From an uncultured bacterium (GTDB lineage: Bacteria > Bacteroidota > Bacteroidia > Chitinophagales > CAIODY01): a stretch of DNA of 56,143 nucleotides. The notes under the pieces were generated by a model, which had not been told where the DNA came from, did not search any database, and was given only the letters and a program-made list of their open reading frames with translations. The stretch's first letter is position 1, and every line of letters begins with the position of its first letter. The stretch is taken from positions 1 through 56,143 of the forward strand of contig CAIODY010000023.1 in the NCBI GenBank assembly GCA_903857255.1. The letters are read 5' to 3'. Below, piece by piece: positions 1 to 56,143 of this stretch. Made by a program: the position numbers and the translations under genes.

Positions 1-228
1 ATTTACCCGAATCCAGCCAATACCAATTTAACAATTAGACAATTAGGAAATGAGGCAATTAAATACATTGAAATAGAAAATGTAGTTGGTCAGGTGGTAT
101 TTCATTCGCTCATCACCTCATCTGCTAATTTACTCATTGATGTACACGACTATCCTTCGGGCATCTACTTCATCAAAGCCACCGATGTCAATGGCAACAT
201 AAGCAATGTGAAGTTTGTGAAGGAGTAA
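1..228 (+). CDS. T9SS cargo protein, C-terminal end only
   Basis: The frame is open from the first base to TAA at 226-228, so only the last 75 residues of a longer protein are present. They form a type A T9SS sorting domain. It begins at the IYPNPAN motif, continues with an IEIENVVGQ strand and a DYPSGIYFIKA turn, and ends in VKFVKE. In this family the domain directs a signal-peptide-bearing protein across the outer membrane and is removed or attached to A-LPS at the surface. The catalytic or adhesive part lies outside the window, so its function is unknown. Bases 30-55 contain near-repeats of ACAATTAG, like the micro-repeats in the sorting domain of the gene at 13722-15248. Confidence 0.85.
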   Translation: MYPNPANTNLTIRQLGNEAIKYIEIENVVGQVVFHSLITSSANLLIDVHDYPSGIYFIKATDVNGNISNVKFVKE

Positions 229-402
229 AAGACAAAACTATTCTATTTGCCTCGGTTTATCCATCACCAACCTAAATGCTTGGTATAATGTTAGTGTTTG
301 GCAATATTATTTTTGTAGGCAAGCCATCAAAAAAAACTTGGCATGATGTTGGCTTATCATCACTCGTTATCAAATTTATTTAACAAACACAAACAAATTA
401 TC

Positions 403-597
403 ATGAAACAAGTATTAACTGTAGCTTTAGTAGCTATGTTCGCAATGGGTGCTGTTGCTCAAAAAACTGAAACAGTAAAAACAACTACAAAAACTGAAAC
501 TAAAAAAGTTGAAACAGTAAAAGCAACAAAAGCTAATGCAAAACCTGCTGAAGCTAAAGCTGCAAAAGCTGAAGCAAAACCTGCTGTTAAAAAGTAA
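403..597 (+). CDS. Small secreted Lys/Ala/Thr-rich protein
   Basis: This is a 64-residue protein. I start it at the ATG at 403 because the following 20 residues (MKQVLTVALVAMFAMGAVAQ) are a clean Sec signal peptide; the frame is open further upstream, from 343, but that extension does not look like a signal. The mature ~44 residues are almost entirely Lys, Ala, Thr, Glu, Val and Pro in loose repeats (KTET, KAEAKP). They contain no Cys and no aromatic residue and are strongly basic and probably disordered. It is a single-gene unit closed by a strong terminator at 612-648. Short basic secreted proteins of this kind are common in Bacteroidota but have no assigned role, and I infer none. The signal peptide and terminator make a real gene likely. 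Confidence 0.7.
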   Translation: MKQVLTVALVAMFAMGAVAQKTETVKTTTKTETKKVETVKATKANAKPAEAKAAKAEAKPAVKK

Positions 598-611
598 TTT
601 TTGTTCCTTCA

Positions 612-648
612 AAAAAAGCCCTACTGAATTATTCAGTAGGGCTTTTTT
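612..648. terminator. Bidirectional intrinsic terminator
   Basis: Bases 612-629 and 631-648 are perfect reverse complements, giving an 18-bp stem with A-run and T-run flanks around a GC-rich centre (GCCCTACTGAA). The T-tract is present in both directions. It ends the small secreted gene on the plus strand and could also stop transcription leaving murB on the minus strand. Confidence 0.9.
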
Positions 649-795
649 ATTTTTAGTTGGTAAATGAACTCAAATCAATTTCCTTATTATCACTCATGTT
701 CTGCCGAGGTTTGAATCTTCACGAATATTAATAGTTTCAGTTACTGATGGCACTAACCGAAGCATAACAATTCCAGCTTTGGCAATAAAAAACTG

Positions 796-1815
796 TTACA
801 AAATATTCACCTCACGTTCCAGCCTAACACCAAACTGGTGTTGTACGCTTTCTACTATTTTGGTAGATAAATCAAATATTTCAGCCCCCGTAGCCCCCCC
901 ATAATTCACCAACACCAATGCCTGATGCTGATGCACCCCACAGTTGCCAATGGTTTTGCCTTTCCAGCCACATTCCTCAATCAGCCAGCCAGCCGCCAGC
1001 TTATAGTTGCCATTAGCTAAAGGGTAAGCTGCAATAGTAGGGAAATCAGTTTTTAACTGTTCAAATTTATCGGCATCAATTTCAGGGTTTTTAAAAAAGC
1101 TACCAGCATTGCCCAATACAGCAGGATTAGGCAGTTTGCTGCTCCGAATATTTACCACCGCCTGCGAAATAGCTTTGATGCTCAATTCATGCACCTTCAT
1201 TTTCTCCAACTCTTGTTCAATAGCCCCATAAGAGGTTTTGAAAACGGGTTGTTTATTCAGTTTGAAGGTAACCGAAGTAATCACCAATTGGTTTTTTAAT
1301 TGCCGCTTAAACACACTATCGCGGTAACCAAATTCGCAATCATTCAAATGCAGCGTCAGCAGCTTTTTTTCATGGATAGAAAATGCTTCTAACGAATAAA
1401 AAACATCTTTCAGCTCAACACCATAAGCACCAATATTCTGAATGGGCGAAGCCCCCACACAGCCAGGGATAAGCGATAGGTTTTCAACCCCCGCCCAATT
1501 GTTGCTGATGCAATATTGCACCAACTGATGCCACACCACACCGGCGGCGGCTTTTACAAAAATATGAGCATCGGTTTCATTTATTTTTTCTATACCTTGC
1601 AATTCGTTTTTAATCACCAAGCCATCAAAATCTTTAGTGAATAAAATGTTGCTTCCACCACCTAAAATTAGTTGTTGTTGGTTTTCAAATTGTTTATCAG
1701 AAAGCAGCCAATGCAGCTCATCAACGGTTTCAACACAACAAAACCATCGGGCTATGTAATCAATATGAAAAGAGTTGAGAGGGAGTAAATTGAAATTGTT
1801 TTGAACAGTATTCAT
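796..1815 (-). CDS. murB: UDP-N-acetylenolpyruvoylglucosamine reductase (MurB)
   Basis: MurB is the cytoplasmic FAD enzyme that reduces UDP-GlcNAc-enolpyruvate to UDP-MurNAc with NADPH, the second committed step of peptidoglycan synthesis. The FAD-binding part has GGGSNIL (residues 52-58) and IPGCVGASPIQNIGAYG (117-133). The type I signature YRDS with Arg165, the catalytic serine in GNAGSFFKNP (Ser239) and the C-terminal glutamate in LEREV (Glu335) are all visible. I chose the ATG at 1815 (339 aa, close to the type I length) over an upstream start that would add 22 untypical residues. A TAnnTTTG-like element lies just upstream at 1826-1833. The gene is divergent from the OmpA gene and separated from the dcw cluster by about 25 kb. 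Confidence 0.95.
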   Translation of the reverse strand: MNTVQNNFNLLPLNSFHIDYIARWFCCVETVDELHWLLSDKQFENQQQLILGGGSNILFTKDFDGLVIKNELQGIEKINETDAHIFVKAAAGVVWHQLVQYCISNNWAGVENLSLIPGCVGASPIQNIGAYGVELKDVFYSLEAFSIHEKKLLTLHLNDCEFGYRDSVFKRQLKNQLVITSVTFKLNKQPVFKTSYGAIEQELEKMKVHELSIKAISQAVVNIRSSKLPNPAVLGNAGSFFKNPEIDADKFEQLKTDFPTIAAYPLANGNYKLAAGWLIEECGWKGKTIGNCGVHQHQALVLVNYGGATGAEIFDLSTKIVESVQHQFGVRLEREVNIL

Positions 1816-1825
1816 GTGCTTAAAA

Positions 1826-1833
1826 CAAAAGTA
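1826..1833 (-). promoter_or_regulatory. Bacteroidota -7 promoter element for murB
   Basis: The minus strand reads TACTTTTG, matching the Bacteroidota -7 consensus TAnnTTTG, only about 11 bases before the murB ATG. No convincing -33 TTG lies at the usual distance. A very short leader is implied. Confidence 0.4.
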
Positions 1834-1906
1834 ATAGATTGTCATGCTTGTGCTGAATATTGGGTAAATATTTATCCACATTTCTTAAAAAAATAGGGCA
1901 ATCATT

Positions 1907-1935
1907 TTGTAAAACAATTATTCTGACTATTTTTG
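1907..1935 (+). promoter_or_regulatory. Promoter of the OmpA gene pair (TTG / TATTTTTG)
   Basis: TTG at 1907-1909 is followed 18 bases later by TATTTTTG at 1928-1935, a full match to the -33/-7 consensus of Bacteroidota sigma factor. The start codon of the OmpA gene lies about 36 bases downstream, a normal leader length. Confidence 0.55.
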
Positions 1936-1971
1936 CCAACTCAAATAAAACCATATTAATTCTTGTTTGAA

Positions 1972-3609
1972 ATGAAATTAACAGTGAAATCAATTATTAC
2001 CTCAGCCTGCTTATTAGTAGTGGCAGCTCATGCAAACGCTCAAATGCAATACACTTCTAACGCTATTGGGTTGCAATTTGGTACAACGTCACCACTCACC
2101 GATATTCGTTCGCACGACTATTTTAGAACATTTGCTACTGGTCCAAGCACTAGCAGAAGGTCAGAGTATAAACCTTATTTTTGTTTGAATGCGTTGCACA
2201 TGTTTTCGCATGTTTGGGGTATTTATGCAGATGCCAACATGGGAACAGTTCAAGGTATCATGAGCAACAGAGATATTCAAGGCAAAGGCTATTCTACTGA
2301 AGATTATGCTTTGTATCAACGTTTAGGTTTTCACTACCAAATTTATTCGAAAACAAATTTCGCTGATGCGTCAGTGAATTTATACATCAATTTCTCCAAC
2401 TTAGGTTGGTTTACTAAATTGGCAAACAACAAAAATGCAAAAATGCGTAGATGGGGTTTATACGGATATGCAGGGGTTGGAATGGTTACTTATCATGCTG
2501 AAGTGCATGCTTTAAATCCAGCCGATGAAGCTAATTTGCAAGCCAATGACATTTATTATTTACATGGAAAAATGTCCAGCAAATCGGGTTTATTCAATAC
2601 ATCTGATTTAGAATTCCCAACAGCTTTGGGTTTTAAATATCATTTATCAAATGCTATTGATTTGGGCATTGAAGCATCTTTGAGATTTACCAACACTGAT
2701 AAATTTGATGCAGTGGCTGATAATGTAGCAAAAACGTATGGTGCAAATGGTCAGGCAACAATTATTAAATCAGGCAATAACGCTTTACCAACCAGTGCTT
2801 ATCAAGGTTATGCTAATGATAAATATGCTTTAATAGGATTGAAAGTTTCTTACAAATTAGGTTGTTGCAAACCTGGTCATCAAAATATCGAATGGCACGA
2901 CCCACAAGAAGCTATGATGAAAAGCATGGATGCTGAAATGGGCAAGTTAAAATCATTGTTTAACGATAGCGATAAAGATGGTGTGAGTGATGCATTTGAT
3001 AAAGAACCCAACACACCTGCTGGTGTACGAGTAGATGGTGCTGGTCAAGCATTAGATGTAGATGGTGATGGTGTACCAGATTATAAAGATGATGAACCTT
3101 TCTCTCCTAAAGGAGCATCAGTTAATGAAACTGGTGTAGCAGTTGATAGCGATAATGATGGTGTGCCTGACGTAAAAGATTTAGAACCTAATTCAAAAGC
3201 TGGCGCATTGGTTAACTTCCGTGGAATCACAATTGGTCAACGTGATGCTACCCCTGTAGCTTCTTCAAAAGAAGACAAACCATTATTCATTTTCCCTTCA
3301 GTTTATTTTGATTTGAATTCAAACGAAATTCGTCCACAATATGCTGATGTATTATCTGATGCTGCAAGAACATTGATAAAATATCCAGATGTGAAAATTG
3401 ACATCTTTGGGAATTGCGATGTTAGAGGAAATGATGCTTTGAATAACGATTTAGGTCGTAGAAGAGCAGAAGCAGTTGCAAACTATTTGAAAAAGAATTT
3501 CAATATTTCTGCTGATAGAATTAAAATTGTAGAAACATTGGGTAAACAACATCCGATTTCAAATCAACACCGCCCTAACCGTCGTGTAGATATATTATTA
3601 GCTCAATAA
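1972..3609 (+). CDS. OmpA-family outer-membrane protein with TSP3 repeats (first of tandem pair)
   Basis: This is a 545-residue protein that starts with a signal peptide ending ANA. The first ~300 residues look like an outer-membrane beta-barrel with many aromatic alternating strands. Residues ~330-410 hold Asp-rich thrombospondin type 3 calcium-binding repeats (DSDKDGVSD, DVDGDGVPD, DSDNDGVPD). Residues ~439-545 are an OmpA-C peptidoglycan-binding domain with the GNCDVRG ligand loop and the RRRAEAVANYL helix. The family ties the outer membrane to diaminopimelate peptidoglycan. I used the ATG at 1972; a TTG nine bases upstream is in frame but less likely. A second protein of the same design follows after 36 bases, so the two are probably one operon from the 1907-1935 promoter. 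An in-line pair of OmpA genes recalls Omp40/Omp41 of Porphyromonas; orthology is not shown here. Confidence 0.85.
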   Translation: MKLTVKSIITSACLLVVAAHANAQMQYTSNAIGLQFGTTSPLTDIRSHDYFRTFATGPSTSRRSEYKPYFCLNALHMFSHVWGIYADANMGTVQGIMSNRDIQGKGYSTEDYALYQRLGFHYQIYSKTNFADASVNLYINFSNLGWFTKLANNKNAKMRRWGLYGYAGVGMVTYHAEVHALNPADEANLQANDIYYLHGKMSSKSGLFNTSDLEFPTALGFKYHLSNAIDLGIEASLRFTNTDKFDAVADNVAKTYGANGQATIIKSGNNALPTSAYQGYANDKYALIGLKVSYKLGCCKPGHQNIEWHDPQEAMMKSMDAEMGKLKSLFNDSDKDGVSDAFDKEPNTPAGVRVDGAGQALDVDGDGVPDYKDDEPFSPKGASVNETGVAVDSDNDGVPDVKDLEPNSKAGALVNFRGITIGQRDATPVASSKEDKPLFIFPSVYFDLNSNEIRPQYADVLSDAARTLIKYPDVKIDIFGNCDVRGNDALNNDLGRRRAEAVANYLKKNFNISADRIKIVETLGKQHPISNQHRPNRRVDILLAQ

Positions 3610-3645
3610 GTAAACATTAAATTCAATCCAACAATTAATATCAAA

Positions 3646-5172
3646 ATGAAAAAAAGTATTTTAATTATTCTTTCCGTTTTATACTTCGGAACATCTTTTG
3701 CACAAAGCAATCAGTCAACATCTGGTTCTGACCAATATAAGGGCTGGTCGGCTTATTTGAATTTGGGTGTTACAAAACCTTATACTGACTTAAATATGTT
3801 TCAGTATATGCCTGCTTTAAGTAATAAAAATGAGTTACGCCCAGCATTTTATTTGGGTGCAAGAAAAATGATGACATCTGTAGTTGGTTTGCAAGCAGAT
3901 TTCTCTGCGGGTCAAATTTTAGGAGATAGCAGAGGCAATGTTAATCCTGCCAGCACAGAACATCAATTGTATATGCAAGAACTTTCGCAAGCATTGTGGG
4001 GCACTAATAAAATGCAAGAGAATGTGTATTTCAAAACTAATTTCACTCAATTATCAGGAAGTGTATATTTTGATTTGAATAATTTAGGCGTAACCTTGTT
4101 TAATGCTCACAAAGGAATGTTGGTTAAACGCAAAATTGCTTTCTATACTTATGTTGGTTTTGGTGTAATGCATTTCAATTCAGCTATTCATTCATTGAAA
4201 AATGACTCTACTTACCATAAATATTTGGCAGGTGTTTCAGGAAAATCTTTAGAAAGCGTTATTCCAATGGGTTTTGGAGCTAAATATAAACTTAGCAATC
4301 AATGGAATATTGGATTAGAATATCGTTTGAATAATGTGATGAGCGATAAATTAGATGCTTGGGTAAACAATCAATCAGGTTTATGGTTGCGTCAAGGAAA
4401 CAATGATAAATATGGTATGCTGACAGTTGCATTAACTTATAATTTTTTAGGAAATAATAAATCAGCTGAAAATATTGAGTGGGTTAATCCATTGACTGAC
4501 AAAGGTGACCCTAAAGTGCCAACTGCTGCTGAAATATTAGCCGACGCTGATGGTGATGGCGTAGCTGATTTGTTGGATAAAGAAGCTAATACACCTGCTG
4601 GCTGTCGTGTTGATGGTAGTGGTAGAGCTTTAGATACAGATGGTGATGGTGTGATTGATTGCAAAGATAGAGAAAGATTATCACCTGCTGGTTACCCAGT
4701 TGATGCGAATGGTGTTGCTCAAATTCCTGATACAGATGGTGATGGTGTGTTGGATAATGTGGATTGGGAAATTAATTCACCTGCTGGTTGCAAAGTGGAT
4801 GTACACGGTGTTTGCCCTAAAGAAGATAACAAACCAGTTTGGGGTGGTGCATATAATTTACCAACCGTTTATTTTGATGAAGATAAATCAATTGTGAAGA
4901 AAGATTACATGATTGAATTGCAACGCACAGCTTTATTGTTGTACGCTAATTCAACTATGAAATTGGATATTGTTGGTAATACTGATAAACATCACACCGA
5001 TGATTATAATGATAAATTGGGTATGCGTCGTGCTAAAGCTGTTGCTGATATTTTGATTCAACGCTTTAATGTACCTGCTGATAGAATTAATATCAAATCA
5101 AATGGTAAACACATTTTAAAATCACCGAGCGATGAATTGAACCGCAGAGTGGATATTATTCCTGCTCAATAA
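3646..5172 (+). CDS. OmpA-family outer-membrane protein with TSP3 repeats (second of tandem pair)
   Basis: This 508-residue protein is a paralogue of the preceding gene with the same layout. It has a signal peptide (MKKSILIILSVLYFGTSFAQ), a barrel-like N-terminal part, TSP3 repeats at ~300-395 (DADGDGVAD, DTDGDGVID, DTDGDGVLD) and an OmpA-C domain at ~403-508. The OmpA ligand loop reads GNTDKHH: the aspartate is kept, but the glycine of the usual TDxxG is replaced. The helix arginines (MRRAKAV) are present, so peptidoglycan binding is plausible but may differ from that of its neighbour. The two genes are 36 bases apart and share one terminator at 5193-5230, which supports co-transcription and possibly a hetero-oligomer. 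Confidence 0.85.
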   Translation: MKKSILIILSVLYFGTSFAQSNQSTSGSDQYKGWSAYLNLGVTKPYTDLNMFQYMPALSNKNELRPAFYLGARKMMTSVVGLQADFSAGQILGDSRGNVNPASTEHQLYMQELSQALWGTNKMQENVYFKTNFTQLSGSVYFDLNNLGVTLFNAHKGMLVKRKIAFYTYVGFGVMHFNSAIHSLKNDSTYHKYLAGVSGKSLESVIPMGFGAKYKLSNQWNIGLEYRLNNVMSDKLDAWVNNQSGLWLRQGNNDKYGMLTVALTYNFLGNNKSAENIEWVNPLTDKGDPKVPTAAEILADADGDGVADLLDKEANTPAGCRVDGSGRALDTDGDGVIDCKDRERLSPAGYPVDANGVAQIPDTDGDGVLDNVDWEINSPAGCKVDVHGVCPKEDNKPVWGGAYNLPTVYFDEDKSIVKKDYMIELQRTALLLYANSTMKLDIVGNTDKHHTDDYNDKLGMRRAKAVADILIQRFNVPADRINIKSNGKHILKSPSDELNRRVDIIPAQ

Positions 5173-5192
5173 TTAGTTAAATAATTTTCCCG

Positions 5193-5230
5193 AAACGGCT
5201 TACGATTAAATTTGTAAGCCGTTTTTTATT
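5193..5230 (+). terminator. Intrinsic terminator of the OmpA pair
   Basis: AAACGGCTTAC (5193-5203) pairs perfectly with GTAAGCCGTTT (5214-5224) across a 10-base loop, followed by a T-rich tail. The PAP2 gene starts only 9 bases later, so that gene either relies on read-through or has a promoter overlapping this element. Confidence 0.85.
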
Positions 5231-5238
5231 TTTAGACT

Positions 5239-6000
5239 ATGAAGAAATTAATACTGATTTCGTGTTTAACACTTTCGTTTCAAACTGGTTGGGCACAAAA
5301 TTTTTATCCTGATAATAATTATATCAAATCGTATTGGTTTGATGGATTGAGCCTTGCCAAGGCTACTTTTAAGCCGAACAAGAAGACCTTATTGATTGGT
5401 GCAGGCTTCATGGCTACTACAGCCATTGTAATGAACAATGATGCGGCTATTGCAGCTTTTTTTCAACGTAATCCATCGAATATGGCGAAAGATTTGGCAT
5501 TTGGTTTTGAGAAAATAGGTAACGGAAGTTATTGTTTTCCGGCAATGGGGGTATTGTATTTATCGGGTTTGATTTTTAAAAATCAAAGTATTCAATATAC
5601 TGGTTTGCAGGGGTTTAAAGCATTAGTGATTGGCGGAGGCATTGCCGAGGTATTAAAAATTGTGGTGGAAAGAGAACGCCCTTGGCAGAATTCAAATCCT
5701 TATATTTTCCATGGGTTGTATAAACCAAAGGTGTATAGTTCATTCCCGAGTGGACATACCTTTGATGCTTTTGCAATGGCTACTGTGATTAGCCAACAAT
5801 TGAAGAATAAGTGGTGGAATGTGCCTATTTATGCCGTTGCTACGGGTGTAGGCTTATCGCGATTATATGATAATAAGCATTGGGCAAGTGATGTGATGAT
5901 GGGTGCTGCGATTGGTTATTGTGTGGGTAAGGTGGTGATGAAAAGTAATAATTTCCCGTTTAATAAAATTCAAAAACCTCAAGCGGTAGCTAAATTTTAA
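5239..6000 (+). CDS. PAP2-family membrane phosphatase
   Basis: This 253-residue protein has an N-terminal signal-like segment (ending GWAQ) and the three motifs of the type 2 phosphatidic acid phosphatase superfamily. They are Lys140 through Arg147-Pro148 (KxxxxxxRP), PSGH at 170-173 and SRLYDNKHWASD (Ser207, Arg208, His214, Asp218). Members dephosphorylate lipid phosphates such as phosphatidate, undecaprenyl pyrophosphate or lipid A at the periplasmic face of a membrane; the substrate cannot be told from the sequence. All catalytic residues are present, so it should be active. It directly follows the terminator of the OmpA pair. An undecaprenyl-pyrophosphatase role would suit an envelope-rich region but is inference. 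Confidence 0.85.
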   Translation: MKKLILISCLTLSFQTGWAQNFYPDNNYIKSYWFDGLSLAKATFKPNKKTLLIGAGFMATTAIVMNNDAAIAAFFQRNPSNMAKDLAFGFEKIGNGSYCFPAMGVLYLSGLIFKNQSIQYTGLQGFKALVIGGGIAEVLKIVVERERPWQNSNPYIFHGLYKPKVYSSFPSGHTFDAFAMATVISQQLKNKWWNVPIYAVATGVGLSRLYDNKHWASDVMMGAAIGYCVGKVVMKSNNFPFNKIQKPQAVAKF

Positions 6001-6096
6001 TACTTACAGTTTTCGTTAACTTTTGTTTATTGAAAATTGATTAGGAAGATACCAAATGATTAGTATTTTTATTGGCTACTAATTCAATACCTACTC

Positions 6097-8001
6097 ATGA
6101 AATTCTATTTAATAATTTGCAAAGCAATCATCCTTGCTGGGTTGCTTTTTGCTCAACAAGCGATGGCGCAACAATTTGGCTATGTAGATAAGTTGGCAAC
6201 CAGCTATCAACAGGTGGATACGGTGTATATTAATACTTATGTGCACCCGGTAGCGAATTATATTTATTTGTACAACATTAATCAGGTAAAAGTAGATTCA
6301 GCTTTGGTGATTAATCATACGCAGGATACTACAAGGGTTGATACGCTGGATTTGGATTTTCATTTTTTACCTACTGCCGTTTATCATTGCAACATTAAAA
6401 AATCGGGGCTGTATTATTGGGAAAATAATGTGATGATGATTATAAAAAGCATTACGCCAAAGAAATTGACTGTGGTTTATCCATCAAACACCACCAGTGC
6501 TTATAATGATGAAGGTGGCAGAAGTTTTTACACCAATCCTATGATTCATTATTTATCTTTTCATAGGGGGCAATCTATGGATGGGTTTTCAACTGATTTT
6601 TTTAAATGGATGCTGAATTCAAAGTTTGATTCTATCACTAATTATGTGATTGATTCAGATTTGGATAGTTTGAATCATTTTATCAATTCCGATTTGTTAG
6701 TGATTCCTGGGCATAGCGAATATTGGTCGAGAGCGGCAAGGGTAAACTTTGATGCTTTTGTAAATGCTGGGAAAAACGTGGCTGTATTATCAGGCAATAC
6801 CATGTGGTGGCAAATTAGATATTTAGATGATTATAAAACTTTGGTGTGTTATAAAAGCACGGCTGATACCATTACCGATAAATCATTGGCTACTATTAAT
6901 TGGTATTTGCCCAGTTTGGCTTACCCTATTCAAAATAGTATAGGTGCTGATTATTTAAGTGGCTACATCAGCAATTATCCGCTTGCAGGATTTGATGGCT
7001 TTAAGATTATTGATACCTGCTCGGCTATTTTCAATCAAGTTGATTTGCACACCAATAATGTGATACACGTTGAAACGCATGAGTTTGATGGCATGCAAAT
7101 ATCCCTTGTAAATGGCATTCCGCATCATAATAATAATTATCAGCAACATTATTTAGAAGAATTATTGGGCTATGATATTGGCACTAATTGCGGTAAAACT
7201 ACTTACCCCACTTTCCAAATTTTTCAGCATGAAAAAACCAGTGGCAAGATGGTTCAGCTTGGAACTACCAACTGGTGTGGTAAATATGGCATGGGTGGTA
7301 CCGATTCAGTAAGAATTAAACAAATTACCCAAAACATTTTCGATGGGTTGCTTTCGCAAAACATTTTTTGCAAGCCCAATAGTTTTTATTCGTACAATGC
7401 AATGGCTTGCTTAAACTCGGGTTATTATTTTCATCATAAAACAATCAAAAAATCGGGTATTTATTACGATTCGCTGATTAATAGTTTCGGCGGCGATTCT
7501 ATTGTTGAATTGCACCTTTCTTTCTATCATTCAATGCCTTTTCAGGTAAATGCTTGTGGAAATAAGCTCACGGTTACTGCCCAAAATGCAACCTTTCAAT
7601 GGATTGATGGAAATACGCTTCAGCCATTTATTGGTGAAACCGATTCAGTGTTTGAGCCTGCTCCTAATACTAAATGCGCTGTTATCATCAAATTTAACAA
7701 TCAACCCTGCACCGATACCTCAGCTACTTATTCCTTGTTGTTAGGCACAAGCAGTATTGATTGCAAACAAGCCATTTCATTGTATCCTAACCCGGCTCAT
7801 ACCAATTTATTTATCAATACTGCACAAAAAATTAGTAGAATAGATGTGTATGATGAAATTGGTAAGCTCCTTTATATACCTATCCAAATCAGCTTTGAAC
7901 AAGCCATCCTCAATATTCAATCATTGCCTAAGGGTATTTATTTCCTCATCACCACCGAAAGCAATGGCAATATGCTCCAAAATAGGTTTATTAAAGAATA
8001 A
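6097..8001 (+). CDS. Secreted DUF6605-like (DMFase beta-subunit-like) protein with T9SS sorting domain
   Basis: This 634-residue protein has a signal peptide ending QAMA. The central part carries the marks of the N,N-dimethylformamidase beta-subunit-like C-terminal domain (DUF6605). YPSNTTSAYNDEGG lies near residue 127, then HRGQSMDG, and GHSEYWS near residue 204, followed by NVAVLSGNTMWWQIRY. The fold resembles a glutamine-amidotransferase-like domain, but most secreted members have no assayed activity. The last ~75 residues (from LYPNPAH) are a type A T9SS sorting domain, so it is expected on the cell surface or released. It stands alone, followed by the 41-bp repeat. I assign the domain with moderate confidence from its motifs and do not assign an enzyme activity. 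Confidence 0.65.
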   Translation: MKFYLIICKAIILAGLLFAQQAMAQQFGYVDKLATSYQQVDTVYINTYVHPVANYIYLYNINQVKVDSALVINHTQDTTRVDTLDLDFHFLPTAVYHCNIKKSGLYYWENNVMMIIKSITPKKLTVVYPSNTTSAYNDEGGRSFYTNPMIHYLSFHRGQSMDGFSTDFFKWMLNSKFDSITNYVIDSDLDSLNHFINSDLLVIPGHSEYWSRAARVNFDAFVNAGKNVAVLSGNTMWWQIRYLDDYKTLVCYKSTADTITDKSLATINWYLPSLAYPIQNSIGADYLSGYISNYPLAGFDGFKIIDTCSAIFNQVDLHTNNVIHVETHEFDGMQISLVNGIPHHNNNYQQHYLEELLGYDIGTNCGKTTYPTFQIFQHEKTSGKMVQLGTTNWCGKYGMGGTDSVRIKQITQNIFDGLLSQNIFCKPNSFYSYNAMACLNSGYYFHHKTIKKSGIYYDSLINSFGGDSIVELHLSFYHSMPFQVNACGNKLTVTAQNATFQWIDGNTLQPFIGETDSVFEPAPNTKCAVIIKFNNQPCTDTSATYSLLLGTSSIDCKQAISLYPNPAHTNLFINTAQKISRIDVYDEIGKLLYIPIQISFEQAILNIQSLPKGIYFLITTESNGNMLQNRFIKE

Positions 8002-8035
8002 ATAAGGGCATTAAAGTTGTAATCATCCAACTCTT

Positions 8036-8158
8036 AAAAAAAATTGCTTCCGTAATACCTTACGGAAGCAATTGGCAATAAAAAATGCTCCCGTAATACA
8101 TTATTTGCCTAATTCTTAATAAAAATTGCTTCTGTAAACTTTTATTTAGCTAATTTTT
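8036..8158. repeat. Three-unit 41-bp degenerate tandem repeat with a 14-bp hairpin
   Basis: Units begin at 8036, 8077 and 8118, each 41 bases long. Each carries an A-run, a TGCTTCCGTAA-like core at the same offset and an AATTCTT/AATTTTT-like end. The first unit contains a perfect 14-bp stem (8042-8055 with 8060-8073; AATTGCTTCCGTAA, loop TACC). In the other units the right arm has decayed. It fills most of the gap between two plus-strand genes. Confidence 0.6.
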
Positions 8159-8221
8159 AAAAAAATTATTAAGTGTAAAAGACTTGGGAAGTTTATTTTT
8201 TTAATTACCCAATATTGGAAC

Positions 8222-8229
8222 TACTTTTG
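8222..8229 (+). promoter_or_regulatory. Bacteroidota -7 element (TACTTTTG)
   Basis: TACTTTTG matches TAnnTTTG exactly, 17 bases before the start codon of the PorE-like gene. No TTG sits at the ideal upstream distance. Confidence 0.4.
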
Positions 8230-8246
8230 CCCTAATAATTCTGCTT

Positions 8247-10139
8247 ATGAAAAATATTTATTGCTTACTGATAGTGCAGCTAATTTTCACTTCGTGTTTT
8301 GCTCAATACGACAAAACAAAAGTGAGCAAAAAAGCCCATAATGATTTTGCCGAAGCCAATGTGGCTATGCAGATGGGCGATGCGGAATCAGCTACTAAAA
8401 TGTTGAATAAAGCTATCGAAATTGACCCTACTTATTGCGATGCCTTAATTTTATTGGGCGATATTTATCATCATGCTAATGATAATAAAAAAGCTATCGA
8501 GTTATACCACAAAGCTTTGCTGATTGATTCGGTGTATAGCTGCAAAAAATATAAAACACTGGGCGAAATTTATTTGGCGCAAGGCAATGATACAACGGCT
8601 GAAAAATATTTTCAAAAGTTTTTATCATTTCCTAAATTATCACCGCCTGATAAAGCACAAGCCGAACACGATTTGAATACTTTGCAATTTGTCAGAACTG
8701 CCAAGGCGCATCCTGTACCATTTGAACCCCACAAAATGAGCGATGCTATCAACAGTGAATACGATGAATATTATCCGAGCATGAGCACCGATGGTAATAC
8801 ATTGATTTTTACCCGTAGAATAGGCAGAGATGAAGATTTTTATAGCAGCAAAAAAATAAACGGCGTATGGCAAAAGGCGCAACGCATGCCTGCGCCATTA
8901 AATTCAGATTATAACGAAGGTGCTTTGAGCGTTACGCCCGATAATGGTTTCGTTTTCTTCACTCGAGATTGTAATCAAACAGGTTTTGGAGGTTTTGATA
9001 TTTACATCAGCAAAAAAGCTGGCGATAAATATTTAGCACCTAATAATTTGGGCGAAGTGATTAATACAGGCTCAAAAGAATCGCAACCATCTTTCTCTTC
9101 GGATGGAAAGACTTTATATTTCATGACTGTTCGCAAAGATGGCATAGGCGGCTGCGATTTATATGCATCTGAATTAACTGATAAAGGATGGACAACGCCT
9201 AAGAATTTAGGCACACACATTAATACCGAAGCCAACGAACAATTCCCTTTTATACATCCTGATAATCAAACCTTATATTATGTATCGAATGGGAAGCCAG
9301 GCATGGGTTTGGGCGATATATTTTATAGTCGCCGAAAGCCCGATGGCTCGTGGGGCGAAGCCATTAATATTGGTTATCCTATTAATACCGAAGAAGATGA
9401 ACGAGGCATATTTGTAACTGCTGATGGTAAAAAAGCCATCATCTCCAGAGCTGAAAAAGGCAGCAAAAATTTCGATTTGTATGAGTTTGATTTGTACCAA
9501 GGCGCACAACCCAATCAGGTAACTTATTTAAAAGGTATCATCACCGATGCTAAAACAAAACGCCCTGTTGGTGCCACTTTTCAGTTGATTGATTTAAGCA
9601 GCGGTCAAATCATCACTGAAAGCAACAGCGATGAAACCGATGGCTCATTTTTAGTGTGTATCCCCAAAGGAAAAGATTATGCTTTGAATGTTTCGAACCC
9701 AAATTATTTATTCTACTCCGATAATTTTTCATTAAAAGATAAAACCGATGCCGAACCTTATTTGAAAGATGTAGCATTGCTACCGATTGAAATTGGTAAA
9801 AGTATGGTGCTGAAAAATATATTTTTTGCCAGCAACAAATTCGATTTGCAAGCCCAATCGAAAGTGGAGTTGGAAAAATTATTAGCGTTTTTATCGGAAA
9901 ATAAAAATGTAAAAATTTCTATTGACGGGCATACTGATAATTCAGGTTCATCAGCACATAATTTAGAATTATCAGAAAACAGAGCAAAAGCCGTTTATGA
10001 TTATTTGGTGAGCAAAGGAATAGCTGCCAATCGGCTAACTTATAAGGGTTTTGGCGAAACCAAACCTATTGCTGATAATGCCACCGAAGAAGGCAAGCAA
10101 CAAAACCGTAGGACTGAAATAACAATTACAGGGAAGTAG
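8247..10139 (+). CDS. PorE-like TPR / PD40 beta-propeller / CRD / OmpA protein
   Basis: This 630-residue exported protein has, in order, tetratricopeptide repeats (~35-130), a WD40-like PD40 beta-propeller (~165-425; repeated SxDGxTLYF and PDNxTLYYVSN blades), a carboxypeptidase-regulatory-like domain (~427-498) and an OmpA-C domain (~520-630; IDGHTDNSGSSAHN, ENRAKAVYDYL). This is the domain order of PorE, a periplasmic peptidoglycan-bound T9SS component of Porphyromonas gingivalis. Many Bacteroidota carry several proteins of this layout, so orthology is not proven. The N-terminus ends FTSCFAQ, which could be a signal peptidase I site after FAQ or a weak lipobox at Cys17. A -7 element lies just upstream. 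Several T9SS cargos nearby fit a secretion role. Confidence 0.75.
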   Translation: MKNIYCLLIVQLIFTSCFAQYDKTKVSKKAHNDFAEANVAMQMGDAESATKMLNKAIEIDPTYCDALILLGDIYHHANDNKKAIELYHKALLIDSVYSCKKYKTLGEIYLAQGNDTTAEKYFQKFLSFPKLSPPDKAQAEHDLNTLQFVRTAKAHPVPFEPHKMSDAINSEYDEYYPSMSTDGNTLIFTRRIGRDEDFYSSKKINGVWQKAQRMPAPLNSDYNEGALSVTPDNGFVFFTRDCNQTGFGGFDIYISKKAGDKYLAPNNLGEVINTGSKESQPSFSSDGKTLYFMTVRKDGIGGCDLYASELTDKGWTTPKNLGTHINTEANEQFPFIHPDNQTLYYVSNGKPGMGLGDIFYSRRKPDGSWGEAINIGYPINTEEDERGIFVTADGKKAIISRAEKGSKNFDLYEFDLYQGAQPNQVTYLKGIITDAKTKRPVGATFQLIDLSSGQIITESNSDETDGSFLVCIPKGKDYALNVSNPNYLFYSDNFSLKDKTDAEPYLKDVALLPIEIGKSMVLKNIFFASNKFDLQAQSKVELEKLLAFLSENKNVKISIDGHTDNSGSSAHNLELSENRAKAVYDYLVSKGIAANRLTYKGFGETKPIADNATEEGKQQNRRTEITITGK

Positions 10140-10326
10140 GATAATAAGTTAAGCTTCAAAAAATCTAAAGGTTTTTTTGAAGTGGTGTTGTAAAGGCAAT
10201 ACAATTTTGTTTTTAATGATTAATGCAACACCTTTAATTGACAATGATTTCGCTAACGCAATCCAACCACACAAAATCATACTTTGATTTTCAAAATTTA
10301 ATTTTTGAGGGCAACTGAATGGCATG

Positions 10327-10483
10327 ATTATTTTTTTTCAGAAAAATCAATGCAATGAATGTGTAGAGGTTTTGAGCAAAGCGCAATACAGCTGGCAACA
10401 GCACCTAAATTAAAGAAGAAATTTAGCCCAGCCTTATTGCGCTGGCAAAAATTCATTGGATTAGATTTTTCAAAAAAAATAAT
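10327..10483. repeat. ~157-bp imperfect foldback inverted repeat
   Basis: The left arm and the reverse complement of the right arm align in order along their length. ATTATTTTTTTT (10327-10338) matches 10472-10483, GAAAAATCAATGCAATGAAT (10341-10360) matches ATTCATTGGATTAGATTTTTC (from 10451), GCGCAATACAGCTGG (10381-10395) matches CCAGCCTTATTGCGC (from 10429), and CTAAATT (10405-10411) matches AATTTAG. The tip lies near 10415. No open frame crosses it. It sits in the 415-base gap between the convergent PorE-like and ABC-transporter genes. The rest of that gap (10140-10326) shows nothing I recognise. Confidence 0.6.
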
Positions 10484-10488
10484 TGCGC

Positions 10489-10528
10489 CTTGATTTTTTT
10501 GTAACTTTTTTTATCAAGAAAAAAAGTT
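10489..10528. other. Two overlapping, mutually exclusive hairpins
   Basis: AACTTTTTTT (10503-10512) pairs perfectly with AAAAAAAGTT (10519-10528) around the loop ATCAAG. That same loop (10513-10518) is the perfect complement of CTTGAT at 10489-10494, so only one of the two stems can form. It lies just past the ends of two convergent genes and may act in transcript ending, although neither strand shows a classic GC stem plus T-tract. Confidence 0.4.
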
Positions 10529-10554
10529 AAAAATATTTTTTGTGGGATGATGAA

Positions 10555-12393
10555 TTAAAAAGCCTGCAAATCCACCAGCTTTTTATAAACACCATGGTTT
10601 AAAGTCATCAAATGCTGATGATTGCCACGTTCGATAATGTTTCCTTTTTGCATCACTAATATTTCGTCAGCACTTTGAATAGTACTTAACCGATGTGCAA
10701 TAACAATCGAAGTGCGATTCTGCATTAGTTTAAACAGCGCATCCTGAACCAGCTTTTCACTTTCTGTATCTAATGCCGAGGTTGCTTCATCTAATATTAA
10801 TATCGGCGGATTCTTCAACACAGCTCGTGCAATAGTAATGCGCTGTCTTTGTCCGCCACTCAATTTTGAACCTCTATCACCAATGTTGGTTTGATAACCA
10901 TTTTCCATTTTTTCAATAAACTCATGTGCATTAGCCACCTTTGCAGCATTCATCACATCGGCAGCCGATACATGTTCCATCCCGAAAGCAATGTTGTTGA
11001 AAACAGTATCGTTGAATAAAATAGCTTCTTGGGTTACAATGCCTATTTGTTTTCGCAACGATTCTAAACTGATTTGTTTGATGTTGATGCCATCAATTAA
11101 CACTTCGCCATTTTCAACGTCATAAAAACGGGGTAATAAATCAACGAATGTACTTTTTCCGCCTCCGCTTGCACCAACTAAGGCAATCATTTTACCTTTC
11201 GGAATAATTACGTTGATAGCACTCAACACTTTTGCATCATCATAATTATTATAAGCAAAACTCAAGTTTTTATATTCAATTGCCTGCTCGAAACCTTGAA
11301 TGGTTGTAGCATTTGCGGCATCAGTAATTTTATTATCGGCATGCAACACATAATTAATTCTTTCTACCGCAGCTAACCCTTTTTGGATGTTGAAGAATGA
11401 ATTGCTGAATGATTTTGCTGGATTAATCAACTGCGAAAACATCACAATAAAAGTGATAAATGTTTCGGGCAATAAATCCATAGTGCCGCCTAAAACCATC
11501 GTTCCGCCTATGTATAAAACCGTGAGTACAGCACAAATACCCAAAAACTCCGACATCGGCGAAGCCATATCACGAAGACGAACTATTTTGTTGTTCATCA
11601 CAAACATGCTTTCATTATCATCATCAAATTTCTTGTTGATATAATTTTCGGCATTAAATCCTTTAATGATTTTTATGCCGCCCAAAGTTTCTTCAATCAT
11701 AGCCACTAATTGCCCATATTTTCCCATGCCTTTCTTTCCCCACTTGCGTAATGATTTACCAACTATTGCAATAATGCCTCCGCTGATTGGAAGTACTATA
11801 AACGCCATCATTGTCAGCTTCGCACTAATCAAAATCATGGCTGCTATGTAAGCAATGATTTCAATAGGGTCTTTGCTCATGCTTTCGAGCATACTTAAAA
11901 TACTCCATTCTACTTCTTGCACATCGCCTGTCATACGCGACATGATATCACCTTTTCGTTCGTTAGAATAATAGGAGAGAGGCAGTTTAAGAATTTTGCT
12001 GTACAAATCTCTCCGCAAATCGCGGATGATGCCATTTCGCATGGGCGCTAAAACATAAATGGCAAGCCAGCGAAATAAATTTTTTAATAACGATAAAGTT
12101 GCCGCTGCTACACATACAATTGCCAAAGCTTTAACTCTGCCAAAATCATTAATCTCTTGTGCTAAGAAATAATTAAATTGGTCTAATAAATTAGTGAATG
12201 AGAGTGTGATTGCACCTGGGTTTGGCACTTTTGGAATTTCACCACTTGTCATTATTAATTTCAGAAATGGCACCAACATGCCTAATGACGACAAAGAAAA
12301 AATGGTAGATAAAATATTGCAAACTACATTGATTGCAACATTCCATTGGTAAGGTTTAAGATAATGAAAAAGCTGACCGATTCGTTTCATCAT
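10555..12393 (-). CDS. MsbA-like ABC exporter (TMD-NBD half transporter)
   Basis: This 612-residue half-transporter has an N-terminal six-helix membrane domain (to ~330) and a C-terminal ATPase. Walker A GASGGGKST is near residue 404, the signature LSGGQRQR near 510, Walker B ILILDEAT near 530 and the H-loop in VIAHRLST. It should work as a homodimer exporting a lipid or hydrophobic substrate from the inner leaflet. In Bacteroidota this subfamily is usually named MsbA or a multidrug exporter, and the lipid A role is a family inference only. The start at 12393 is the first of two adjacent ATG codons and lies only 8 bases after a TATCTTTG -7 element, so the transcript may be nearly leaderless. 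It is a single-gene unit. Confidence 0.85.
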   Translation of the reverse strand: MMKRIGQLFHYLKPYQWNVAINVVCNILSTIFSLSSLGMLVPFLKLIMTSGEIPKVPNPGAITLSFTNLLDQFNYFLAQEINDFGRVKALAIVCVAAATLSLLKNLFRWLAIYVLAPMRNGIIRDLRRDLYSKILKLPLSYYSNERKGDIMSRMTGDVQEVEWSILSMLESMSKDPIEIIAYIAAMILISAKLTMMAFIVLPISGGIIAIVGKSLRKWGKKGMGKYGQLVAMIEETLGGIKIIKGFNAENYINKKFDDDNESMFVMNNKIVRLRDMASPMSEFLGICAVLTVLYIGGTMVLGGTMDLLPETFITFIVMFSQLINPAKSFSNSFFNIQKGLAAVERINYVLHADNKITDAANATTIQGFEQAIEYKNLSFAYNNYDDAKVLSAINVIIPKGKMIALVGASGGGKSTFVDLLPRFYDVENGEVLIDGINIKQISLESLRKQIGIVTQEAILFNDTVFNNIAFGMEHVSAADVMNAAKVANAHEFIEKMENGYQTNIGDRGSKLSGGQRQRITIARAVLKNPPILILDEATSALDTESEKLVQDALFKLMQNRTSIVIAHRLSTIQSADEILVMQKGNIIERGNHQHLMTLNHGVYKKLVDLQAF

Positions 12394-12401
12394 GGTAAAG
12401 G

Positions 12402-12409
12402 CAAAGATA
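12402..12409 (-). promoter_or_regulatory. Bacteroidota -7 element (TATCTTTG) next to the ABC exporter start
   Basis: The minus strand reads TATCTTTG, an exact TAnnTTTG match, 8 bases before the ATG at 12393. If used, transcription would begin at or within a few bases of the start codon. Confidence 0.4.
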
Positions 12410-12466
12410 GCTTTTAGCTATTATTCAGCATTGAAATATTTGATGGAGTTGTGGATACCAAAAAAA

Positions 12467-13102
12467 TTAATGCAAGGCATCTAATCGGCTTTGCAACTCA
12501 TTTAATTGGCTTTTCAAATCATCAATCTGTTTTGATTTGTCATTTTGGTTGGTGTGGTTTTCATCCAATTTTCTGTTCAATTCTTTTATTTGGTCTTCCA
12601 TTTTGCGTTGCTTGCTCACCAAATCATCCAAATCGCCGTTTGCATTTTTTATTTGTTTGTTTAAATCAACGATGGCTAAGTTTAATTCATAACGCTTGGT
12701 TTCATTAATCATATCAGCCAAAAAATCCTTTGAATGACCTGATTCATCAGGGTTTACTTGTGAATTAATAAAATTGTTATAGCCTTTTGAAACAAACATA
12801 TACAATACTGAATTACCACCATCTACTTTTTTTACTTTGAAATAAATATCCATGGTGCTGGTTCCAATCTTAGCCCAATTGGCACCTAAACAAGTAATGA
12901 ATCCTTTTTTCGATGAAACTTTTAAACCTTCTTTTTGCAGACGTTGTTTTAGCGCAGCTTCTACATTATCGGCTTTGTTTGCTAATTGAATACTAAAAGC
13001 ATTTTGGTCGCTATCTATCCATGCAGCCTTTTGTTCATCAGGTGTTTGAGCTTTTGAAATAAGAATAGAAAATGCAAATAAAAGGGTAAGAATTTTTTTC
13101 AT
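12467..13102 (-). CDS. Secreted protein with C-terminal coiled coil, function unknown
   Basis: I do not recognise this 211-residue protein. It has a Sec signal peptide (MKKILTLLFAFSILISKAQ), a globular alpha/beta-looking middle (~25-130) and a C-terminal stretch (~140-210) rich in Lys, Asp, Gln, Asn and Leu. That stretch shows clear heptads (e.g. LVSKQRKMEDQIKELNRKLD), so it is predicted to form a coiled coil. A periplasmic or outer-membrane-attached scaffold is possible. It lies between the ABC exporter and the TrpG-like gene on the same strand, with gaps of 73 and 49 bases and no terminator visible between, so co-transcription is possible but unproven. Confidence 0.7.
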   Translation of the reverse strand: MKKILTLLFAFSILISKAQTPDEQKAAWIDSDQNAFSIQLANKADNVEAALKQRLQKEGLKVSSKKGFITCLGANWAKIGTSTMDIYFKVKKVDGGNSVLYMFVSKGYNNFINSQVNPDESGHSKDFLADMINETKRYELNLAIVDLNKQIKNANGDLDDLVSKQRKMEDQIKELNRKLDENHTNQNDKSKQIDDLKSQLNELQSRLDALH

Positions 13103-13151
13103 GCTAATTGATTTTAGATTTTTAAAAAATGAAAAGTAATAAAAAGAAAGC

Positions 13152-13718
13152 TTAAAAAAAATGATGTTGCCAGTTTTTTAATAATTGCAAACCATCTTTT
13201 GTCAAGATTGATTCCGGATGAAATTGCAAACCAATCAAATTATATTTAGGATGTGCAATGCCCATTACCTCATCATCAGTGGTTTTGCAGATGATTTGTA
13301 AATCAGTTTGTTCCACATTTTTTAAAATCAATGAATGATAACGCATGGCATCAAATGGCGAAGCAATATTGTCAAACATAAAATGTTGTTGGTGATAAAT
13401 GGCTGAAGTCTTGCCGTGTAAAGGCTTTTCAGCTTTCAATAAAGTTGCACCGAAATATTCGCCAATGGCTTGATGACCTAAACAAATACCCAACATAGGC
13501 ATAGTAGCATGAAATTGTTCAATCACTTCCATCAGCACGCCACTTTCTTTTGGTGTGTTAGGTCCTGGTCCTAAAACGATGGCTTGTGGCTGCATAGCAG
13601 CAATTTCATCACAACTGATTTCGTTGTTGCGTTTTACAACCACATCAAAATTGAGTTGCTTGAAATAATCAACCAACATAAAGGTGAACGAATCAAAATT
13701 ATCGAGAAAGAGCAGCAT
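13152..13718 (-). CDS. Anthranilate/aminodeoxychorismate synthase glutaminase subunit (TrpG/PabA)
   Basis: This is a 188-residue class I glutamine amidotransferase, the standard length for a stand-alone TrpG/PabA. It would supply ammonia from glutamine to a chorismate-using partner (TrpE or PabB) in tryptophan or folate synthesis. The oxyanion motif LGPGPNTP (49-56), nucleophile Cys79 in GICLGHQ, and His167-Glu169 in QFHPES complete the catalytic set. Neither trpE nor pabB is in the window, so the partner cannot be named; in organisms with one glutaminase it can serve both. The start is 3 bases after the stop of the upstream T9SS cargo gene, which suggests translational coupling or at least one transcript, an odd partner for an amino-acid enzyme. 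Confidence 0.9.
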   Translation of the reverse strand: MLLFLDNFDSFTFMLVDYFKQLNFDVVVKRNNEISCDEIAAMQPQAIVLGPGPNTPKESGVLMEVIEQFHATMPMLGICLGHQAIGEYFGATLLKAEKPLHGKTSAIYHQQHFMFDNIASPFDAMRYHSLILKNVEQTDLQIICKTTDDEVMGIAHPKYNLIGLQFHPESILTKDGLQLLKNWQHHFF

Positions 13719-13721
13719 GAT

Positions 13722-15248
13722 TTATTCTTTGATGAATTTAGCTACTTGCTGAAAACCTTTTTCATCGGTGACTTTCAAGAAGTAAATCCCCGAAGGATAG
13801 TCGTCAGTAGTCAGTCGTAAGTCGTAAGTGGAAAGCGGTGTGATAGCTGCTTTCATTTTTTGCCCAAGAACATTTGTAACTTCTATGGTATTGACTAATG
13901 ACTGTTGGCTGATGACTATTGATTGATTAGCTGGGTTGGGGTAAAGGCTTAATGGTGAATGGTTAGTGGGGAATGATGAAATACCAATGCCAATATCTTT
14001 GATAGTATCACAACCACCTACTAAACAACCCATACTATCTACATGAACTAACCACATTTCTTGCTTTGGTGGAGAATCGAAATTAGCAGCACTGCCTGCG
14101 GCAAATATGCTGCCATCTGTGGCTACAGCACCTGCATAAAAAAAGCCAAAATCGGTGGGGTTATGCCATATTGGACGAAACCATTTTTCATTACAGTTTT
14201 TATCATACTTTGATATAGCACCAATTTGATTACCATTGGCTTTTGAAGTATCAACTGTTGAAGAGCACATGACAAAGCCGCCATTTGGTAGTAAAATAGG
14301 AGGGGATGCAAAGTGATTATAAACGTAGGCAATTTGTGTGAAATCCCACTTTTTATTCCCGTTCTTATCAATTTTAGCAAACCAATTTAATCCTAATCTT
14401 AAAGGATTGGGGTTGTATGTTGTGGTATCATGTTCGCTCAAACAAATTATAGAAGAGTCTTTTTGAGGAATAATATAAGTGCCGAATAAATCATTGGCTT
14501 TCTTATATTCGTTATACCAAATAATATTACCTCCTGTATCTACCTTATGTACGGTGCTTCTAGCCAAATAATTACTTGCATGTACATCCCATTCATAGTA
14601 TTGACCTCCTAATATTAAATTGCCATCAGCCGCTTGAGCAATGTTTAATAGATAATGTCCCCATCCACCCCTTCCCCAATTTTTAGTCCATTTCAAATTG
14701 CCATTGCTATCAAATTTGAGCAGGTAGTATTGAGCATAAGTTGCATTATTGCTATCGCATTCACCAACTGCATAAATATCTCCATTCGGAAGTTGGATGC
14801 AAGATTCAATGTTTTCATAAAATGCAGTGTCGCCATATGTTTTTATCCAAACTGTATCTCCATTCAATTTAAACTTTATAATCATGGCATCAACTCCATT
14901 ATGATGATTATAAAATGCACCTGCGGCAATAATTGAAGAATCATTTTGAAAAAATGTACCACCGTTTATAGCTATGTAGTACTCCAAAGAATCTGTTCGA
15001 TAGACTTTTTGAAGAATAGTATCGCCATTTGATTGATGTTTAGTAAAATACATGGCGTCACTTTTATTTATTCCTGCCCCCCAACCAAGTGTATATACAA
15101 AACTGTCTTTCAATAAAAGACTTGAAGCACCTCTATCAATACACTTGTTTACATAAGGATAAGTTCTGTTAAACCTTACCAATGATTGACTACAAACTAT
15201 GCCTTTGATGCTTGTAATAAAAATCAGCAAGAATAGTATTCTTTTCAT
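13722..15248 (-). CDS. Secreted beta-propeller-like T9SS cargo protein
   Basis: This 508-residue protein starts at the ATG at 15248; an upstream in-frame TTG is less likely because the -7 element at 15266-15273 leaves only a short leader. A signal peptide ends near VCSQ. The body is built of repeated blades of the type GDTVWIKTYG, DSNGNLKWTKNWG and KNGNKKWDF, typical of secreted PQQ/kelch-like propellers of unknown ligand. From LYPNPANQS it has a type A T9SS sorting domain ending QVAKFIKE. The sorting-domain DNA contains short TACGACT/GACTACTGACGACTA-type micro-repeats. It is followed after 3 bases by the TrpG-like gene. Surface or secreted location is well supported; function is unknown. Confidence 0.75.
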   Translation of the reverse strand: MKRILFLLIFITSIKGIVCSQSLVRFNRTYPYVNKCIDRGASSLLLKDSFVYTLGWGAGINKSDAMYFTKHQSNGDTILQKVYRTDSLEYYIAINGGTFFQNDSSIIAAGAFYNHHNGVDAMIIKFKLNGDTVWIKTYGDTAFYENIESCIQLPNGDIYAVGECDSNNATYAQYYLLKFDSNGNLKWTKNWGRGGWGHYLLNIAQAADGNLILGGQYYEWDVHASNYLARSTVHKVDTGGNIIWYNEYKKANDLFGTYIIPQKDSSIICLSEHDTTTYNPNPLRLGLNWFAKIDKNGNKKWDFTQIAYVYNHFASPPILLPNGGFVMCSSTVDTSKANGNQIGAISKYDKNCNEKWFRPIWHNPTDFGFFYAGAVATDGSIFAAGSAANFDSPPKQEMWLVHVDSMGCLVGGCDTIKDIGIGISSFPTNHSPLSLYPNPANQSIVISQQSLVNTIEVTNVLGQKMKAAITPLSTYDLRLTTDDYPSGIYFLKVTDEKGFQQVAKFIKE

Positions 15249-15265
15249 AGCATTCAATTGTTCAA

Positions 15266-15273
15266 CAAATATA
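15266..15273 (-). promoter_or_regulatory. Bacteroidota -7 element (TATATTTG)
   Basis: The minus strand reads TATATTTG, an exact TAnnTTTG match, 17 bases before the ATG at 15248. Confidence 0.45.
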
Positions 15274-15295
15274 TTAAATAGCTGGGAGTGGGTGG

Positions 15296-15319
15296 TATAA
15301 AAAAACCTGGGAAGGTTTT
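15296..15319 (-). terminator. Intrinsic terminator at the end of the minisatellite region
   Basis: On the minus strand AAAACC (from 15319) pairs with GGTTTT around TTCCCA, followed by a run of T. It would stop transcripts coming from the secreted-protein gene at 15860-16639 after they cross the 21-bp array, giving that gene an unusually long 3' untranslated region. Confidence 0.5.
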
Positions 15320-15384
15320 AGCGAATTATTTTTTTCTTTCAGCTTATGCTGAATATATGCTTCCACTTGGTTGAGTAAGTGCAA

Positions 15385-15620
15385 AAGCTGCACAAGAGCG
15401 TGATAAAATAAAACGATTAGGTGATAGCATAGCACCAAGGTGTGATAAAATGATACGCCTTTGTGATATACTTCCACAATGTTGTGGTATACTTCCACGA
15501 TGTTGCGGTATCCTTCCACAATGTTGTGATGTACTTCCACGATGTTGTGGTATCCTTCCACAATGTTGTGATATCCTTCCACGATGTTGTGATGTACTTC
15601 CACAATGTTGTGGTAATGTT
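15385..15620. repeat. 21-bp minisatellite, seven good units plus older degenerate units
   Basis: Seven consecutive 21-base units run from 15471 to 15617. Each begins CTTCCACAATGTTGTGG or CTTCCACGATGTTG(T/C)GG, and the A/G variants alternate, so the real period is 42. Upstream, GTGATA recurs at 15400, 15421, 15442 and 15463, exactly 21 bases apart, showing older decayed units. As 21 is divisible by three and a unit holds no stop, several frames on both strands are open; the minus frame reads YHNIVEV-type heptads. None has a credible start, so I treat it as non-coding repeat DNA. Confidence 0.8.
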
Positions 15621-15733
15621 ACACAAAGGCATGCTAACGCCCAACGATTCGGTTGTATGTAAGAAAATAATCGCACCAATTTAGCCCAAAGGCATTTTGT
15701 TTTTGCAAGGCTATGCAGAAAAAAGAAAGAAAG

Positions 15734-15807
15734 CCTACTAACGAATACTTCGCCGTAGTTTGTGTCCATCCGAAACACATTGATAAAAACGATTTCGGTT
15801 AGTGAGG
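15734..15807. other. Possible structured element in gene-free stretch
   Basis: CCT-ACTAACGAA (15734-15745) is complementary, with one bulge on each side, to TTCGGTTAGT-GAGG (15794-15807), and CCGAAA/TTTCGG lies within the same segment. The whole stretch 15620-15859 has no convincing gene. A 171-codon minus frame crosses it but runs into the minisatellite and has no signal or motif. Confidence 0.3.
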
Positions 15808-15859
15808 ACAGGTAACCGAGGCACAAAACATTCATATTGTTTTTACCAATGACTAACAT

Positions 15860-16639
15860 CTAATGGCTTTTCATCGGTTCGCTGGCAGCCAACGTAATTT
15901 TTCTTTCCGTTACATTGTATGGTCCTTCAATTATTTTACCTTTTTTATCTACCAATTCTAATTTAATAGTGCTTTCGCCCATTGGCAAACCTTCGATAAG
16001 GAAAGGTTTCCAGTCAGTCAGCATAAATGATTTTCCATTGATAGTAGCTTTTACTTTATTGCCTTTGGCTGATAAAATAGTATTCACCAAATAAAAATCA
16101 ATCATCACTTTGCCCGTATCAGCACCTACATAAATTCCTTTAGGGCGGCTGAAAAACAACATGGGTTTTGTTAAATCATAATCAGGCAATTTGGTATCGC
16201 CCACTTTAATTTGTTTCAATACAAAAGCAGTTTTTGTTTTGATGCTTTCATGATAACTACGCGATAAAAAAGCCAACATTAAATGATTGCCTGGTGTTAA
16301 GTAGGCTTTTGTTTGGGGCTTGTACAAAGCTTCATAAGGTTTGTTATCTAAAATGAAATGGATGTGCTGCCCTTTAGCAGAGTTGGCACATCGGCGGCTT
16401 AAATAATCGGGTGTTAAATTGCCCAATGAAAAACTTTCAACTTGGAATTTGAATTTAACTGTATCAGCTTTTTCTAAATTGAAATTATCAGGTTCGTTGA
16501 GTGTTAATGCGGCTTCGGGATAATCGAAACTTTCAGTTTGCATGGTTACTTTTAAATTGCCTTGCATCATCACCACTTTTTGTGCAAAGCCAAATTGCGT
16601 TGCTAAAACCACTAACGAGAGTAAAAATATTTTTTTCAT
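15860..16639 (-). CDS. Secreted protein of unknown function with GQHIHFILDN motif
   Basis: This 259-residue protein has a signal peptide (MKKIFLLSLVVLATQFGFAQ). The rest is beta-rich with two probable Ig-like halves. The first contains GQHIHFILDNKPY (about 110-122) and LTPGNHLMLAFLSRSYHES, the second VKATINGKSFMLTD and GLPMGESTIKLELVDKKGK. The GxHxHxxLDN/GxHxLxAF pattern resembles secreted DUF4399-like proteins, but the match is weak and I do not assign a family. It is transcribed alone toward the 21-bp array, with the nearest terminator at 15296-15319. The upstream gap to the divergent panB is 112 bases. Confidence 0.65.
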   Translation of the reverse strand: MKKIFLLSLVVLATQFGFAQKVVMMQGNLKVTMQTESFDYPEAALTLNEPDNFNLEKADTVKFKFQVESFSLGNLTPDYLSRRCANSAKGQHIHFILDNKPYEALYKPQTKAYLTPGNHLMLAFLSRSYHESIKTKTAFVLKQIKVGDTKLPDYDLTKPMLFFSRPKGIYVGADTGKVMIDFYLVNTILSAKGNKVKATINGKSFMLTDWKPFLIEGLPMGESTIKLELVDKKGKIIEGPYNVTERKITLAASEPMKSH

Positions 16640-16751
16640 TTTTTGTGAATTAATTGAACAACAAAGTTGGAAAAGAAACTTGGCATTGCACCAACAAATC
16701 TCATTTCAATTGTTAAAATAATAATTACCTTTCAGCACTAATAATAATGTT

Positions 16752-17573
16752 ATGAGCACTGCACGCCGTATGAACGTGAACAAGGTTACTACTCACGTAT
16801 TACAAGCCATGAAAGAACGTGGCGAAAAAATAAGTATGCTTACTGCCTACGATTTTTCGTTAGCAAAAATTGTGGATGATGCAGGCATGGATATTATTTT
16901 AGTGGGCGATTCGGCAAGTAATGTAATGGCAGGATACGATACCACATTACCCATCACTTTAGACCAAATGATTTATCATGCCAGCTCAGTGATAAGAGCA
17001 GTGAAACGGGCATTAGTAGTAGTTGATTTGCCATTCGGTTCGTATCAAGGCAACTCGAAAGAGGCTTTGCAATCTACCATTCGCATCATGAAAGAAAGCG
17101 GCGCACATGCTGTAAAATTAGAAGGCGGCGAAGAAGTGAAAGAATCTATCATTCGCATCTTATCGGCAGGTGTGCCAGTGATGGGGCATTTGGGGCTAAC
17201 ACCGCAATCTATTAATAAATTCGGCACCTACACGGTGAGAGCCACCGAAGAACCCGAAGCAAAAAAATTAATTAAAGATGCGTTGCTATTAGAAGAATTG
17301 GGCTGCTTTGCTATTGTGTTAGAAAAAATTCCGGCTGCTTTGGCTGCCGAAGTAAGCAAGCAATTAAAAATTCCTGTTATTGGCATTGGCGCTGGCGCAG
17401 CGGTGGATGGGCAGGTGTTAGTGATACACGATATGTTGGGCATCAATCAAGGTTTCAGCCCAAGATTTTTACGGCGTTATTTGAATTTGTACGAAGAAAT
17501 AAAAGCTGCCATTGGTAATTATGTGGAAGATGTAAAAGCCGAAAACTTCCCAAATGAAAATGAGCAGTATTAA
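16752..17573 (+). CDS. panB: 3-methyl-2-oxobutanoate hydroxymethyltransferase (PanB)
   Basis: PanB transfers a hydroxymethyl group from methylenetetrahydrofolate to alpha-ketoisovalerate, making ketopantoate, the first step of pantothenate and CoA synthesis. The 273 residues match the family length (about 265) and keep its landmarks. These are [17 protein letters not shown], the metal-binding VGDS and DLPFGSYQ loops, [18 protein letters not shown], the catalytic-glutamate region [12 protein letters not shown], and GIGAG with VIHDMLG. The ATG at 16752 is the first in-frame start; a second Met at residue 7 is possible. It is a single-gene unit here; panC and panD are not in the window. Downstream is tRNA-Asn on the opposite strand. 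Confidence 0.95.
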
Positions 17574-17584
17574 GTTGAGGACAT

Positions 17585-17623
17585 AAATAAAAAAAGGGTT
17601 TCAAGGAAAACCCTGAAACCCTT
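17585..17623 (-). terminator. Intrinsic terminator of tRNA-Asn
   Basis: On the minus strand a 13-14-bp stem (AAAGGGTTTCAGGG with CCTTGAAACCCTTT, one mismatch, loop TTTT) starts 12 bases after the tRNA 3' end and is followed by a run of seven T. The plus strand has no T-tract, so it serves the tRNA rather than panB. Confidence 0.85.
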
Positions 17624-17634
17624 TACCAATATTG

Positions 17635-17708
17635 CTCCTGCTTCTGGACTTGAACCAGAGACCCTCTGATTAACAGTCAGATGCTCTAACCAACTGAGCT
17701 AAGCAGGA
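17635..17708 (-). tRNA. tRNA-Asn (GTT)
   Basis: The minus strand folds into a full 74-nt cloverleaf. The acceptor stem is TCCTGCT/AGCAGGA with G73, the D-arm is AGCTCAGTTGGTTAGAGC, and the anticodon arm is CTGACTGTTAATCAG with anticodon GTT. The T-arm contains GGTTCAAGTCC. The CCA end is not encoded. Confidence 0.97.
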
Positions 17709-17779
17709 ATCTTATTTTTAAAATTGGAGTGCAAAGATAAAATCGGTTTTCACTTTTGCAAATGAAAATTCAGAAAAAT

Positions 17780-18694
17780 TTATTCTATTGATTCTACTTG
17801 TGTTAAAGCTCTGAAAACATCTTCCAAGCTTTGTTTCTCTTCATTTAGTGAAAGTAAACTCAAATTATTTCTCACCGCAAAATCGAAAATTTTGTTTCTG
17901 ATATCATTTTCACTTTTCAATTGCCATTTATTTTCGCCTAAAAAAGTTACTGATTTCAAGCTGTCAATTTTTTTCCATTCGGCTTTATCAATCGGCTTAT
18001 CCAGCTCAACAACAAATATTTTCCCTTGATTATTTAATTGTTGTAATCGTTCAATTTTATCATCAGCCACAATTGTTCCTTTGTTAATAATCACCACACG
18101 ATTGCACATGGCTTGCACTTCTTGCATGATGTGTGTTGATAAAATCACCGTTTTATTTTCCCCAATGTTTTTAATCAAGTTTCTGATTTCGACAATTTGA
18201 TTAGGGTCTAAGCCAGTGGTGGGTTCATCCAAAATCAAAACTTTAGGGTCGTGAATTAATGCAGCAGCCAAGCCTGTTCGCTGTTTATATCCTTTTGATA
18301 ATTGCCCAATTTTTTTGTGTTGCTCTATACTCAAACCAGTGAGTTCAATCATCTCGGCAATGCGTTTTTGCTTGTTCGATATTTTATGCAAATCGGCAAT
18401 AAAACTCAAAAATTCTTTCACATACATTTCATGATACAACGGATTATGCTCGGGCAAATAACCAATATTTCTGCGCACTTCCATGCTTTGCTTTTTTACA
18501 TCAAATCCGCAAACTGTTGCCACGCCTGATGTTTGAGGAATGTAGCCAGTTAAAATTTTCATCGTAGTGCTTTTGCCTGCGCCGTTGGGTCCTAAAAATC
18601 CTAAAATTTCACCAGCCGAAACCTCAAAGCTGATGCTGTTTACAGCTTTTTGTTGGTCATAAATTTTGGTGAGTTGATTAACTGAAATACTCAT
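17780..18694 (-). CDS. gldA: Gliding-motility ABC transporter ATPase GldA
   Basis: This 304-residue ABC ATPase has Walker A GPNGAGKST (35-43), signature LSKGYKQR near 133, Walker B VLILDEPTTGLDP, and the GldA-typical stretch IGYLPEHNPLYHEMYVKEFL before the signature. GldA is the nucleotide-binding subunit of the GldA-GldF-GldG ABC complex associated with Bacteroidota gliding motility and T9SS organisms. Homologues also exist in non-gliding relatives, so motility is not proven. gldF and gldG are not adjacent, as in Flavobacterium johnsoniae where gldA is separate from gldFG. The C-terminal ~80 residues form the usual accessory domain. It lies 72 bases past the tRNA and 80 from rsgA. Confidence 0.85.
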   Translation of the reverse strand: MSISVNQLTKIYDQQKAVNSISFEVSAGEILGFLGPNGAGKSTTMKILTGYIPQTSGVATVCGFDVKKQSMEVRRNIGYLPEHNPLYHEMYVKEFLSFIADLHKISNKQKRIAEMIELTGLSIEQHKKIGQLSKGYKQRTGLAAALIHDPKVLILDEPTTGLDPNQIVEIRNLIKNIGENKTVILSTHIMQEVQAMCNRVVIINKGTIVADDKIERLQQLNNQGKIFVVELDKPIDKAEWKKIDSLKSVTFLGENKWQLKSENDIRNKIFDFAVRNNLSLLSLNEEKQSLEDVFRALTQVESIE

Positions 18695-18774
18695 GTTTTC
18701 TTTTTTGTAAAAATAGATTTATAAAGTTAGGGTAAAAATTTATGCGGTTATTTATTGGTAATAAATTCTGAAAA

Positions 18775-19713
18775 TTATTTTTTCTGCCAAAATTTTAATC
18801 CCGAATTTAATTCATCCAAAATACTCAAGTAGCTCGAAAATCGCAGCGGATGAATGTTGCCAGCTTCTAATTCTTTTTTCACCCCACAATCGGGCTCATC
18901 GATGTGTAAGCAATTATTGAATTTACAATTGCCTGAAACTCTTCGCATTTCTACAAAATATTGCGATACTTCTTCGGGCTGCATATCGGCAATGCCCAAT
19001 TCTCTTACGCCTGGGGTATCAATGATAAAACCACCAAAATCCAACGGATGCATTTCGGCAAAGGTGGTGGTGTGTTTTCCTTTTTCGTTGTATGCCGAAA
19101 CTTGCGAAGTTTTTAAATCCAACGATGGGCACACCACATTGATGAATGCTGACTTTCCCAGCCCACTTTGCCCGCTAATGAGTGTAGTTTTATTTTGTAA
19201 AATATTTTTCAGCGGTTCAATGCCGTAATTATTTTTCACCGAAATTAAATGCACTCGATAGCCCAATGATTCATAAATACTTTGTGCTTCTACAAATTTT
19301 TCCATTTCCTCATCGCTATAAATATCAGCTTTGTTAAACACAATTTGTGGTGGAATATGATACGCTTCGGCAATCACCGTCAGCCTATCAATAAAGCCCA
19401 GCGGCACTCGTGGCTGAATGAGCGAAGCAAAAATTAAAACCAAATCTACATTGGAAGCAATAATTTGTTTGTGTGCTTTGCGATGAATATCGGTGCGGCA
19501 GATGTAGTTTTTTCGGTCGTACAATTTATTAATGATGCCAATGGCGGCATCTTTTTCTTCTTCCACATCCACCCAATCGCCCACTGCTATTGGGTTTGAA
19601 AACTTACCCGTGTGTAATCTAAAAGTGCCTTTGATGCGGCAGTTCAAAATTTTTTGTTCATCGGTGAGCACCGAATACCAACTGCCTGTAGATTTAATAA
19701 CTGTTCCTTTCAA
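18775..19713 (-). CDS. rsgA: Ribosome small-subunit-dependent GTPase A (RsgA/YjeQ)
   Basis: RsgA is a late-stage 30S subunit assembly GTPase. The 312-residue protein shows the circularly permuted GTPase order of the family. An OB-fold N-terminus is followed by G4 (NKAD, 127-130), G1 (GQSGLGKS, 181-188) and G3 (DTPG, 232-235). It ends with a C-terminal zinc site (Cys263, Cys268, His270, Cys276). All landmarks are intact and the length is normal. It is preceded by the GGGP synthase gene on the same strand with a 12-base gap, so the two are probably co-transcribed from the -7 element at 20492-20499. Confidence 0.95.
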   Translation of the reverse strand: MKGTVIKSTGSWYSVLTDEQKILNCRIKGTFRLHTGKFSNPIAVGDWVDVEEEKDAAIGIINKLYDRKNYICRTDIHRKAHKQIIASNVDLVLIFASLIQPRVPLGFIDRLTVIAEAYHIPPQIVFNKADIYSDEEMEKFVEAQSIYESLGYRVHLISVKNNYGIEPLKNILQNKTTLISGQSGLGKSAFINVVCPSLDLKTSQVSAYNEKGKHTTTFAEMHPLDFGGFIIDTPGVRELGIADMQPEEVSQYFVEMRRVSGNCKFNNCLHIDEPDCGVKKELEAGNIHPLRFSSYLSILDELNSGLKFWQKK

Positions 19714-19725
19714 CCAATTTTTTAT

Positions 19726-20487
19726 TTACGCAGAAATCAAAGAAGAATATTGATGAATAGCATTCGCCATTTCTAAAATTAATTGTGGATTTTTTTCGGC
19801 GGCATTGCCAACCACAATCACATCAGCCCCTGCACGGCAATTGGCTACTGCTTTTTCGGGTGTTAAAATACCGCCGCCCACAATCAACGGAATTTTTATT
19901 TCGCCACTTACTGCCGAAATTATTTTTTCGCTAATCGCATTTTTTGCGCCGCTGCCAGCATCCATGTAAATCAATTTCAACCCCAACATTTCGCCAGCAA
20001 TAGCCGTACAAGCAGCTATATCGGGCTTGTTGGCTGGTATGGGTGTAGTATTGCTGATGTATGAAACGGTGGTGTGTGTGCCACCGTCAATTAAAATATA
20101 ACCCGTTGGCAAAATTTGCAAACTGCTTTGTTTTAAATACGGAGCGGCTATAACATGCTGTCCAATCAGCATTTCAGGGTTTCTGCCACTAATTAAAGAA
20201 AGAAAAAAAAGCGCATCGGCTTTATCATTTATTTGCATCACACTGCCAGGAAAAAGAATGGTGGGAATGTTGCAATTGCTTTTTATTAATGACAAACAAT
20301 CGTCCAATTTATCTTTCGTCAGCAAACTTCCACCCACAAATAAAAAATCGGCTTTTGCTTTCACAGCCGCATCAATAGTGTGTTGCAAAGCATTATCATC
20401 CTGTTTATCAGGGTCAATTAGCAACGCAAATTTCTTTTGTTGATTTTTTTTTGCTTGTTCCAATAAATGCAAAACATCGTGCTGCAT
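19726..20487 (-). CDS. Geranylgeranylglyceryl/heptaprenylglyceryl phosphate synthase (group II)
   Basis: This enzyme joins a polyprenyl diphosphate to sn-glycerol-1-phosphate through an ether bond, the first step of archaeal-type ether lipids. The 253-residue TIM barrel has LIDPDK (23-28), GGS (52-54), FPGS (79-82), SGRNP (100-104), YMDAGSGA (174-181), GGGI (204-207) and VGN (226-228), which bind the prenyl chain and phosphate. Bacterial group II enzymes are known from Bacteroidota, where the physiological product is unclear. No glycerol-1-phosphate dehydrogenase is in the window. The ATG lies only 4 bases from a -7 element, so the mRNA is probably leaderless. rsgA follows in the same direction. 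Confidence 0.9.
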   Translation of the reverse strand: MQHDVLHLLEQAKKNQQKKFALLIDPDKQDDNALQHTIDAAVKAKADFLFVGGSLLTKDKLDDCLSLIKSNCNIPTILFPGSVMQINDKADALFFLSLISGRNPEMLIGQHVIAAPYLKQSSLQILPTGYILIDGGTHTTVSYISNTTPIPANKPDIAACTAIAGEMLGLKLIYMDAGSGAKNAISEKIISAVSGEIKIPLIVGGGILTPEKAVANCRAGADVIVVGNAAEKNPQLILEMANAIHQYSSLISA

Positions 20488-20491
20488 TGGG

Positions 20492-20499
20492 CAAAGATA
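20492..20499 (-). promoter_or_regulatory. Bacteroidota -7 element immediately before the GGGPS start
   Basis: The minus strand reads TATCTTTG, an exact TAnnTTTG match ending 4 bases before the ATG at 20487. Transcription from it would start at about the A of the ATG. Confidence 0.45.
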
Positions 20500-20555
20500 A
20501 ATTTTATTCGGAGAAATAAAGATGGATAAGGTGCTATTTCTAAGCGTTTTTTTGC

Positions 20556-22457
20556 TTAATAAGCTCTTTCGTCTCTGCCTTCCATAAAATTAATGAAAGC
20601 TCTGTTCACCACTTTGTTGCCGCCTGGTGTTGGGAAATTACCAGTGAAATACCAGTCGCCAGTGTGATTGGGGCAGGCTTTGTGCAAATCTTCAATGGTT
20701 TGAAAAATTATTTTTACTTCGGCTTTGCAATCCATCGGTTTTACTAAATCTGCAATTTTATCAGCCACTTGTTCGGCGGTGAAATTTTTGTACAAAGTTT
20801 TCACTTCGTTTTTTACTTGCTCCTTTGGTAAGTTTTCTTGCGCTTTGCATTTTTGATACACTTCATCCAACAAATGCTCCATATTATTTTCTTTCAACAG
20901 CGCCAACATGGCTCTGAAAGCGATAAAATCATTCATTTTACTCATGTCGATACCATAACAATCAGGGTAGCGAATTTGCGGAGCAGATGAAACAATCACA
21001 ATTTTTTTTGGGTTCAATCTATCCAGCATTCTGATAATGCTTTCTTTCAGCGTAGTGCCTCGAACGATAGAATCATCAATGATTACAATCGTGTCTTTGT
21101 GTTCGATAACACTGCCATAAGTAATATCATAAACGTGCTGCACCATTTCATTTCGAGCATTATCCTGTGTGATAAAAGTTCGGAGCTTGGCATCTTTGAT
21201 GGCAATTTTTTCAACTCGTGGTCGCATGTTCAACAAATCGTTCAATTTGTTTTCATCTAATTGATACGCATATTTTTTGATGTGCTCACGTTTCCATTTG
21301 TTAATGGCATCTTCTACCCCTTTCACCAAACCATAAAAAGATACTTCGGCTGTGTTTGGGATGTAGCTGAATACTGTATTTTTGAAATCGGAATCAATTT
21401 CTTTTATAACTGTATCCGCTAAATAATTTCCCAATTTTTTTCGTTCGGCATAAATATCCAAATCACTTCCACGGGAAAAATAAATTCGCTCAAAGCTGCA
21501 ACTGCGGCGCTTTACAGGCGTTGCAAATTCTTTTTCATACACCAGACCATTGCGTTTTAAAATCAAAGCATTGCCTGGTTGAATTTCTTTAATGGCTGCA
21601 ACACCAACATTGAACACGGTTTGAATGGCTGGGCGTTCGCTTGCCACTACACAAACTTCTTCATCTAAATAATAAAATGCAGGGCGAATGCCAGCAGGGT
21701 CTCTCATCACAAATGCATCACCATGACCTAACAAACCCATCAAAGAATAGCCACCATCAAACAATTCAGCCGATTGCGATAATATTTTTTGAATGTCGAT
21801 TTGTTCGGCAATTTGATTCACTACTTCTTTGCTGTTCACTCCACTTTTTATCAGCTCTTCATAAATTCTATCATTTTCTTCTTCCAAAAAATGACCGATG
21901 GTTTCTAAAACCGCTGTGGTATCAAATCTATCCTTATAATAATTGCTTTCTTTTTCTAAAAACTGAAACACTTCATCGGTGTTGGTCAAATTAAAATTGC
22001 CAGCTGTAATAATATTTTTTGTGAGCCAACTGTTGTGTTTCATAAATGGATGACAACGCTCAACGCCATTGCCACCATGCGTTCCGTAACGCAAATGCCC
22101 AATCAAAACTTCGCCTAAAAAACTAACATGATTTTTCAACCAATCGCAATCATTCACCAATTCAGGATTTGTTTTTTCAATCTTCGCAAAATCAGTGTGA
22201 ATGCGTTCAAACAATTCTGTAATAGCTTGTTTACTATTGCTTTTGGCAATGTTGTAGAATGGTTGTCCGCTTCGCAAATTTAATTTTACAGAAGCTATGC
22301 CTGCACCATCCTGCCCACGATTGTGTTGCTTTTCCATCAGCAAATACAGCTTGTTCAAGCCGTATAAAGGTGTTCCGTATTTTTTTTGATAGTAAGAAAA
22401 CGGCTTCAAAAGGCGAATCATCGCAATGCCGCATTCATGTTTTATGGGGTCGCTCAC
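20556..22457 (-). CDS. purF: Amidophosphoribosyltransferase (PurF-type, long form)
   Basis: PurF makes phosphoribosylamine from PRPP and glutamine, the first step of purine synthesis. The protein is 633 residues, longer than the ~500 of E. coli PurF. The N-terminal nucleophile domain has HECGIAMIRL, so Cys9 would become the N-terminal nucleophile after removal of an eight-residue propeptide, as in Bacillus. The Ntn domain continues with EKQHNRGQDGAG and GHLRYGTHG. The PRPP loop IVIIDDSIVRGTT is at ~456-468. Extra residues lie at ~340-400 (between the domains) and at the C-terminus (~530-633, ending in a NHTGDWYFTGNFPTPGG block). These long forms are usual in Bacteroidota, so I expect a true PurF. 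A -7 element is at 22475-22482. Confidence 0.85.
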   Translation of the reverse strand: MSDPIKHECGIAMIRLLKPFSYYQKKYGTPLYGLNKLYLLMEKQHNRGQDGAGIASVKLNLRSGQPFYNIAKSNSKQAITELFERIHTDFAKIEKTNPELVNDCDWLKNHVSFLGEVLIGHLRYGTHGGNGVERCHPFMKHNSWLTKNIITAGNFNLTNTDEVFQFLEKESNYYKDRFDTTAVLETIGHFLEEENDRIYEELIKSGVNSKEVVNQIAEQIDIQKILSQSAELFDGGYSLMGLLGHGDAFVMRDPAGIRPAFYYLDEEVCVVASERPAIQTVFNVGVAAIKEIQPGNALILKRNGLVYEKEFATPVKRRSCSFERIYFSRGSDLDIYAERKKLGNYLADTVIKEIDSDFKNTVFSYIPNTAEVSFYGLVKGVEDAINKWKREHIKKYAYQLDENKLNDLLNMRPRVEKIAIKDAKLRTFITQDNARNEMVQHVYDITYGSVIEHKDTIVIIDDSIVRGTTLKESIIRMLDRLNPKKIVIVSSAPQIRYPDCYGIDMSKMNDFIAFRAMLALLKENNMEHLLDEVYQKCKAQENLPKEQVKNEVKTLYKNFTAEQVADKIADLVKPMDCKAEVKIIFQTIEDLHKACPNHTGDWYFTGNFPTPGGNKVVNRAFINFMEGRDERAY

Positions 22458-22474
22458 ATTTTAAAATTGAACCG

Positions 22475-22482
22475 CAAAATTA
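22475..22482 (-). promoter_or_regulatory. Bacteroidota -7 element (TAATTTTG) for purF
   Basis: The minus strand reads TAATTTTG, an exact TAnnTTTG match, 17 bases before the purF ATG. The -33 position is not convincing. Confidence 0.35.
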
Positions 22483-22661
22483 AAATAATTGTATCAAAAT
22501 ATTACCATGAATTTGTGAACGATTATAGAAAAGAAAGCTATTTGGTTCATCATTTTTTTTAGCTTTGCAATCCAAAAATAATTTCAATTTTAAAAAACGA
22601 AAAGATAATTAGTTTGAAGTAAGCATCTTTTTGAAATTGCAATTTTAATACACTTAGCGTC

Positions 22662-23381
22662 ATGATAAAATCTTTCATAAAAACTCTACTAAAGAAAAAA
22701 GGGTTTTCAATAAAACCTTATGATGAGTACATTGAAACTTTAAGCGTTGTAGAGCACGATTGGTTGAAGAAAAAAAATATCAAAACGGTAATTGATATTG
22801 GTGCAGGTCATGGGCAATATTCGAAAAAGCTGAAGGCTATTTTTACAGACATTGAAATTTTTTCGTTTGAAGCATTGCCCGAACAGTATGAGGAGTTGTT
22901 AAAAAATCACGGTGCTGATTCGAGCAAACATCATTTTTATAACATCTTACTTTCTAATAAAAGCGAAGAGATAACTTTTTTTAAGAGCAGCAATTTGGGC
23001 AGTAGTTCAATGCTGAATATGGATAATAATCATAAAGAGGCTTACCCCGAATCGTCAAATTTATCTCCATTAAAATTGCAAGCACAATTATTGGATGATG
23101 TTTTAGGAAAAAGAGATTTAAAGAAAAATATTTTACTTAAGTTGGATGTTCAAGGTGCTGAAAAAAAAGTGTTAGAAGGTGCTAAGAATATTTTAGCGCA
23201 ATCAACACTTATTTTTATTGAACTTAGTTTTATTAAACTTTATGAAGGGCAACCATTAATCAACGAGATGATTGATTTTCTTCAAAGCGCAGGCTTTGCA
23301 TTGATAGGAATTGATAACGTATCACACGATTTAAGAGACGGGAAATATTTGCAATGTGATGCTTATTTTGAAAAAAGATAA
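22662..23381 (+). CDS. FkbM-family methyltransferase
   Basis: This is a 239-residue SAM-dependent methyltransferase of the FkbM family. The SAM-binding motif VIDIGAGHGQYS lies near residues 43-54, EIFSFEALPEQYEEL supplies the acidic loop, and LLKLDVQGAEKKVLEGA near 165-181 is the family signature. FkbM enzymes O-methylate sugars or other hydroxyls, often in surface polysaccharide loci. The two genes that follow, a flippase 2 bases away and a glycosyltransferase, support a role in methylating a surface glycan. The acceptor is unknown. It is the first gene of the apparent three-gene unit. Confidence 0.8.
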   Translation: MIKSFIKTLLKKKGFSIKPYDEYIETLSVVEHDWLKKKNIKTVIDIGAGHGQYSKKLKAIFTDIEIFSFEALPEQYEELLKNHGADSSKHHFYNILLSNKSEEITFFKSSNLGSSSMLNMDNNHKEAYPESSNLSPLKLQAQLLDDVLGKRDLKKNILLKLDVQGAEKKVLEGAKNILAQSTLIFIELSFIKLYEGQPLINEMIDFLQSAGFALIGIDNVSHDLRDGKYLQCDAYFEKR

Positions 23382-23383
23382 GC

Positions 23384-24856
23384 ATGAGTAATCTTGGTTT
23401 AAAAAAATTAACTGCTAACAGCTTTTTGTATTCCTTTAGTGGGATTTTGCAACGGGCATCCAGCATTTTTTTATTCCCCATTTTCAGTTCTTATTTAACA
23501 AAAAAAGATTACGGCATCCAATCGTATAGCAGCAGTTTAGCTTCTATTTTAATCATTCTAAGTTTTTTGGAATTGCCAAGAGCAATGACTCGAATGATGT
23601 ATGAAAAAAATAAAACCGTAGGGCACCCCTACAAGGTAGTAGGCACTATTTTTATTTCTTGTTTTGCTATTTCCATTTGCACATCAACTATTTCGTTGGC
23701 TTTGTTTTATTATTTTTTGCAACCGCAATTGGGCGAAATAAAATTTTACCCTTACATATTTTTCACCATTCTTAATATTCCATTTCAGTTATTTTATACA
23801 TTATACACTTCATTTTTAAAAGCAACTCATCAGGGAAAAAGTGCTTTTAAATTAGACAATTCATATTTTTTGCTGAATGTTTTTTTTAATTTGCTTTTTG
23901 TTGTTGGGTTTAAAACAGATGTGATTGGGTTGATTTATAGCACTATTGCAGCTAATATTATTATCGGCATTGTTTCACTTCGTGTTTTTGTTTTCAGAAT
24001 TATAAAATATTTCAGTCGAGTCATTCTCCGCGATTCATTAAAATATTCGTTCACAGTTTTTCCATTTATTTTGTTGGGTAGCATTGGCGAAATAGCTGAT
24101 AATTTCTTTTTAAATAAATATACAGGCGCAAGCAATTTAGGCTTATTTTATATCGCTGGTACTTTTGCTGGCATTTTTTCATTGTTCAAAGAATCTATTT
24201 TATCGGCATTTCTGCCTTATTATTTTGACCTTTCAAAACGTGGATTAATTAATCAAAAAACAAGCAAGTTGATTACTGAAATATTAATTGTTACTGCATT
24301 TGGCGCATTGGGGTTGGCTTATTTTAATTACGAAGTTTTGTTTATTTTTTCAAGAAATAAAGAACTGATTAATTCTTACCACTATATTCCATTCATCATA
24401 ATGGGCTATTATTTTATTTTCATTGGTCAGTTGTTTAATATACCAATTTATTTAAACAGTAAGCTGATAAAATATTTAGTGCTGACTACCATAACCAGCG
24501 TTGTGATTGGCGTTTCGTTAGAAATTTGGCTCATCCCAATTTATGGAATTATTGGTGTGGTGATAGCAAAATTAGCTGCCTACATTGCACAGGCAATTGC
24601 ATGTGCAATTTTGAATAATAAGAATCAGGCTAATTTATTTCCACATTTTAAAATGTTCTCAATAGGGTTTATTACTTTGTTGTTTTCAATGGTTGGATAC
24701 AGCAAGTTTTCAAGTTATCTAATTTGGCTAATTGCCAAAACATCCATATTGATAGTTCTTTTCGTCATCCTGCTTATCTATTTTAATCGAGAATATAAAG
24801 TGGTTAATTTGGCGAAAAAATATTTACAAAATTTTGGTTTGTTATCAAAAAAATAA
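23384..24856 (+). CDS. Wzx-like polysaccharide flippase (MATE/MOP superfamily)
   Basis: This 490-residue integral membrane protein has about 12-14 predicted helices and almost no soluble part. The start (LTANSFLYSFSGILQRASSIF) and length fit the oligosaccharide/polysaccharide flippases that move lipid-linked sugar units across the inner membrane. Helix pairs are separated by short charged loops such as LTKKDYGIQSYSS, typical of the family. It begins 2 bases after the FkbM stop, so translation is probably coupled. No polymerase (Wzy) or ligase is nearby, so this is only part of a glycan pathway. Confidence 0.75.
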   Translation: MSNLGLKKLTANSFLYSFSGILQRASSIFLFPIFSSYLTKKDYGIQSYSSSLASILIILSFLELPRAMTRMMYEKNKTVGHPYKVVGTIFISCFAISICTSTISLALFYYFLQPQLGEIKFYPYIFFTILNIPFQLFYTLYTSFLKATHQGKSAFKLDNSYFLLNVFFNLLFVVGFKTDVIGLIYSTIAANIIIGIVSLRVFVFRIIKYFSRVILRDSLKYSFTVFPFILLGSIGEIADNFFLNKYTGASNLGLFYIAGTFAGIFSLFKESILSAFLPYYFDLSKRGLINQKTSKLITEILIVTAFGALGLAYFNYEVLFIFSRNKELINSYHYIPFIIMGYYFIFIGQLFNIPIYLNSKLIKYLVLTTITSVVIGVSLEIWLIPIYGIIGVVIAKLAAYIAQAIACAILNNKNQANLFPHFKMFSIGFITLLFSMVGYSKFSSYLIWLIAKTSILIVLFVILLIYFNREYKVVNLAKKYLQNFGLLSKK

Positions 24857-24879
24857 TTCAAAAAATTTATCACTAATTT

Positions 24880-26049
24880 ATGAGCCCTGAAGGTTTTTGG
24901 AATAAGAGTTGGGATAGATGCTGCTATTTAGTGTTTCTGATTGTAATAGCTACTGGCAGCTGTTTTGCTCATGTTTATCTTTCGATGTTGAACATTTTTT
25001 TTGGCAAAAAAAAACGCGAAGGAATTATTTTTTACCCTTATGCCGAAAAAGGTTCATCAGGCGCATACAATCGAATTCAGCAATTTGAAAAATTATTACA
25101 AAGCGATAATATTCCTTACAAAATTGCATTCACCAGCCAAGATGATATTGCCATGCAAATTTATGATGGTGTAAGATGGAAATGGTATTTCTATTTGTTG
25201 AATTTATATTGGATTAGAATTTTCCAGCTCAAAGAAATTTTCAATTATGATGTAGTAGTTATTCAACGTGGTTTATTTCCATTTCATTATAGTTTAAAAA
25301 AACCATTGCTCGAAAAATTGGTGGCAAAAATAAATCCTAACATGGTCATTGATTTTTGGGATTCAGTTTTTGAAACGCAGCCAGTATTAGTGCCGCTGAC
25401 AGTTCAATATGCTAAAACAGTAACTGTTTCAAATGATTTTTTGAAAGAAAATTTTTTGCGCTGGAATAAAAATGTAGTCATTTGGAAATTAGGATTCAAC
25501 ACCGCCGAATACCAAGAAAAAACTGATTATGAAATCCATCAACCAATTCGATTAGTTTGGACAGGCTTGCCACACAATTTAAATAATCTTGATTTTGTTT
25601 TACCTGCCTTGGAATTTATACATCAAATTCATCCAATTATTTTGGTGATTATCGGCAGAGAAAAACCTGCATTTACATCCATTCCCATTGAACATCATTT
25701 GTGGAATGCCAATACTTTTTTTGATTTATTAAATGGTGCTGATATTGGCATTTATCCCGAAAAAAATTCAGTACATGCTAAAGGAAAATCAGCTATGAAA
25801 GTGATGGATTATTTAACCACAGGATTGCCTACAATCGGTGTTGAATATGGCTTGCTTGCCGAGGCTAAGCATTTAGAAAACATTTACATTGCTAATTCCG
25901 TAGAGGATTGGAAAACAGGTTTACAACTATTAATTACTGATAAAAAACTTCGAGAAAAAATCGGAACAAATGGAAGGCAAACTGTCATCGAAAATTATAG
26001 TTTGAATGAAAATTATAAAAGCCTAAAATCCATTTTATTTGAACAGTAA
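24880..26049 (+). CDS. GT4-like glycosyltransferase with N-terminal membrane segment
   Basis: This 389-residue protein has an N-terminal hydrophobic segment (~18-40) followed by a two-domain GT-B type body. The second half carries a UDP-sugar-domain pattern: LVWTGLPHNLNNLDFVLPAL, ILVIIGREKP, an NGADIGIYPEK turn, and KSAMKVMDYLTTGLPTIGVEYG with the acidic-to-Gly loop of family 4 transferases. The sugar and acceptor are unknown. It is the last gene of the FkbM-flippase-transferase set and ends only 6 bases from the end of ftsW on the opposite strand. No terminator separates these convergent genes. Confidence 0.75.
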   Translation: MSPEGFWNKSWDRCCYLVFLIVIATGSCFAHVYLSMLNIFFGKKKREGIIFYPYAEKGSSGAYNRIQQFEKLLQSDNIPYKIAFTSQDDIAMQIYDGVRWKWYFYLLNLYWIRIFQLKEIFNYDVVVIQRGLFPFHYSLKKPLLEKLVAKINPNMVIDFWDSVFETQPVLVPLTVQYAKTVTVSNDFLKENFLRWNKNVVIWKLGFNTAEYQEKTDYEIHQPIRLVWTGLPHNLNNLDFVLPALEFIHQIHPIILVIIGREKPAFTSIPIEHHLWNANTFFDLLNGADIGIYPEKNSVHAKGKSAMKVMDYLTTGLPTIGVEYGLLAEAKHLENIYIANSVEDWKTGLQLLITDKKLREKIGTNGRQTVIENYSLNENYKSLKSILFEQ

Positions 26050-26055
26050 TTGACA

Positions 26056-27318
26056 CTAAGCAATTGCTTTTTCTTTTGGTAAATCTTTTAATTTTTCTGC
26101 TTCTTTCGCCGCTTGCTCTTCAGCTTTTTTAGCTTCGGCTTCTTCTTGCATTTGCAATTGCTCTTCATCTACATGTTTGCTCACACTTAAAATAATTCCT
26201 GTTGCTAAACTTGTGAACATTAATGAAGTTCCTCCCATGCTAATAAACGGAAGTGTTACGCCTGTTACTGGCGTCAAATGTACGTTGACAGCCATGTGCA
26301 TGAATGCTTGTATGGTGAGAGCAAAGCCTAAACCCACTGCTAAAAATGCACCAAATGCACCCGGACATTTCAAAAATATTTTGATGCAGCGAAATAAAAA
26401 CAATAAATACAACAGCAATAAAATGCCTGCTGTGATGATACCATATTCTTCAATAATCATGGCGAAAATGAAATCGCTATCGGCATGTGGTAAAAAATTT
26501 CTTTGGGTTGAATTTCCTGGTCCAACGCCAGTAATGCCGCCACGAGCAATGGCAATATTGGCTTGTAAAGTTTGATAGTTGACTTCCTTTTTTTCACCAC
26601 CTTTAAAATCTTTCAACCGATTAATCCAAGTGTTTAATCGTCCGACTTTTGCACCTGAAATATAAGCAATGCCAATCACAGAACCAGCTACAAATGCGCC
26701 TACAATGCCTACCAATGCTATATGTTTGATGCTTACTCTGCCGATGAATAACAACACTAAACAGGTGAATAATAAAATGCAAGCCGTAGATAAATTAGCA
26801 GGAAGAATTAATAAAAACACCACCACAATTGGCCACATAATTGGCACAAAAGCTTGTTTGAAATCTTTGATAATTTCTTGCTTTCGAGAAAGCATTCGAG
26901 CCGTGTACATAATGATGGAAAGCTTTGCCAAATCACTAGTTTGAAAGGTTAAACCAATCAACGGAATTTTAATCCATCGCGATGCATCATTTACATGCGA
27001 ACCAAAAACCAACGTGTATAATAGCAATGGAATAGTGAGGAACAGCAACAGTTTGGCAAAAATGGAATAATACTTATAGTGAATGAGATGCGAAAAATAC
27101 ATGATGCCCAATCCCAAACCAACAAACACAAATTGTTGCAGCAAGTAATGTTCTGACGACTGTGATTTTTTATACGCCAAAGCCGCTGTGCTGCTGTAAA
27201 TTGTTAAGCAACTAAACAAGGTTAGCAAAATCACAATTATCCAAATACTGCGGTCGCCCTTGGTTTTCGCAACCCAAGCCGCTGGATGAACAGATTCTAT
27301 GTCTTCTTTTGAAATCAT
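26056..27318 (-). CDS. ftsW: Peptidoglycan glycosyltransferase FtsW
   Basis: FtsW is the SEDS-family polymerase that works with FtsI in septal peptidoglycan synthesis. The 420-residue membrane protein shows about ten helices, the family loop GGITGVGPGNSTQRNFLPHA and the ending HLTPVTGVTLPFISMGGTS. The cytosolic tail (~385-420) is unusually rich in Glu, Ala and Lys (EEAEAKKAEEQAAKEAEKLK). I chose the ATG at 27318 rather than an upstream in-frame start, because the extra 11 residues (MFFDNCSLTID) are encoded by an inverted repeat. The gene is the last of the division cluster here; murG, which usually follows in Bacteroidota, is absent. Confidence 0.9.
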   Translation of the reverse strand: MISKEDIESVHPAAWVAKTKGDRSIWIIVILLTLFSCLTIYSSTAALAYKKSQSSEHYLLQQFVFVGLGLGIMYFSHLIHYKYYSIFAKLLLFLTIPLLLYTLVFGSHVNDASRWIKIPLIGLTFQTSDLAKLSIIMYTARMLSRKQEIIKDFKQAFVPIMWPIVVVFLLILPANLSTACILLFTCLVLLFIGRVSIKHIALVGIVGAFVAGSVIGIAYISGAKVGRLNTWINRLKDFKGGEKKEVNYQTLQANIAIARGGITGVGPGNSTQRNFLPHADSDFIFAMIIEEYGIITAGILLLLYLLFLFRCIKIFLKCPGAFGAFLAVGLGFALTIQAFMHMAVNVHLTPVTGVTLPFISMGGTSLMFTSLATGIILSVSKHVDEEQLQMQEEAEAKKAEEQAAKEAEKLKDLPKEKAIA

Positions 27319-27380
27319 ATCAATTGTCAAAGAGCAATTATCAAAGAACAATTCATTTGCTCTTCATTGCTAATTGATAT
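27317..27380. repeat. Inverted repeat spanning the ftsW start and the murD-ftsW gap
   Basis: ATATCAATT (27317-27325) is the exact complement of AATTGATAT (27372-27380), and AGAGCAA (27331-27337) pairs with TTGCTCT (27357-27363). Inside it, CAATTGTCAAAGAG and CAATTATCAAAGAA form a 14-base tandem duplication. The ftsW ATG (27318-27316) lies in the left arm. Confidence 0.55.
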
Positions 27381-27389
27381 TTGTAAATT

Positions 27390-28730
27390 TTATAAAGCCT
27401 TTACCGCCGTTTTAAATTGATTCCCTCTATCCATATAATTTTCAAACAAATCGAATGAAGCGCAAGCAGGTGATAACAAACATACATCGCCTTGTTCGCC
27501 CAATTGATAAGCCATCAACACCGCTTCCTCGGCGGTTTGTGTGTTGGCAATCATATCTACGTGACGAGCAAAAGCTTCGTGAATTTTTCTGTTGTCTTTT
27601 CCCAAACAAACAATTGCTTTCACTTTTTCTTTCACTAATGAAAGCAAAACAGTGTAGTCATTTCCTTTGTCCAATCCGCCAGCAATCCAGATGACAGGCT
27701 TAGTTGCGCTTTCCAACGCATACCAAGTTGAGTTGATATTGGTTGCTTTTGAATCATTCATGAAATCAATTCCACGAACGGTTGCAACAAATTCCATGCG
27801 ATGTTCCAACGCATTAAAATCGCTCAACGATTCTTTGATTACTTCGTTTCTAACATCCACTACATTGGCTGCAATGCCTGCTGCCAGTGAGTTTTGCTGA
27901 TTGTGTTTGCCTTGTAAGGCTAAGTCGTAAATGCTCATGGTTAATGTTTGTTTTGGTTTGATGGTTATGGTTAAATGGTTATCTTTTATAAATGCTCCTT
28001 CTTCAAATTCTTTCAACAATGAAAAAGGAATTTTTTTTGCTTTTGTTTTTTTCTGTTCTAAATTTTTGCACAACACTTCATCATCAGCACAATAAATGAA
28101 AACATCATTTTCATTTTGATTCATCGTAATTCTGAATTTTGAATCAATGTATTTTTGATACTCATAATTGTATCTGTCCAAATGGTCTTCCGACAAATTG
28201 AGTAACAGAGCCACATCTGGACGAAACTCATGAATATCATCTAATTGAAAATTGCTGATTTCAATCACGTAATAATCCCAGCCTCCATTCGCAACTTCCA
28301 ATGCAAAACTATTTCCGATATTGCCCACCAACGCAGCTTTGTATCCTGCTTTCACTAAAATGTGATGAATCAAAGTTGTGGTTGTTGATTTGCCATTGCT
28401 ACCTGTAATGCCTATCAGCTTTGCATTTCCAGAATATCGAGCAGCAAATTCAATTTCACTAATTACTTTAATTCCTTTCGCTCTGATTTTTTTTACCAAC
28501 TCCACTTTTTCAGGAATGCCTGGACTTTTCATCACTTCATCTGCATTCAAAATTTTTTCTTCCGAATGTTTTTCTTCTTCAAATTCGATGTTGTGTTGTT
28601 GTAAAAGAACTTTGTATTTATCCGCAATTTTATTTTTATCACTCAAGAAAACATCAAAACCTTTTTGCTTGGCAAGAATTGCAGTTCCAGCCCCCGATTC
28701 GCCACCACCAATTATTACAAGACGTTTCAA
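27390..28730 (-). CDS. murD: UDP-N-acetylmuramoylalanine-D-glutamate ligase (MurD)
   Basis: MurD adds D-glutamate to UDP-MurNAc-L-Ala in the cytoplasm. Landmarks are the N-terminal Rossmann motif VIIGGGESGAGTA, the ATP loop GITGSNGKSTTTT, LNLSEDHLDRY, EHRMEFVATVRGIDFMNDSKATN and the final LLSPACASFDLFENYMDRGNQF. I place the start at the TTG at 28730 (446 aa, the usual length). The longer frame from 28805 adds 25 residues encoded within and just beside the intergenic repeat at 28756-28849, and neither candidate is an ATG. The start is therefore uncertain by up to 25 codons. It is flanked by a repeat on each side, with mraY upstream and ftsW downstream. Confidence 0.9.
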   Translation of the reverse strand: MKRLVIIGGGESGAGTAILAKQKGFDVFLSDKNKIADKYKVLLQQHNIEFEEEKHSEEKILNADEVMKSPGIPEKVELVKKIRAKGIKVISEIEFAARYSGNAKLIGITGSNGKSTTTTLIHHILVKAGYKAALVGNIGNSFALEVANGGWDYYVIEISNFQLDDIHEFRPDVALLLNLSEDHLDRYNYEYQKYIDSKFRITMNQNENDVFIYCADDEVLCKNLEQKKTKAKKIPFSLLKEFEEGAFIKDNHLTITIKPKQTLTMSIYDLALQGKHNQQNSLAAGIAANVVDVRNEVIKESLSDFNALEHRMEFVATVRGIDFMNDSKATNINSTWYALESATKPVIWIAGGLDKGNDYTVLLSLVKEKVKAIVCLGKDNRKIHEAFARHVDMIANTQTAEEAVLMAYQLGEQGDVCLLSPACASFDLFENYMDRGNQFKTAVKAL

Positions 28731-28755
28731 TTTTTTGTTTTTGATTTTATTTTTT

Positions 28756-28849
28756 GATAGCACACGGATTAACACTGATTTTTTATGATTAAAACAAATT
28801 TTCAAAATCCGTTCAAATCTTTTTCAATCCATTCAATCCGTGTGCTATT
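28756..28849. repeat. dcw intergenic repeat, copy 1 (mraY-murD gap)
   Basis: This 94-base element has ends ATAGCACACGGATT (28757-28770) and AATCCGTGTGCTAT (28835-28848) that are perfect 14-bp inverted repeats. After the left end comes AACACTGATTTTTTATGATT, shared base for base with copies 2 and 3. The right arm also resembles AATCCGT blocks inside the element. Confidence 0.85.
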
Positions 28850-28883
28850 GCATTTCACATTTTCTAATCTTCTAATTTTCTCA

Positions 28884-30155
28884 TCATCTAATCTTCAAAG
28901 TTGCAATCGCAAACAACGCCAACATAATTCCGATGATGAAAAATCGCATCACAATTTTTGATTCGTGCATGCCCGTTTTTTGATAATGATGATGCAACGG
29001 CGACATTTTAAACAATCGATTTTGCTGCGCATATTCCAATCCATATTTTTTCTTCCGATATTTAAACACAGCCACTTGCAACATCACTGATAAATTTTCG
29101 ATTAAAAAAATGCCACAGAAAATCGGAATCAATAATTCTTTTCTCACACACAAAGCCATTGTTGCAATAATTCCGCCCAATGCCAAACTTCCGGTATCGC
29201 CCATGAAAACCTGCGCTGGATAAGTGTTGTACCACAAAAACCCTACACATGCTCCAATGAAAGCTGCACCAAAAACCACCAATTCGCCCACATGCGGTAT
29301 GTACATGATGTTGAGATAACGAGCGAAATTTATATTGCCACTCACATACGCAAACACCACCAATGTCAAACCAATAATCGCCGAAGTGCCCGTTGCCAGC
29401 CCATCTATGCCATCTGTGATGTTTGCACCATTACTTACCGCAGTGATGATAAACACCACAATCAAAATGTAAATTATCCACGAATATTTTTCATAACCAT
29501 CGCCCAACCACGAAATCAATTTGGCATAATTGAACTCATGCGTTTTTAAAAATGGAATGGTTGTAACTGGCGCTTTCACACTATCCATGCTGCTTTCCAC
29601 GTCTTTGTTGAAGGCTTGTAAAAAACTAACTTGTGCATTTGTAGCAGTTTGTACCACACCATCTTTCACAATTTCTTTTTTGATAATCACATGTTTGTTG
29701 AAGAACAATGATGAACCCACCAACAAGCCCAAGCCAATTTGTCCCATCACTTTAAACTTGCCAGCTAATCCTCTTTTATCTTTTTTGAAAACTTTGATGT
29801 AGTCATCTACAAATCCGATTGTCCCCATCCAAATCGTGGTTGCAATCAACATTAAAATGTACACGTTCAACACTCTTGCAAATAAAATTGTCGGAATCAG
29901 AATTGCAGCCAAGATGATTAATCCGCCCATGGTTGGCGTTCCTTTTTTTGATTGTTCGCCAGCTAATCCTAAATCACGAATGGTTTCGCCGATTTGTTTT
30001 TTCTGTAAAAATTTCACAATTCTTTTACCCAACAACAATGAAATCACCAACGAGAAAATCGCTGCCCATGCGGCTCTGAAGGTGATGTATTTAAACAGCC
30101 CTGCACCTGCAAGATTGAAATGGTCGTGTAAGTAATTGAATAGATAGTAGAACAC
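28884..30155 (-). CDS. mraY: Phospho-N-acetylmuramoyl-pentapeptide transferase (MraY)
   Basis: MraY moves phospho-MurNAc-pentapeptide to undecaprenyl phosphate, making lipid I in the inner membrane. The 423-residue protein has about ten helices and the catalytic regions GFVDDYIKV (acidic pair), [11 protein letters not shown] near 244, [12 protein letters not shown] near 314 and HHHYQKTG near 390. It is longer than the ~360-residue enterobacterial form because of a periplasmic insertion (~155-205), common in Bacteroidota. The start codon is GTG at 30155, directly abutting the left inverted repeat of the S23 cassette. The stop codon is TGA, which shows TGA works as a stop in this genome. Confidence 0.95.
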
Positions 30156-30606
30156 GTTAATTGTTAATGGTTAATCGTTAATATGAATACAAAGTCCTTC
30201 AATTTTTTTCTTTTTGTTTTTCTAAATAATTTATAAATCCGTTTGTCAAAGCCAAAGTTTTCTCAATTAATTCTCTTCCTTGTTTCAAGTCGCTTTCAGA
30301 AATATATTCTTCATCAAAAGCAATTATCAATTGGTCTAAGACTTCATACAATCAGCCTCTACTTGTTCTGCAATATTGAATATATTCCTTGTAATGAAAT
30401 CGTCCGTAGCCCTCTGCAATATTGTTTGTGATTGAATATGCAGCTCGTTTCATATTGTTCTTCAAAACATAAGTTTCTTCTTTCGGAAATTTTTTACTCA
30501 ACTTTGAAACATACAATCTCACTTCTCTTCCCGACTTCCAGCATTCTAAATCTTCAAATGTTTTTACTTGACTCATTGTTTTTTGTCTTTCCGATTAACA
30601 ATTAAC
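30156..30606. repeat. 13-bp inverted repeats bracketing the S23-like gene
   Basis: GTTAATTGTTAAT (30156-30168) is the exact reverse complement of ATTAACAATTAAC (30594-30606). A second pair, GTTAATCG (30170-30177) and CGATTAAC (30613-30620), overlaps this pattern. The repeats are AT-rich, but they sit at both edges of the one foreign-looking gene in the dcw cluster. Confidence 0.45.
30199..30576 (-). pseudogene. Four-helix-bundle S23/IVP-type protein gene, broken by an in-frame TGA
   Basis: The frame from ATG 30576 encodes a protein of the S23 family, first known from intervening sequences of 23S rRNA genes. It has FEDLECWKSGREVRLYVSKL, then NMKRAAYSITNNIAEGYGRF and YIQYCRTSRG. It stops at TGA (30354-30352) after 74 residues. 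The same frame then continues without further stops for 50 codons with the expected family C-terminus (LYEVLDQLIIAFDEE, LIEKTLALTNGFINYL) to a TGA at 30199. The family normally has Ser in RGSLYE, so a single TCA-to-TGA change explains the break. The product would lack its last two helices. It sits between mraY and murE, flanked by inverted repeats. A base-calling error is possible. Confidence 0.8.
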
Positions 30607-30623
30607 CTTTCTCGATTAACTCT

Positions 30624-32075
30624 TTAGAAAAATTCATTCAAAATTTTAACATCATCAAACTCCAACTTCACTCCTTTTATTTCCTGATATTTTTCATGTC
30701 CTTTTCCTGCCACCAAAATCACATCATCTGCTGAAGCCATGCTGCAAGCCAGTTTGATAGCTTCTTTTCTATCTGTAACAGAAAAAGTATTTTTTCCTTT
30801 CCCGAATGGAACACCTTTTTTCATCTCTTCCAAAATCATATCAGGCTCTTCGCTTCTAGGATTATCACTTGTCAAAATAACCAATTCACTTCCTTTACAA
30901 GCTATTTCAGCCATCACTGGTCGTTTAGCTCTATCTCTGTCACCACCGCAACCAACAACAGTTATCAATCTTCCTGCACCGTTTCTGATATTATTAATCG
31001 TTTCAATCACATTTTGCAGCGCATCAGGAGTATGAGCATAATCAACTATTCCAGTCAGTTTTCTTTCTGCATTTCTTATCACTTCAAATCTTCCTTCTGC
31101 ACCTTTTAAACTGCTTAATACTTGCAATACTTCTTCTTTCTTTTCATTCATTAATCTTGCAGCTGCATATACAGCCAACAAATTATAAGCATTGAATTTT
31201 CCAATCATTCTGAAATGCACATCGGTTCCATCCATTTGCATCAACAAACCTTCTAAAGTGTTTTCTAAAACAATTCCTTTGAAATCAGCCATCTGACGAA
31301 GGCTGTAGGTTTTTCTTTTAGCTTTTGAATTTTGCAGCATCACATTTCCTCTCTTATCATCAATGTTACTCAATGCAAATCCATCGCTTGGCATATCATC
31401 GAAGAAACATTTTTTCACTCTTATGTACTCATCAAATGTTTTGTGATAATCCAGATGGTCGTGAGTGATGTTGGTGAAAATTCCTCCTACAAAATTCAAT
31501 CCTGCAATTCTGTTCTGATGAATCGCATGCGAACTCACTTCCATAAAAGCCTTATCACATCCAGCTTCTACCATTTCATGCAACAACTTGTTCAAACTCA
31601 CTGCATCAGGTGTTGTATGTGTGCTTGGAATAATTTGCTCACCAATTTTATTTTGAACTGTTGAAAGCAAACCGCATTTATACCCCAATCCACTAAACAA
31701 TTGATGCAATAATGTTGCAACTGTAGTTTTTCCATTAGTGCCTGTAACGCCTACCAGTTGCAACTTTTCAGATGGATTGTCAAAATAATTTGCAGCTGCA
31801 ATGCCTAATGCCTTAGCAGCATTTGAAGTTTTTACATAAGTAATTCCATCTTTTAATTCAGCAGGAAATTCTTCGCAAACTATTGCTGTTGCTCCTTTTG
31901 TGATTACTTCATTGATGAATTGATGTCCATCATTTGTTGTACCTCTTGTGGCAAAGAACGTTGAACCTTTTTCAATTTTTCGTGAATCGAATTGAATAGA
32001 AGCAACTGAAACATCAGTTCTGCCAAGCACTTCGAGCAGATTCACTTTGTATAGTATGTCGCTTAATAATTTCAA
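30624..32075 (-). CDS. murE: UDP-N-acetylmuramoyl-tripeptide synthetase (MurE), meso-DAP type
   Basis: MurE adds the third amino acid of the peptidoglycan stem peptide. The 483-residue protein has the three Mur-ligase domains. The N-terminal VSVASIQFDSRKIEKGSTFFA region, the ATP loop GVTGTNGKTT (109-118), ITHDHLDYH and VDYAHTPDAL are all present. DNPRSEEP near residue 404 is the motif that selects meso-diaminopimelate rather than lysine, so a DAP-type wall is predicted. The gene lies downstream of ftsI as usual, but the gap to ftsI holds repeat copy 2 and the gap to mraY holds the broken S23 gene. Confidence 0.95.
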   Translation of the reverse strand: MKLLSDILYKVNLLEVLGRTDVSVASIQFDSRKIEKGSTFFATRGTTNDGHQFINEVITKGATAIVCEEFPAELKDGITYVKTSNAAKALGIAAANYFDNPSEKLQLVGVTGTNGKTTVATLLHQLFSGLGYKCGLLSTVQNKIGEQIIPSTHTTPDAVSLNKLLHEMVEAGCDKAFMEVSSHAIHQNRIAGLNFVGGIFTNITHDHLDYHKTFDEYIRVKKCFFDDMPSDGFALSNIDDKRGNVMLQNSKAKRKTYSLRQMADFKGIVLENTLEGLLMQMDGTDVHFRMIGKFNAYNLLAVYAAARLMNEKKEEVLQVLSSLKGAEGRFEVIRNAERKLTGIVDYAHTPDALQNVIETINNIRNGAGRLITVVGCGGDRDRAKRPVMAEIACKGSELVILTSDNPRSEEPDMILEEMKKGVPFGKGKNTFSVTDRKEAIKLACSMASADDVILVAGKGHEKYQEIKGVKLEFDDVKILNEFF

Positions 32076-32091
32076 TTTCTATTTTTTGTTA

Positions 32092-32209
32092 GCCACGAAT
32101 GCACGAATATTTTTTTTGATAGCACACAGATTAACACTGATTTTTTATGATTAAAGCAGATTTTAAAATCCGTGAAAATCTTTCTCATCCTTTTAATCCG
32201 TGTGCTATT
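32092..32209. repeat. dcw intergenic repeat, copy 2 (ftsI-murE gap)
   Basis: The ends GATAGCACACAGATT (32118-32132) and AATCCGTGTGCTATT (32195-32209) form an inverted repeat with one internal mismatch. The left end is preceded by GCCACGAATGCACGAAT (32092-32108), also found in copy 3 but not in copy 1. The interior shares AACACTGATTTTTTATGATT with the other copies. Confidence 0.85.
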
Positions 32210-32222
32210 GTATTCCAATTTT

Positions 32223-34352
32223 CTAATTAGAAAGTTCCAAACTTATTTCCGTTCCCTTCACCAAAACTTCCCCAGCATTTGGATATTGTTCTATCACTTT
32301 TCCATTGCCTTTGAATTTCACTTTCAATCCTTTATTTTCTAAAACATACAACGCATCTTTCAAAGAAAATCCTGTAACATCAGGCACAACACCTTGTTGT
32401 ATCTGTCTTTCAGCCGATGAATAATTTTTCCCTTCTTTAATTACACTGCACCAATTTCCTTCTGTCATGGTTGAGTGCGATGATTTTAATTCAGTTAAAA
32501 CCTTTTCAATTTCTTTCGTTGCACCAGCCATAAAACCAGGTCTGTCTTCAGGATGCAGCAACGAATCATTTTTTTCTATTGGCGCATGCATAAATGTTGA
32601 TGTAGCATAAACCTTATCGGCCAACTCTTTAAAAACCGGACAAGCTACCTGCGAACCGTAATACACACTCTTATCTTTTGTAGGATTGTAAATCACTACA
32701 ATGCAGCTGTACTGTGGATTGTCAGCCGGAAAGTAGCCAACAAACGATGCCAAAAACTTTTTACTTCCAACTCCTTTATTATTGAAACCGCTTCCAGCCT
32801 GGAAAATTTGCGCTGTACCAGTTTTACCTGCTGCCGAATAATTTGAATTTAAAAGAACGCCTTTGGCTGTACCTTTCAGCACCACAGCCTCCATAATGCC
32901 TCGTAATTTTTTTACTGTTTTTTCACTCACCACTTTTTCGTTGGCAACAGTTGGATTAAATTGTTTAACCACTTTTCCATACTCCGTAACTTTTGAAACT
33001 AAAAATGGTTTCATTCTTTTTCCGTCATTCGCAATCGAATTATACCAGCACAAAGTTTGCAATGGAGTGATTCTTTCTTCATAGCCAACACTCATCCAAG
33101 GCAGCGACACCACTTTGTTCCAGCGTTTTGATGTCGCTTCTTTCACATCTGGATTTGCTTCCCCCGATAAATCAATTCCTGTTTTTTGTGTGATACCAAA
33201 TTGCTTTAAATAGTTGGTATACATTTCTTGTTTATCATTGAAAGCATTGTAAGCAAATTTTGAAATTCCGACATTGGATGAAATTGCAAACGCTGTTTTC
33301 AATGAAACATAATTCACTGCCAGCTCATGGTCTTTCATGATTTGTTTACCATAAACTTTATGTCCGTGTTCCAAATCAATCATCGTTGAAGTGTCTGCCA
33401 AGCCTGATTCCAAAAGGGCTGCACAACTTGCCATTTTAAAAGTTGAGCCTGGTTCAATCGCTTCACTGATGGCGTAATTCATGCGTTCGCTGTAAGGTCC
33501 ACCATTTTCATCTCTGCCCAAATTTGCCAATGCTTTTATCTTTCCTGTTTTCACTTCCATCAAAATCACACAACCATGTTCAGCTTCATTTTTTACCAGC
33601 GTATTTAATAATGTACTTTCAGCAACATCCTGCAAACCCACATCAATCGTGGTGTACACGTCTTTTCCGTTTTGTGGTTCAATCGCATTTTCATCAGTGA
33701 GTGGTAACCAGGTATTACCTGCAATGCGTTGCATCAATTGCTTACCATTCACACCCGATAAATATTCATCGTAAGTTTTTTCTAATCCCACTTTGTTTGA
33801 ATCACGATACAAACCAATCGTCCGCAAACACAGTTGATTAAAGGGATTCACCCGATGAAACTCCTGAATGGCAATCAATCCCCCTTTGTATTTTCCTAAA
33901 TTAAAAATTGGAAATTTGCGAATGAGTTGCAATTCGGTGAACGTCACTTTTCTGTTTAACAACACATATCGTTCATCGTTCTTACGTCCTGAAACCATGA
34001 TTCGGCGATATTCTTCAGCCGATTTATCTTTTAATAAATGACTTAATTTTATCGCCAATGAATCAACTTTCTCATTAAACAATTCATCCGAAACGGCTTC
34101 AGCACGAGTATCCATGCGTATTTCAAAGAACGGCAACGAAGTGGCTAACAATCTTCCATCTTCGCTGTAAATATTTCCTCTGTCGGCTTCAATCGTTTTA
34201 AAATCTGTTGTTAAACTATCCGCCAACGATTTCCAATATCTGCCCTGAACCTGCTGTGTATAAGCTATTCGGGCGATGATGCACAAAGCAAAAATCACCA
34301 ACCCGATGTAAGTAACATACACCCTCCACGATATATCTTTCTTAATGTTCAC
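32223..34352 (-). CDS. ftsI: Division-specific transpeptidase FtsI (PBP3) with PASTA domain
   Basis: FtsI cross-links septal peptidoglycan. The 709-residue class B PBP has one N-terminal membrane helix (~10-30), a dimerisation domain with ADRGNIYSEDGRLLAT, and a transpeptidase domain with SxxK in EPGSTFKMAS (~300), SSN near 356 and KTGTAQ near 507. The last ~60 residues (from VPDVTGFSLKDALYVL) are a PASTA domain. The start is a GTG at 34352 that overlaps the ftsL stop by four bases (GTGA), so translation is probably coupled. The stop lies 14 bases from repeat copy 2. Confidence 0.95.
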   Translation of the reverse strand: MNIKKDISWRVYVTYIGLVIFALCIIARIAYTQQVQGRYWKSLADSLTTDFKTIEADRGNIYSEDGRLLATSLPFFEIRMDTRAEAVSDELFNEKVDSLAIKLSHLLKDKSAEEYRRIMVSGRKNDERYVLLNRKVTFTELQLIRKFPIFNLGKYKGGLIAIQEFHRVNPFNQLCLRTIGLYRDSNKVGLEKTYDEYLSGVNGKQLMQRIAGNTWLPLTDENAIEPQNGKDVYTTIDVGLQDVAESTLLNTLVKNEAEHGCVILMEVKTGKIKALANLGRDENGGPYSERMNYAISEAIEPGSTFKMASCAALLESGLADTSTMIDLEHGHKVYGKQIMKDHELAVNYVSLKTAFAISSNVGISKFAYNAFNDKQEMYTNYLKQFGITQKTGIDLSGEANPDVKEATSKRWNKVVSLPWMSVGYEERITPLQTLCWYNSIANDGKRMKPFLVSKVTEYGKVVKQFNPTVANEKVVSEKTVKKLRGIMEAVVLKGTAKGVLLNSNYSAAGKTGTAQIFQAGSGFNNKGVGSKKFLASFVGYFPADNPQYSCIVVIYNPTKDKSVYYGSQVACPVFKELADKVYATSTFMHAPIEKNDSLLHPEDRPGFMAGATKEIEKVLTELKSSHSTMTEGNWCSVIKEGKNYSSAERQIQQGVVPDVTGFSLKDALYVLENKGLKVKFKGNGKVIEQYPNAGEVLVKGTEISLELSN

Positions 34353-34657
34353 TGTTCATGCACTTTCACTCTGATTTTCAACGGTGGTGTAGTGAGTTCG
34401 TGCAAGCCCAAAGTATCTACCAATGCTGCCACTTCGGTTTGCATGCTCTTCAATTCCAATTCATTTTTCGCTTCTAGATATTCGCAACGCAATTCTTTCA
34501 ACTCTGTGTTTTTCAATTTTCCAATTTCACGAATTCTGTTTTCAGCCACATGATTATTGTAGATATAAACCAAGCCTAACACAAACAGAAACAGTATAAA
34601 TGGCAACTGCTCCATGATGTTTTTACTTGAAAATTGTTCTTTAATATCTTTAATCAT
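34349..34657 (-). CDS. ftsL: FtsL-like cell division protein
   Basis: This 102-residue single-pass membrane protein fits the position and shape of FtsL. It has a short cytosolic N-terminus (MIKDIKEQFSSKNIMEQL), one helix (PFILFLFVLGLVYIYNNH) and a periplasmic heptad-rich stretch (NRIREIGKLKNTELKELRCE) expected to form a coiled coil with FtsB/FtsQ. Sequence conservation is low in this family, so the call leans on the gene order rsmH-ftsL-ftsI. I take the ATG at 34657; the frame extends upstream to 34705, but those codons fall inside repeat copy 3. It overlaps ftsI by four bases and ends in TGA. Confidence 0.8.
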   Translation of the reverse strand: MIKDIKEQFSSKNIMEQLPFILFLFVLGLVYIYNNHVAENRIREIGKLKNTELKELRCEYLEAKNELELKSMQTEVAALVDTLGLHELTTPPLKIRVKVHEQ

Positions 34658-34672
34658 TTCTTGTTTTTGTTT

Positions 34673-34788
34673 GCCACGAATGCACGAATGTTTTTGATAG
34701 CACACAGATTAACACTGATTTTTTATGATTAAAACGGATTTTAAAATCAGTGTCAATCATAATCATCATAACAAATCCGTGTGCTATT
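34673..34788. repeat. dcw intergenic repeat, copy 3 (rsmH-ftsL gap, overlapping the rsmH stop)
   Basis: GATAGCACACAGATT (34696-34710) and AATCCGTGTGCTATT (34774-34788) are inverted with one mismatch, preceded by GCCACGAATGCACGAAT (34673-34689) as in copy 2. The rsmH stop codon TAG (34786-34784) is built from the last bases of the element. Confidence 0.85.
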
Positions 34789-35680
34789 CCATTTTCTCTG
34801 CAATCCTCAACTTTGCACTTCTGCTTCTCGGATTTATTTTTATTTCTTCTTCGCTTGCTTCTATTGGTTTTTTTGTAATCAATTTGAATGGGCGAAAAAT
34901 ATTCCCAAAATCATCTTTTTGTTGTTCACCACTGAAATTACCATGCTTCGTAAAATCCTTTACTGGTCTGTCTTCCAATGAATGATAAGTCAACGTAACT
35001 AATCTGCCACCAACTTTCAAAGCACCTAAACTTTGCGTTAAGAAATCTTTTATCGCTCCCATTTCATCGTTCACTTCAATTCGCAATGCTTGAAAAACTT
35101 GCGCTAAATATTGATTTTCTTTGCCCCGAATACTGCTGCCAATTGCATTTCGCATTTGCATCGTAGTTTCAATTTTTTTTAAAGAACGTTGTTGAATAAT
35201 CGCTTGCGCCAATGTTTTGCTATTGATGATTTCACCATAGTTGCTGAACATAATTTGCAATTGCATTTCATCATAGGTGTTGATGATTTTTGCTGCGGTT
35301 AAATTTTCATGTCGGTTCATTCGCATATCTAATGGTCCATCAAACCGAATGCTGAAGCCACGTTCAGCCACATCAAACTGATGTGATGAAACACCAAAGT
35401 CAGCCAAAATGCCATCTACATTTTCAATTTCATGCAACTTTAAAAAGCGTTGCAAATGACGAAAATTGTGCGGCACAAAAATCACACGGTCATCATCGGG
35501 CACATTTTTTTTTGCATCTTCATCTTGGTCGAATGCTATCAAAGAACCTTTGTTATTCAGCTTTTCTAATATCGCTTTTGAATGTCCGCCGCCGCCAAAT
35601 GTTACATCTACATAAATTCCATCTGGCTTAATATTTAATCCTTCCATACACTCCAACAGCATGACTGGAACGTGATACAT
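34784..35680 (-). CDS. rsmH: 16S rRNA (cytosine-1402-N4)-methyltransferase (RsmH/MraW)
   Basis: RsmH methylates N4 of C1402 in the 16S rRNA P-site. The 298-residue protein carries VMLLECMEGLNIKPDGIYVD, the SAM loop VTFGGGGHSKAIL, DGILADFGVSSHQFD and TYHSLEDRPVK, all family hallmarks, at the normal length. The ATG (35680-35678) overlaps the mraZ stop by one base (TAATG), so the two are translationally coupled. Its own stop codon is supplied by the end of repeat copy 3, so the element's insertion may have set the exact C-terminus (AEKME). Confidence 0.95.
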   Translation of the reverse strand: MYHVPVMLLECMEGLNIKPDGIYVDVTFGGGGHSKAILEKLNNKGSLIAFDQDEDAKKNVPDDDRVIFVPHNFRHLQRFLKLHEIENVDGILADFGVSSHQFDVAERGFSIRFDGPLDMRMNRHENLTAAKIINTYDEMQLQIMFSNYGEIINSKTLAQAIIQQRSLKKIETTMQMRNAIGSSIRGKENQYLAQVFQALRIEVNDEMGAIKDFLTQSLGALKVGGRLVTLTYHSLEDRPVKDFTKHGNFSGEQQKDDFGNIFRPFKLITKKPIEASEEEIKINPRSRSAKLRIAEKME

Positions 35681-36177
35681 TATGGTTGTTGGTTTGAAAA
35701 ATTAAAACCGCCAATTACTTTTTTCTTCGCTTCTTTTCCTGCTTCCGCCATTTTTTGTTTGTGCAATAAATATTCTTTTTTCTCCCAAATATTAATGGTG
35801 TTACCCATTCCTTTCAATACCAAATCTTTCTTTATTTTTTTATCGGCACACAAAATTTTTGGCAATAACAATCTTCCACCAGCATCCAAAGTGACTGTGG
35901 TTAAGCCATCGGTAAGGTTTTCAATTGCCAAAGCATGTTCTTCGTTGTAAGGATTTAATTGCGACAAATAATTTTTACTAAACACTTCCCAATCTTGTTG
36001 AGCATACAAAACCAAATTGTTGTAGTCGCCACGAATAATCACAAAAGTGTTTTCTGCTTGTTCGCTGATTTTCTTTTTTAAAGCAGCTGGCAACAACACA
36101 CGAAATTTTTCGTCGAGCGAACATTCGAGTTCATCGTAGATAATTGTGGGTTGGTATGTGATTTCCTTTTTTGCCAT
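35680..36177 (-). CDS. mraZ: Transcriptional regulator MraZ
   Basis: MraZ is the conserved first gene of the dcw cluster and represses its own promoter by binding short direct repeats. The 165-residue protein has the two SpoVT/AbrB-like half domains. DEKFRVLLPAALKK lies near 19-32 and LDAGGRLLLPKIL near 95-107. It is slightly longer than the ~150-residue family norm because of its N- and C-terminal tails. Three 10-base-spaced TTTGTGG-like repeats overlap its start codon (36171-36200), a good autoregulatory operator candidate. Divergent from it is the giant adhesin gene. Confidence 0.95.
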   Translation of the reverse strand: MAKKEITYQPTIIYDELECSLDEKFRVLLPAALKKKISEQAENTFVIIRGDYNNLVLYAQQDWEVFSKNYLSQLNPYNEEHALAIENLTDGLTTVTLDAGGRLLLPKILCADKKIKKDLVLKGMGNTINIWEKKEYLLHKQKMAEAGKEAKKKVIGGFNFSNQQP

Positions 36178-36200
36178 TTATTCCCACAAACATCCACAAA
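36171..36200 (-). promoter_or_regulatory. Candidate MraZ operator: three 10-bp direct repeats overlapping the mraZ start
   Basis: Reading the minus strand, TTTGTGGATG (36200-36191), TTTGTGGGAA (36190-36181) and TAAATGGCAA (36180-36171) are three consecutive 10-base blocks. Known MraZ sites are short GTGG/TGGG repeats at about one helical turn upstream of mraZ. The third block contains the ATG itself. Confidence 0.5.
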
Positions 36201-36485
36201 AAAACATTTTCCGTCAAGTAAAATCTACAAAAAATTTATCCACATAGCAAAAGTCTTGTTGGTGGCTATTGTTGAGCCATGTTAATAAGTGGGAATGGGT
36301 GGGGAAGTTTTGAAAAGAAGAAGAAAATAAAAAAATCGTTGGTAACGATTAGGCAAAAAATTACAATTTTCAAACATTAATACACTTACGAAAACGGTGT
36401 ATTTTCAGTCGAAGATTAAGCGAACTATATTAGTTTACTACAAACGATTTTCTTAACTTTACGGCTGCCTTAATTTTCAGTTTTT
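36201..36485. other. Divergent intergenic region between mraZ and the adhesin gene
   Basis: This 285-base stretch has no open frame with a credible start. It holds a G-rich run on the plus strand (36289-36305, GTGGGAATGGGTGGGG) with three TGGG units, and a GTGGATAA on the minus strand near 36237-36246 that resembles the operator repeats. It must contain the promoters of both neighbours, but I find no clean TAnnTTTG on either strand. Confidence 0.4.
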
Positions 36486-39400
36486 ATGAATAGGAGTTTT
36501 ACGCTTCTTTTTATTGTTTTGTTTTTTTTAAAACTAAATTTATTTGGTCAAACTACTTGTCCAAACAATATTGATTTTGAAAATGGTAATTTTACTAATT
36601 GGACATGCTATACTGGAATTGTAGGGGTTTCGGGCACAACAAATGTTGTTTCGGTTACAAATTCAGGCGGACCAATTGCAGGCAGACATGTCATTACAAC
36701 AGCAGCCAATGGCAATGACCCTTATGGTAATTTTCCAATTTTGTGCCCTACTGGTGGTGGTTTTTCATTGCGACTAGGTAATGATTTAACAGGTGATTCT
36801 GCTGAACGTGTTCGATACAAAATAAGAATTCCAAGTGGTATAAGTCATTTCAGTATTTTATACAGCTATGCTGTAGTGCTTGATGATGGCGGTTCTTCGC
36901 ATCTTTCGTATCAACAACCTCGATTTAATGTAGAAGCTTTTGATTCAGCGACCAATAATACTGTTAAATGTTTGCCCAGCCCTTATGTAGCCACAGCAAG
37001 TCTTCCAGGGTTTTCGCTTTCAAATGTATTGGACCCAAATGGGGCATTGAGTGTGTGGTATCAGCCATGGACAACACGGACATTGAATCTTTCGGGTTTG
37101 GGTGGAAAAACAATTTATGTGCAATTCACTACTGCTGATTGTACATTAGGTGCTCACTTTGGCTACGCTTATGTAGATGTACAATGCGGTTTATTTCAAA
37201 TCACTAATGGTTATTGCCCAGGCTCAACCACTGCACCATTAAGTGCTCCGCCAGGTTATCAAAGTTATTCGTGGAGAGATTCATTGTACAATGTGTTAGG
37301 GTCAAGTCAAAATCTAATAATTGTGGCGCCAGCTCAGCCGAAAAAAATAATTGTAATTCTTACACCTTATTCTGGGTATGGTTGCCAGGACACTTTAACA
37401 ACCTATATTTATCCATTACAACCACCAGTGGCTAATTTTATTCGTCCGGATACTTTTTGTGCAAAAAGTCAAACACCATTTTTCGATTCCTCTTATTCTG
37501 TGAGTGCAGGTACATTTGTAAATAAATGGCATTGGAATTTTGGCGATACAAATAGCGGCACAGCTGATACCAGTTCTGCACAAAATCCAACACATATTTA
37601 TCAGTCATCAGGACATTATACTGTATCGCTGATTGTGAAATCAAATTTGAGTTGTATATCTGATACGGTAAAAAAAACAATTTATATCAAACCAAATATT
37701 GCTGTGAATGCTGGTGTTGATACCACCATTTGTTACAACACAACAGCGTTGCTTCATGGAACTGTAACGCCTGTCAATGCTGCCATTGGAAGTTATACTT
37801 ACGCATGGTCGCCTTCAACAGGTTTGAGTTGTGCCACTTGCAAAAATACCACTACACCCAATTTAACTGCCGCCACCACTTACTATTTTACAACTAATTA
37901 TTATCCAAATGGTTGCTTGCAAACAGATACGATTGTCGTAAATGTTGCACCACCATCATTGACAATTACTGCACAAGCATTGCCTACAACAGCTTGCCCA
38001 AACAGCCCTGTACAACTTTCAGTATCAACTACACCAACAACTTGCGGAATTTATAATGGAACTTGTTCAGCAACTACAAACAATTATTTAGTTGGAAATG
38101 CAGGAACTACAAGAACCTATCCATTCTTGCAATATAATGAAGACGGAAGAACACAAATGCTTTATTTGAAATCAGAACTAAATGCAGCAGGATTAACAAC
38201 AGGTGGAATCATTAATGCGATTGCCATGTATGTTTCACAAAAAAATAGTTCACTGCCTTATACAGGATTTAATATAAAAATTGGCTGCACAGCTTTAACC
38301 TCTTTATCAAGTTGGCAAACAGGATTAACCACCGTTTATTCTTCTACCATCAGCACTGTAGCAGGTTGGAATAGTTATCCATTATCCACTTTGTATAGTT
38401 GGGATGGTGTTTCTAATTTGATTGTTGAAATTTGTTACGATAATACTGCGAACCAATGGACATTAGATGATTATGTATGGGCTACCAATTCAGGATTTAA
38501 TTCGGTGTTGTATTATTATGATGATGGTGTGCATGGTTGCACGATGACCAGTATTATCAATTCACAAAAAAGACCAGACATTCGATTTGGTGTTTGCTTG
38601 CCTCCATCAACAGGATTAACGTATAATTGGAGTCCATCAGCACCATTGAACAATGCCAATATTGCCAACCCAATTGCAACGCTTACAGCTACCACAACCA
38701 CAACCTTTACTGTTACTGCATCTTCGGGCACTTGTAATTCCTCTAATGCTTCGGTAGTAGTTACAGTAAATAATCTGCAAGCCAATTTTACTTCAAAAGA
38801 TACGGTGTGTTTAGGTTCGGTATTAGCATTCACTAATACTTCCACTTCAACTGCTACCGATTCCGTAAAAAAATATTACTGGAATTTTGGTGATGCAACA
38901 AGTGGCGCATCGAATATTGTTCACACAAAAAATTCATCGCACACTTTTTCGGCTGCTGGCACATTTACTGTAACCCTTGTAGATACTACTGTTTCGGGCT
39001 GTATTGCTACATTCACAAAATCAATTGTAGTCATTACGCCATTCACAGTGAATGCTGGTTTGAATGATTCAGTATGTGCTGGGGGAACAAAAATTTTATC
39101 ACCAACAATAGTTCCAAACACAGGCGCATACACGTATTCATGGTCGCCAAATGCAACACTCTCTTGTTCGGGTTGTATTTCACCAACCGCATCACCAACA
39201 TCAACTACAACTTATACATTGCTTGTAACCAGCACCATAAGCGGTTGTACAGCAAATAGTAGTGTAACGATAAAATTAAATCCAGCATCGCCAATTCCTT
39301 CAGCTACTGCATCGCCAACTTTAGTTTGCCCTAATGGAACGGCACAATTAACAGCAACCATACCGACGCCAACCTGTGGTGCAGCAAGCATTTCGTGTAG

Positions 39401-42400
39401 TGGTGGAACAAATTATGTGGTGGGTAGAGATACTGGAAGCACTTATTACCCTTTTGTAGGCGCCTATTCCGATGCAAGAACACAATTATTATTTACAAAA
39501 ACAGAATTGAATGCAGCAGGCATCAATGCTGGCACTATTGGGCAATTGGCACTTTATGTAGCAACAAAATCGAGCACGATTCCCTATAGTAATTTCAATA
39601 TCAAAATTGGTTGCACAGCATTAACTTCCATTACGAGTTGGCAAACTGGTTTAACCACTGTGTTCACGGCTGGAAGCATCACCACAGTTGGTGGTACATG
39701 GAATAATTTTAGTTTATCAACACCTTATTCGTGGGATGGAAATTCAAATTTGATTGTTGAAATTTGTTTTGATAATTCAACTTTTTCCAATTATGATTTT
39801 GTAAATTATTCTATCACTCCTTTTAATTCAGTTGTTTATAATTATCAGAATACTGGCTCTGGTTGCACAATTGCAGCCACACCATTACAAGCTACTAATC
39901 GTCCAATTATCAGATTTAACGTTTGTCCATTAGTTACGAATGTAACTTATTCATGGTCGCCAACGCCAACATTAAGCAACGCCAACATTTACAATCCTGT
40001 TGCAACTGTGAATGCAACCACTACTTACACTGTGAGTGTGAGTAACGGCGTATGCCCTGCCAACACAGCCAACGTAACGGTGAATATGTCGCAACTGAAT
40101 GTGAATGCAGGTAGAGATACAAGCATTTGTATTGGCAAATCAGTTCCATTAAATGCAACCGCATCGGGTACTGGCACATCGTTTACTTATTCGTGGTCGC
40201 CTTCCACCAATTTGAGCAACAGCTCCATCGCCAATCCTGTGGCTACTCCTACTACAACTACCACTTATATTTTAACGGTTACTGACAATAATTTGTGTTC
40301 CAAAAAAGATACTGTTGTCATCACTATTGCGACAACATTTTCTATTGCGTTTACCTCAACAAATGTTTCGTGTTTTGGTGGAAATAATGGCTCAGTAACT
40401 GCAAACGTAACACCAACAGGAACTTACAGCTATTCGTGGAATACAACGCCAACACAAATTTCAAACACGGCAACTAATTTATCAGCAGGAATTTATACAG
40501 TAACAGTTTCCAACGGCACTTGCTCTGCGATAAAAAATGATACCATTACACAACCCACGACTCTTTCAAACATAGTGGCATCCATGGTTTCACCAGTTTC
40601 GTGTTTTGGTGGAACGAATGGAACTGCAAATTGTGCAACGCCAAGCGGCGGCACATCGCCTTATACTTATTCATGGAACACAACGCCAGTTCAAACTACA
40701 CAAGCCGTAAATGCTTTGTCAGTAGGCACTTACACGGTTACCGTTACCGATGCAAAAGGTTGTTCAAAAACAGACACAGCTCAAATCACACAGCCCACAG
40801 CTCTTTCGATAAATGCTTACATGACCAATCCTACTTCTTGTTTTGGTGGAAATAATGGAACTGCCAATTGTGCAATGCCAAGCGGCGGTACATCGCCTTA
40901 TACTTATTCATGGAACACTATCCCAATTCAAACTACACAAGCTGTAAACGCTTTATCAGCAGGCACTTACACGATTACTGTTACTGATGCGAAAGGATGT
41001 TCAAAATCAGATACGGCTCAAATTATTCAACCATCCGCACTCTCAAACGTAACAGCATCAACACTTTTGAATGATTCCTGTTTTGGAAATGCAAAAGGAA
41101 AAGTTACAGTTTCAACGCCAACAGGCGGCACATCACCCTATTCGTTTAGTTGGAATTCTGTTCCAATTCAAACCACACAAACCGCCAATTCCTTACCAGC
41201 AGGAACTTACACGGTTACGGTGAAAGATGCCAACAATTGTTCGCTCACTTCATCAACGATTGTTACACAACCAACACTACTCTCAAATGTAACAGCATCA
41301 ACACTTTTGAACGATTCGTGTTTTGGAAATGCAAAAGGGAAAGTTACTGTAACAACTCCGACAGGCGGCACATCACCTTATTCATTTAGTTGGAATTCTG
41401 TTCCAATTCAAACGACACAAACCGCCAATTCCTTGCCAGCAGGCACTTATACGGTTACGGTGAAAGATGCCAACAATTGTTCGCTCACTTCTTCAACCAT
41501 TGTAACACAACCGACACAGCTCACAAACGTAACGGCATCAACGCTTTTGAACGATTCGTGTTTTGGAAATTCAAAAGGAAAAGTTACAGTAACCACCCCA
41601 ACTGGTGGTACATCGCCCTATTCTTTTAGCTGGAATACATTGCCAATTCAAACCACACAAACCGCCAATGCCTTGCCAGCAGGCACTTACACGATTACGG
41701 TGAAAGATGCCAACAATTGCTCACTTACTTCATCAACCATTGTTACACAACCAACAATCCTTTCAAACGTAACCGCATCAACGCTTTTGAATGATTCGTG
41801 TTTTGGAAATTCAAAAGGAAAAGTTACAGTTTCAACGCCAATCGGCGGCACATCACCCTATTCGTTTAGTTGGAATTCTGTTCCAATTCAAACCACACAA
41901 ACCGCCAATTCCTTACCAGCAGGAACTTACACGGTTACGGTGAAAGATGCGAATAATTGTAGTTTAACTTCTTCAACCATAGTTACACAACCATCAGCAT
42001 TGGCAAACATAACAGCATCAACGCTTTTGAACGATTCGTGTTTCGGAAATGCGAAAGGAAAAGTTACTGTTTCAAATCCAAATGGCGGAACTTCACCATA
42101 TTTTTTTAGTTGGAATTCCATTCCGATTCAAACCACACAAACCGCCAACGCCTTGCCAGCAAGCACTTACACGGTTACAGTGAAAGATGCGAATAATTGT
42201 TCACTCACTTCGTCTACAATTGTTACACAACCATTAGCACTCTCAAACGTAATCGCATCAACGCTTTTGAACGATACGTGCTTTGGTGGAACGATTGGAA
42301 AAGTAACTGTGAGTACACCAACTGGTGGCACTTCGCCTTATTCATTTAGTTGGAATTCATCACCCATTCAAACCACACAAACCGCCAATGGCTTGCCCAT

Positions 42401-45400
42401 AGGCACTTACACGGTTACAGTGAAAGATGCGAACAATTGTTCGCTTACTTCTTCTACCATAATTACTGAACCATCAGGGCTTGCAAATGTAATGGCATCA
42501 ACGCTTTCAAACGATTCATGTTTTGGAAACAACAATGGAAAAGTTACTGTAACCACACCAACTGGTGGCACTGCGCCGTACAACTATTCATGGAACACAT
42601 CGCCCATTCAAACTACACAAACTGCTGTGGGATTGCCTTTCGGAACTTACACCGTTACGGTGAGCGATGCACATCATTGTTCAACAGTGATTGATTCGGC
42701 AATGATAACCCAACCGACACCATTGGCAAACGTAGTGGCATCAATAGTTTCCAATGTTTCCTGTTTTGGTGGAAGCAATGGAAGCGTAACCGTTTCTAAT
42801 CCATCAGGCGGCACAGCCCCTTATTCATTTAGTTGGAATTCATCACCCATTCAAACCACACAAACCGCCAATGCCTTGCCAGCAGGCACTTACACGGTTA
42901 CGGTGAAAGATGCACATCATTGTTCTCTCACTTCATCCATCGGCATTTCACAACCGAATGCATTAAGCAATGTGGTAGCTTCGACATTAACCAATGTAAT
43001 TTGCAATGGCAAAAACACAGGCAGCGCAACAGTTTCAACGCCAAGTGGTGGCACAACGCCTTATCATTTTAGTTGGAATTCAACACCGATTCAAACCACA
43101 CAAACAGCGAATGCCTTACCAACAGGCATTTTCACGGTTACAGTGAAAGATTCAAACAATTGCAGTTTAACTTCATCGACAACAATAACACAACCTGCAC
43201 CGCTTGCAAATGTAGTAGCATCAGTAGTTTCCAATGTTTTATGTCATGGTGGAAATAACGGAAGCGTAACTTGCACCACACCAACAGGCGCAACTTTGCC
43301 TTATCATTTTAGCTGGAACACAACGCCTGTTCAAACCACACAAACCGCTACAGGATTGATTGCTGGCACTTATACTGTTTCAGTAACCGACTCTTTCAAG
43401 TGCGATACATTAACTTCAACCATCGTTGTAACTGAACCAACACCGTTGGCAAATGTAGTGGCATCAACACTTTTGAACGATTCGTGTTTTGGTTATGCAA
43501 AAGGGAAAGCAACTGTAACAACACCAACAGGTGGAACAACTCCTTATTCATTCAGTTGGAATTCATTGCCTGTTCAAACCACACAAACGGCTACCAATCT
43601 GCCTTTTGGCACTTATACAGTTACTGTAACAGATGCACATAATTGCCCTGCAATTTTAGATTCAACGATTGTAACACAACCTACAGCACTCTCAAATGTA
43701 GTGGCATCAGTAGTTTCCAACGTTACTTGTTTTGGTTTGAGCAATGGAAGTGTAACTGTTTCTAATCCAACTGGCGGCACATCACCTTATTCTTTTAGTT
43801 GGAATTCATCGCCCATTCAAAATACACAAACGGCGAATAGCTTGCCAGCAGGCACTTTCACGGTTAAAGTGGAAGATGCAAATCGTTGTTCATTAACTTC
43901 TTCCACAATAATTACGCAACCAAATGCGTTAGCAAATGTAGTAGCATCAATGACTTTAGCCGTTTCGTGCTTTGCTGGAAATAATGGAACAGCCACTTGC
44001 ACCACACCAACTGGTGGCACTTTACCTTACCATTTTAGTTGGAATTCATCGCCTATTCAAACCACACAAACCGCTACAGGATTGAATTACGGCGTTTACA
44101 CTGTTACAGTTAATGATTCAAATAATTGTTCATTAACCGACACTACTTTAATTACACAACCAACAGTAATTGCAAATGTTACCGCATCAACTGTTACCAA
44201 TGAATTTTGTTTTGGTGGACATAATGGTAGTGCATCCGTAAGCACACCGACAGGTGGAACGCCGCCATACGCCTACAGTTGGAACACATCGCCAGTTCAA
44301 ACCACACCATTAGCAGTGAATTTATTGCCAGGAAATTATACTGTTTCTGTAACTGATGCACACAATTGTCCTGCAGTTACATCTTCTGCCACAATCACTC
44401 AACCACCAGTATTGACGGGCATTACAGCGTTTACGATAAAAAATTTGACTTGCAGTAGTGGCAATGATGGCGTTGTCTCATGCAGCACACCAACAGGCGG
44501 AACACCGCCATACAGCTACAGTTGGAACTCATTGCCGATACAAACTACGCAAACCGCAACAAATTTACCAGTTGGCACTTATACTGTAACGATTACCGAT
44601 GCTCATCAATGCGCTTATTTCCATGCATCAACTTCAGTAACTGCACCCACTGCACCAACCAATTCCTTAACATCTGTTGTGTTAAAAAATGTATCATGTT
44701 TTGGTGGTAATGATGCTGAAGTAACAGTATTAACGCCTGTTTCAGGCAAGCCACCATTTAATTACAATTGGAATTCAACACCTAATCAAACCACACAAAC
44801 TGCCAATAATTTAGTGGCAGGGAATTATGTGATTACAGTAACTGATAGTTTAGGTTGTGTACAATTAGCAAATGCAACTGTGGTGCAACCAAACCCTTTA
44901 CAAGTAGGCATTGCAGCAAAAAAAGAGGTGAGTTGTTTTGGTGCAAATGATGGTTATATTAATGCAATTCCAGCTTGGGGAGGCACACCACCTTACGTTT
45001 ATAAATGGAATACAAATCCGCCACAAACCTTACCCACAGCCACTTTCGTAACTGCTGGCAATTATACCATTTCAGTAGTGGATGCGAATGGATGCACAGC
45101 AATTGATTCAGCCACTATTCATCAACCTGCTCCCATTAGTGGAGGCATCATTCATGCCGTCAACAATCCTTGTAGCAATGTAAACGCAGGCTGGATGAGC
45201 ATTTCAAATGTTAGTGGTGGCACGCCGCCTTATGTTTTTATTTGGAATTCAACGCCATCGCAAATGGATTCGATAGCAACAAATTTACCTGCAGGCAACT
45301 ACACGGTTTCCATTACTGATGCACATAGTTGCACTGCTTCTATGTCAGCAACAATCATTACAGAACCAACAGTACAAGCGATTGCTTACCGAGATACGAC

Positions 45401-45896
45401 AATTAATTTGGGAGATAATTTTACCTTAAATGCGTTGAATAGTTTAGGCATTAATGCGAATACTTCTATACAATGGTTTGCTTCAAATGGTGGATTGCTG
45501 GGCACTTCAAGCACATTGAATATATCGCCAACCAACAACGAATTTTACATTTTGAAAATTTTCAACGATAGTATTTGTCCATCGAGTGATACGGTTTTTA
45601 TTAATGTTGCAAGGTGTGGTGTGATAATTTTACCCAACGCATTTTCACCAAATGGTGATGGATTGGATGATGTATTTAAAATTCTGAATCCGGAGGATGT
45701 TGAATCTATTGACCGATTTGATATTTACAATCGTTGGGGACAAGCAGTGTTTACTACCAATGATAAAAACGCAGGCTGGGACGGTTCTTTCAACAATAAG
45801 CAACAACCGTTGGATACTTACATGTACAACTTGCAATTAAAATGTTATGGCGGTAAAGTAGTTCATTTAAAAGGCGATGTAACACTGATGCGATAA
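36486..45896 (+). CDS. Giant SprB-repeat adhesin with gliding-type (type B) T9SS C-terminal domain
   Basis: This 3136-residue secreted protein has, in order: a signal peptide (to ~22, ending LNLFGQ); a lectin-like N-terminus; a PKD domain (~315-400, WHWNFGD); a ~190-residue module (~520-705); a second PKD domain (~765-850, YYWNFGD); a second copy of that module (~963-1148); Ig-like YSWSP segments; and 21 SprB repeats (~1285-2970), each about 80 residues built on SCFGxxxG, GGTSPYSFSWN, PAGTYTVTVKDANNCS. The C-terminus (from ILPNAFSPNGDGLDDVF) is the type B domain used by SprB-like adhesins. In Flavobacterium johnsoniae SprB is the mobile surface adhesin of gliding. Type B cargos usually have a PorP/SprF partner encoded next door; none is present here. 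Confidence 0.9.
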   Translation: MNRSFTLLFIVLFFLKLNLFGQTTCPNNIDFENGNFTNWTCYTGIVGVSGTTNVVSVTNSGGPIAGRHVITTAANGNDPYGNFPILCPTGGGFSLRLGNDLTGDSAERVRYKIRIPSGISHFSILYSYAVVLDDGGSSHLSYQQPRFNVEAFDSATNNTVKCLPSPYVATASLPGFSLSNVLDPNGALSVWYQPWTTRTLNLSGLGGKTIYVQFTTADCTLGAHFGYAYVDVQCGLFQITNGYCPGSTTAPLSAPPGYQSYSWRDSLYNVLGSSQNLIIVAPAQPKKIIVILTPYSGYGCQDTLTTYIYPLQPPVANFIRPDTFCAKSQTPFFDSSYSVSAGTFVNKWHWNFGDTNSGTADTSSAQNPTHIYQSSGHYTVSLIVKSNLSCISDTVKKTIYIKPNIAVNAGVDTTICYNTTALLHGTVTPVNAAIGSYTYAWSPSTGLSCATCKNTTTPNLTAATTYYFTTNYYPNGCLQTDTIVVNVAPPSLTITAQALPTTACPNSPVQLSVSTTPTTCGIYNGTCSATTNNYLVGNAGTTRTYPFLQYNEDGRTQMLYLKSELNAAGLTTGGIINAIAMYVSQKNSSLPYTGFNIKIGCTALTSLSSWQTGLTTVYSSTISTVAGWNSYPLSTLYSWDGVSNLIVEICYDNTANQWTLDDYVWATNSGFNSVLYYYDDGVHGCTMTSIINSQKRPDIRFGVCLPPSTGLTYNWSPSAPLNNANIANPIATLTATTTTTFTVTASSGTCNSSNASVVVTVNNLQANFTSKDTVCLGSVLAFTNTSTSTATDSVKKYYWNFGDATSGASNIVHTKNSSHTFSAAGTFTVTLVDTTVSGCIATFTKSIVVITPFTVNAGLNDSVCAGGTKILSPTIVPNTGAYTYSWSPNATLSCSGCISPTASPTSTTTYTLLVTSTISGCTANSSVTIKLNPASPIPSATASPTLVCPNGTAQLTATIPTPTCGAASISCSGGTNYVVGRDTGSTYYPFVGAYSDARTQLLFTKTELNAAGINAGTIGQLALYVATKSSTIPYSNFNIKIGCTALTSITSWQTGLTTVFTAGSITTVGGTWNNFSLSTPYSWDGNSNLIVEICFDNSTFSNYDFVNYSITPFNSVVYNYQNTGSGCTIAATPLQATNRPIIRFNVCPLVTNVTYSWSPTPTLSNANIYNPVATVNATTTYTVSVSNGVCPANTANVTVNMSQLNVNAGRDTSICIGKSVPLNATASGTGTSFTYSWSPSTNLSNSSIANPVATPTTTTTYILTVTDNNLCSKKDTVVITIATTFSIAFTSTNVSCFGGNNGSVTANVTPTGTYSYSWNTTPTQISNTATNLSAGIYTVTVSNGTCSAIKNDTITQPTTLSNIVASMVSPVSCFGGTNGTANCATPSGGTSPYTYSWNTTPVQTTQAVNALSVGTYTVTVTDAKGCSKTDTAQITQPTALSINAYMTNPTSCFGGNNGTANCAMPSGGTSPYTYSWNTIPIQTTQAVNALSAGTYTITVTDAKGCSKSDTAQIIQPSALSNVTASTLLNDSCFGNAKGKVTVSTPTGGTSPYSFSWNSVPIQTTQTANSLPAGTYTVTVKDANNCSLTSSTIVTQPTLLSNVTASTLLNDSCFGNAKGKVTVTTPTGGTSPYSFSWNSVPIQTTQTANSLPAGTYTVTVKDANNCSLTSSTIVTQPTQLTNVTASTLLNDSCFGNSKGKVTVTTPTGGTSPYSFSWNTLPIQTTQTANALPAGTYTITVKDANNCSLTSSTIVTQPTILSNVTASTLLNDSCFGNSKGKVTVSTPIGGTSPYSFSWNSVPIQTTQTANSLPAGTYTVTVKDANNCSLTSSTIVTQPSALANITASTLLNDSCFGNAKGKVTVSNPNGGTSPYFFSWNSIPIQTTQTANALPASTYTVTVKDANNCSLTSSTIVTQPLALSNVIASTLLNDTCFGGTIGKVTVSTPTGGTSPYSFSWNSSPIQTTQTANGLPIGTYTVTVKDANNCSLTSSTIITEPSGLANVMASTLSNDSCFGNNNGKVTVTTPTGGTAPYNYSWNTSPIQTTQTAVGLPFGTYTVTVSDAHHCSTVIDSAMITQPTPLANVVASIVSNVSCFGGSNGSVTVSNPSGGTAPYSFSWNSSPIQTTQTANALPAGTYTVTVKDAHHCSLTSSIGISQPNALSNVVASTLTNVICNGKNTGSATVSTPSGGTTPYHFSWNSTPIQTTQTANALPTGIFTVTVKDSNNCSLTSSTTITQPAPLANVVASVVSNVLCHGGNNGSVTCTTPTGATLPYHFSWNTTPVQTTQTATGLIAGTYTVSVTDSFKCDTLTSTIVVTEPTPLANVVASTLLNDSCFGYAKGKATVTTPTGGTTPYSFSWNSLPVQTTQTATNLPFGTYTVTVTDAHNCPAILDSTIVTQPTALSNVVASVVSNVTCFGLSNGSVTVSNPTGGTSPYSFSWNSSPIQNTQTANSLPAGTFTVKVEDANRCSLTSSTIITQPNALANVVASMTLAVSCFAGNNGTATCTTPTGGTLPYHFSWNSSPIQTTQTATGLNYGVYTVTVNDSNNCSLTDTTLITQPTVIANVTASTVTNEFCFGGHNGSASVSTPTGGTPPYAYSWNTSPVQTTPLAVNLLPGNYTVSVTDAHNCPAVTSSATITQPPVLTGITAFTIKNLTCSSGNDGVVSCSTPTGGTPPYSYSWNSLPIQTTQTATNLPVGTYTVTITDAHQCAYFHASTSVTAPTAPTNSLTSVVLKNVSCFGGNDAEVTVLTPVSGKPPFNYNWNSTPNQTTQTANNLVAGNYVITVTDSLGCVQLANATVVQPNPLQVGIAAKKEVSCFGANDGYINAIPAWGGTPPYVYKWNTNPPQTLPTATFVTAGNYTISVVDANGCTAIDSATIHQPAPISGGIIHAVNNPCSNVNAGWMSISNVSGGTPPYVFIWNSTPSQMDSIATNLPAGNYTVSITDAHSCTASMSATIITEPTVQAIAYRDTTINLGDNFTLNALNSLGINANTSIQWFASNGGLLGTSSTLNISPTNNEFYILKIFNDSICPSSDTVFINVARCGVIILPNAFSPNGDGLDDVFKILNPEDVESIDRFDIYNRWGQAVFTTNDKNAGWDGSFNNKQQPLDTYMYNLQLKCYGGKVVHLKGDVTLMR
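41041..42480 (+). repeat. Core of SprB array: six 240-bp units in exact register
   Basis: Unit starts (CAAACGTAACAGCATCAAC-like) recur at 41041, 41281, 41521, 41761, 42001 and 42241, exactly 240 bases apart. Neighbouring units are nearly identical at the DNA level, for example GATGC(C/G)AA(C/T)AATTG(T/C) at each unit end. Outside this core the units drift in length and sequence. Such identity implies recent duplication or gene conversion and makes unit-number change likely. Confidence 0.85.
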
Positions 45897-45935
45897 GCAT
45901 TACATTTTCTGATTTTATAAATTTCATTTTTCACT

Positions 45936-45965
45936 TTGCCATCCGTTGTTGGCTAACTACTTTTG
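45936..45965 (+). promoter_or_regulatory. Promoter of rpoN (TTG / TACTTTTG)
   Basis: TTTG at 45935-45938 is followed after 19 bases by TACTTTTG at 45958-45965, matching the Bacteroidota -33/-7 pair. The ATG is 20 bases downstream. Confidence 0.5.
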
Positions 45966-45985
45966 TTTACTAAGAAAAACGAAAT

Positions 45986-47461
45986 ATGCTTTCGCAACAT
46001 TTATCGCAAAAACAATTACAAAAACTTTCGCCGCAACAAATTCAGTTGATGAAGCTGTTGCAAGTGCCTACTGCACAATTGGAAGAACGCATAAAAGAAG
46101 AATTGGAAATTAATCCAGCATTGGAAGATGGTAACAACACAGATGATTTCGACAACAAAAGTGTGGAAGACCAACTGAAAAATGATGAGCAAGAAACAAA
46201 AGAAGAAAAAACTGATGAGGATATTCAGCTTGAAGAATATTTAAGTGATGATGATTTAGATGTGCCTGATTATAAAACGCAAGGCGATGATTACAGCGAT
46301 GATGATGACGACAAAAAAACAACTCCTTCGCCAATTGTAAAAAGTTTTCATGATTACTTAGAACAACAATTGGGCATGTTGGAATTAAGCGACCACCAAT
46401 TTGTTGTAGCTGATTATATCATTGGAAGCATTGATGATGATGGCTATTTACGCCGCCCGTTGGATGCGATGATTGACGATTTAGCATTCACACAAAATAT
46501 TTCTACCACCATCGAAGAGTTAGAAAATTTGTTGGAACAGATTCAGCAATTTGACCCACCTGGCATTGCTGCTCGAAATTTGCAAGAGTGTTTATTAATT
46601 CAATTGCGAAAAAAAGAACACAAAAATCCTTACGTGAAATTGGCGACCAAAATTGTAGAAAAAAATTTTGATGCATTTACCAAAAAACATTACGACAAGC
46701 TTTGCGCTGAATACGATTTGGATGATGAATTATTGAAGTTGGTTTTAGAACAAATTATTCATTTAAATCCAAAGCCTGGAAGTGGTTATAATGAAGACAA
46801 TAAAATGGATTATTATGTCATTCCTGATTTTATTGTACAAAATAATGAAGGCGAATTATTGGTTACTTTAAATTCGAGAAATGCGCCTGAACTACGCATC
46901 AGCAGCCATTTTAAAGAAATGATGAGAGATTATGAAAAAGGTGATAAAAAAGATAAACAGCAAAAAGATGCGGTGCAATTCATCAAGCAAAAATTAGATT
47001 CAGCAAAATGGTTTATTGATGCCATCAAACAACGCCAACACACTTTGATGCAAGTGATGCGAATGATGGTGAATTTACAATACGAATATTTTAAAACTGG
47101 CGATGCTGCTGATTTGAAACCAATGATTTTGAAAGATATTGCCGAGCCTACCAACATGGATATATCAACAGTTTCGAGGGTTGCAAACAGCAAATATGTA
47201 CAAACTGAATTTGGCACTTTTGCTTTAAAATCCTTATTCAGCGAAGCCATGACAACTGATGATGGTGAAGAAGTATCGAACAAAGAAGTGAAAAAAATAT
47301 TAGCCGAAGTGATTGCCATTGAAGATAAAAAGAAACCTTGGAGCGATGAATATTTAATGGAAGAACTTAATAACCGAGGCTATAATATTGCTCGAAGAAC
47401 GGTTGCAAAATATCGTGAGCAATTGGATATTCCAGTGGCTCGATTAAGAAAAGAATTATAA
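45986..47461 (+). CDS. rpoN: RNA polymerase sigma-54 factor (RpoN)
   Basis: RpoN directs RNA polymerase to -24/-12 promoters and needs enhancer-binding ATPases. The 491-residue protein has the Gln/Leu-rich region I (LSQKQLQKLSPQQIQLMKLL), a very acidic region II (~50-115, long Asp/Glu runs), the core-binding domain (WFIDAIKQRQHTL, TNMDISTVSRVANSKY) and the C-terminal RpoN box ARRTVAKYRE near 471-480. All parts are intact. No sigma-54 activator is in the window. It has its own promoter and is followed after 18 bases by a methyltransferase gene on the same strand. Confidence 0.95.
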   Translation: MLSQHLSQKQLQKLSPQQIQLMKLLQVPTAQLEERIKEELEINPALEDGNNTDDFDNKSVEDQLKNDEQETKEEKTDEDIQLEEYLSDDDLDVPDYKTQGDDYSDDDDDKKTTPSPIVKSFHDYLEQQLGMLELSDHQFVVADYIIGSIDDDGYLRRPLDAMIDDLAFTQNISTTIEELENLLEQIQQFDPPGIAARNLQECLLIQLRKKEHKNPYVKLATKIVEKNFDAFTKKHYDKLCAEYDLDDELLKLVLEQIIHLNPKPGSGYNEDNKMDYYVIPDFIVQNNEGELLVTLNSRNAPELRISSHFKEMMRDYEKGDKKDKQQKDAVQFIKQKLDSAKWFIDAIKQRQHTLMQVMRMMVNLQYEYFKTGDAADLKPMILKDIAEPTNMDISTVSRVANSKYVQTEFGTFALKSLFSEAMTTDDGEEVSNKEVKKILAEVIAIEDKKKPWSDEYLMEELNNRGYNIARRTVAKYREQLDIPVARLRKEL

Positions 47462-47479
47462 AATCACTACAAAAAATAA

Positions 47480-48304
47480 ATGAAAGTTGCACCACAATAC
47501 ATGGATGAAATACCATGTTATGCGCCCGAATTAGCTATTGAAAACGATGGCTATCCTGATGTGAGCTACGGCGATTATTTCAAATTGGAAGATGGAAGTT
47601 TTTGGTTTCGTTCACGAAACAGAATCATAAAATACTTGCTTGAAAAATTCATGAACACTAATCAACCTTTCAATTTTATTGAAATTGGCTGCGGTACTGG
47701 TTATGTATTAAAAGGCTTAGAAGCCTTTACCAATGCTAAATTGAGCGGTGCTGAAATTTATTTAGGTGGATTAAAATTTGCAAAAAAAAGATTGCCTAAT
47801 ATTCAGTTTGTGCAATTAGATGCTCGGCATATGCCATTTGAAAATGAGTTGGATAGTGTGGGTGCATTTGATGTTTTGGAACATATTGTAGAAGATGAAA
47901 CGGTGATGCAGAGTGTGTTTCAATCATTAAAATCAGGCGGCAAATTTTTTATTTCAGTACCGCAACATCAATCTTTGTATTGTAATATTGATGCTTATTT
48001 GCAACACAAGCGTAGATATTCACGAAGCGAAATGCTCACTAAATTAAAAAATGCCGGCTTCGAAATTGAATTCGTTTCTTCTTTTGTTTTTTGTTTATTT
48101 CCAATGATGGCAATTTCGAGATGGATGAAAAAAATTAAGCCATCAAAATTAAATTATCAAAACACAGTGCAAACTGAAATGGTGTTGCCGCCTGCATTAG
48201 ATAAGATTATGGATGTGTTTATGGACCTTGACCAATGGTTGATAAAGATTGGACTTTCGCTTCCAGTTGGTGGTTCATTATTTGTGGTTGCGAAGAAAAA
48301 ATAA
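47480..48304 (+). CDS. Class I SAM-dependent methyltransferase
   Basis: This 274-residue protein has a Methyltransf_11-like core. FIEIGCGTGYVLKGLE (~61-76) is the SAM-binding motif I, LDARHMPFENE the motif II region, and GAFDVLEHIVEDE the post-motif. SVPQHQSLYCNIDAYLQHKRRYS resembles the C-terminal part of sugar- or quinone-type methyltransferases near glycan loci. The C-terminus has hydrophobic stretches (FVFCLFPMMAISRWM) that may attach it to the membrane. The substrate is not indicated. It lies 18 bases after rpoN and 24 before the PAP2-like gene, in one direction. Confidence 0.75.
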   Translation: MKVAPQYMDEIPCYAPELAIENDGYPDVSYGDYFKLEDGSFWFRSRNRIIKYLLEKFMNTNQPFNFIEIGCGTGYVLKGLEAFTNAKLSGAEIYLGGLKFAKKRLPNIQFVQLDARHMPFENELDSVGAFDVLEHIVEDETVMQSVFQSLKSGGKFFISVPQHQSLYCNIDAYLQHKRRYSRSEMLTKLKNAGFEIEFVSSFVFCLFPMMAISRWMKKIKPSKLNYQNTVQTEMVLPPALDKIMDVFMDLDQWLIKIGLSLPVGGSLFVVAKKK

Positions 48305-48328
48305 GTTCACTTTTTCGGTTTTGTCAGT

Positions 48329-48934
48329 ATGAAATCTTTAGCAAAAATATTGTCGTTTATTTTTCATCCGTTGTTGTTGCCAACATTCGGAACGGTGCTG
48401 ATAGTGCTTTCAAATCCTTATTGGTTCTATGGTTTTAAGACTGGTCCATTTTCAATTTTAGCCATCATCATTCCACTCACTTTTGGTTTTCCGGTGATTA
48501 CAGTTTTATTAATGAAGGCTTTAAATTTTGTGGATGATTTATATTTAAGAGACCAAAAACAACGCTTTATTCCATTTGTTGCCGTCATGATTTATTACTT
48601 CTGGACATTCATGGTTTTGCGTTCGCAACAATTGCCTACACCTATGCTTTGGATGATGTTAGGAAGTTGTATTGCAGTAGTTTTTGGTTTCATTACTAAC
48701 ATCGTGATGAAAATAAGTTTGCATGCTTTGGGTATGGGTTGCTTGCTGTGTGTGGCTATCAATGCGGTACTCATCAGTTATTCCAACATGATTCCACTCA
48801 TGTTGATTTGTATGTTAGCAGCAGGTTTAGTTGGTTCGGCTCGATTATATTTAAAAGAGCATGAGCCACAGGAAATTTACAGCGGTTACTTATTAGGCAT
48901 CATGGGAATGATGATTGCTGGCTGGTTTTATTGA
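48329..48934 (+). CDS. PAP2-like integral membrane protein with altered catalytic motifs
   Basis: This 201-residue protein has about six hydrophobic segments. Three stretches fall where PAP2 phosphatase motifs would be but depart from them. YLRDQKQRFIP stands for KxxxxxxRP, KISLHALGMG for PSGH, and SARLYLKEHEPQEIYSGY for SRxxxxxHxxxD (Arg and His kept, Asp replaced by Glu). I infer a divergent PAP2-superfamily member; activity is doubtful. It overlaps the 3' end of rlmB on the other strand by seven bases. A plain uncharacterised membrane protein is the alternative. Confidence 0.55.
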   Translation: MKSLAKILSFIFHPLLLPTFGTVLIVLSNPYWFYGFKTGPFSILAIIIPLTFGFPVITVLLMKALNFVDDLYLRDQKQRFIPFVAVMIYYFWTFMVLRSQQLPTPMLWMMLGSCIAVVFGFITNIVMKISLHALGMGCLLCVAINAVLISYSNMIPLMLICMLAAGLVGSARLYLKEHEPQEIYSGYLLGIMGMMIAGWFY

Positions 48935-49698
48935 ATTTTTCTGCCCTTCATAGCTTCATATAAAATCATTCCAGTAGCAACACTCACGTTGTAAGAATCA
49001 ACCTGCGAAGTGATTGGAATTTTAAAAGTTTCATCAGCTCTATTAATAATTAACCTATTCACACCTTCGGCTTCTTCGCCTACAACAATTGCAACAGGCT
49101 CGTTAAAATTTATCTCTGCTAAATTTTTTGTGGCTTGCAAATCGCTCACCAACACTTTAATATTGTTTTGCTTGCACCATTTTACAGTTTGCACCAAATC
49201 ATCTTCACGGCAAACAGGCAAGTTGTTTAATGCACCAGCACTGGTTTTCATGGCTTCAGCATTAATTTGAGCACTGTTTCTTTTGGCAGTGATAATAAAC
49301 TGCACACCAGTACCTAAAGCAGTTCGGGCAATGGCACCAAAATTTCTAACATCAGTTATTGAATCAAGAATTAATAAAAACGGAACTTTATTTTTTTGCA
49401 AAACTTCTTGTAGCAAATCTTCCTTATCATAATATTTTACGATGGCAATAAATGCAGCTACGCCTTGATGATTAGCACGAAAAGTAAGATAATCTAATTT
49501 ATCCTTCGGCACAGCTTTTAATGGCACACCATGTTGCTTGGCTAAATCTCTGATTTCATCCAGAATTTCACTTTTTAATTCTTTTTGGGTATAAATTACA
49601 TCCAAGGTCTGACCGCTCTGAAACGCTTCAATGATGGGATGTTTGCCATAAATCAAGTTTTCTTTTTTCTCTTTTTCAAAAAAAATTTTGTTTCGCAT
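48928..49698 (-). CDS. rlmB: 23S rRNA (guanosine-2251-2'-O)-methyltransferase RlmB (SpoU family)
   Basis: RlmB methylates the ribose of G2251 in the 23S rRNA P-loop. The 256-residue protein has the N-terminal substrate-binding domain (YGKHPIIEAFQSGQ) and a SPOUT knot domain with the three family motifs: LDSITDVRNFGAIARTA, IVVGEEAEGVNR and IPITSQVDSYNVSVATG. Its start codon is followed upstream by a near -7 element (TATCTTCG), implying a very short leader. It converges with the membrane-protein gene, overlapping it by seven bases. Other SpoU enzymes (TrmH) share these motifs, but the N-terminal domain supports RlmB. Confidence 0.9.
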   Translation of the reverse strand: MRNKIFFEKEKKENLIYGKHPIIEAFQSGQTLDVIYTQKELKSEILDEIRDLAKQHGVPLKAVPKDKLDYLTFRANHQGVAAFIAIVKYYDKEDLLQEVLQKNKVPFLLILDSITDVRNFGAIARTALGTGVQFIITAKRNSAQINAEAMKTSAGALNNLPVCREDDLVQTVKWCKQNNIKVLVSDLQATKNLAEINFNEPVAIVVGEEAEGVNRLIINRADETFKIPITSQVDSYNVSVATGMILYEAMKGRKIQ

Positions 49699-49867
49699 GC
49701 AACGAAGATAGCTGGTTTCTCGTCAATAGTAATAATCAGATTGCAAAAACCGAATTAAACTATTTGCCGTATCTGCTGTTGAGAAATAGCAAAAGCATTG
49801 AAAATAAGTTCGATGAAAGCATTTTGAAAAACAAAAAAGAATTGTTTTTTTTACAAAAAATTCAAAT

Positions 49868-49875
49868 TACATTTG
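49868..49875 (+). promoter_or_regulatory. Bacteroidota -7 element (TACATTTG) for the C10 peptidase
   Basis: TACATTTG matches TAnnTTTG, with a TTG at 49842-49844 (spacer 23). The start codon is 57 bases downstream. Confidence 0.45.
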
Positions 49876-49931
49876 GCAACCAAAATTTTTAACAATCATT
49901 TAAATCCATTACTAAAAACAGCAAAATAAAA

Positions 49932-51767
49932 ATGAAAAAGATTTTTTTACTCGTAGTCGCTATCGCTTTTGGTAGCATCACATTTGCAAAACCTGTTGAT
50001 GTGAACACGGCAAAAACATTCGCCGCAACTTTCTTAGCAAAGCAATTTGCGCAGCAAGGGATGAATACAACTTTTCAATTAGAGTTAGCAAACCCAGTTT
50101 CATTGAACAGCAAGCCATTGCCGATGTATGTTTTCAACGTATCGGGCGCAAATGGTTTTGTCATCGTAGCCGCTGATGATATTGTTACACCTATTTTGGC
50201 TTATTCAACTGAAAGCAATTTCAACTTGGCTGATTCAAAAAGCAATGCACAATATTACATTCGTAAATACACTCGTCAAATTAATTATGCTATTGAAAAT
50301 AATATAGCTGCATCGTCTGAAACTATCTATCGTTGGAATAATGGCGGCAGCAAAAGCAAAGCAAAAACTGGTCATAGTGTTGCACCAATGTTAACCACCT
50401 GTTGGGACCAAGGTCCTAATTATAATAGTTTATGTCCTTATGATGCGGCTGCTCATAATGCAATTGGCAATAACTATTGTCCAACGGGTTGTGTAGCTAC
50501 AGCAATGGCACAGGTTTTAAGATTTTGGAAATATCCAGCACATGGGTATAGCTCACATACTTATTCGGCTTGGAATTATGGACCACAAACTTTCGATTTT
50601 AAAGATTTTACATTCAGATGGAATGCAATGCCAAATATATCAACCAGTAAAATAAGCCCAATTGATACTTTGATGTATGCTTGCGGCGTTGCTCTTGATA
50701 TGGGTTATGGACCAGCAGGCAGTGGTGCATGTGTTTTATCAAGCGATTGTTCGGGCGGTGGTGCTGAATATGCCTTGAAGCATTACTTTTTATATGATGC
50801 AAATTTAAAAGGCTACAAAGAAAATGCAAATGACAGCATTTGGATTGGTATGTTAGAAAATGAGTTGAATAATGGTCGCCCAATTATTTATGCAGGTGCT
50901 GATACTGCTTCGCAAGAAGGACATTGTTTTGATTTTGATGGCTATGATGTAAATGATATGTTTCATATCAATTGGGGTTGGAATTGTAGTGATAATGCAT
51001 ATTATACAGTGCATAATTTAATTCCATCACAAGGTGGTCAAGCAGGCGGAATAGGTGCTGGCAATGGCAATTATGGAGCTGATGAGGAAGCGATTTTGGG
51101 CGTTGCACCACCACCAACTATACAAATTGCGAATGCAATTTCGCCTGCTTCGCAAGTGGTTAGTAATGGTGAGCCATTCAGTTTTTCAACCAATCTCAAA
51201 AATTTAGGTTCGTTTGATTTTAATGGATTTTTATCTGCTATCATTACTGATAATAACGGCGGCTTTGTTGGTATTGTTGACATTAATCAAAATAAATTTC
51301 ATGGAGATACTATTGGAATTGCAAAAAATAGTATGCTAAATCAGGATACTTTGTTTAGTACTCAAGGTTTGTATGGTATTCCTAACGGAACTTATAATGT
51401 TGCCATTTATAACCAAACAATAGGCTTCCCTACTTGGAATTTAGTAACCAATAGCGGCACTTTCACCAACAGTGCTCAAATTACTTTTACTGGTGCAACT
51501 GGTATCAGTAACGTAATTAAAGATGGTGATGTAAGTATGTTTCCAAACCCAGCTAATGGTGTTTTGAAAATTCAGAACACTTCAAGATTCATTGTTGAAA
51601 AAGTGATGGTATTGAATATGCAAGGACAAGTAATTCTTGAATCTACGCCATCGAATAATCGTTCATTTTCTGTTGATTTGAACGCTATCAACGATGGAAT
51701 TTATTTAGTGAAAATAGCTACTAAAGATGGTGGTGAAGTGAATAAGAAATTAGTTATTCAAAAATAA
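49932..51767 (+). CDS. C10-family (streptopain-like) cysteine peptidase with T9SS sorting domain
   Basis: This 611-residue secreted protease has a signal peptide (MKKIFLLVVAIAFGSITFA), an inhibitory prodomain (~20-145; NGFVIVAADDIVTPILAYS), and a C10 catalytic domain with nucleophile Cys187 in CPTGCVATAMAQVL and His331 in EGHCFDFDGYD. INWGWN supplies the oxyanion/Trp region. An Ig-like segment and a type A T9SS sorting domain (~535-611, from MFPNPANG) follow. The family includes SpeB of Streptococcus and PrtT/periodontain of Porphyromonas. The active-site residues are intact, so it is predicted to be secreted as a zymogen and matured outside. It is a single-gene unit with its own promoter and terminator. 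Confidence 0.9.
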   Translation: MKKIFLLVVAIAFGSITFAKPVDVNTAKTFAATFLAKQFAQQGMNTTFQLELANPVSLNSKPLPMYVFNVSGANGFVIVAADDIVTPILAYSTESNFNLADSKSNAQYYIRKYTRQINYAIENNIAASSETIYRWNNGGSKSKAKTGHSVAPMLTTCWDQGPNYNSLCPYDAAAHNAIGNNYCPTGCVATAMAQVLRFWKYPAHGYSSHTYSAWNYGPQTFDFKDFTFRWNAMPNISTSKISPIDTLMYACGVALDMGYGPAGSGACVLSSDCSGGGAEYALKHYFLYDANLKGYKENANDSIWIGMLENELNNGRPIIYAGADTASQEGHCFDFDGYDVNDMFHINWGWNCSDNAYYTVHNLIPSQGGQAGGIGAGNGNYGADEEAILGVAPPPTIQIANAISPASQVVSNGEPFSFSTNLKNLGSFDFNGFLSAIITDNNGGFVGIVDINQNKFHGDTIGIAKNSMLNQDTLFSTQGLYGIPNGTYNVAIYNQTIGFPTWNLVTNSGTFTNSAQITFTGATGISNVIKDGDVSMFPNPANGVLKIQNTSRFIVEKVMVLNMQGQVILESTPSNNRSFSVDLNAINDGIYLVKIATKDGGEVNKKLVIQK

Positions 51768-51794
51768 GAAACAATCAAAAATTGTTTTGTTGTT

Positions 51795-51828
51795 AAAAAT
51801 CCCCGAAGCAATTCGGGGATTTTTTTTT
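51795..51828 (+). terminator. Intrinsic terminator of the C10 peptidase gene
   Basis: AAAAATCCCCGAA (51795-51807) pairs perfectly with TTCGGGGATTTTT (51812-51824) around a GCAA tetraloop and is followed by more T. Confidence 0.95.
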
Positions 51829-51901
51829 GGAAAAAATATCTACTTGCATTTTTAGTTTTCAGCTAACTCTTTTTCTTTACTTTGCATTCCCAAAATCAAC
51901 C

Positions 51902-54502
51902 ATGAGCACCCCCAAAGAAACCCCATTAATGAAGCAATACAACGCCATCAAGGAAAAATATCCTGATGCTATTTTGTTGTTTCGGGTGGGCGATTTTTAT
52001 GAAACTTTTGATGGCGATGCAGTCATCGCTTCTAAAGTTTTAGGTATTACTTTAACCAAAAGAAATAGCGGTGCAGCTAGTTCCAGTAATCTTGCAGGAT
52101 TTCCCCATCATTCGTTGGACACGTATTTGCCAAAGTTGGTAAAGGCAGGTTATCGAGTTGCGATTTGCGACCAACTCGAAGACCCAAAGATGACCAAAAC
52201 CATTGTAAAACGTGGGGTTACAGAGTTAGTAACGCCAGGCGTTACGGTGAATGACAAAATCCTGAATCATCGAACAAACAATTTTTTATGCAGCGTTGCT
52301 TTTGGAAATGAAGAGTTTGGCATTTCATTTATTGATATTTCAACGGGTGAATTTTTAGTATCGCAAGGCAACAAAGCCCATATCGAAAAGCTGATTCAAA
52401 GTTTTCAACCAGCCGAAATTATTTTTTCAAAGAAATATCAAACCGAGTTTACCTCATGGTTTGATAATCGTTTCTACACTTTTATGGTAGATGATTGGGT
52501 GTATCAATATGATACTGCTCGTGAATTATTATTGCGTCATTTTGAAACAGCATCGCTGAAAGGATTTGGAATTGAAGAGCTGCAATTGGCTGTGGTAGCT
52601 GCTGGCGCAACGATGCATTATTTGAAAACCACCGAGCATACCCAATTGCAACACATCAATTCGTTGCAACGAATTGCCGAAGACAAATATGTTTGGTTGG
52701 ATAGATTTACGATTCGGAATTTGGAATTAATTGATTCGCCATTTCATGATGGTGTGCCGCTGATAAAAATAATTGACAAAACACAATCGCCAATGGGAGC
52801 TCGAATGATGCGCCGATGGTTGCTTTTGCCGCTTAAAGAAGCAAAACCGATTGAAGACCGTCATGCAGTAGTAGAATATTTTTTGAATGAAAACGACATC
52901 AAAAATTTGATTTCAAATCAACTACAACAATTGGGTGATTTGGAACGATTGATTTCAAAAGTGCCCATGGCAAGGGTTACGCCACGTGAAGTGGTGCAGT
53001 TGAAAAAATCTTTGTACGGCATTGAAACGATAAAAAACATTTGCACACAAAGCAATCAAACTACTTTGCAAAAATGGGCTGACCAATTAAATCCATGTTT
53101 GCATATCAGAAACAGAATAGAAAAAGAAATTTTGCCTGAGCCACCAGCTTTGGCAAATCGAGGCGGAATCATCGCTTCGGGTGTGCATGAGCAATTAGAT
53201 GAATTGCGAAATATCAGCAGTTCATCAAAAGATTATCTGTTGAAAATTCAACAAAAAGCTGCGGAAGAAACTGGCATCACTACTTTGAAAATCAGCTTCA
53301 ACAATGTGTTTGGTTATTATTTAGAAGTAACCAATTCACACAAAAACAAAGTTCCTACTTCGTGGATTCGTAAGCAAACCCTCACCAATGCAGAGCGTTA
53401 CATCACCGAAGAATTAAAAGTTTTTGAAGAAAAAATTCTCGGAGCAGAAGAAAAAATTTCTGCCATCGAACAAAATTTGTTTGAGCAATTGGTAAAAGAT
53501 TTAGCAGAATTTTTGCAACCCATTCAGTTGAATGCCACAGTGCTGGCGCAATTGGACTGTTTAATCAGTTTTGCAACCGTTGCTGCTGAAAACAATTATG
53601 TAAAACCGCATTTAGCTGAAGATGGCATTTTGCAAATAAAAGATGGTCGTCATCCTGTTATCGAAAGGCAATTGCCTGTGGGCGAAAGTTATGTGCCGAA
53701 TGATATTTATTTAGACCGAGATACACAACAAATCATCATCATCACAGGACCGAACATGGCCGGTAAATCAGCATTGTTGCGACAAACAGCATTGATAGTT
53801 TTATTGGCGCAAGCTGGAAGTTTTGTGCCTGCAACACAAGCGCAAATCAGTCTGGTAGATAAAATTTTCACTCGGGTTGGTGCCAGCGATAACATCAGCA
53901 GCGGCGAATCAACTTTTATGGTGGAGATGAATGAAACCGCCAGTATCCTCAATAATATATCCAACGATAGTTTGGTTTTGTTGGATGAGATTGGTCGCGG
54001 AACTTCCACTTATGATGGCATCAGCATTGCTTGGAGCATTGCCGAATATTTGCACAATCATCCATTGTACAAACCGAAAACGCTCTTTGCTACGCATTAT
54101 CACGAACTGACAGAATTATCGGAAGTGTATCCGAAAATTAAAAACTTCAACGTGAGTGTGCATGAGCACGATGGCAAAATTATTTTTCTGCGAAAACTGA
54201 AACAAGGTGGAAGCCAACACAGCTTTGGAATACAAGTGGCAAAGATGGCCGGCATGCCGCAAAACCTGATTCAACGTGCCAACGAAATGATGCATCAATT
54301 AGAATCGAAAAGTTTGCAAGAACAAAACCGACAACAATTGCGAAGTGTTCCAACCCAACAAATGCAACTGAATATTTTCGACCCTGTGAGCGATGAGCTA
54401 AAAGAAATTTTACAACAACTAAAAATGTTGGACATCAACAAAACCACACCCGTTGAGGCTTTGATGAAGTTGATAGAGTTGAAGGGAATGGTGAGGAGGT
54501 AA
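51902..54502 (+). CDS. mutS: DNA mismatch repair ATPase MutS
   Basis: MutS recognises mismatches and small loops and starts repair. The 866-residue protein begins at the ATG at 51902; the frame opens earlier, but those 25 codons come from the terminator and promoter region. The mismatch-reading Phe32-x-Glu34 (FYETF) is present, so it is the MutS1 type. The ATPase has Walker A GPNMAGKS (~615-622), the Q-loop region [13 protein letters not shown], Walker [17 protein letters not shown] and FATHYHEL. The end contains a clamp and dimerisation helix. No mutL is nearby. Its 3' flank holds a palindrome array. Confidence 0.97.
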
Positions 54503-54525
54503 TTGGATAATGTGCTAATTTGTTC

Positions 54526-54601
54526 TGCCAAATTTGTAACTTGGCATTTGTAATGGACGATTTCAAATCGTCTGTTAGGTGTGTCGAGTTGCAAACTCGA
54601 C
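54526..54601. repeat. Three palindromes with an exact 28-bp pitch
   Basis: TGCCAA..TTGGCA (54526-54546), GACGATTT-C-AAATCGTC (54556-54572) and GTCGAGTT-GCA-AACTCGAC (54583-54601) are centred at 54536, 54564 and 54592. The arm sequences differ, but all have a TTTG/CAAA-like heart. The array starts 24 bases after the mutS stop. Confidence 0.65.
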
Positions 54602-54689
54602 AGAACATCAAAGTTGACGGATGGATGATTTATGATTGAATTTGTTATCGCCAAGCTGCAAACTCGACAGAACATCAAGGCTGACGGAT
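54591..54689. repeat. Direct repeat downstream of mutS, two 32-base copies 67 bases apart
   Basis: GCAAACTCGACAGAACATCA followed by A(A/G)G(T/C)TGACGGAT occurs at 54591-54622 and again at 54658-54689, with two mismatches. The first copy shares its left part with the right arm of the third palindrome; in the second copy the matching left arm has been replaced. Confidence 0.75.
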
Positions 54690-54736
54690 AAATAATTTTT
54701 TAGCAACAATTCCCTATAATTGTTTTGCTTTGCATA

Positions 54737-55741
54737 ATGCCAGTTAATAAAGAAGCATACATCCGTTATAAAATCATCGACACTTGTTTGAGTGGTAAAA
54801 AGTCTTATCCAAGGATGGATGATTTAATCCGAACATGCCAAGATGAATTAGGTAAAAAATTTACGGTCTCAACAATTCAGAAAGATATTAAAGCCATGAA
54901 AGAAGATGAGGCATTAGGTTTTCTGGCACCCATCAAATTCAGTAAAAGCAATAATGGTTATTATTATTCCGATGAAAATTATACTATCAAAAAAATTCAG
55001 CTTAATGAAAATGAAATTGATTCACTAATAGCTGCTGTTGATTTATTAACCACATTTAATGGTGACAGAGTTAGTTCAAATTTTGGTGTTGCTATCAACA
55101 AGGTATTGACTTCGGTAAAAGAAAAATACGAAAAGACTTCCGATAAAAGAACTATCATACAAACTGAAAATCCCCCCAAACAAAGAGGTTGGGAGCATTT
55201 TGATAATTTCTTCAAAGCAACAAAAGAAAGAATTCCAGTTTCATTTATTCATTACAACTACAAGAAAAGAGATTTCAATTCAATTGTTCTCCATCCGTAT
55301 TTGCTAAAAGAATTTCAGAATCGATGGTACATCATAGGCTACTCTGAAAATCATAAAGCCATTAGATATTTCGGCATCGACAGAATCATGGAACCATTGC
55401 TGCTGAAAAAAGAATTTGTGATGCAGCCAGATTTTAATGCTGAAAAACACTTCGAGAACATTTATGGTATTTATGCCTTATCAAAAAAAGTAGAGAAAAT
55501 TGAGTTTGTAGTTAAAATAATGTTGGGTAATTATCTGCAATCGCAACCAATTCATGAAAGTCAGAAAATTGAGACATACTATAGCTATGGTTCTTTAAGG
55601 TTAAGTCTGCAACTTATTCCATCGCAAGAATTACTGAATTTTTTTTTAATGATGAGCAATCAGTTGATATTAAAATCACCAAAATGGCTGGTTGAAGAAA
55701 TAAAAAAGCAGCAAAAGTCATCCATGCTAAATTACCTGTAG
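54737..55741 (+). CDS. WYL-domain transcriptional regulator
   Basis: This 334-residue protein has an N-terminal DNA-binding region (~1-75; YKIIDTCLSGKKSYPRMDDL, then an HTH-like KKFTVSTIQKDIKAMKED), a linker, and a WYL domain (~150-225). In the WYL domain VLHPYLLKEFQNRWYIIGYS and IRYFGIDRI carry the Trp-Tyr-x-x-Gly and ligand-facing Arg positions. A C-terminal extension follows (~240-334). WYL regulators sense nucleic acids or nucleotides, and many control defence or repair genes. I start it at ATG 54737; an earlier TTG is in frame. A second gene begins 2 bases after its stop, so the two are probably co-transcribed. Confidence 0.8.
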   Translation: MPVNKEAYIRYKIIDTCLSGKKSYPRMDDLIRTCQDELGKKFTVSTIQKDIKAMKEDEALGFLAPIKFSKSNNGYYYSDENYTIKKIQLNENEIDSLIAAVDLLTTFNGDRVSSNFGVAINKVLTSVKEKYEKTSDKRTIIQTENPPKQRGWEHFDNFFKATKERIPVSFIHYNYKKRDFNSIVLHPYLLKEFQNRWYIIGYSENHKAIRYFGIDRIMEPLLLKKEFVMQPDFNAEKHFENIYGIYALSKKVEKIEFVVKIMLGNYLQSQPIHESQKIETYYSYGSLRLSLQLIPSQELLNFFLMMSNQLILKSPKWLVEEIKKQQKSSMLNYL

Positions 55742-55743
55742 CC

Positions 55744-56143
55744 ATGAAAAAAAAATCAAAAACATTCGTTTATAACTTGCCAAAAAACAAGAACAATCAT
55801 GATAATTTAAGGTTGCTTAGAGTTATTATTCATTCTGAATACCTGAAGGTTGATTTTGGATACTATGCTACATCATACTATATCAAAGGTGGTTGGGTAA
55901 GAATCGCACAGGATAGCTTTGTAAGGGACAAGAGTAACAACAAAATTTATAAACTACTTAGAGCTGAAAATATTCCTATTGCACCAACTGTACACAGTTT
56001 TAACAGTTCAAATGAATGGATGTTTTTTTCTTTGATTTTCGAGCCCATTTCACTCAGCATAAAAGCATTTGATTTAATTGAAGTTGAGCCTGGTGAACCT
56101 ACCGATTTTAACTTTTACAATATTTTGCTCAATCCCAAAAATG
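55744..56143 (+). CDS. Unknown protein, N-terminal 133 residues (cut by window end)
   Basis: This is an open frame from ATG 55744 to the window edge, 2 bases after the WYL regulator. It has no signal peptide or membrane segment. The visible part resembles a beta-rich module seen in many Bacteroidota proteins, with the pattern KGGWVRIAQDSFV, IYKLLRAENIPIAPT, FFSLIFEPIS, FDLIEVEPGE and FNFYNI. In other proteins this module precedes thioredoxin-like or unknown domains, so the rest of the gene would decide the function. I assign none. The tight spacing suggests that it shares regulation with the WYL gene. Confidence 0.65.
   Translation, partial: MKKKSKTFVYNLPKNKNNHDNLRLLRVIIHSEYLKVDFGYYATSYYIKGGWVRIAQDSFVRDKSNNKIYKLLRAENIPIAPTVHSFNSSNEWMFFSLIFEPISLSIKAFDLIEVEPGEPTDFNFYNILLNPKN

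Follow-up and report, generated by a model that had tools for sequence, protein, structure and literature searches.

An S23-family gene between inverted heptamer arrays in a murE–mraY gap: a candidate gene-bearing member of a dispersed repeat family

Introduction

The intervening sequences (IVS) of 23S rRNA brought S23/IVP proteins to notice decades ago, and to our knowledge these proteins have no settled function. In the Chitinophagales draft genome considered here (G000, 2.97 Mb), a gene of this family lies within a protein-coding operon, between murE and mraY, on contig 23, the 56,143 nt of which constitute the window that we analysed. How did such a gene come to occupy this position, and what are the inverted repeats on either side of it?

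Results

An S23 gene with an internal stop occupies the murE–mraY gap

The gap between murE and mraY is filled by a 468-nt insert (30156-30623) with the layout arm, S23 gene, arm. The features of the locus are as follows:

28884..30155, minus strand: mraY, with a GTG start adjoining an arm
30156..30623, minus strand: whole insert (468 nt), murE stop to mraY start; the same insert in G001 and G002, a 3-nt gap in G004 and G005
30156..30187, plus strand: downstream arm, GTTAATT GTTAATG GTTAATC GTTAAT (plus-strand reading), an array matched in strength by few others of period 7 in 448 kb of the genome
30199..30576, minus strand: S23/IVP gene of the four-helix bundle type, 125 codons, interrupted by one TGA; profile matches, relative of 2gsc
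30352..30354, minus strand: in-frame TGA, codon 75; a Ser codon in both congeners
30589..30620, minus strand: upstream arm, GTTAATC GAGAAAG GTTAATT GTTAATC (minus-strand reading), beginning 3 nt past the murE stop
30624..32075, minus strand: murE; 3 nt separate its stop from the upstream arm

On the far side of mraY, before the following gene of the operon, lie eight-base repeats of the TTCTAATC type without S23 (28842-28880).

The open reading frame of the insert matches PF05635 (S23/IVP; E 2e-29, 102.3 bits versus a curated cut-off of 33.8) and TIGR02436 ('four helix bundle protein'; E 1e-25, 89.7 bits versus a cut-off of 24), and the original prediction of an S23-family gene between mraY and murE is thereby confirmed. 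It is also related to a solved S23 structure of five chains, 2gsc (E 1.3e-11), which we take to be a Xanthomonas protein. In the assembled sequence the frame is broken at codon 75 by a TGA (30352-30354), beyond which it runs on for 50 sense codons; it is open in both congeners (G001, G002). The stop had been attributed to a single C-to-G change in a Ser codon; the congeners do have Ser there, but two neighbouring substitutions are found rather than one, the other being a silent base in the codon preceding the TGA that differs from both congeners. Their open frames likewise agree with the proposed decay of the gene and indicate that the damage is recent, although this decay is particular to the murE–mraY copy, S23 genes in general being under purifying selection (see below). 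A stop is present in about a dozen of the approximately 155 S23 matches listed.

Among the three congeneric species the insert is 98.7-98.9% identical, whereas identity is 84-96% over the murE end and 92-100% in mraY, which makes recombination or recent spread likely.

The inverted repeats belong to degenerate heptamer arrays

GTTAATTGTTAAT is found at 30156-30168, adjoining the GTG of mraY, and its exact reverse complement at 30594-30606, as had been described. The flanks are thus truly inverted, but they are not a simple 13-bp terminal repeat; the 13-mer is the best-matching part of degenerate heptamer (GTTAATN) arrays that, with mismatches allowed, span 30156-30187 and 30589-30620 (32 nt, 78% complementary). 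The 13-mer with up to two mismatches is not rare in the AT-rich window (10 matches versus 7 expected). The complementarity of the two flanks as a whole lies 5.7 s.d. above dinucleotide shuffles. A predicted RNA fold pairs the arms, giving the insert the complementary, stem-capable termini of a 23S rRNA IVS, and the stability of the whole insert is no greater than that of shuffles (z -0.65).

Six S23 copies are present in the genome, and the inverted heptamer-like flanks of each are its own. The GTTAATTGTTAAT ends are absent from the other five, which carry inverted heptamer arrays of their own. It had been proposed that a lack of these same ends on other S23 copies would reduce the flanks to chance AT-rich sequence. 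This rule is too narrow, as the conserved trait is inverted heptamer arrays and not a fixed sequence. GTTAATN arrays of at least three units occur in the genome only at the murE–mraY locus and at pntA–pntB, and a fixed terminal sequence for S23 cassettes was dropped in favour of a shared architecture. In differing between the six copies, the arms also depart from the fixed terminal inverted repeat of an insertion sequence or MITE. The S23 copies of G000 have diverged from one another and give no sign of a recent burst, and one of the proteins has a 97% identical relative in a Chitinophagales MAG. The S23 copy on contig 34 (L006) has three heptamer arrays: two lie upstream, inverted to each other so as to form a hairpin, and the third lies downstream in direct orientation.

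Empty sites point to arrival as a unit

The 468-nt insert is present in all three genomes of the genus (G000, G001, G002). In the sister genus, two of three genomes (G004, G005) have a 3-nt murE–mraY gap, gcc, without heptamers, which provides the empty site anticipated in relatives, and across most of the order this gap measures -1 to 15 nt. The same pattern holds for a second cassette, at atpF–atpH, which is present in G000 and G002 and is replaced in the sister genus by 21 or 45 nt without heptamers. Both sites support the suggestion that the cassette arrived as one unit. Two genomes, G003 and G012, have a short heptamer stretch (one arm array) without S23 at the murE–mraY junction, so insertion into pre-existing heptamers is possible. 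For target-site duplication, the empty sites came from the sister genus only and were diverged gaps of 3 nt or 21 nt.

Inverted heptamer arrays accompany S23 genes across Bacteroidota and relatives

A first survey covered 74 S23 loci from about 60 genomes and a second covered 80 separately fetched named loci, for a total of 154 loci from Bacteroidota and relatives. In the first set, flank complementarity averaged 16.7, versus 9.7 for mismatched loci and 11.1 in direct orientation; it reached p <= 0.01 against dinucleotide shuffles at 54% of the 74 loci, and some loci had no complementary flanks. Flank self-identity at lag 7 was 0.41, versus 0.256 in 731 control windows, and was raised again at lag 14, with 7 or 14 being the best lag in ~70% of flanks. 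The 80 further loci gave a lag-7 identity of 0.44/0.45. Over all 154 S23 loci, 81% had an array on at least one side, versus 20% of 50 other gaps at the same loci. Arms are about five units in size, the detection floor being four units; within a locus they are complementary, and the heptamer differs from locus to locus. At L006 the arms are largely direct, and at L243 they are direct rather than inverted.

The neighbours are co-directional with S23 upstream in 68/72 cases and downstream in 65/72, in core operons; downstream genes include atpH, nuoD, lpdA, mraY, thiolases and acyl-CoA dehydrogenases. Genomes carry 0 to 16 S23 copies, and presence at any one site is patchy.

The same arrangement was found at many of 16 plasmid S23 loci of other phyla (14 cyanobacterial, one from Gemmatimonadota and one from Azospirillum); over the 16, mean lag-7 identity was 0.45/0.42 and complementarity 17.6 versus 9.5. 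The Azospirillum locus came from a search with a hand-written S23-like consensus, as the sole match carried further from it. On a Nostoc edaphicum plasmid, GGGAGTA arms enclose an S23 gene located between two ribonucleotide reductase genes; the arm heptamers are GGGTGTA in Calothrix and GGGAACA in Nostoc sp. C052, and the Picosynechococcus and Leptolyngbya arms consist of 8-mers. The signal is weak at the Calothrix sp. PCC 7716 and Azospirillum loci, and the Pseudanabaena arrays are direct, not inverted. At three cyanobacterial plasmid loci (L243, L245, L333), S23 lies inside CRISPR-associated clusters, in the orders cas6-S23-cas4 and cas10-S23-cmr3. A phage origin of S23 was rejected, as no S23 match was found in the phage collection.

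Heptamer arrays also occur without S23

Arrays were counted in genome samples of 100 to 448 kb. In 448 kb of G000, strict period-7 arrays are present, most of them away from S23, and there are no strict arrays of period 4-6 or 8-13. The pntA–pntB gap of this genome (C134:21829-21930) holds an inverted heptamer hairpin without S23; in another genome (G099), an S23 cassette occupies the gap upstream of pntB. At atpF–atpH of a further genome (G031), an S23-less hairpin is nearly identical in sequence to an arm of that genome's own S23 cassette. The S23-less arrays of G000 are closer to its own arms than to foreign arms (59% at P <= 0.1), a likeness to which base composition may contribute. With the pntA–pntB hairpin and this own-arm likeness, non-coding copies share ends with gene-bearing copies in the same genome, as in REP/RAYT systems. 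In 100-kb samples of four genomes each, which are small and uncorrected for kinship, array counts were 1, 0, 0 and 0 for genomes without S23, 1, 7, 0 and 1 for those with one S23 gene, and 6, 3, 3 and 5 for those with 13-15. One genome, G120, has a single S23 gene yet many arrays.

Other repeats were seen in the course of this work. In the window, heptamer arrays at 13796-13840, 13889-13917 and 13942-13969, two of them mutually inverted, lie in the C-terminal part of an ORF (13722..15257, minus strand) that resembles a T9SS-sorted protein and has native-looking sequence between the arms. On contig 134 of G000, L127 has a perfect GCACACA array of about eleven units (7702-7800). GxxExxY (PDDEXK_3, PF13366) genes, with six matches in G000, have inverted flanks of about nine-base units of the types GCAGAGGAC, CACAAAGCC and AATTCGTGG (loci L081-L110, e.g. 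L084, L091, L093 and L098); their complementarity is 14.5 versus 9.65, lag 9 is highest upstream, and they may represent another family of cassettes.

Arms change together while the S23 protein is conserved

At one fixed site, upstream of an acyl-CoA dehydrogenase gene (28 loci), the arm match was 20.8 within loci and 11.2 across loci at 45-60% S23 identity. The arms match within but not across loci, indicating that both change together. The median dN/dS of S23 was 0.08 (57 pairs), which shows that S23 proteins are generally under strong purifying selection and rules out a pseudogene family with rapid sequence change. That S23 has stayed at one site for so long, at a dN/dS of about 0.08, is more suggestive of use by the host than of plain parasitism. 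For the thiolase-linked S23 genes, the tree of 74 short proteins did not resolve monophyly, that is, retention versus repeated insertion.

Discussion

We think it rather probable that the S23 gene and its inverted heptamer arms form an IVS-like cassette, the member that carries a gene within a dispersed family of heptamer hairpins, in a relationship akin to that of RAYT genes and REP sequences. The cassette would have entered the murE–mraY gap as one unit in an ancestor of the genus, and the stop would have damaged S23 later, in the present species. S23 genes outside rRNA would then be gene-bearing members of the dispersed heptamer-array hairpins. The arms could pair in the transcript, with the S23 frame looped out, or in single-stranded DNA, and S23 may bind or move them: an oligomeric S23 protein might recognise the heptamers in RNA or DNA, perhaps with one repeat per subunit, and such recognition could spread, renew or maintain the arrays. 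A wider proposal, which we put forward tentatively and hold to be somewhat short of probable, is that S23/IVP genes and inverted heptamer arrays constitute one previously unrecognised class of element, in at least Bacteroidota and Cyanobacteriota, that enters core operons at the gaps between cistrons, renews both complementary arms together and is the source of a large part of bacterial heptameric repeats, with the 23S rRNA IVS as a special case.

The arms might instead be host sequence, generated in short operon gaps by polymerase slippage and template switching, from which inverted copies would also arise, with S23 sitting there or inserting into an existing hairpin loop, as IVS do on rRNA helices. 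The existence of S23-less arrays and hairpins fits this explanation, as do the S23-less heptamers at murE–mraY in G003 and G012, the coding-sequence arrays at 13796-13970 with native sequence between their arms, and the use of a different heptamer at each locus. We nevertheless judge it unlikely, given the excess of arrays at S23 loci over other gaps of the same loci (81% versus 20%), the two sister-genus empty sites without arrays and the near absence of arrays from the four S23-less genomes. Even less can be said for chance, under which an ordinary decaying gene has AT-rich flanks that only seem to be repeated. Inexact copies of the 13-mer are not rare in the window, but the periodic and inverted signal recurs over the 154 loci and over 16 plasmid loci that are richer in G+C and have unrelated heptamers (GGGAGTA, GGGAACA); chance flanks are refuted by these pooled statistics, and we give them almost no weight.

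Our analysis also has to be set against a host-owned regulatory module, in which the stem-loop acts on translation of the cistrons at its sides, by insulating or coupling them, or serves as an RNase III substrate. Selection would then maintain S23 as an autoregulator that binds RNA, and mobility would be rare and incidental. Co-directional placement in core operons, arms adjoining stop and start codons, concerted arm change at fixed sites and a dN/dS of 0.08 would all be expected of such a module, and in Coxiella the stem of an S23-coding IVS is cut by RNase III (PMC4990558). Patchy presence per site, a copy number between 0 and 16 per genome, S23 genes carried by plasmids in other phyla, and a frame broken in the present species without obvious harm to an essential operon speak against it, and we consider it as unlikely as host-made arms. 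The cassette remains our preferred reading. Heptamer repeats and S23 proteins have each been known but unexplained, and our data tie the two together across phyla. The link provides S23 with a concrete candidate substrate, its own heptamer arm, and heptamer repeats with a candidate source, and dated insertions with empty sites allow the movement of the element to be studied. In open-licence papers we found no connection of S23 or GxxExxY genes to heptamer or nonamer arrays.

Several known systems share parts of this architecture. REP sequences are dispersed short palindromic repeats, a few copies of which bear a gene (RAYT) with inverted repeats of that kind on either side. The heptamer family likewise combines dispersed repeats with a few gene-bearing copies between inverted repeats of their own kind, but S23 is not a Y1/HUH transposase, we know of no nuclease activity for it, and the cassette arms are tandem heptamers that vary between copies. 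Similarity to Avd of diversity-generating retroelements is weak, covering ~50 residues below the curated cut-offs of PF22296 and NF033474 (15.9 bits versus 40 for one profile and 19.3 versus 80 for the other), and the neighbours examined included neither a reverse transcriptase nor a template repeat.

Heptamers of the GGGAATC and GGGGA(C/T)T types are abundant in Xanthomonas and Nostoc, with about four units preferred, a function that is unexplained and no general association with mobile elements; inverted pairs number 70-75 per Xanthomonas genome and 70 in X. campestris (PMC4692102). Beggiatoaceae have TAACTGA repeats (PMC4679880). Like the arrays described here, these are intergenic, lie near ORF ends, often comprise about four units and partly form inverted pairs. 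S23 genes are absent from both accounts, and unlike those repeats, many heptamers in our data are AT-rich and cannot form G-quadruplexes. The closest parallel to the cassette itself is the 23S rRNA IVS. In Coxiella burnetii, an S23 gene lies between complementary ends that are cut by RNase III, and a selfish or formerly mobile nature has been proposed for IVS (PMC4990558). IVS and cassette have in common a PF05635 gene of ~120 codons, complementary ends of similar size and sense orientation in the transcript (PMC4990558). Where the IVS sits in a 23S rRNA helix, the present insert lies between murE and mraY, in an intercistronic gap of a protein-coding operon, and its kind has heptamer-array arms that differ at every locus.
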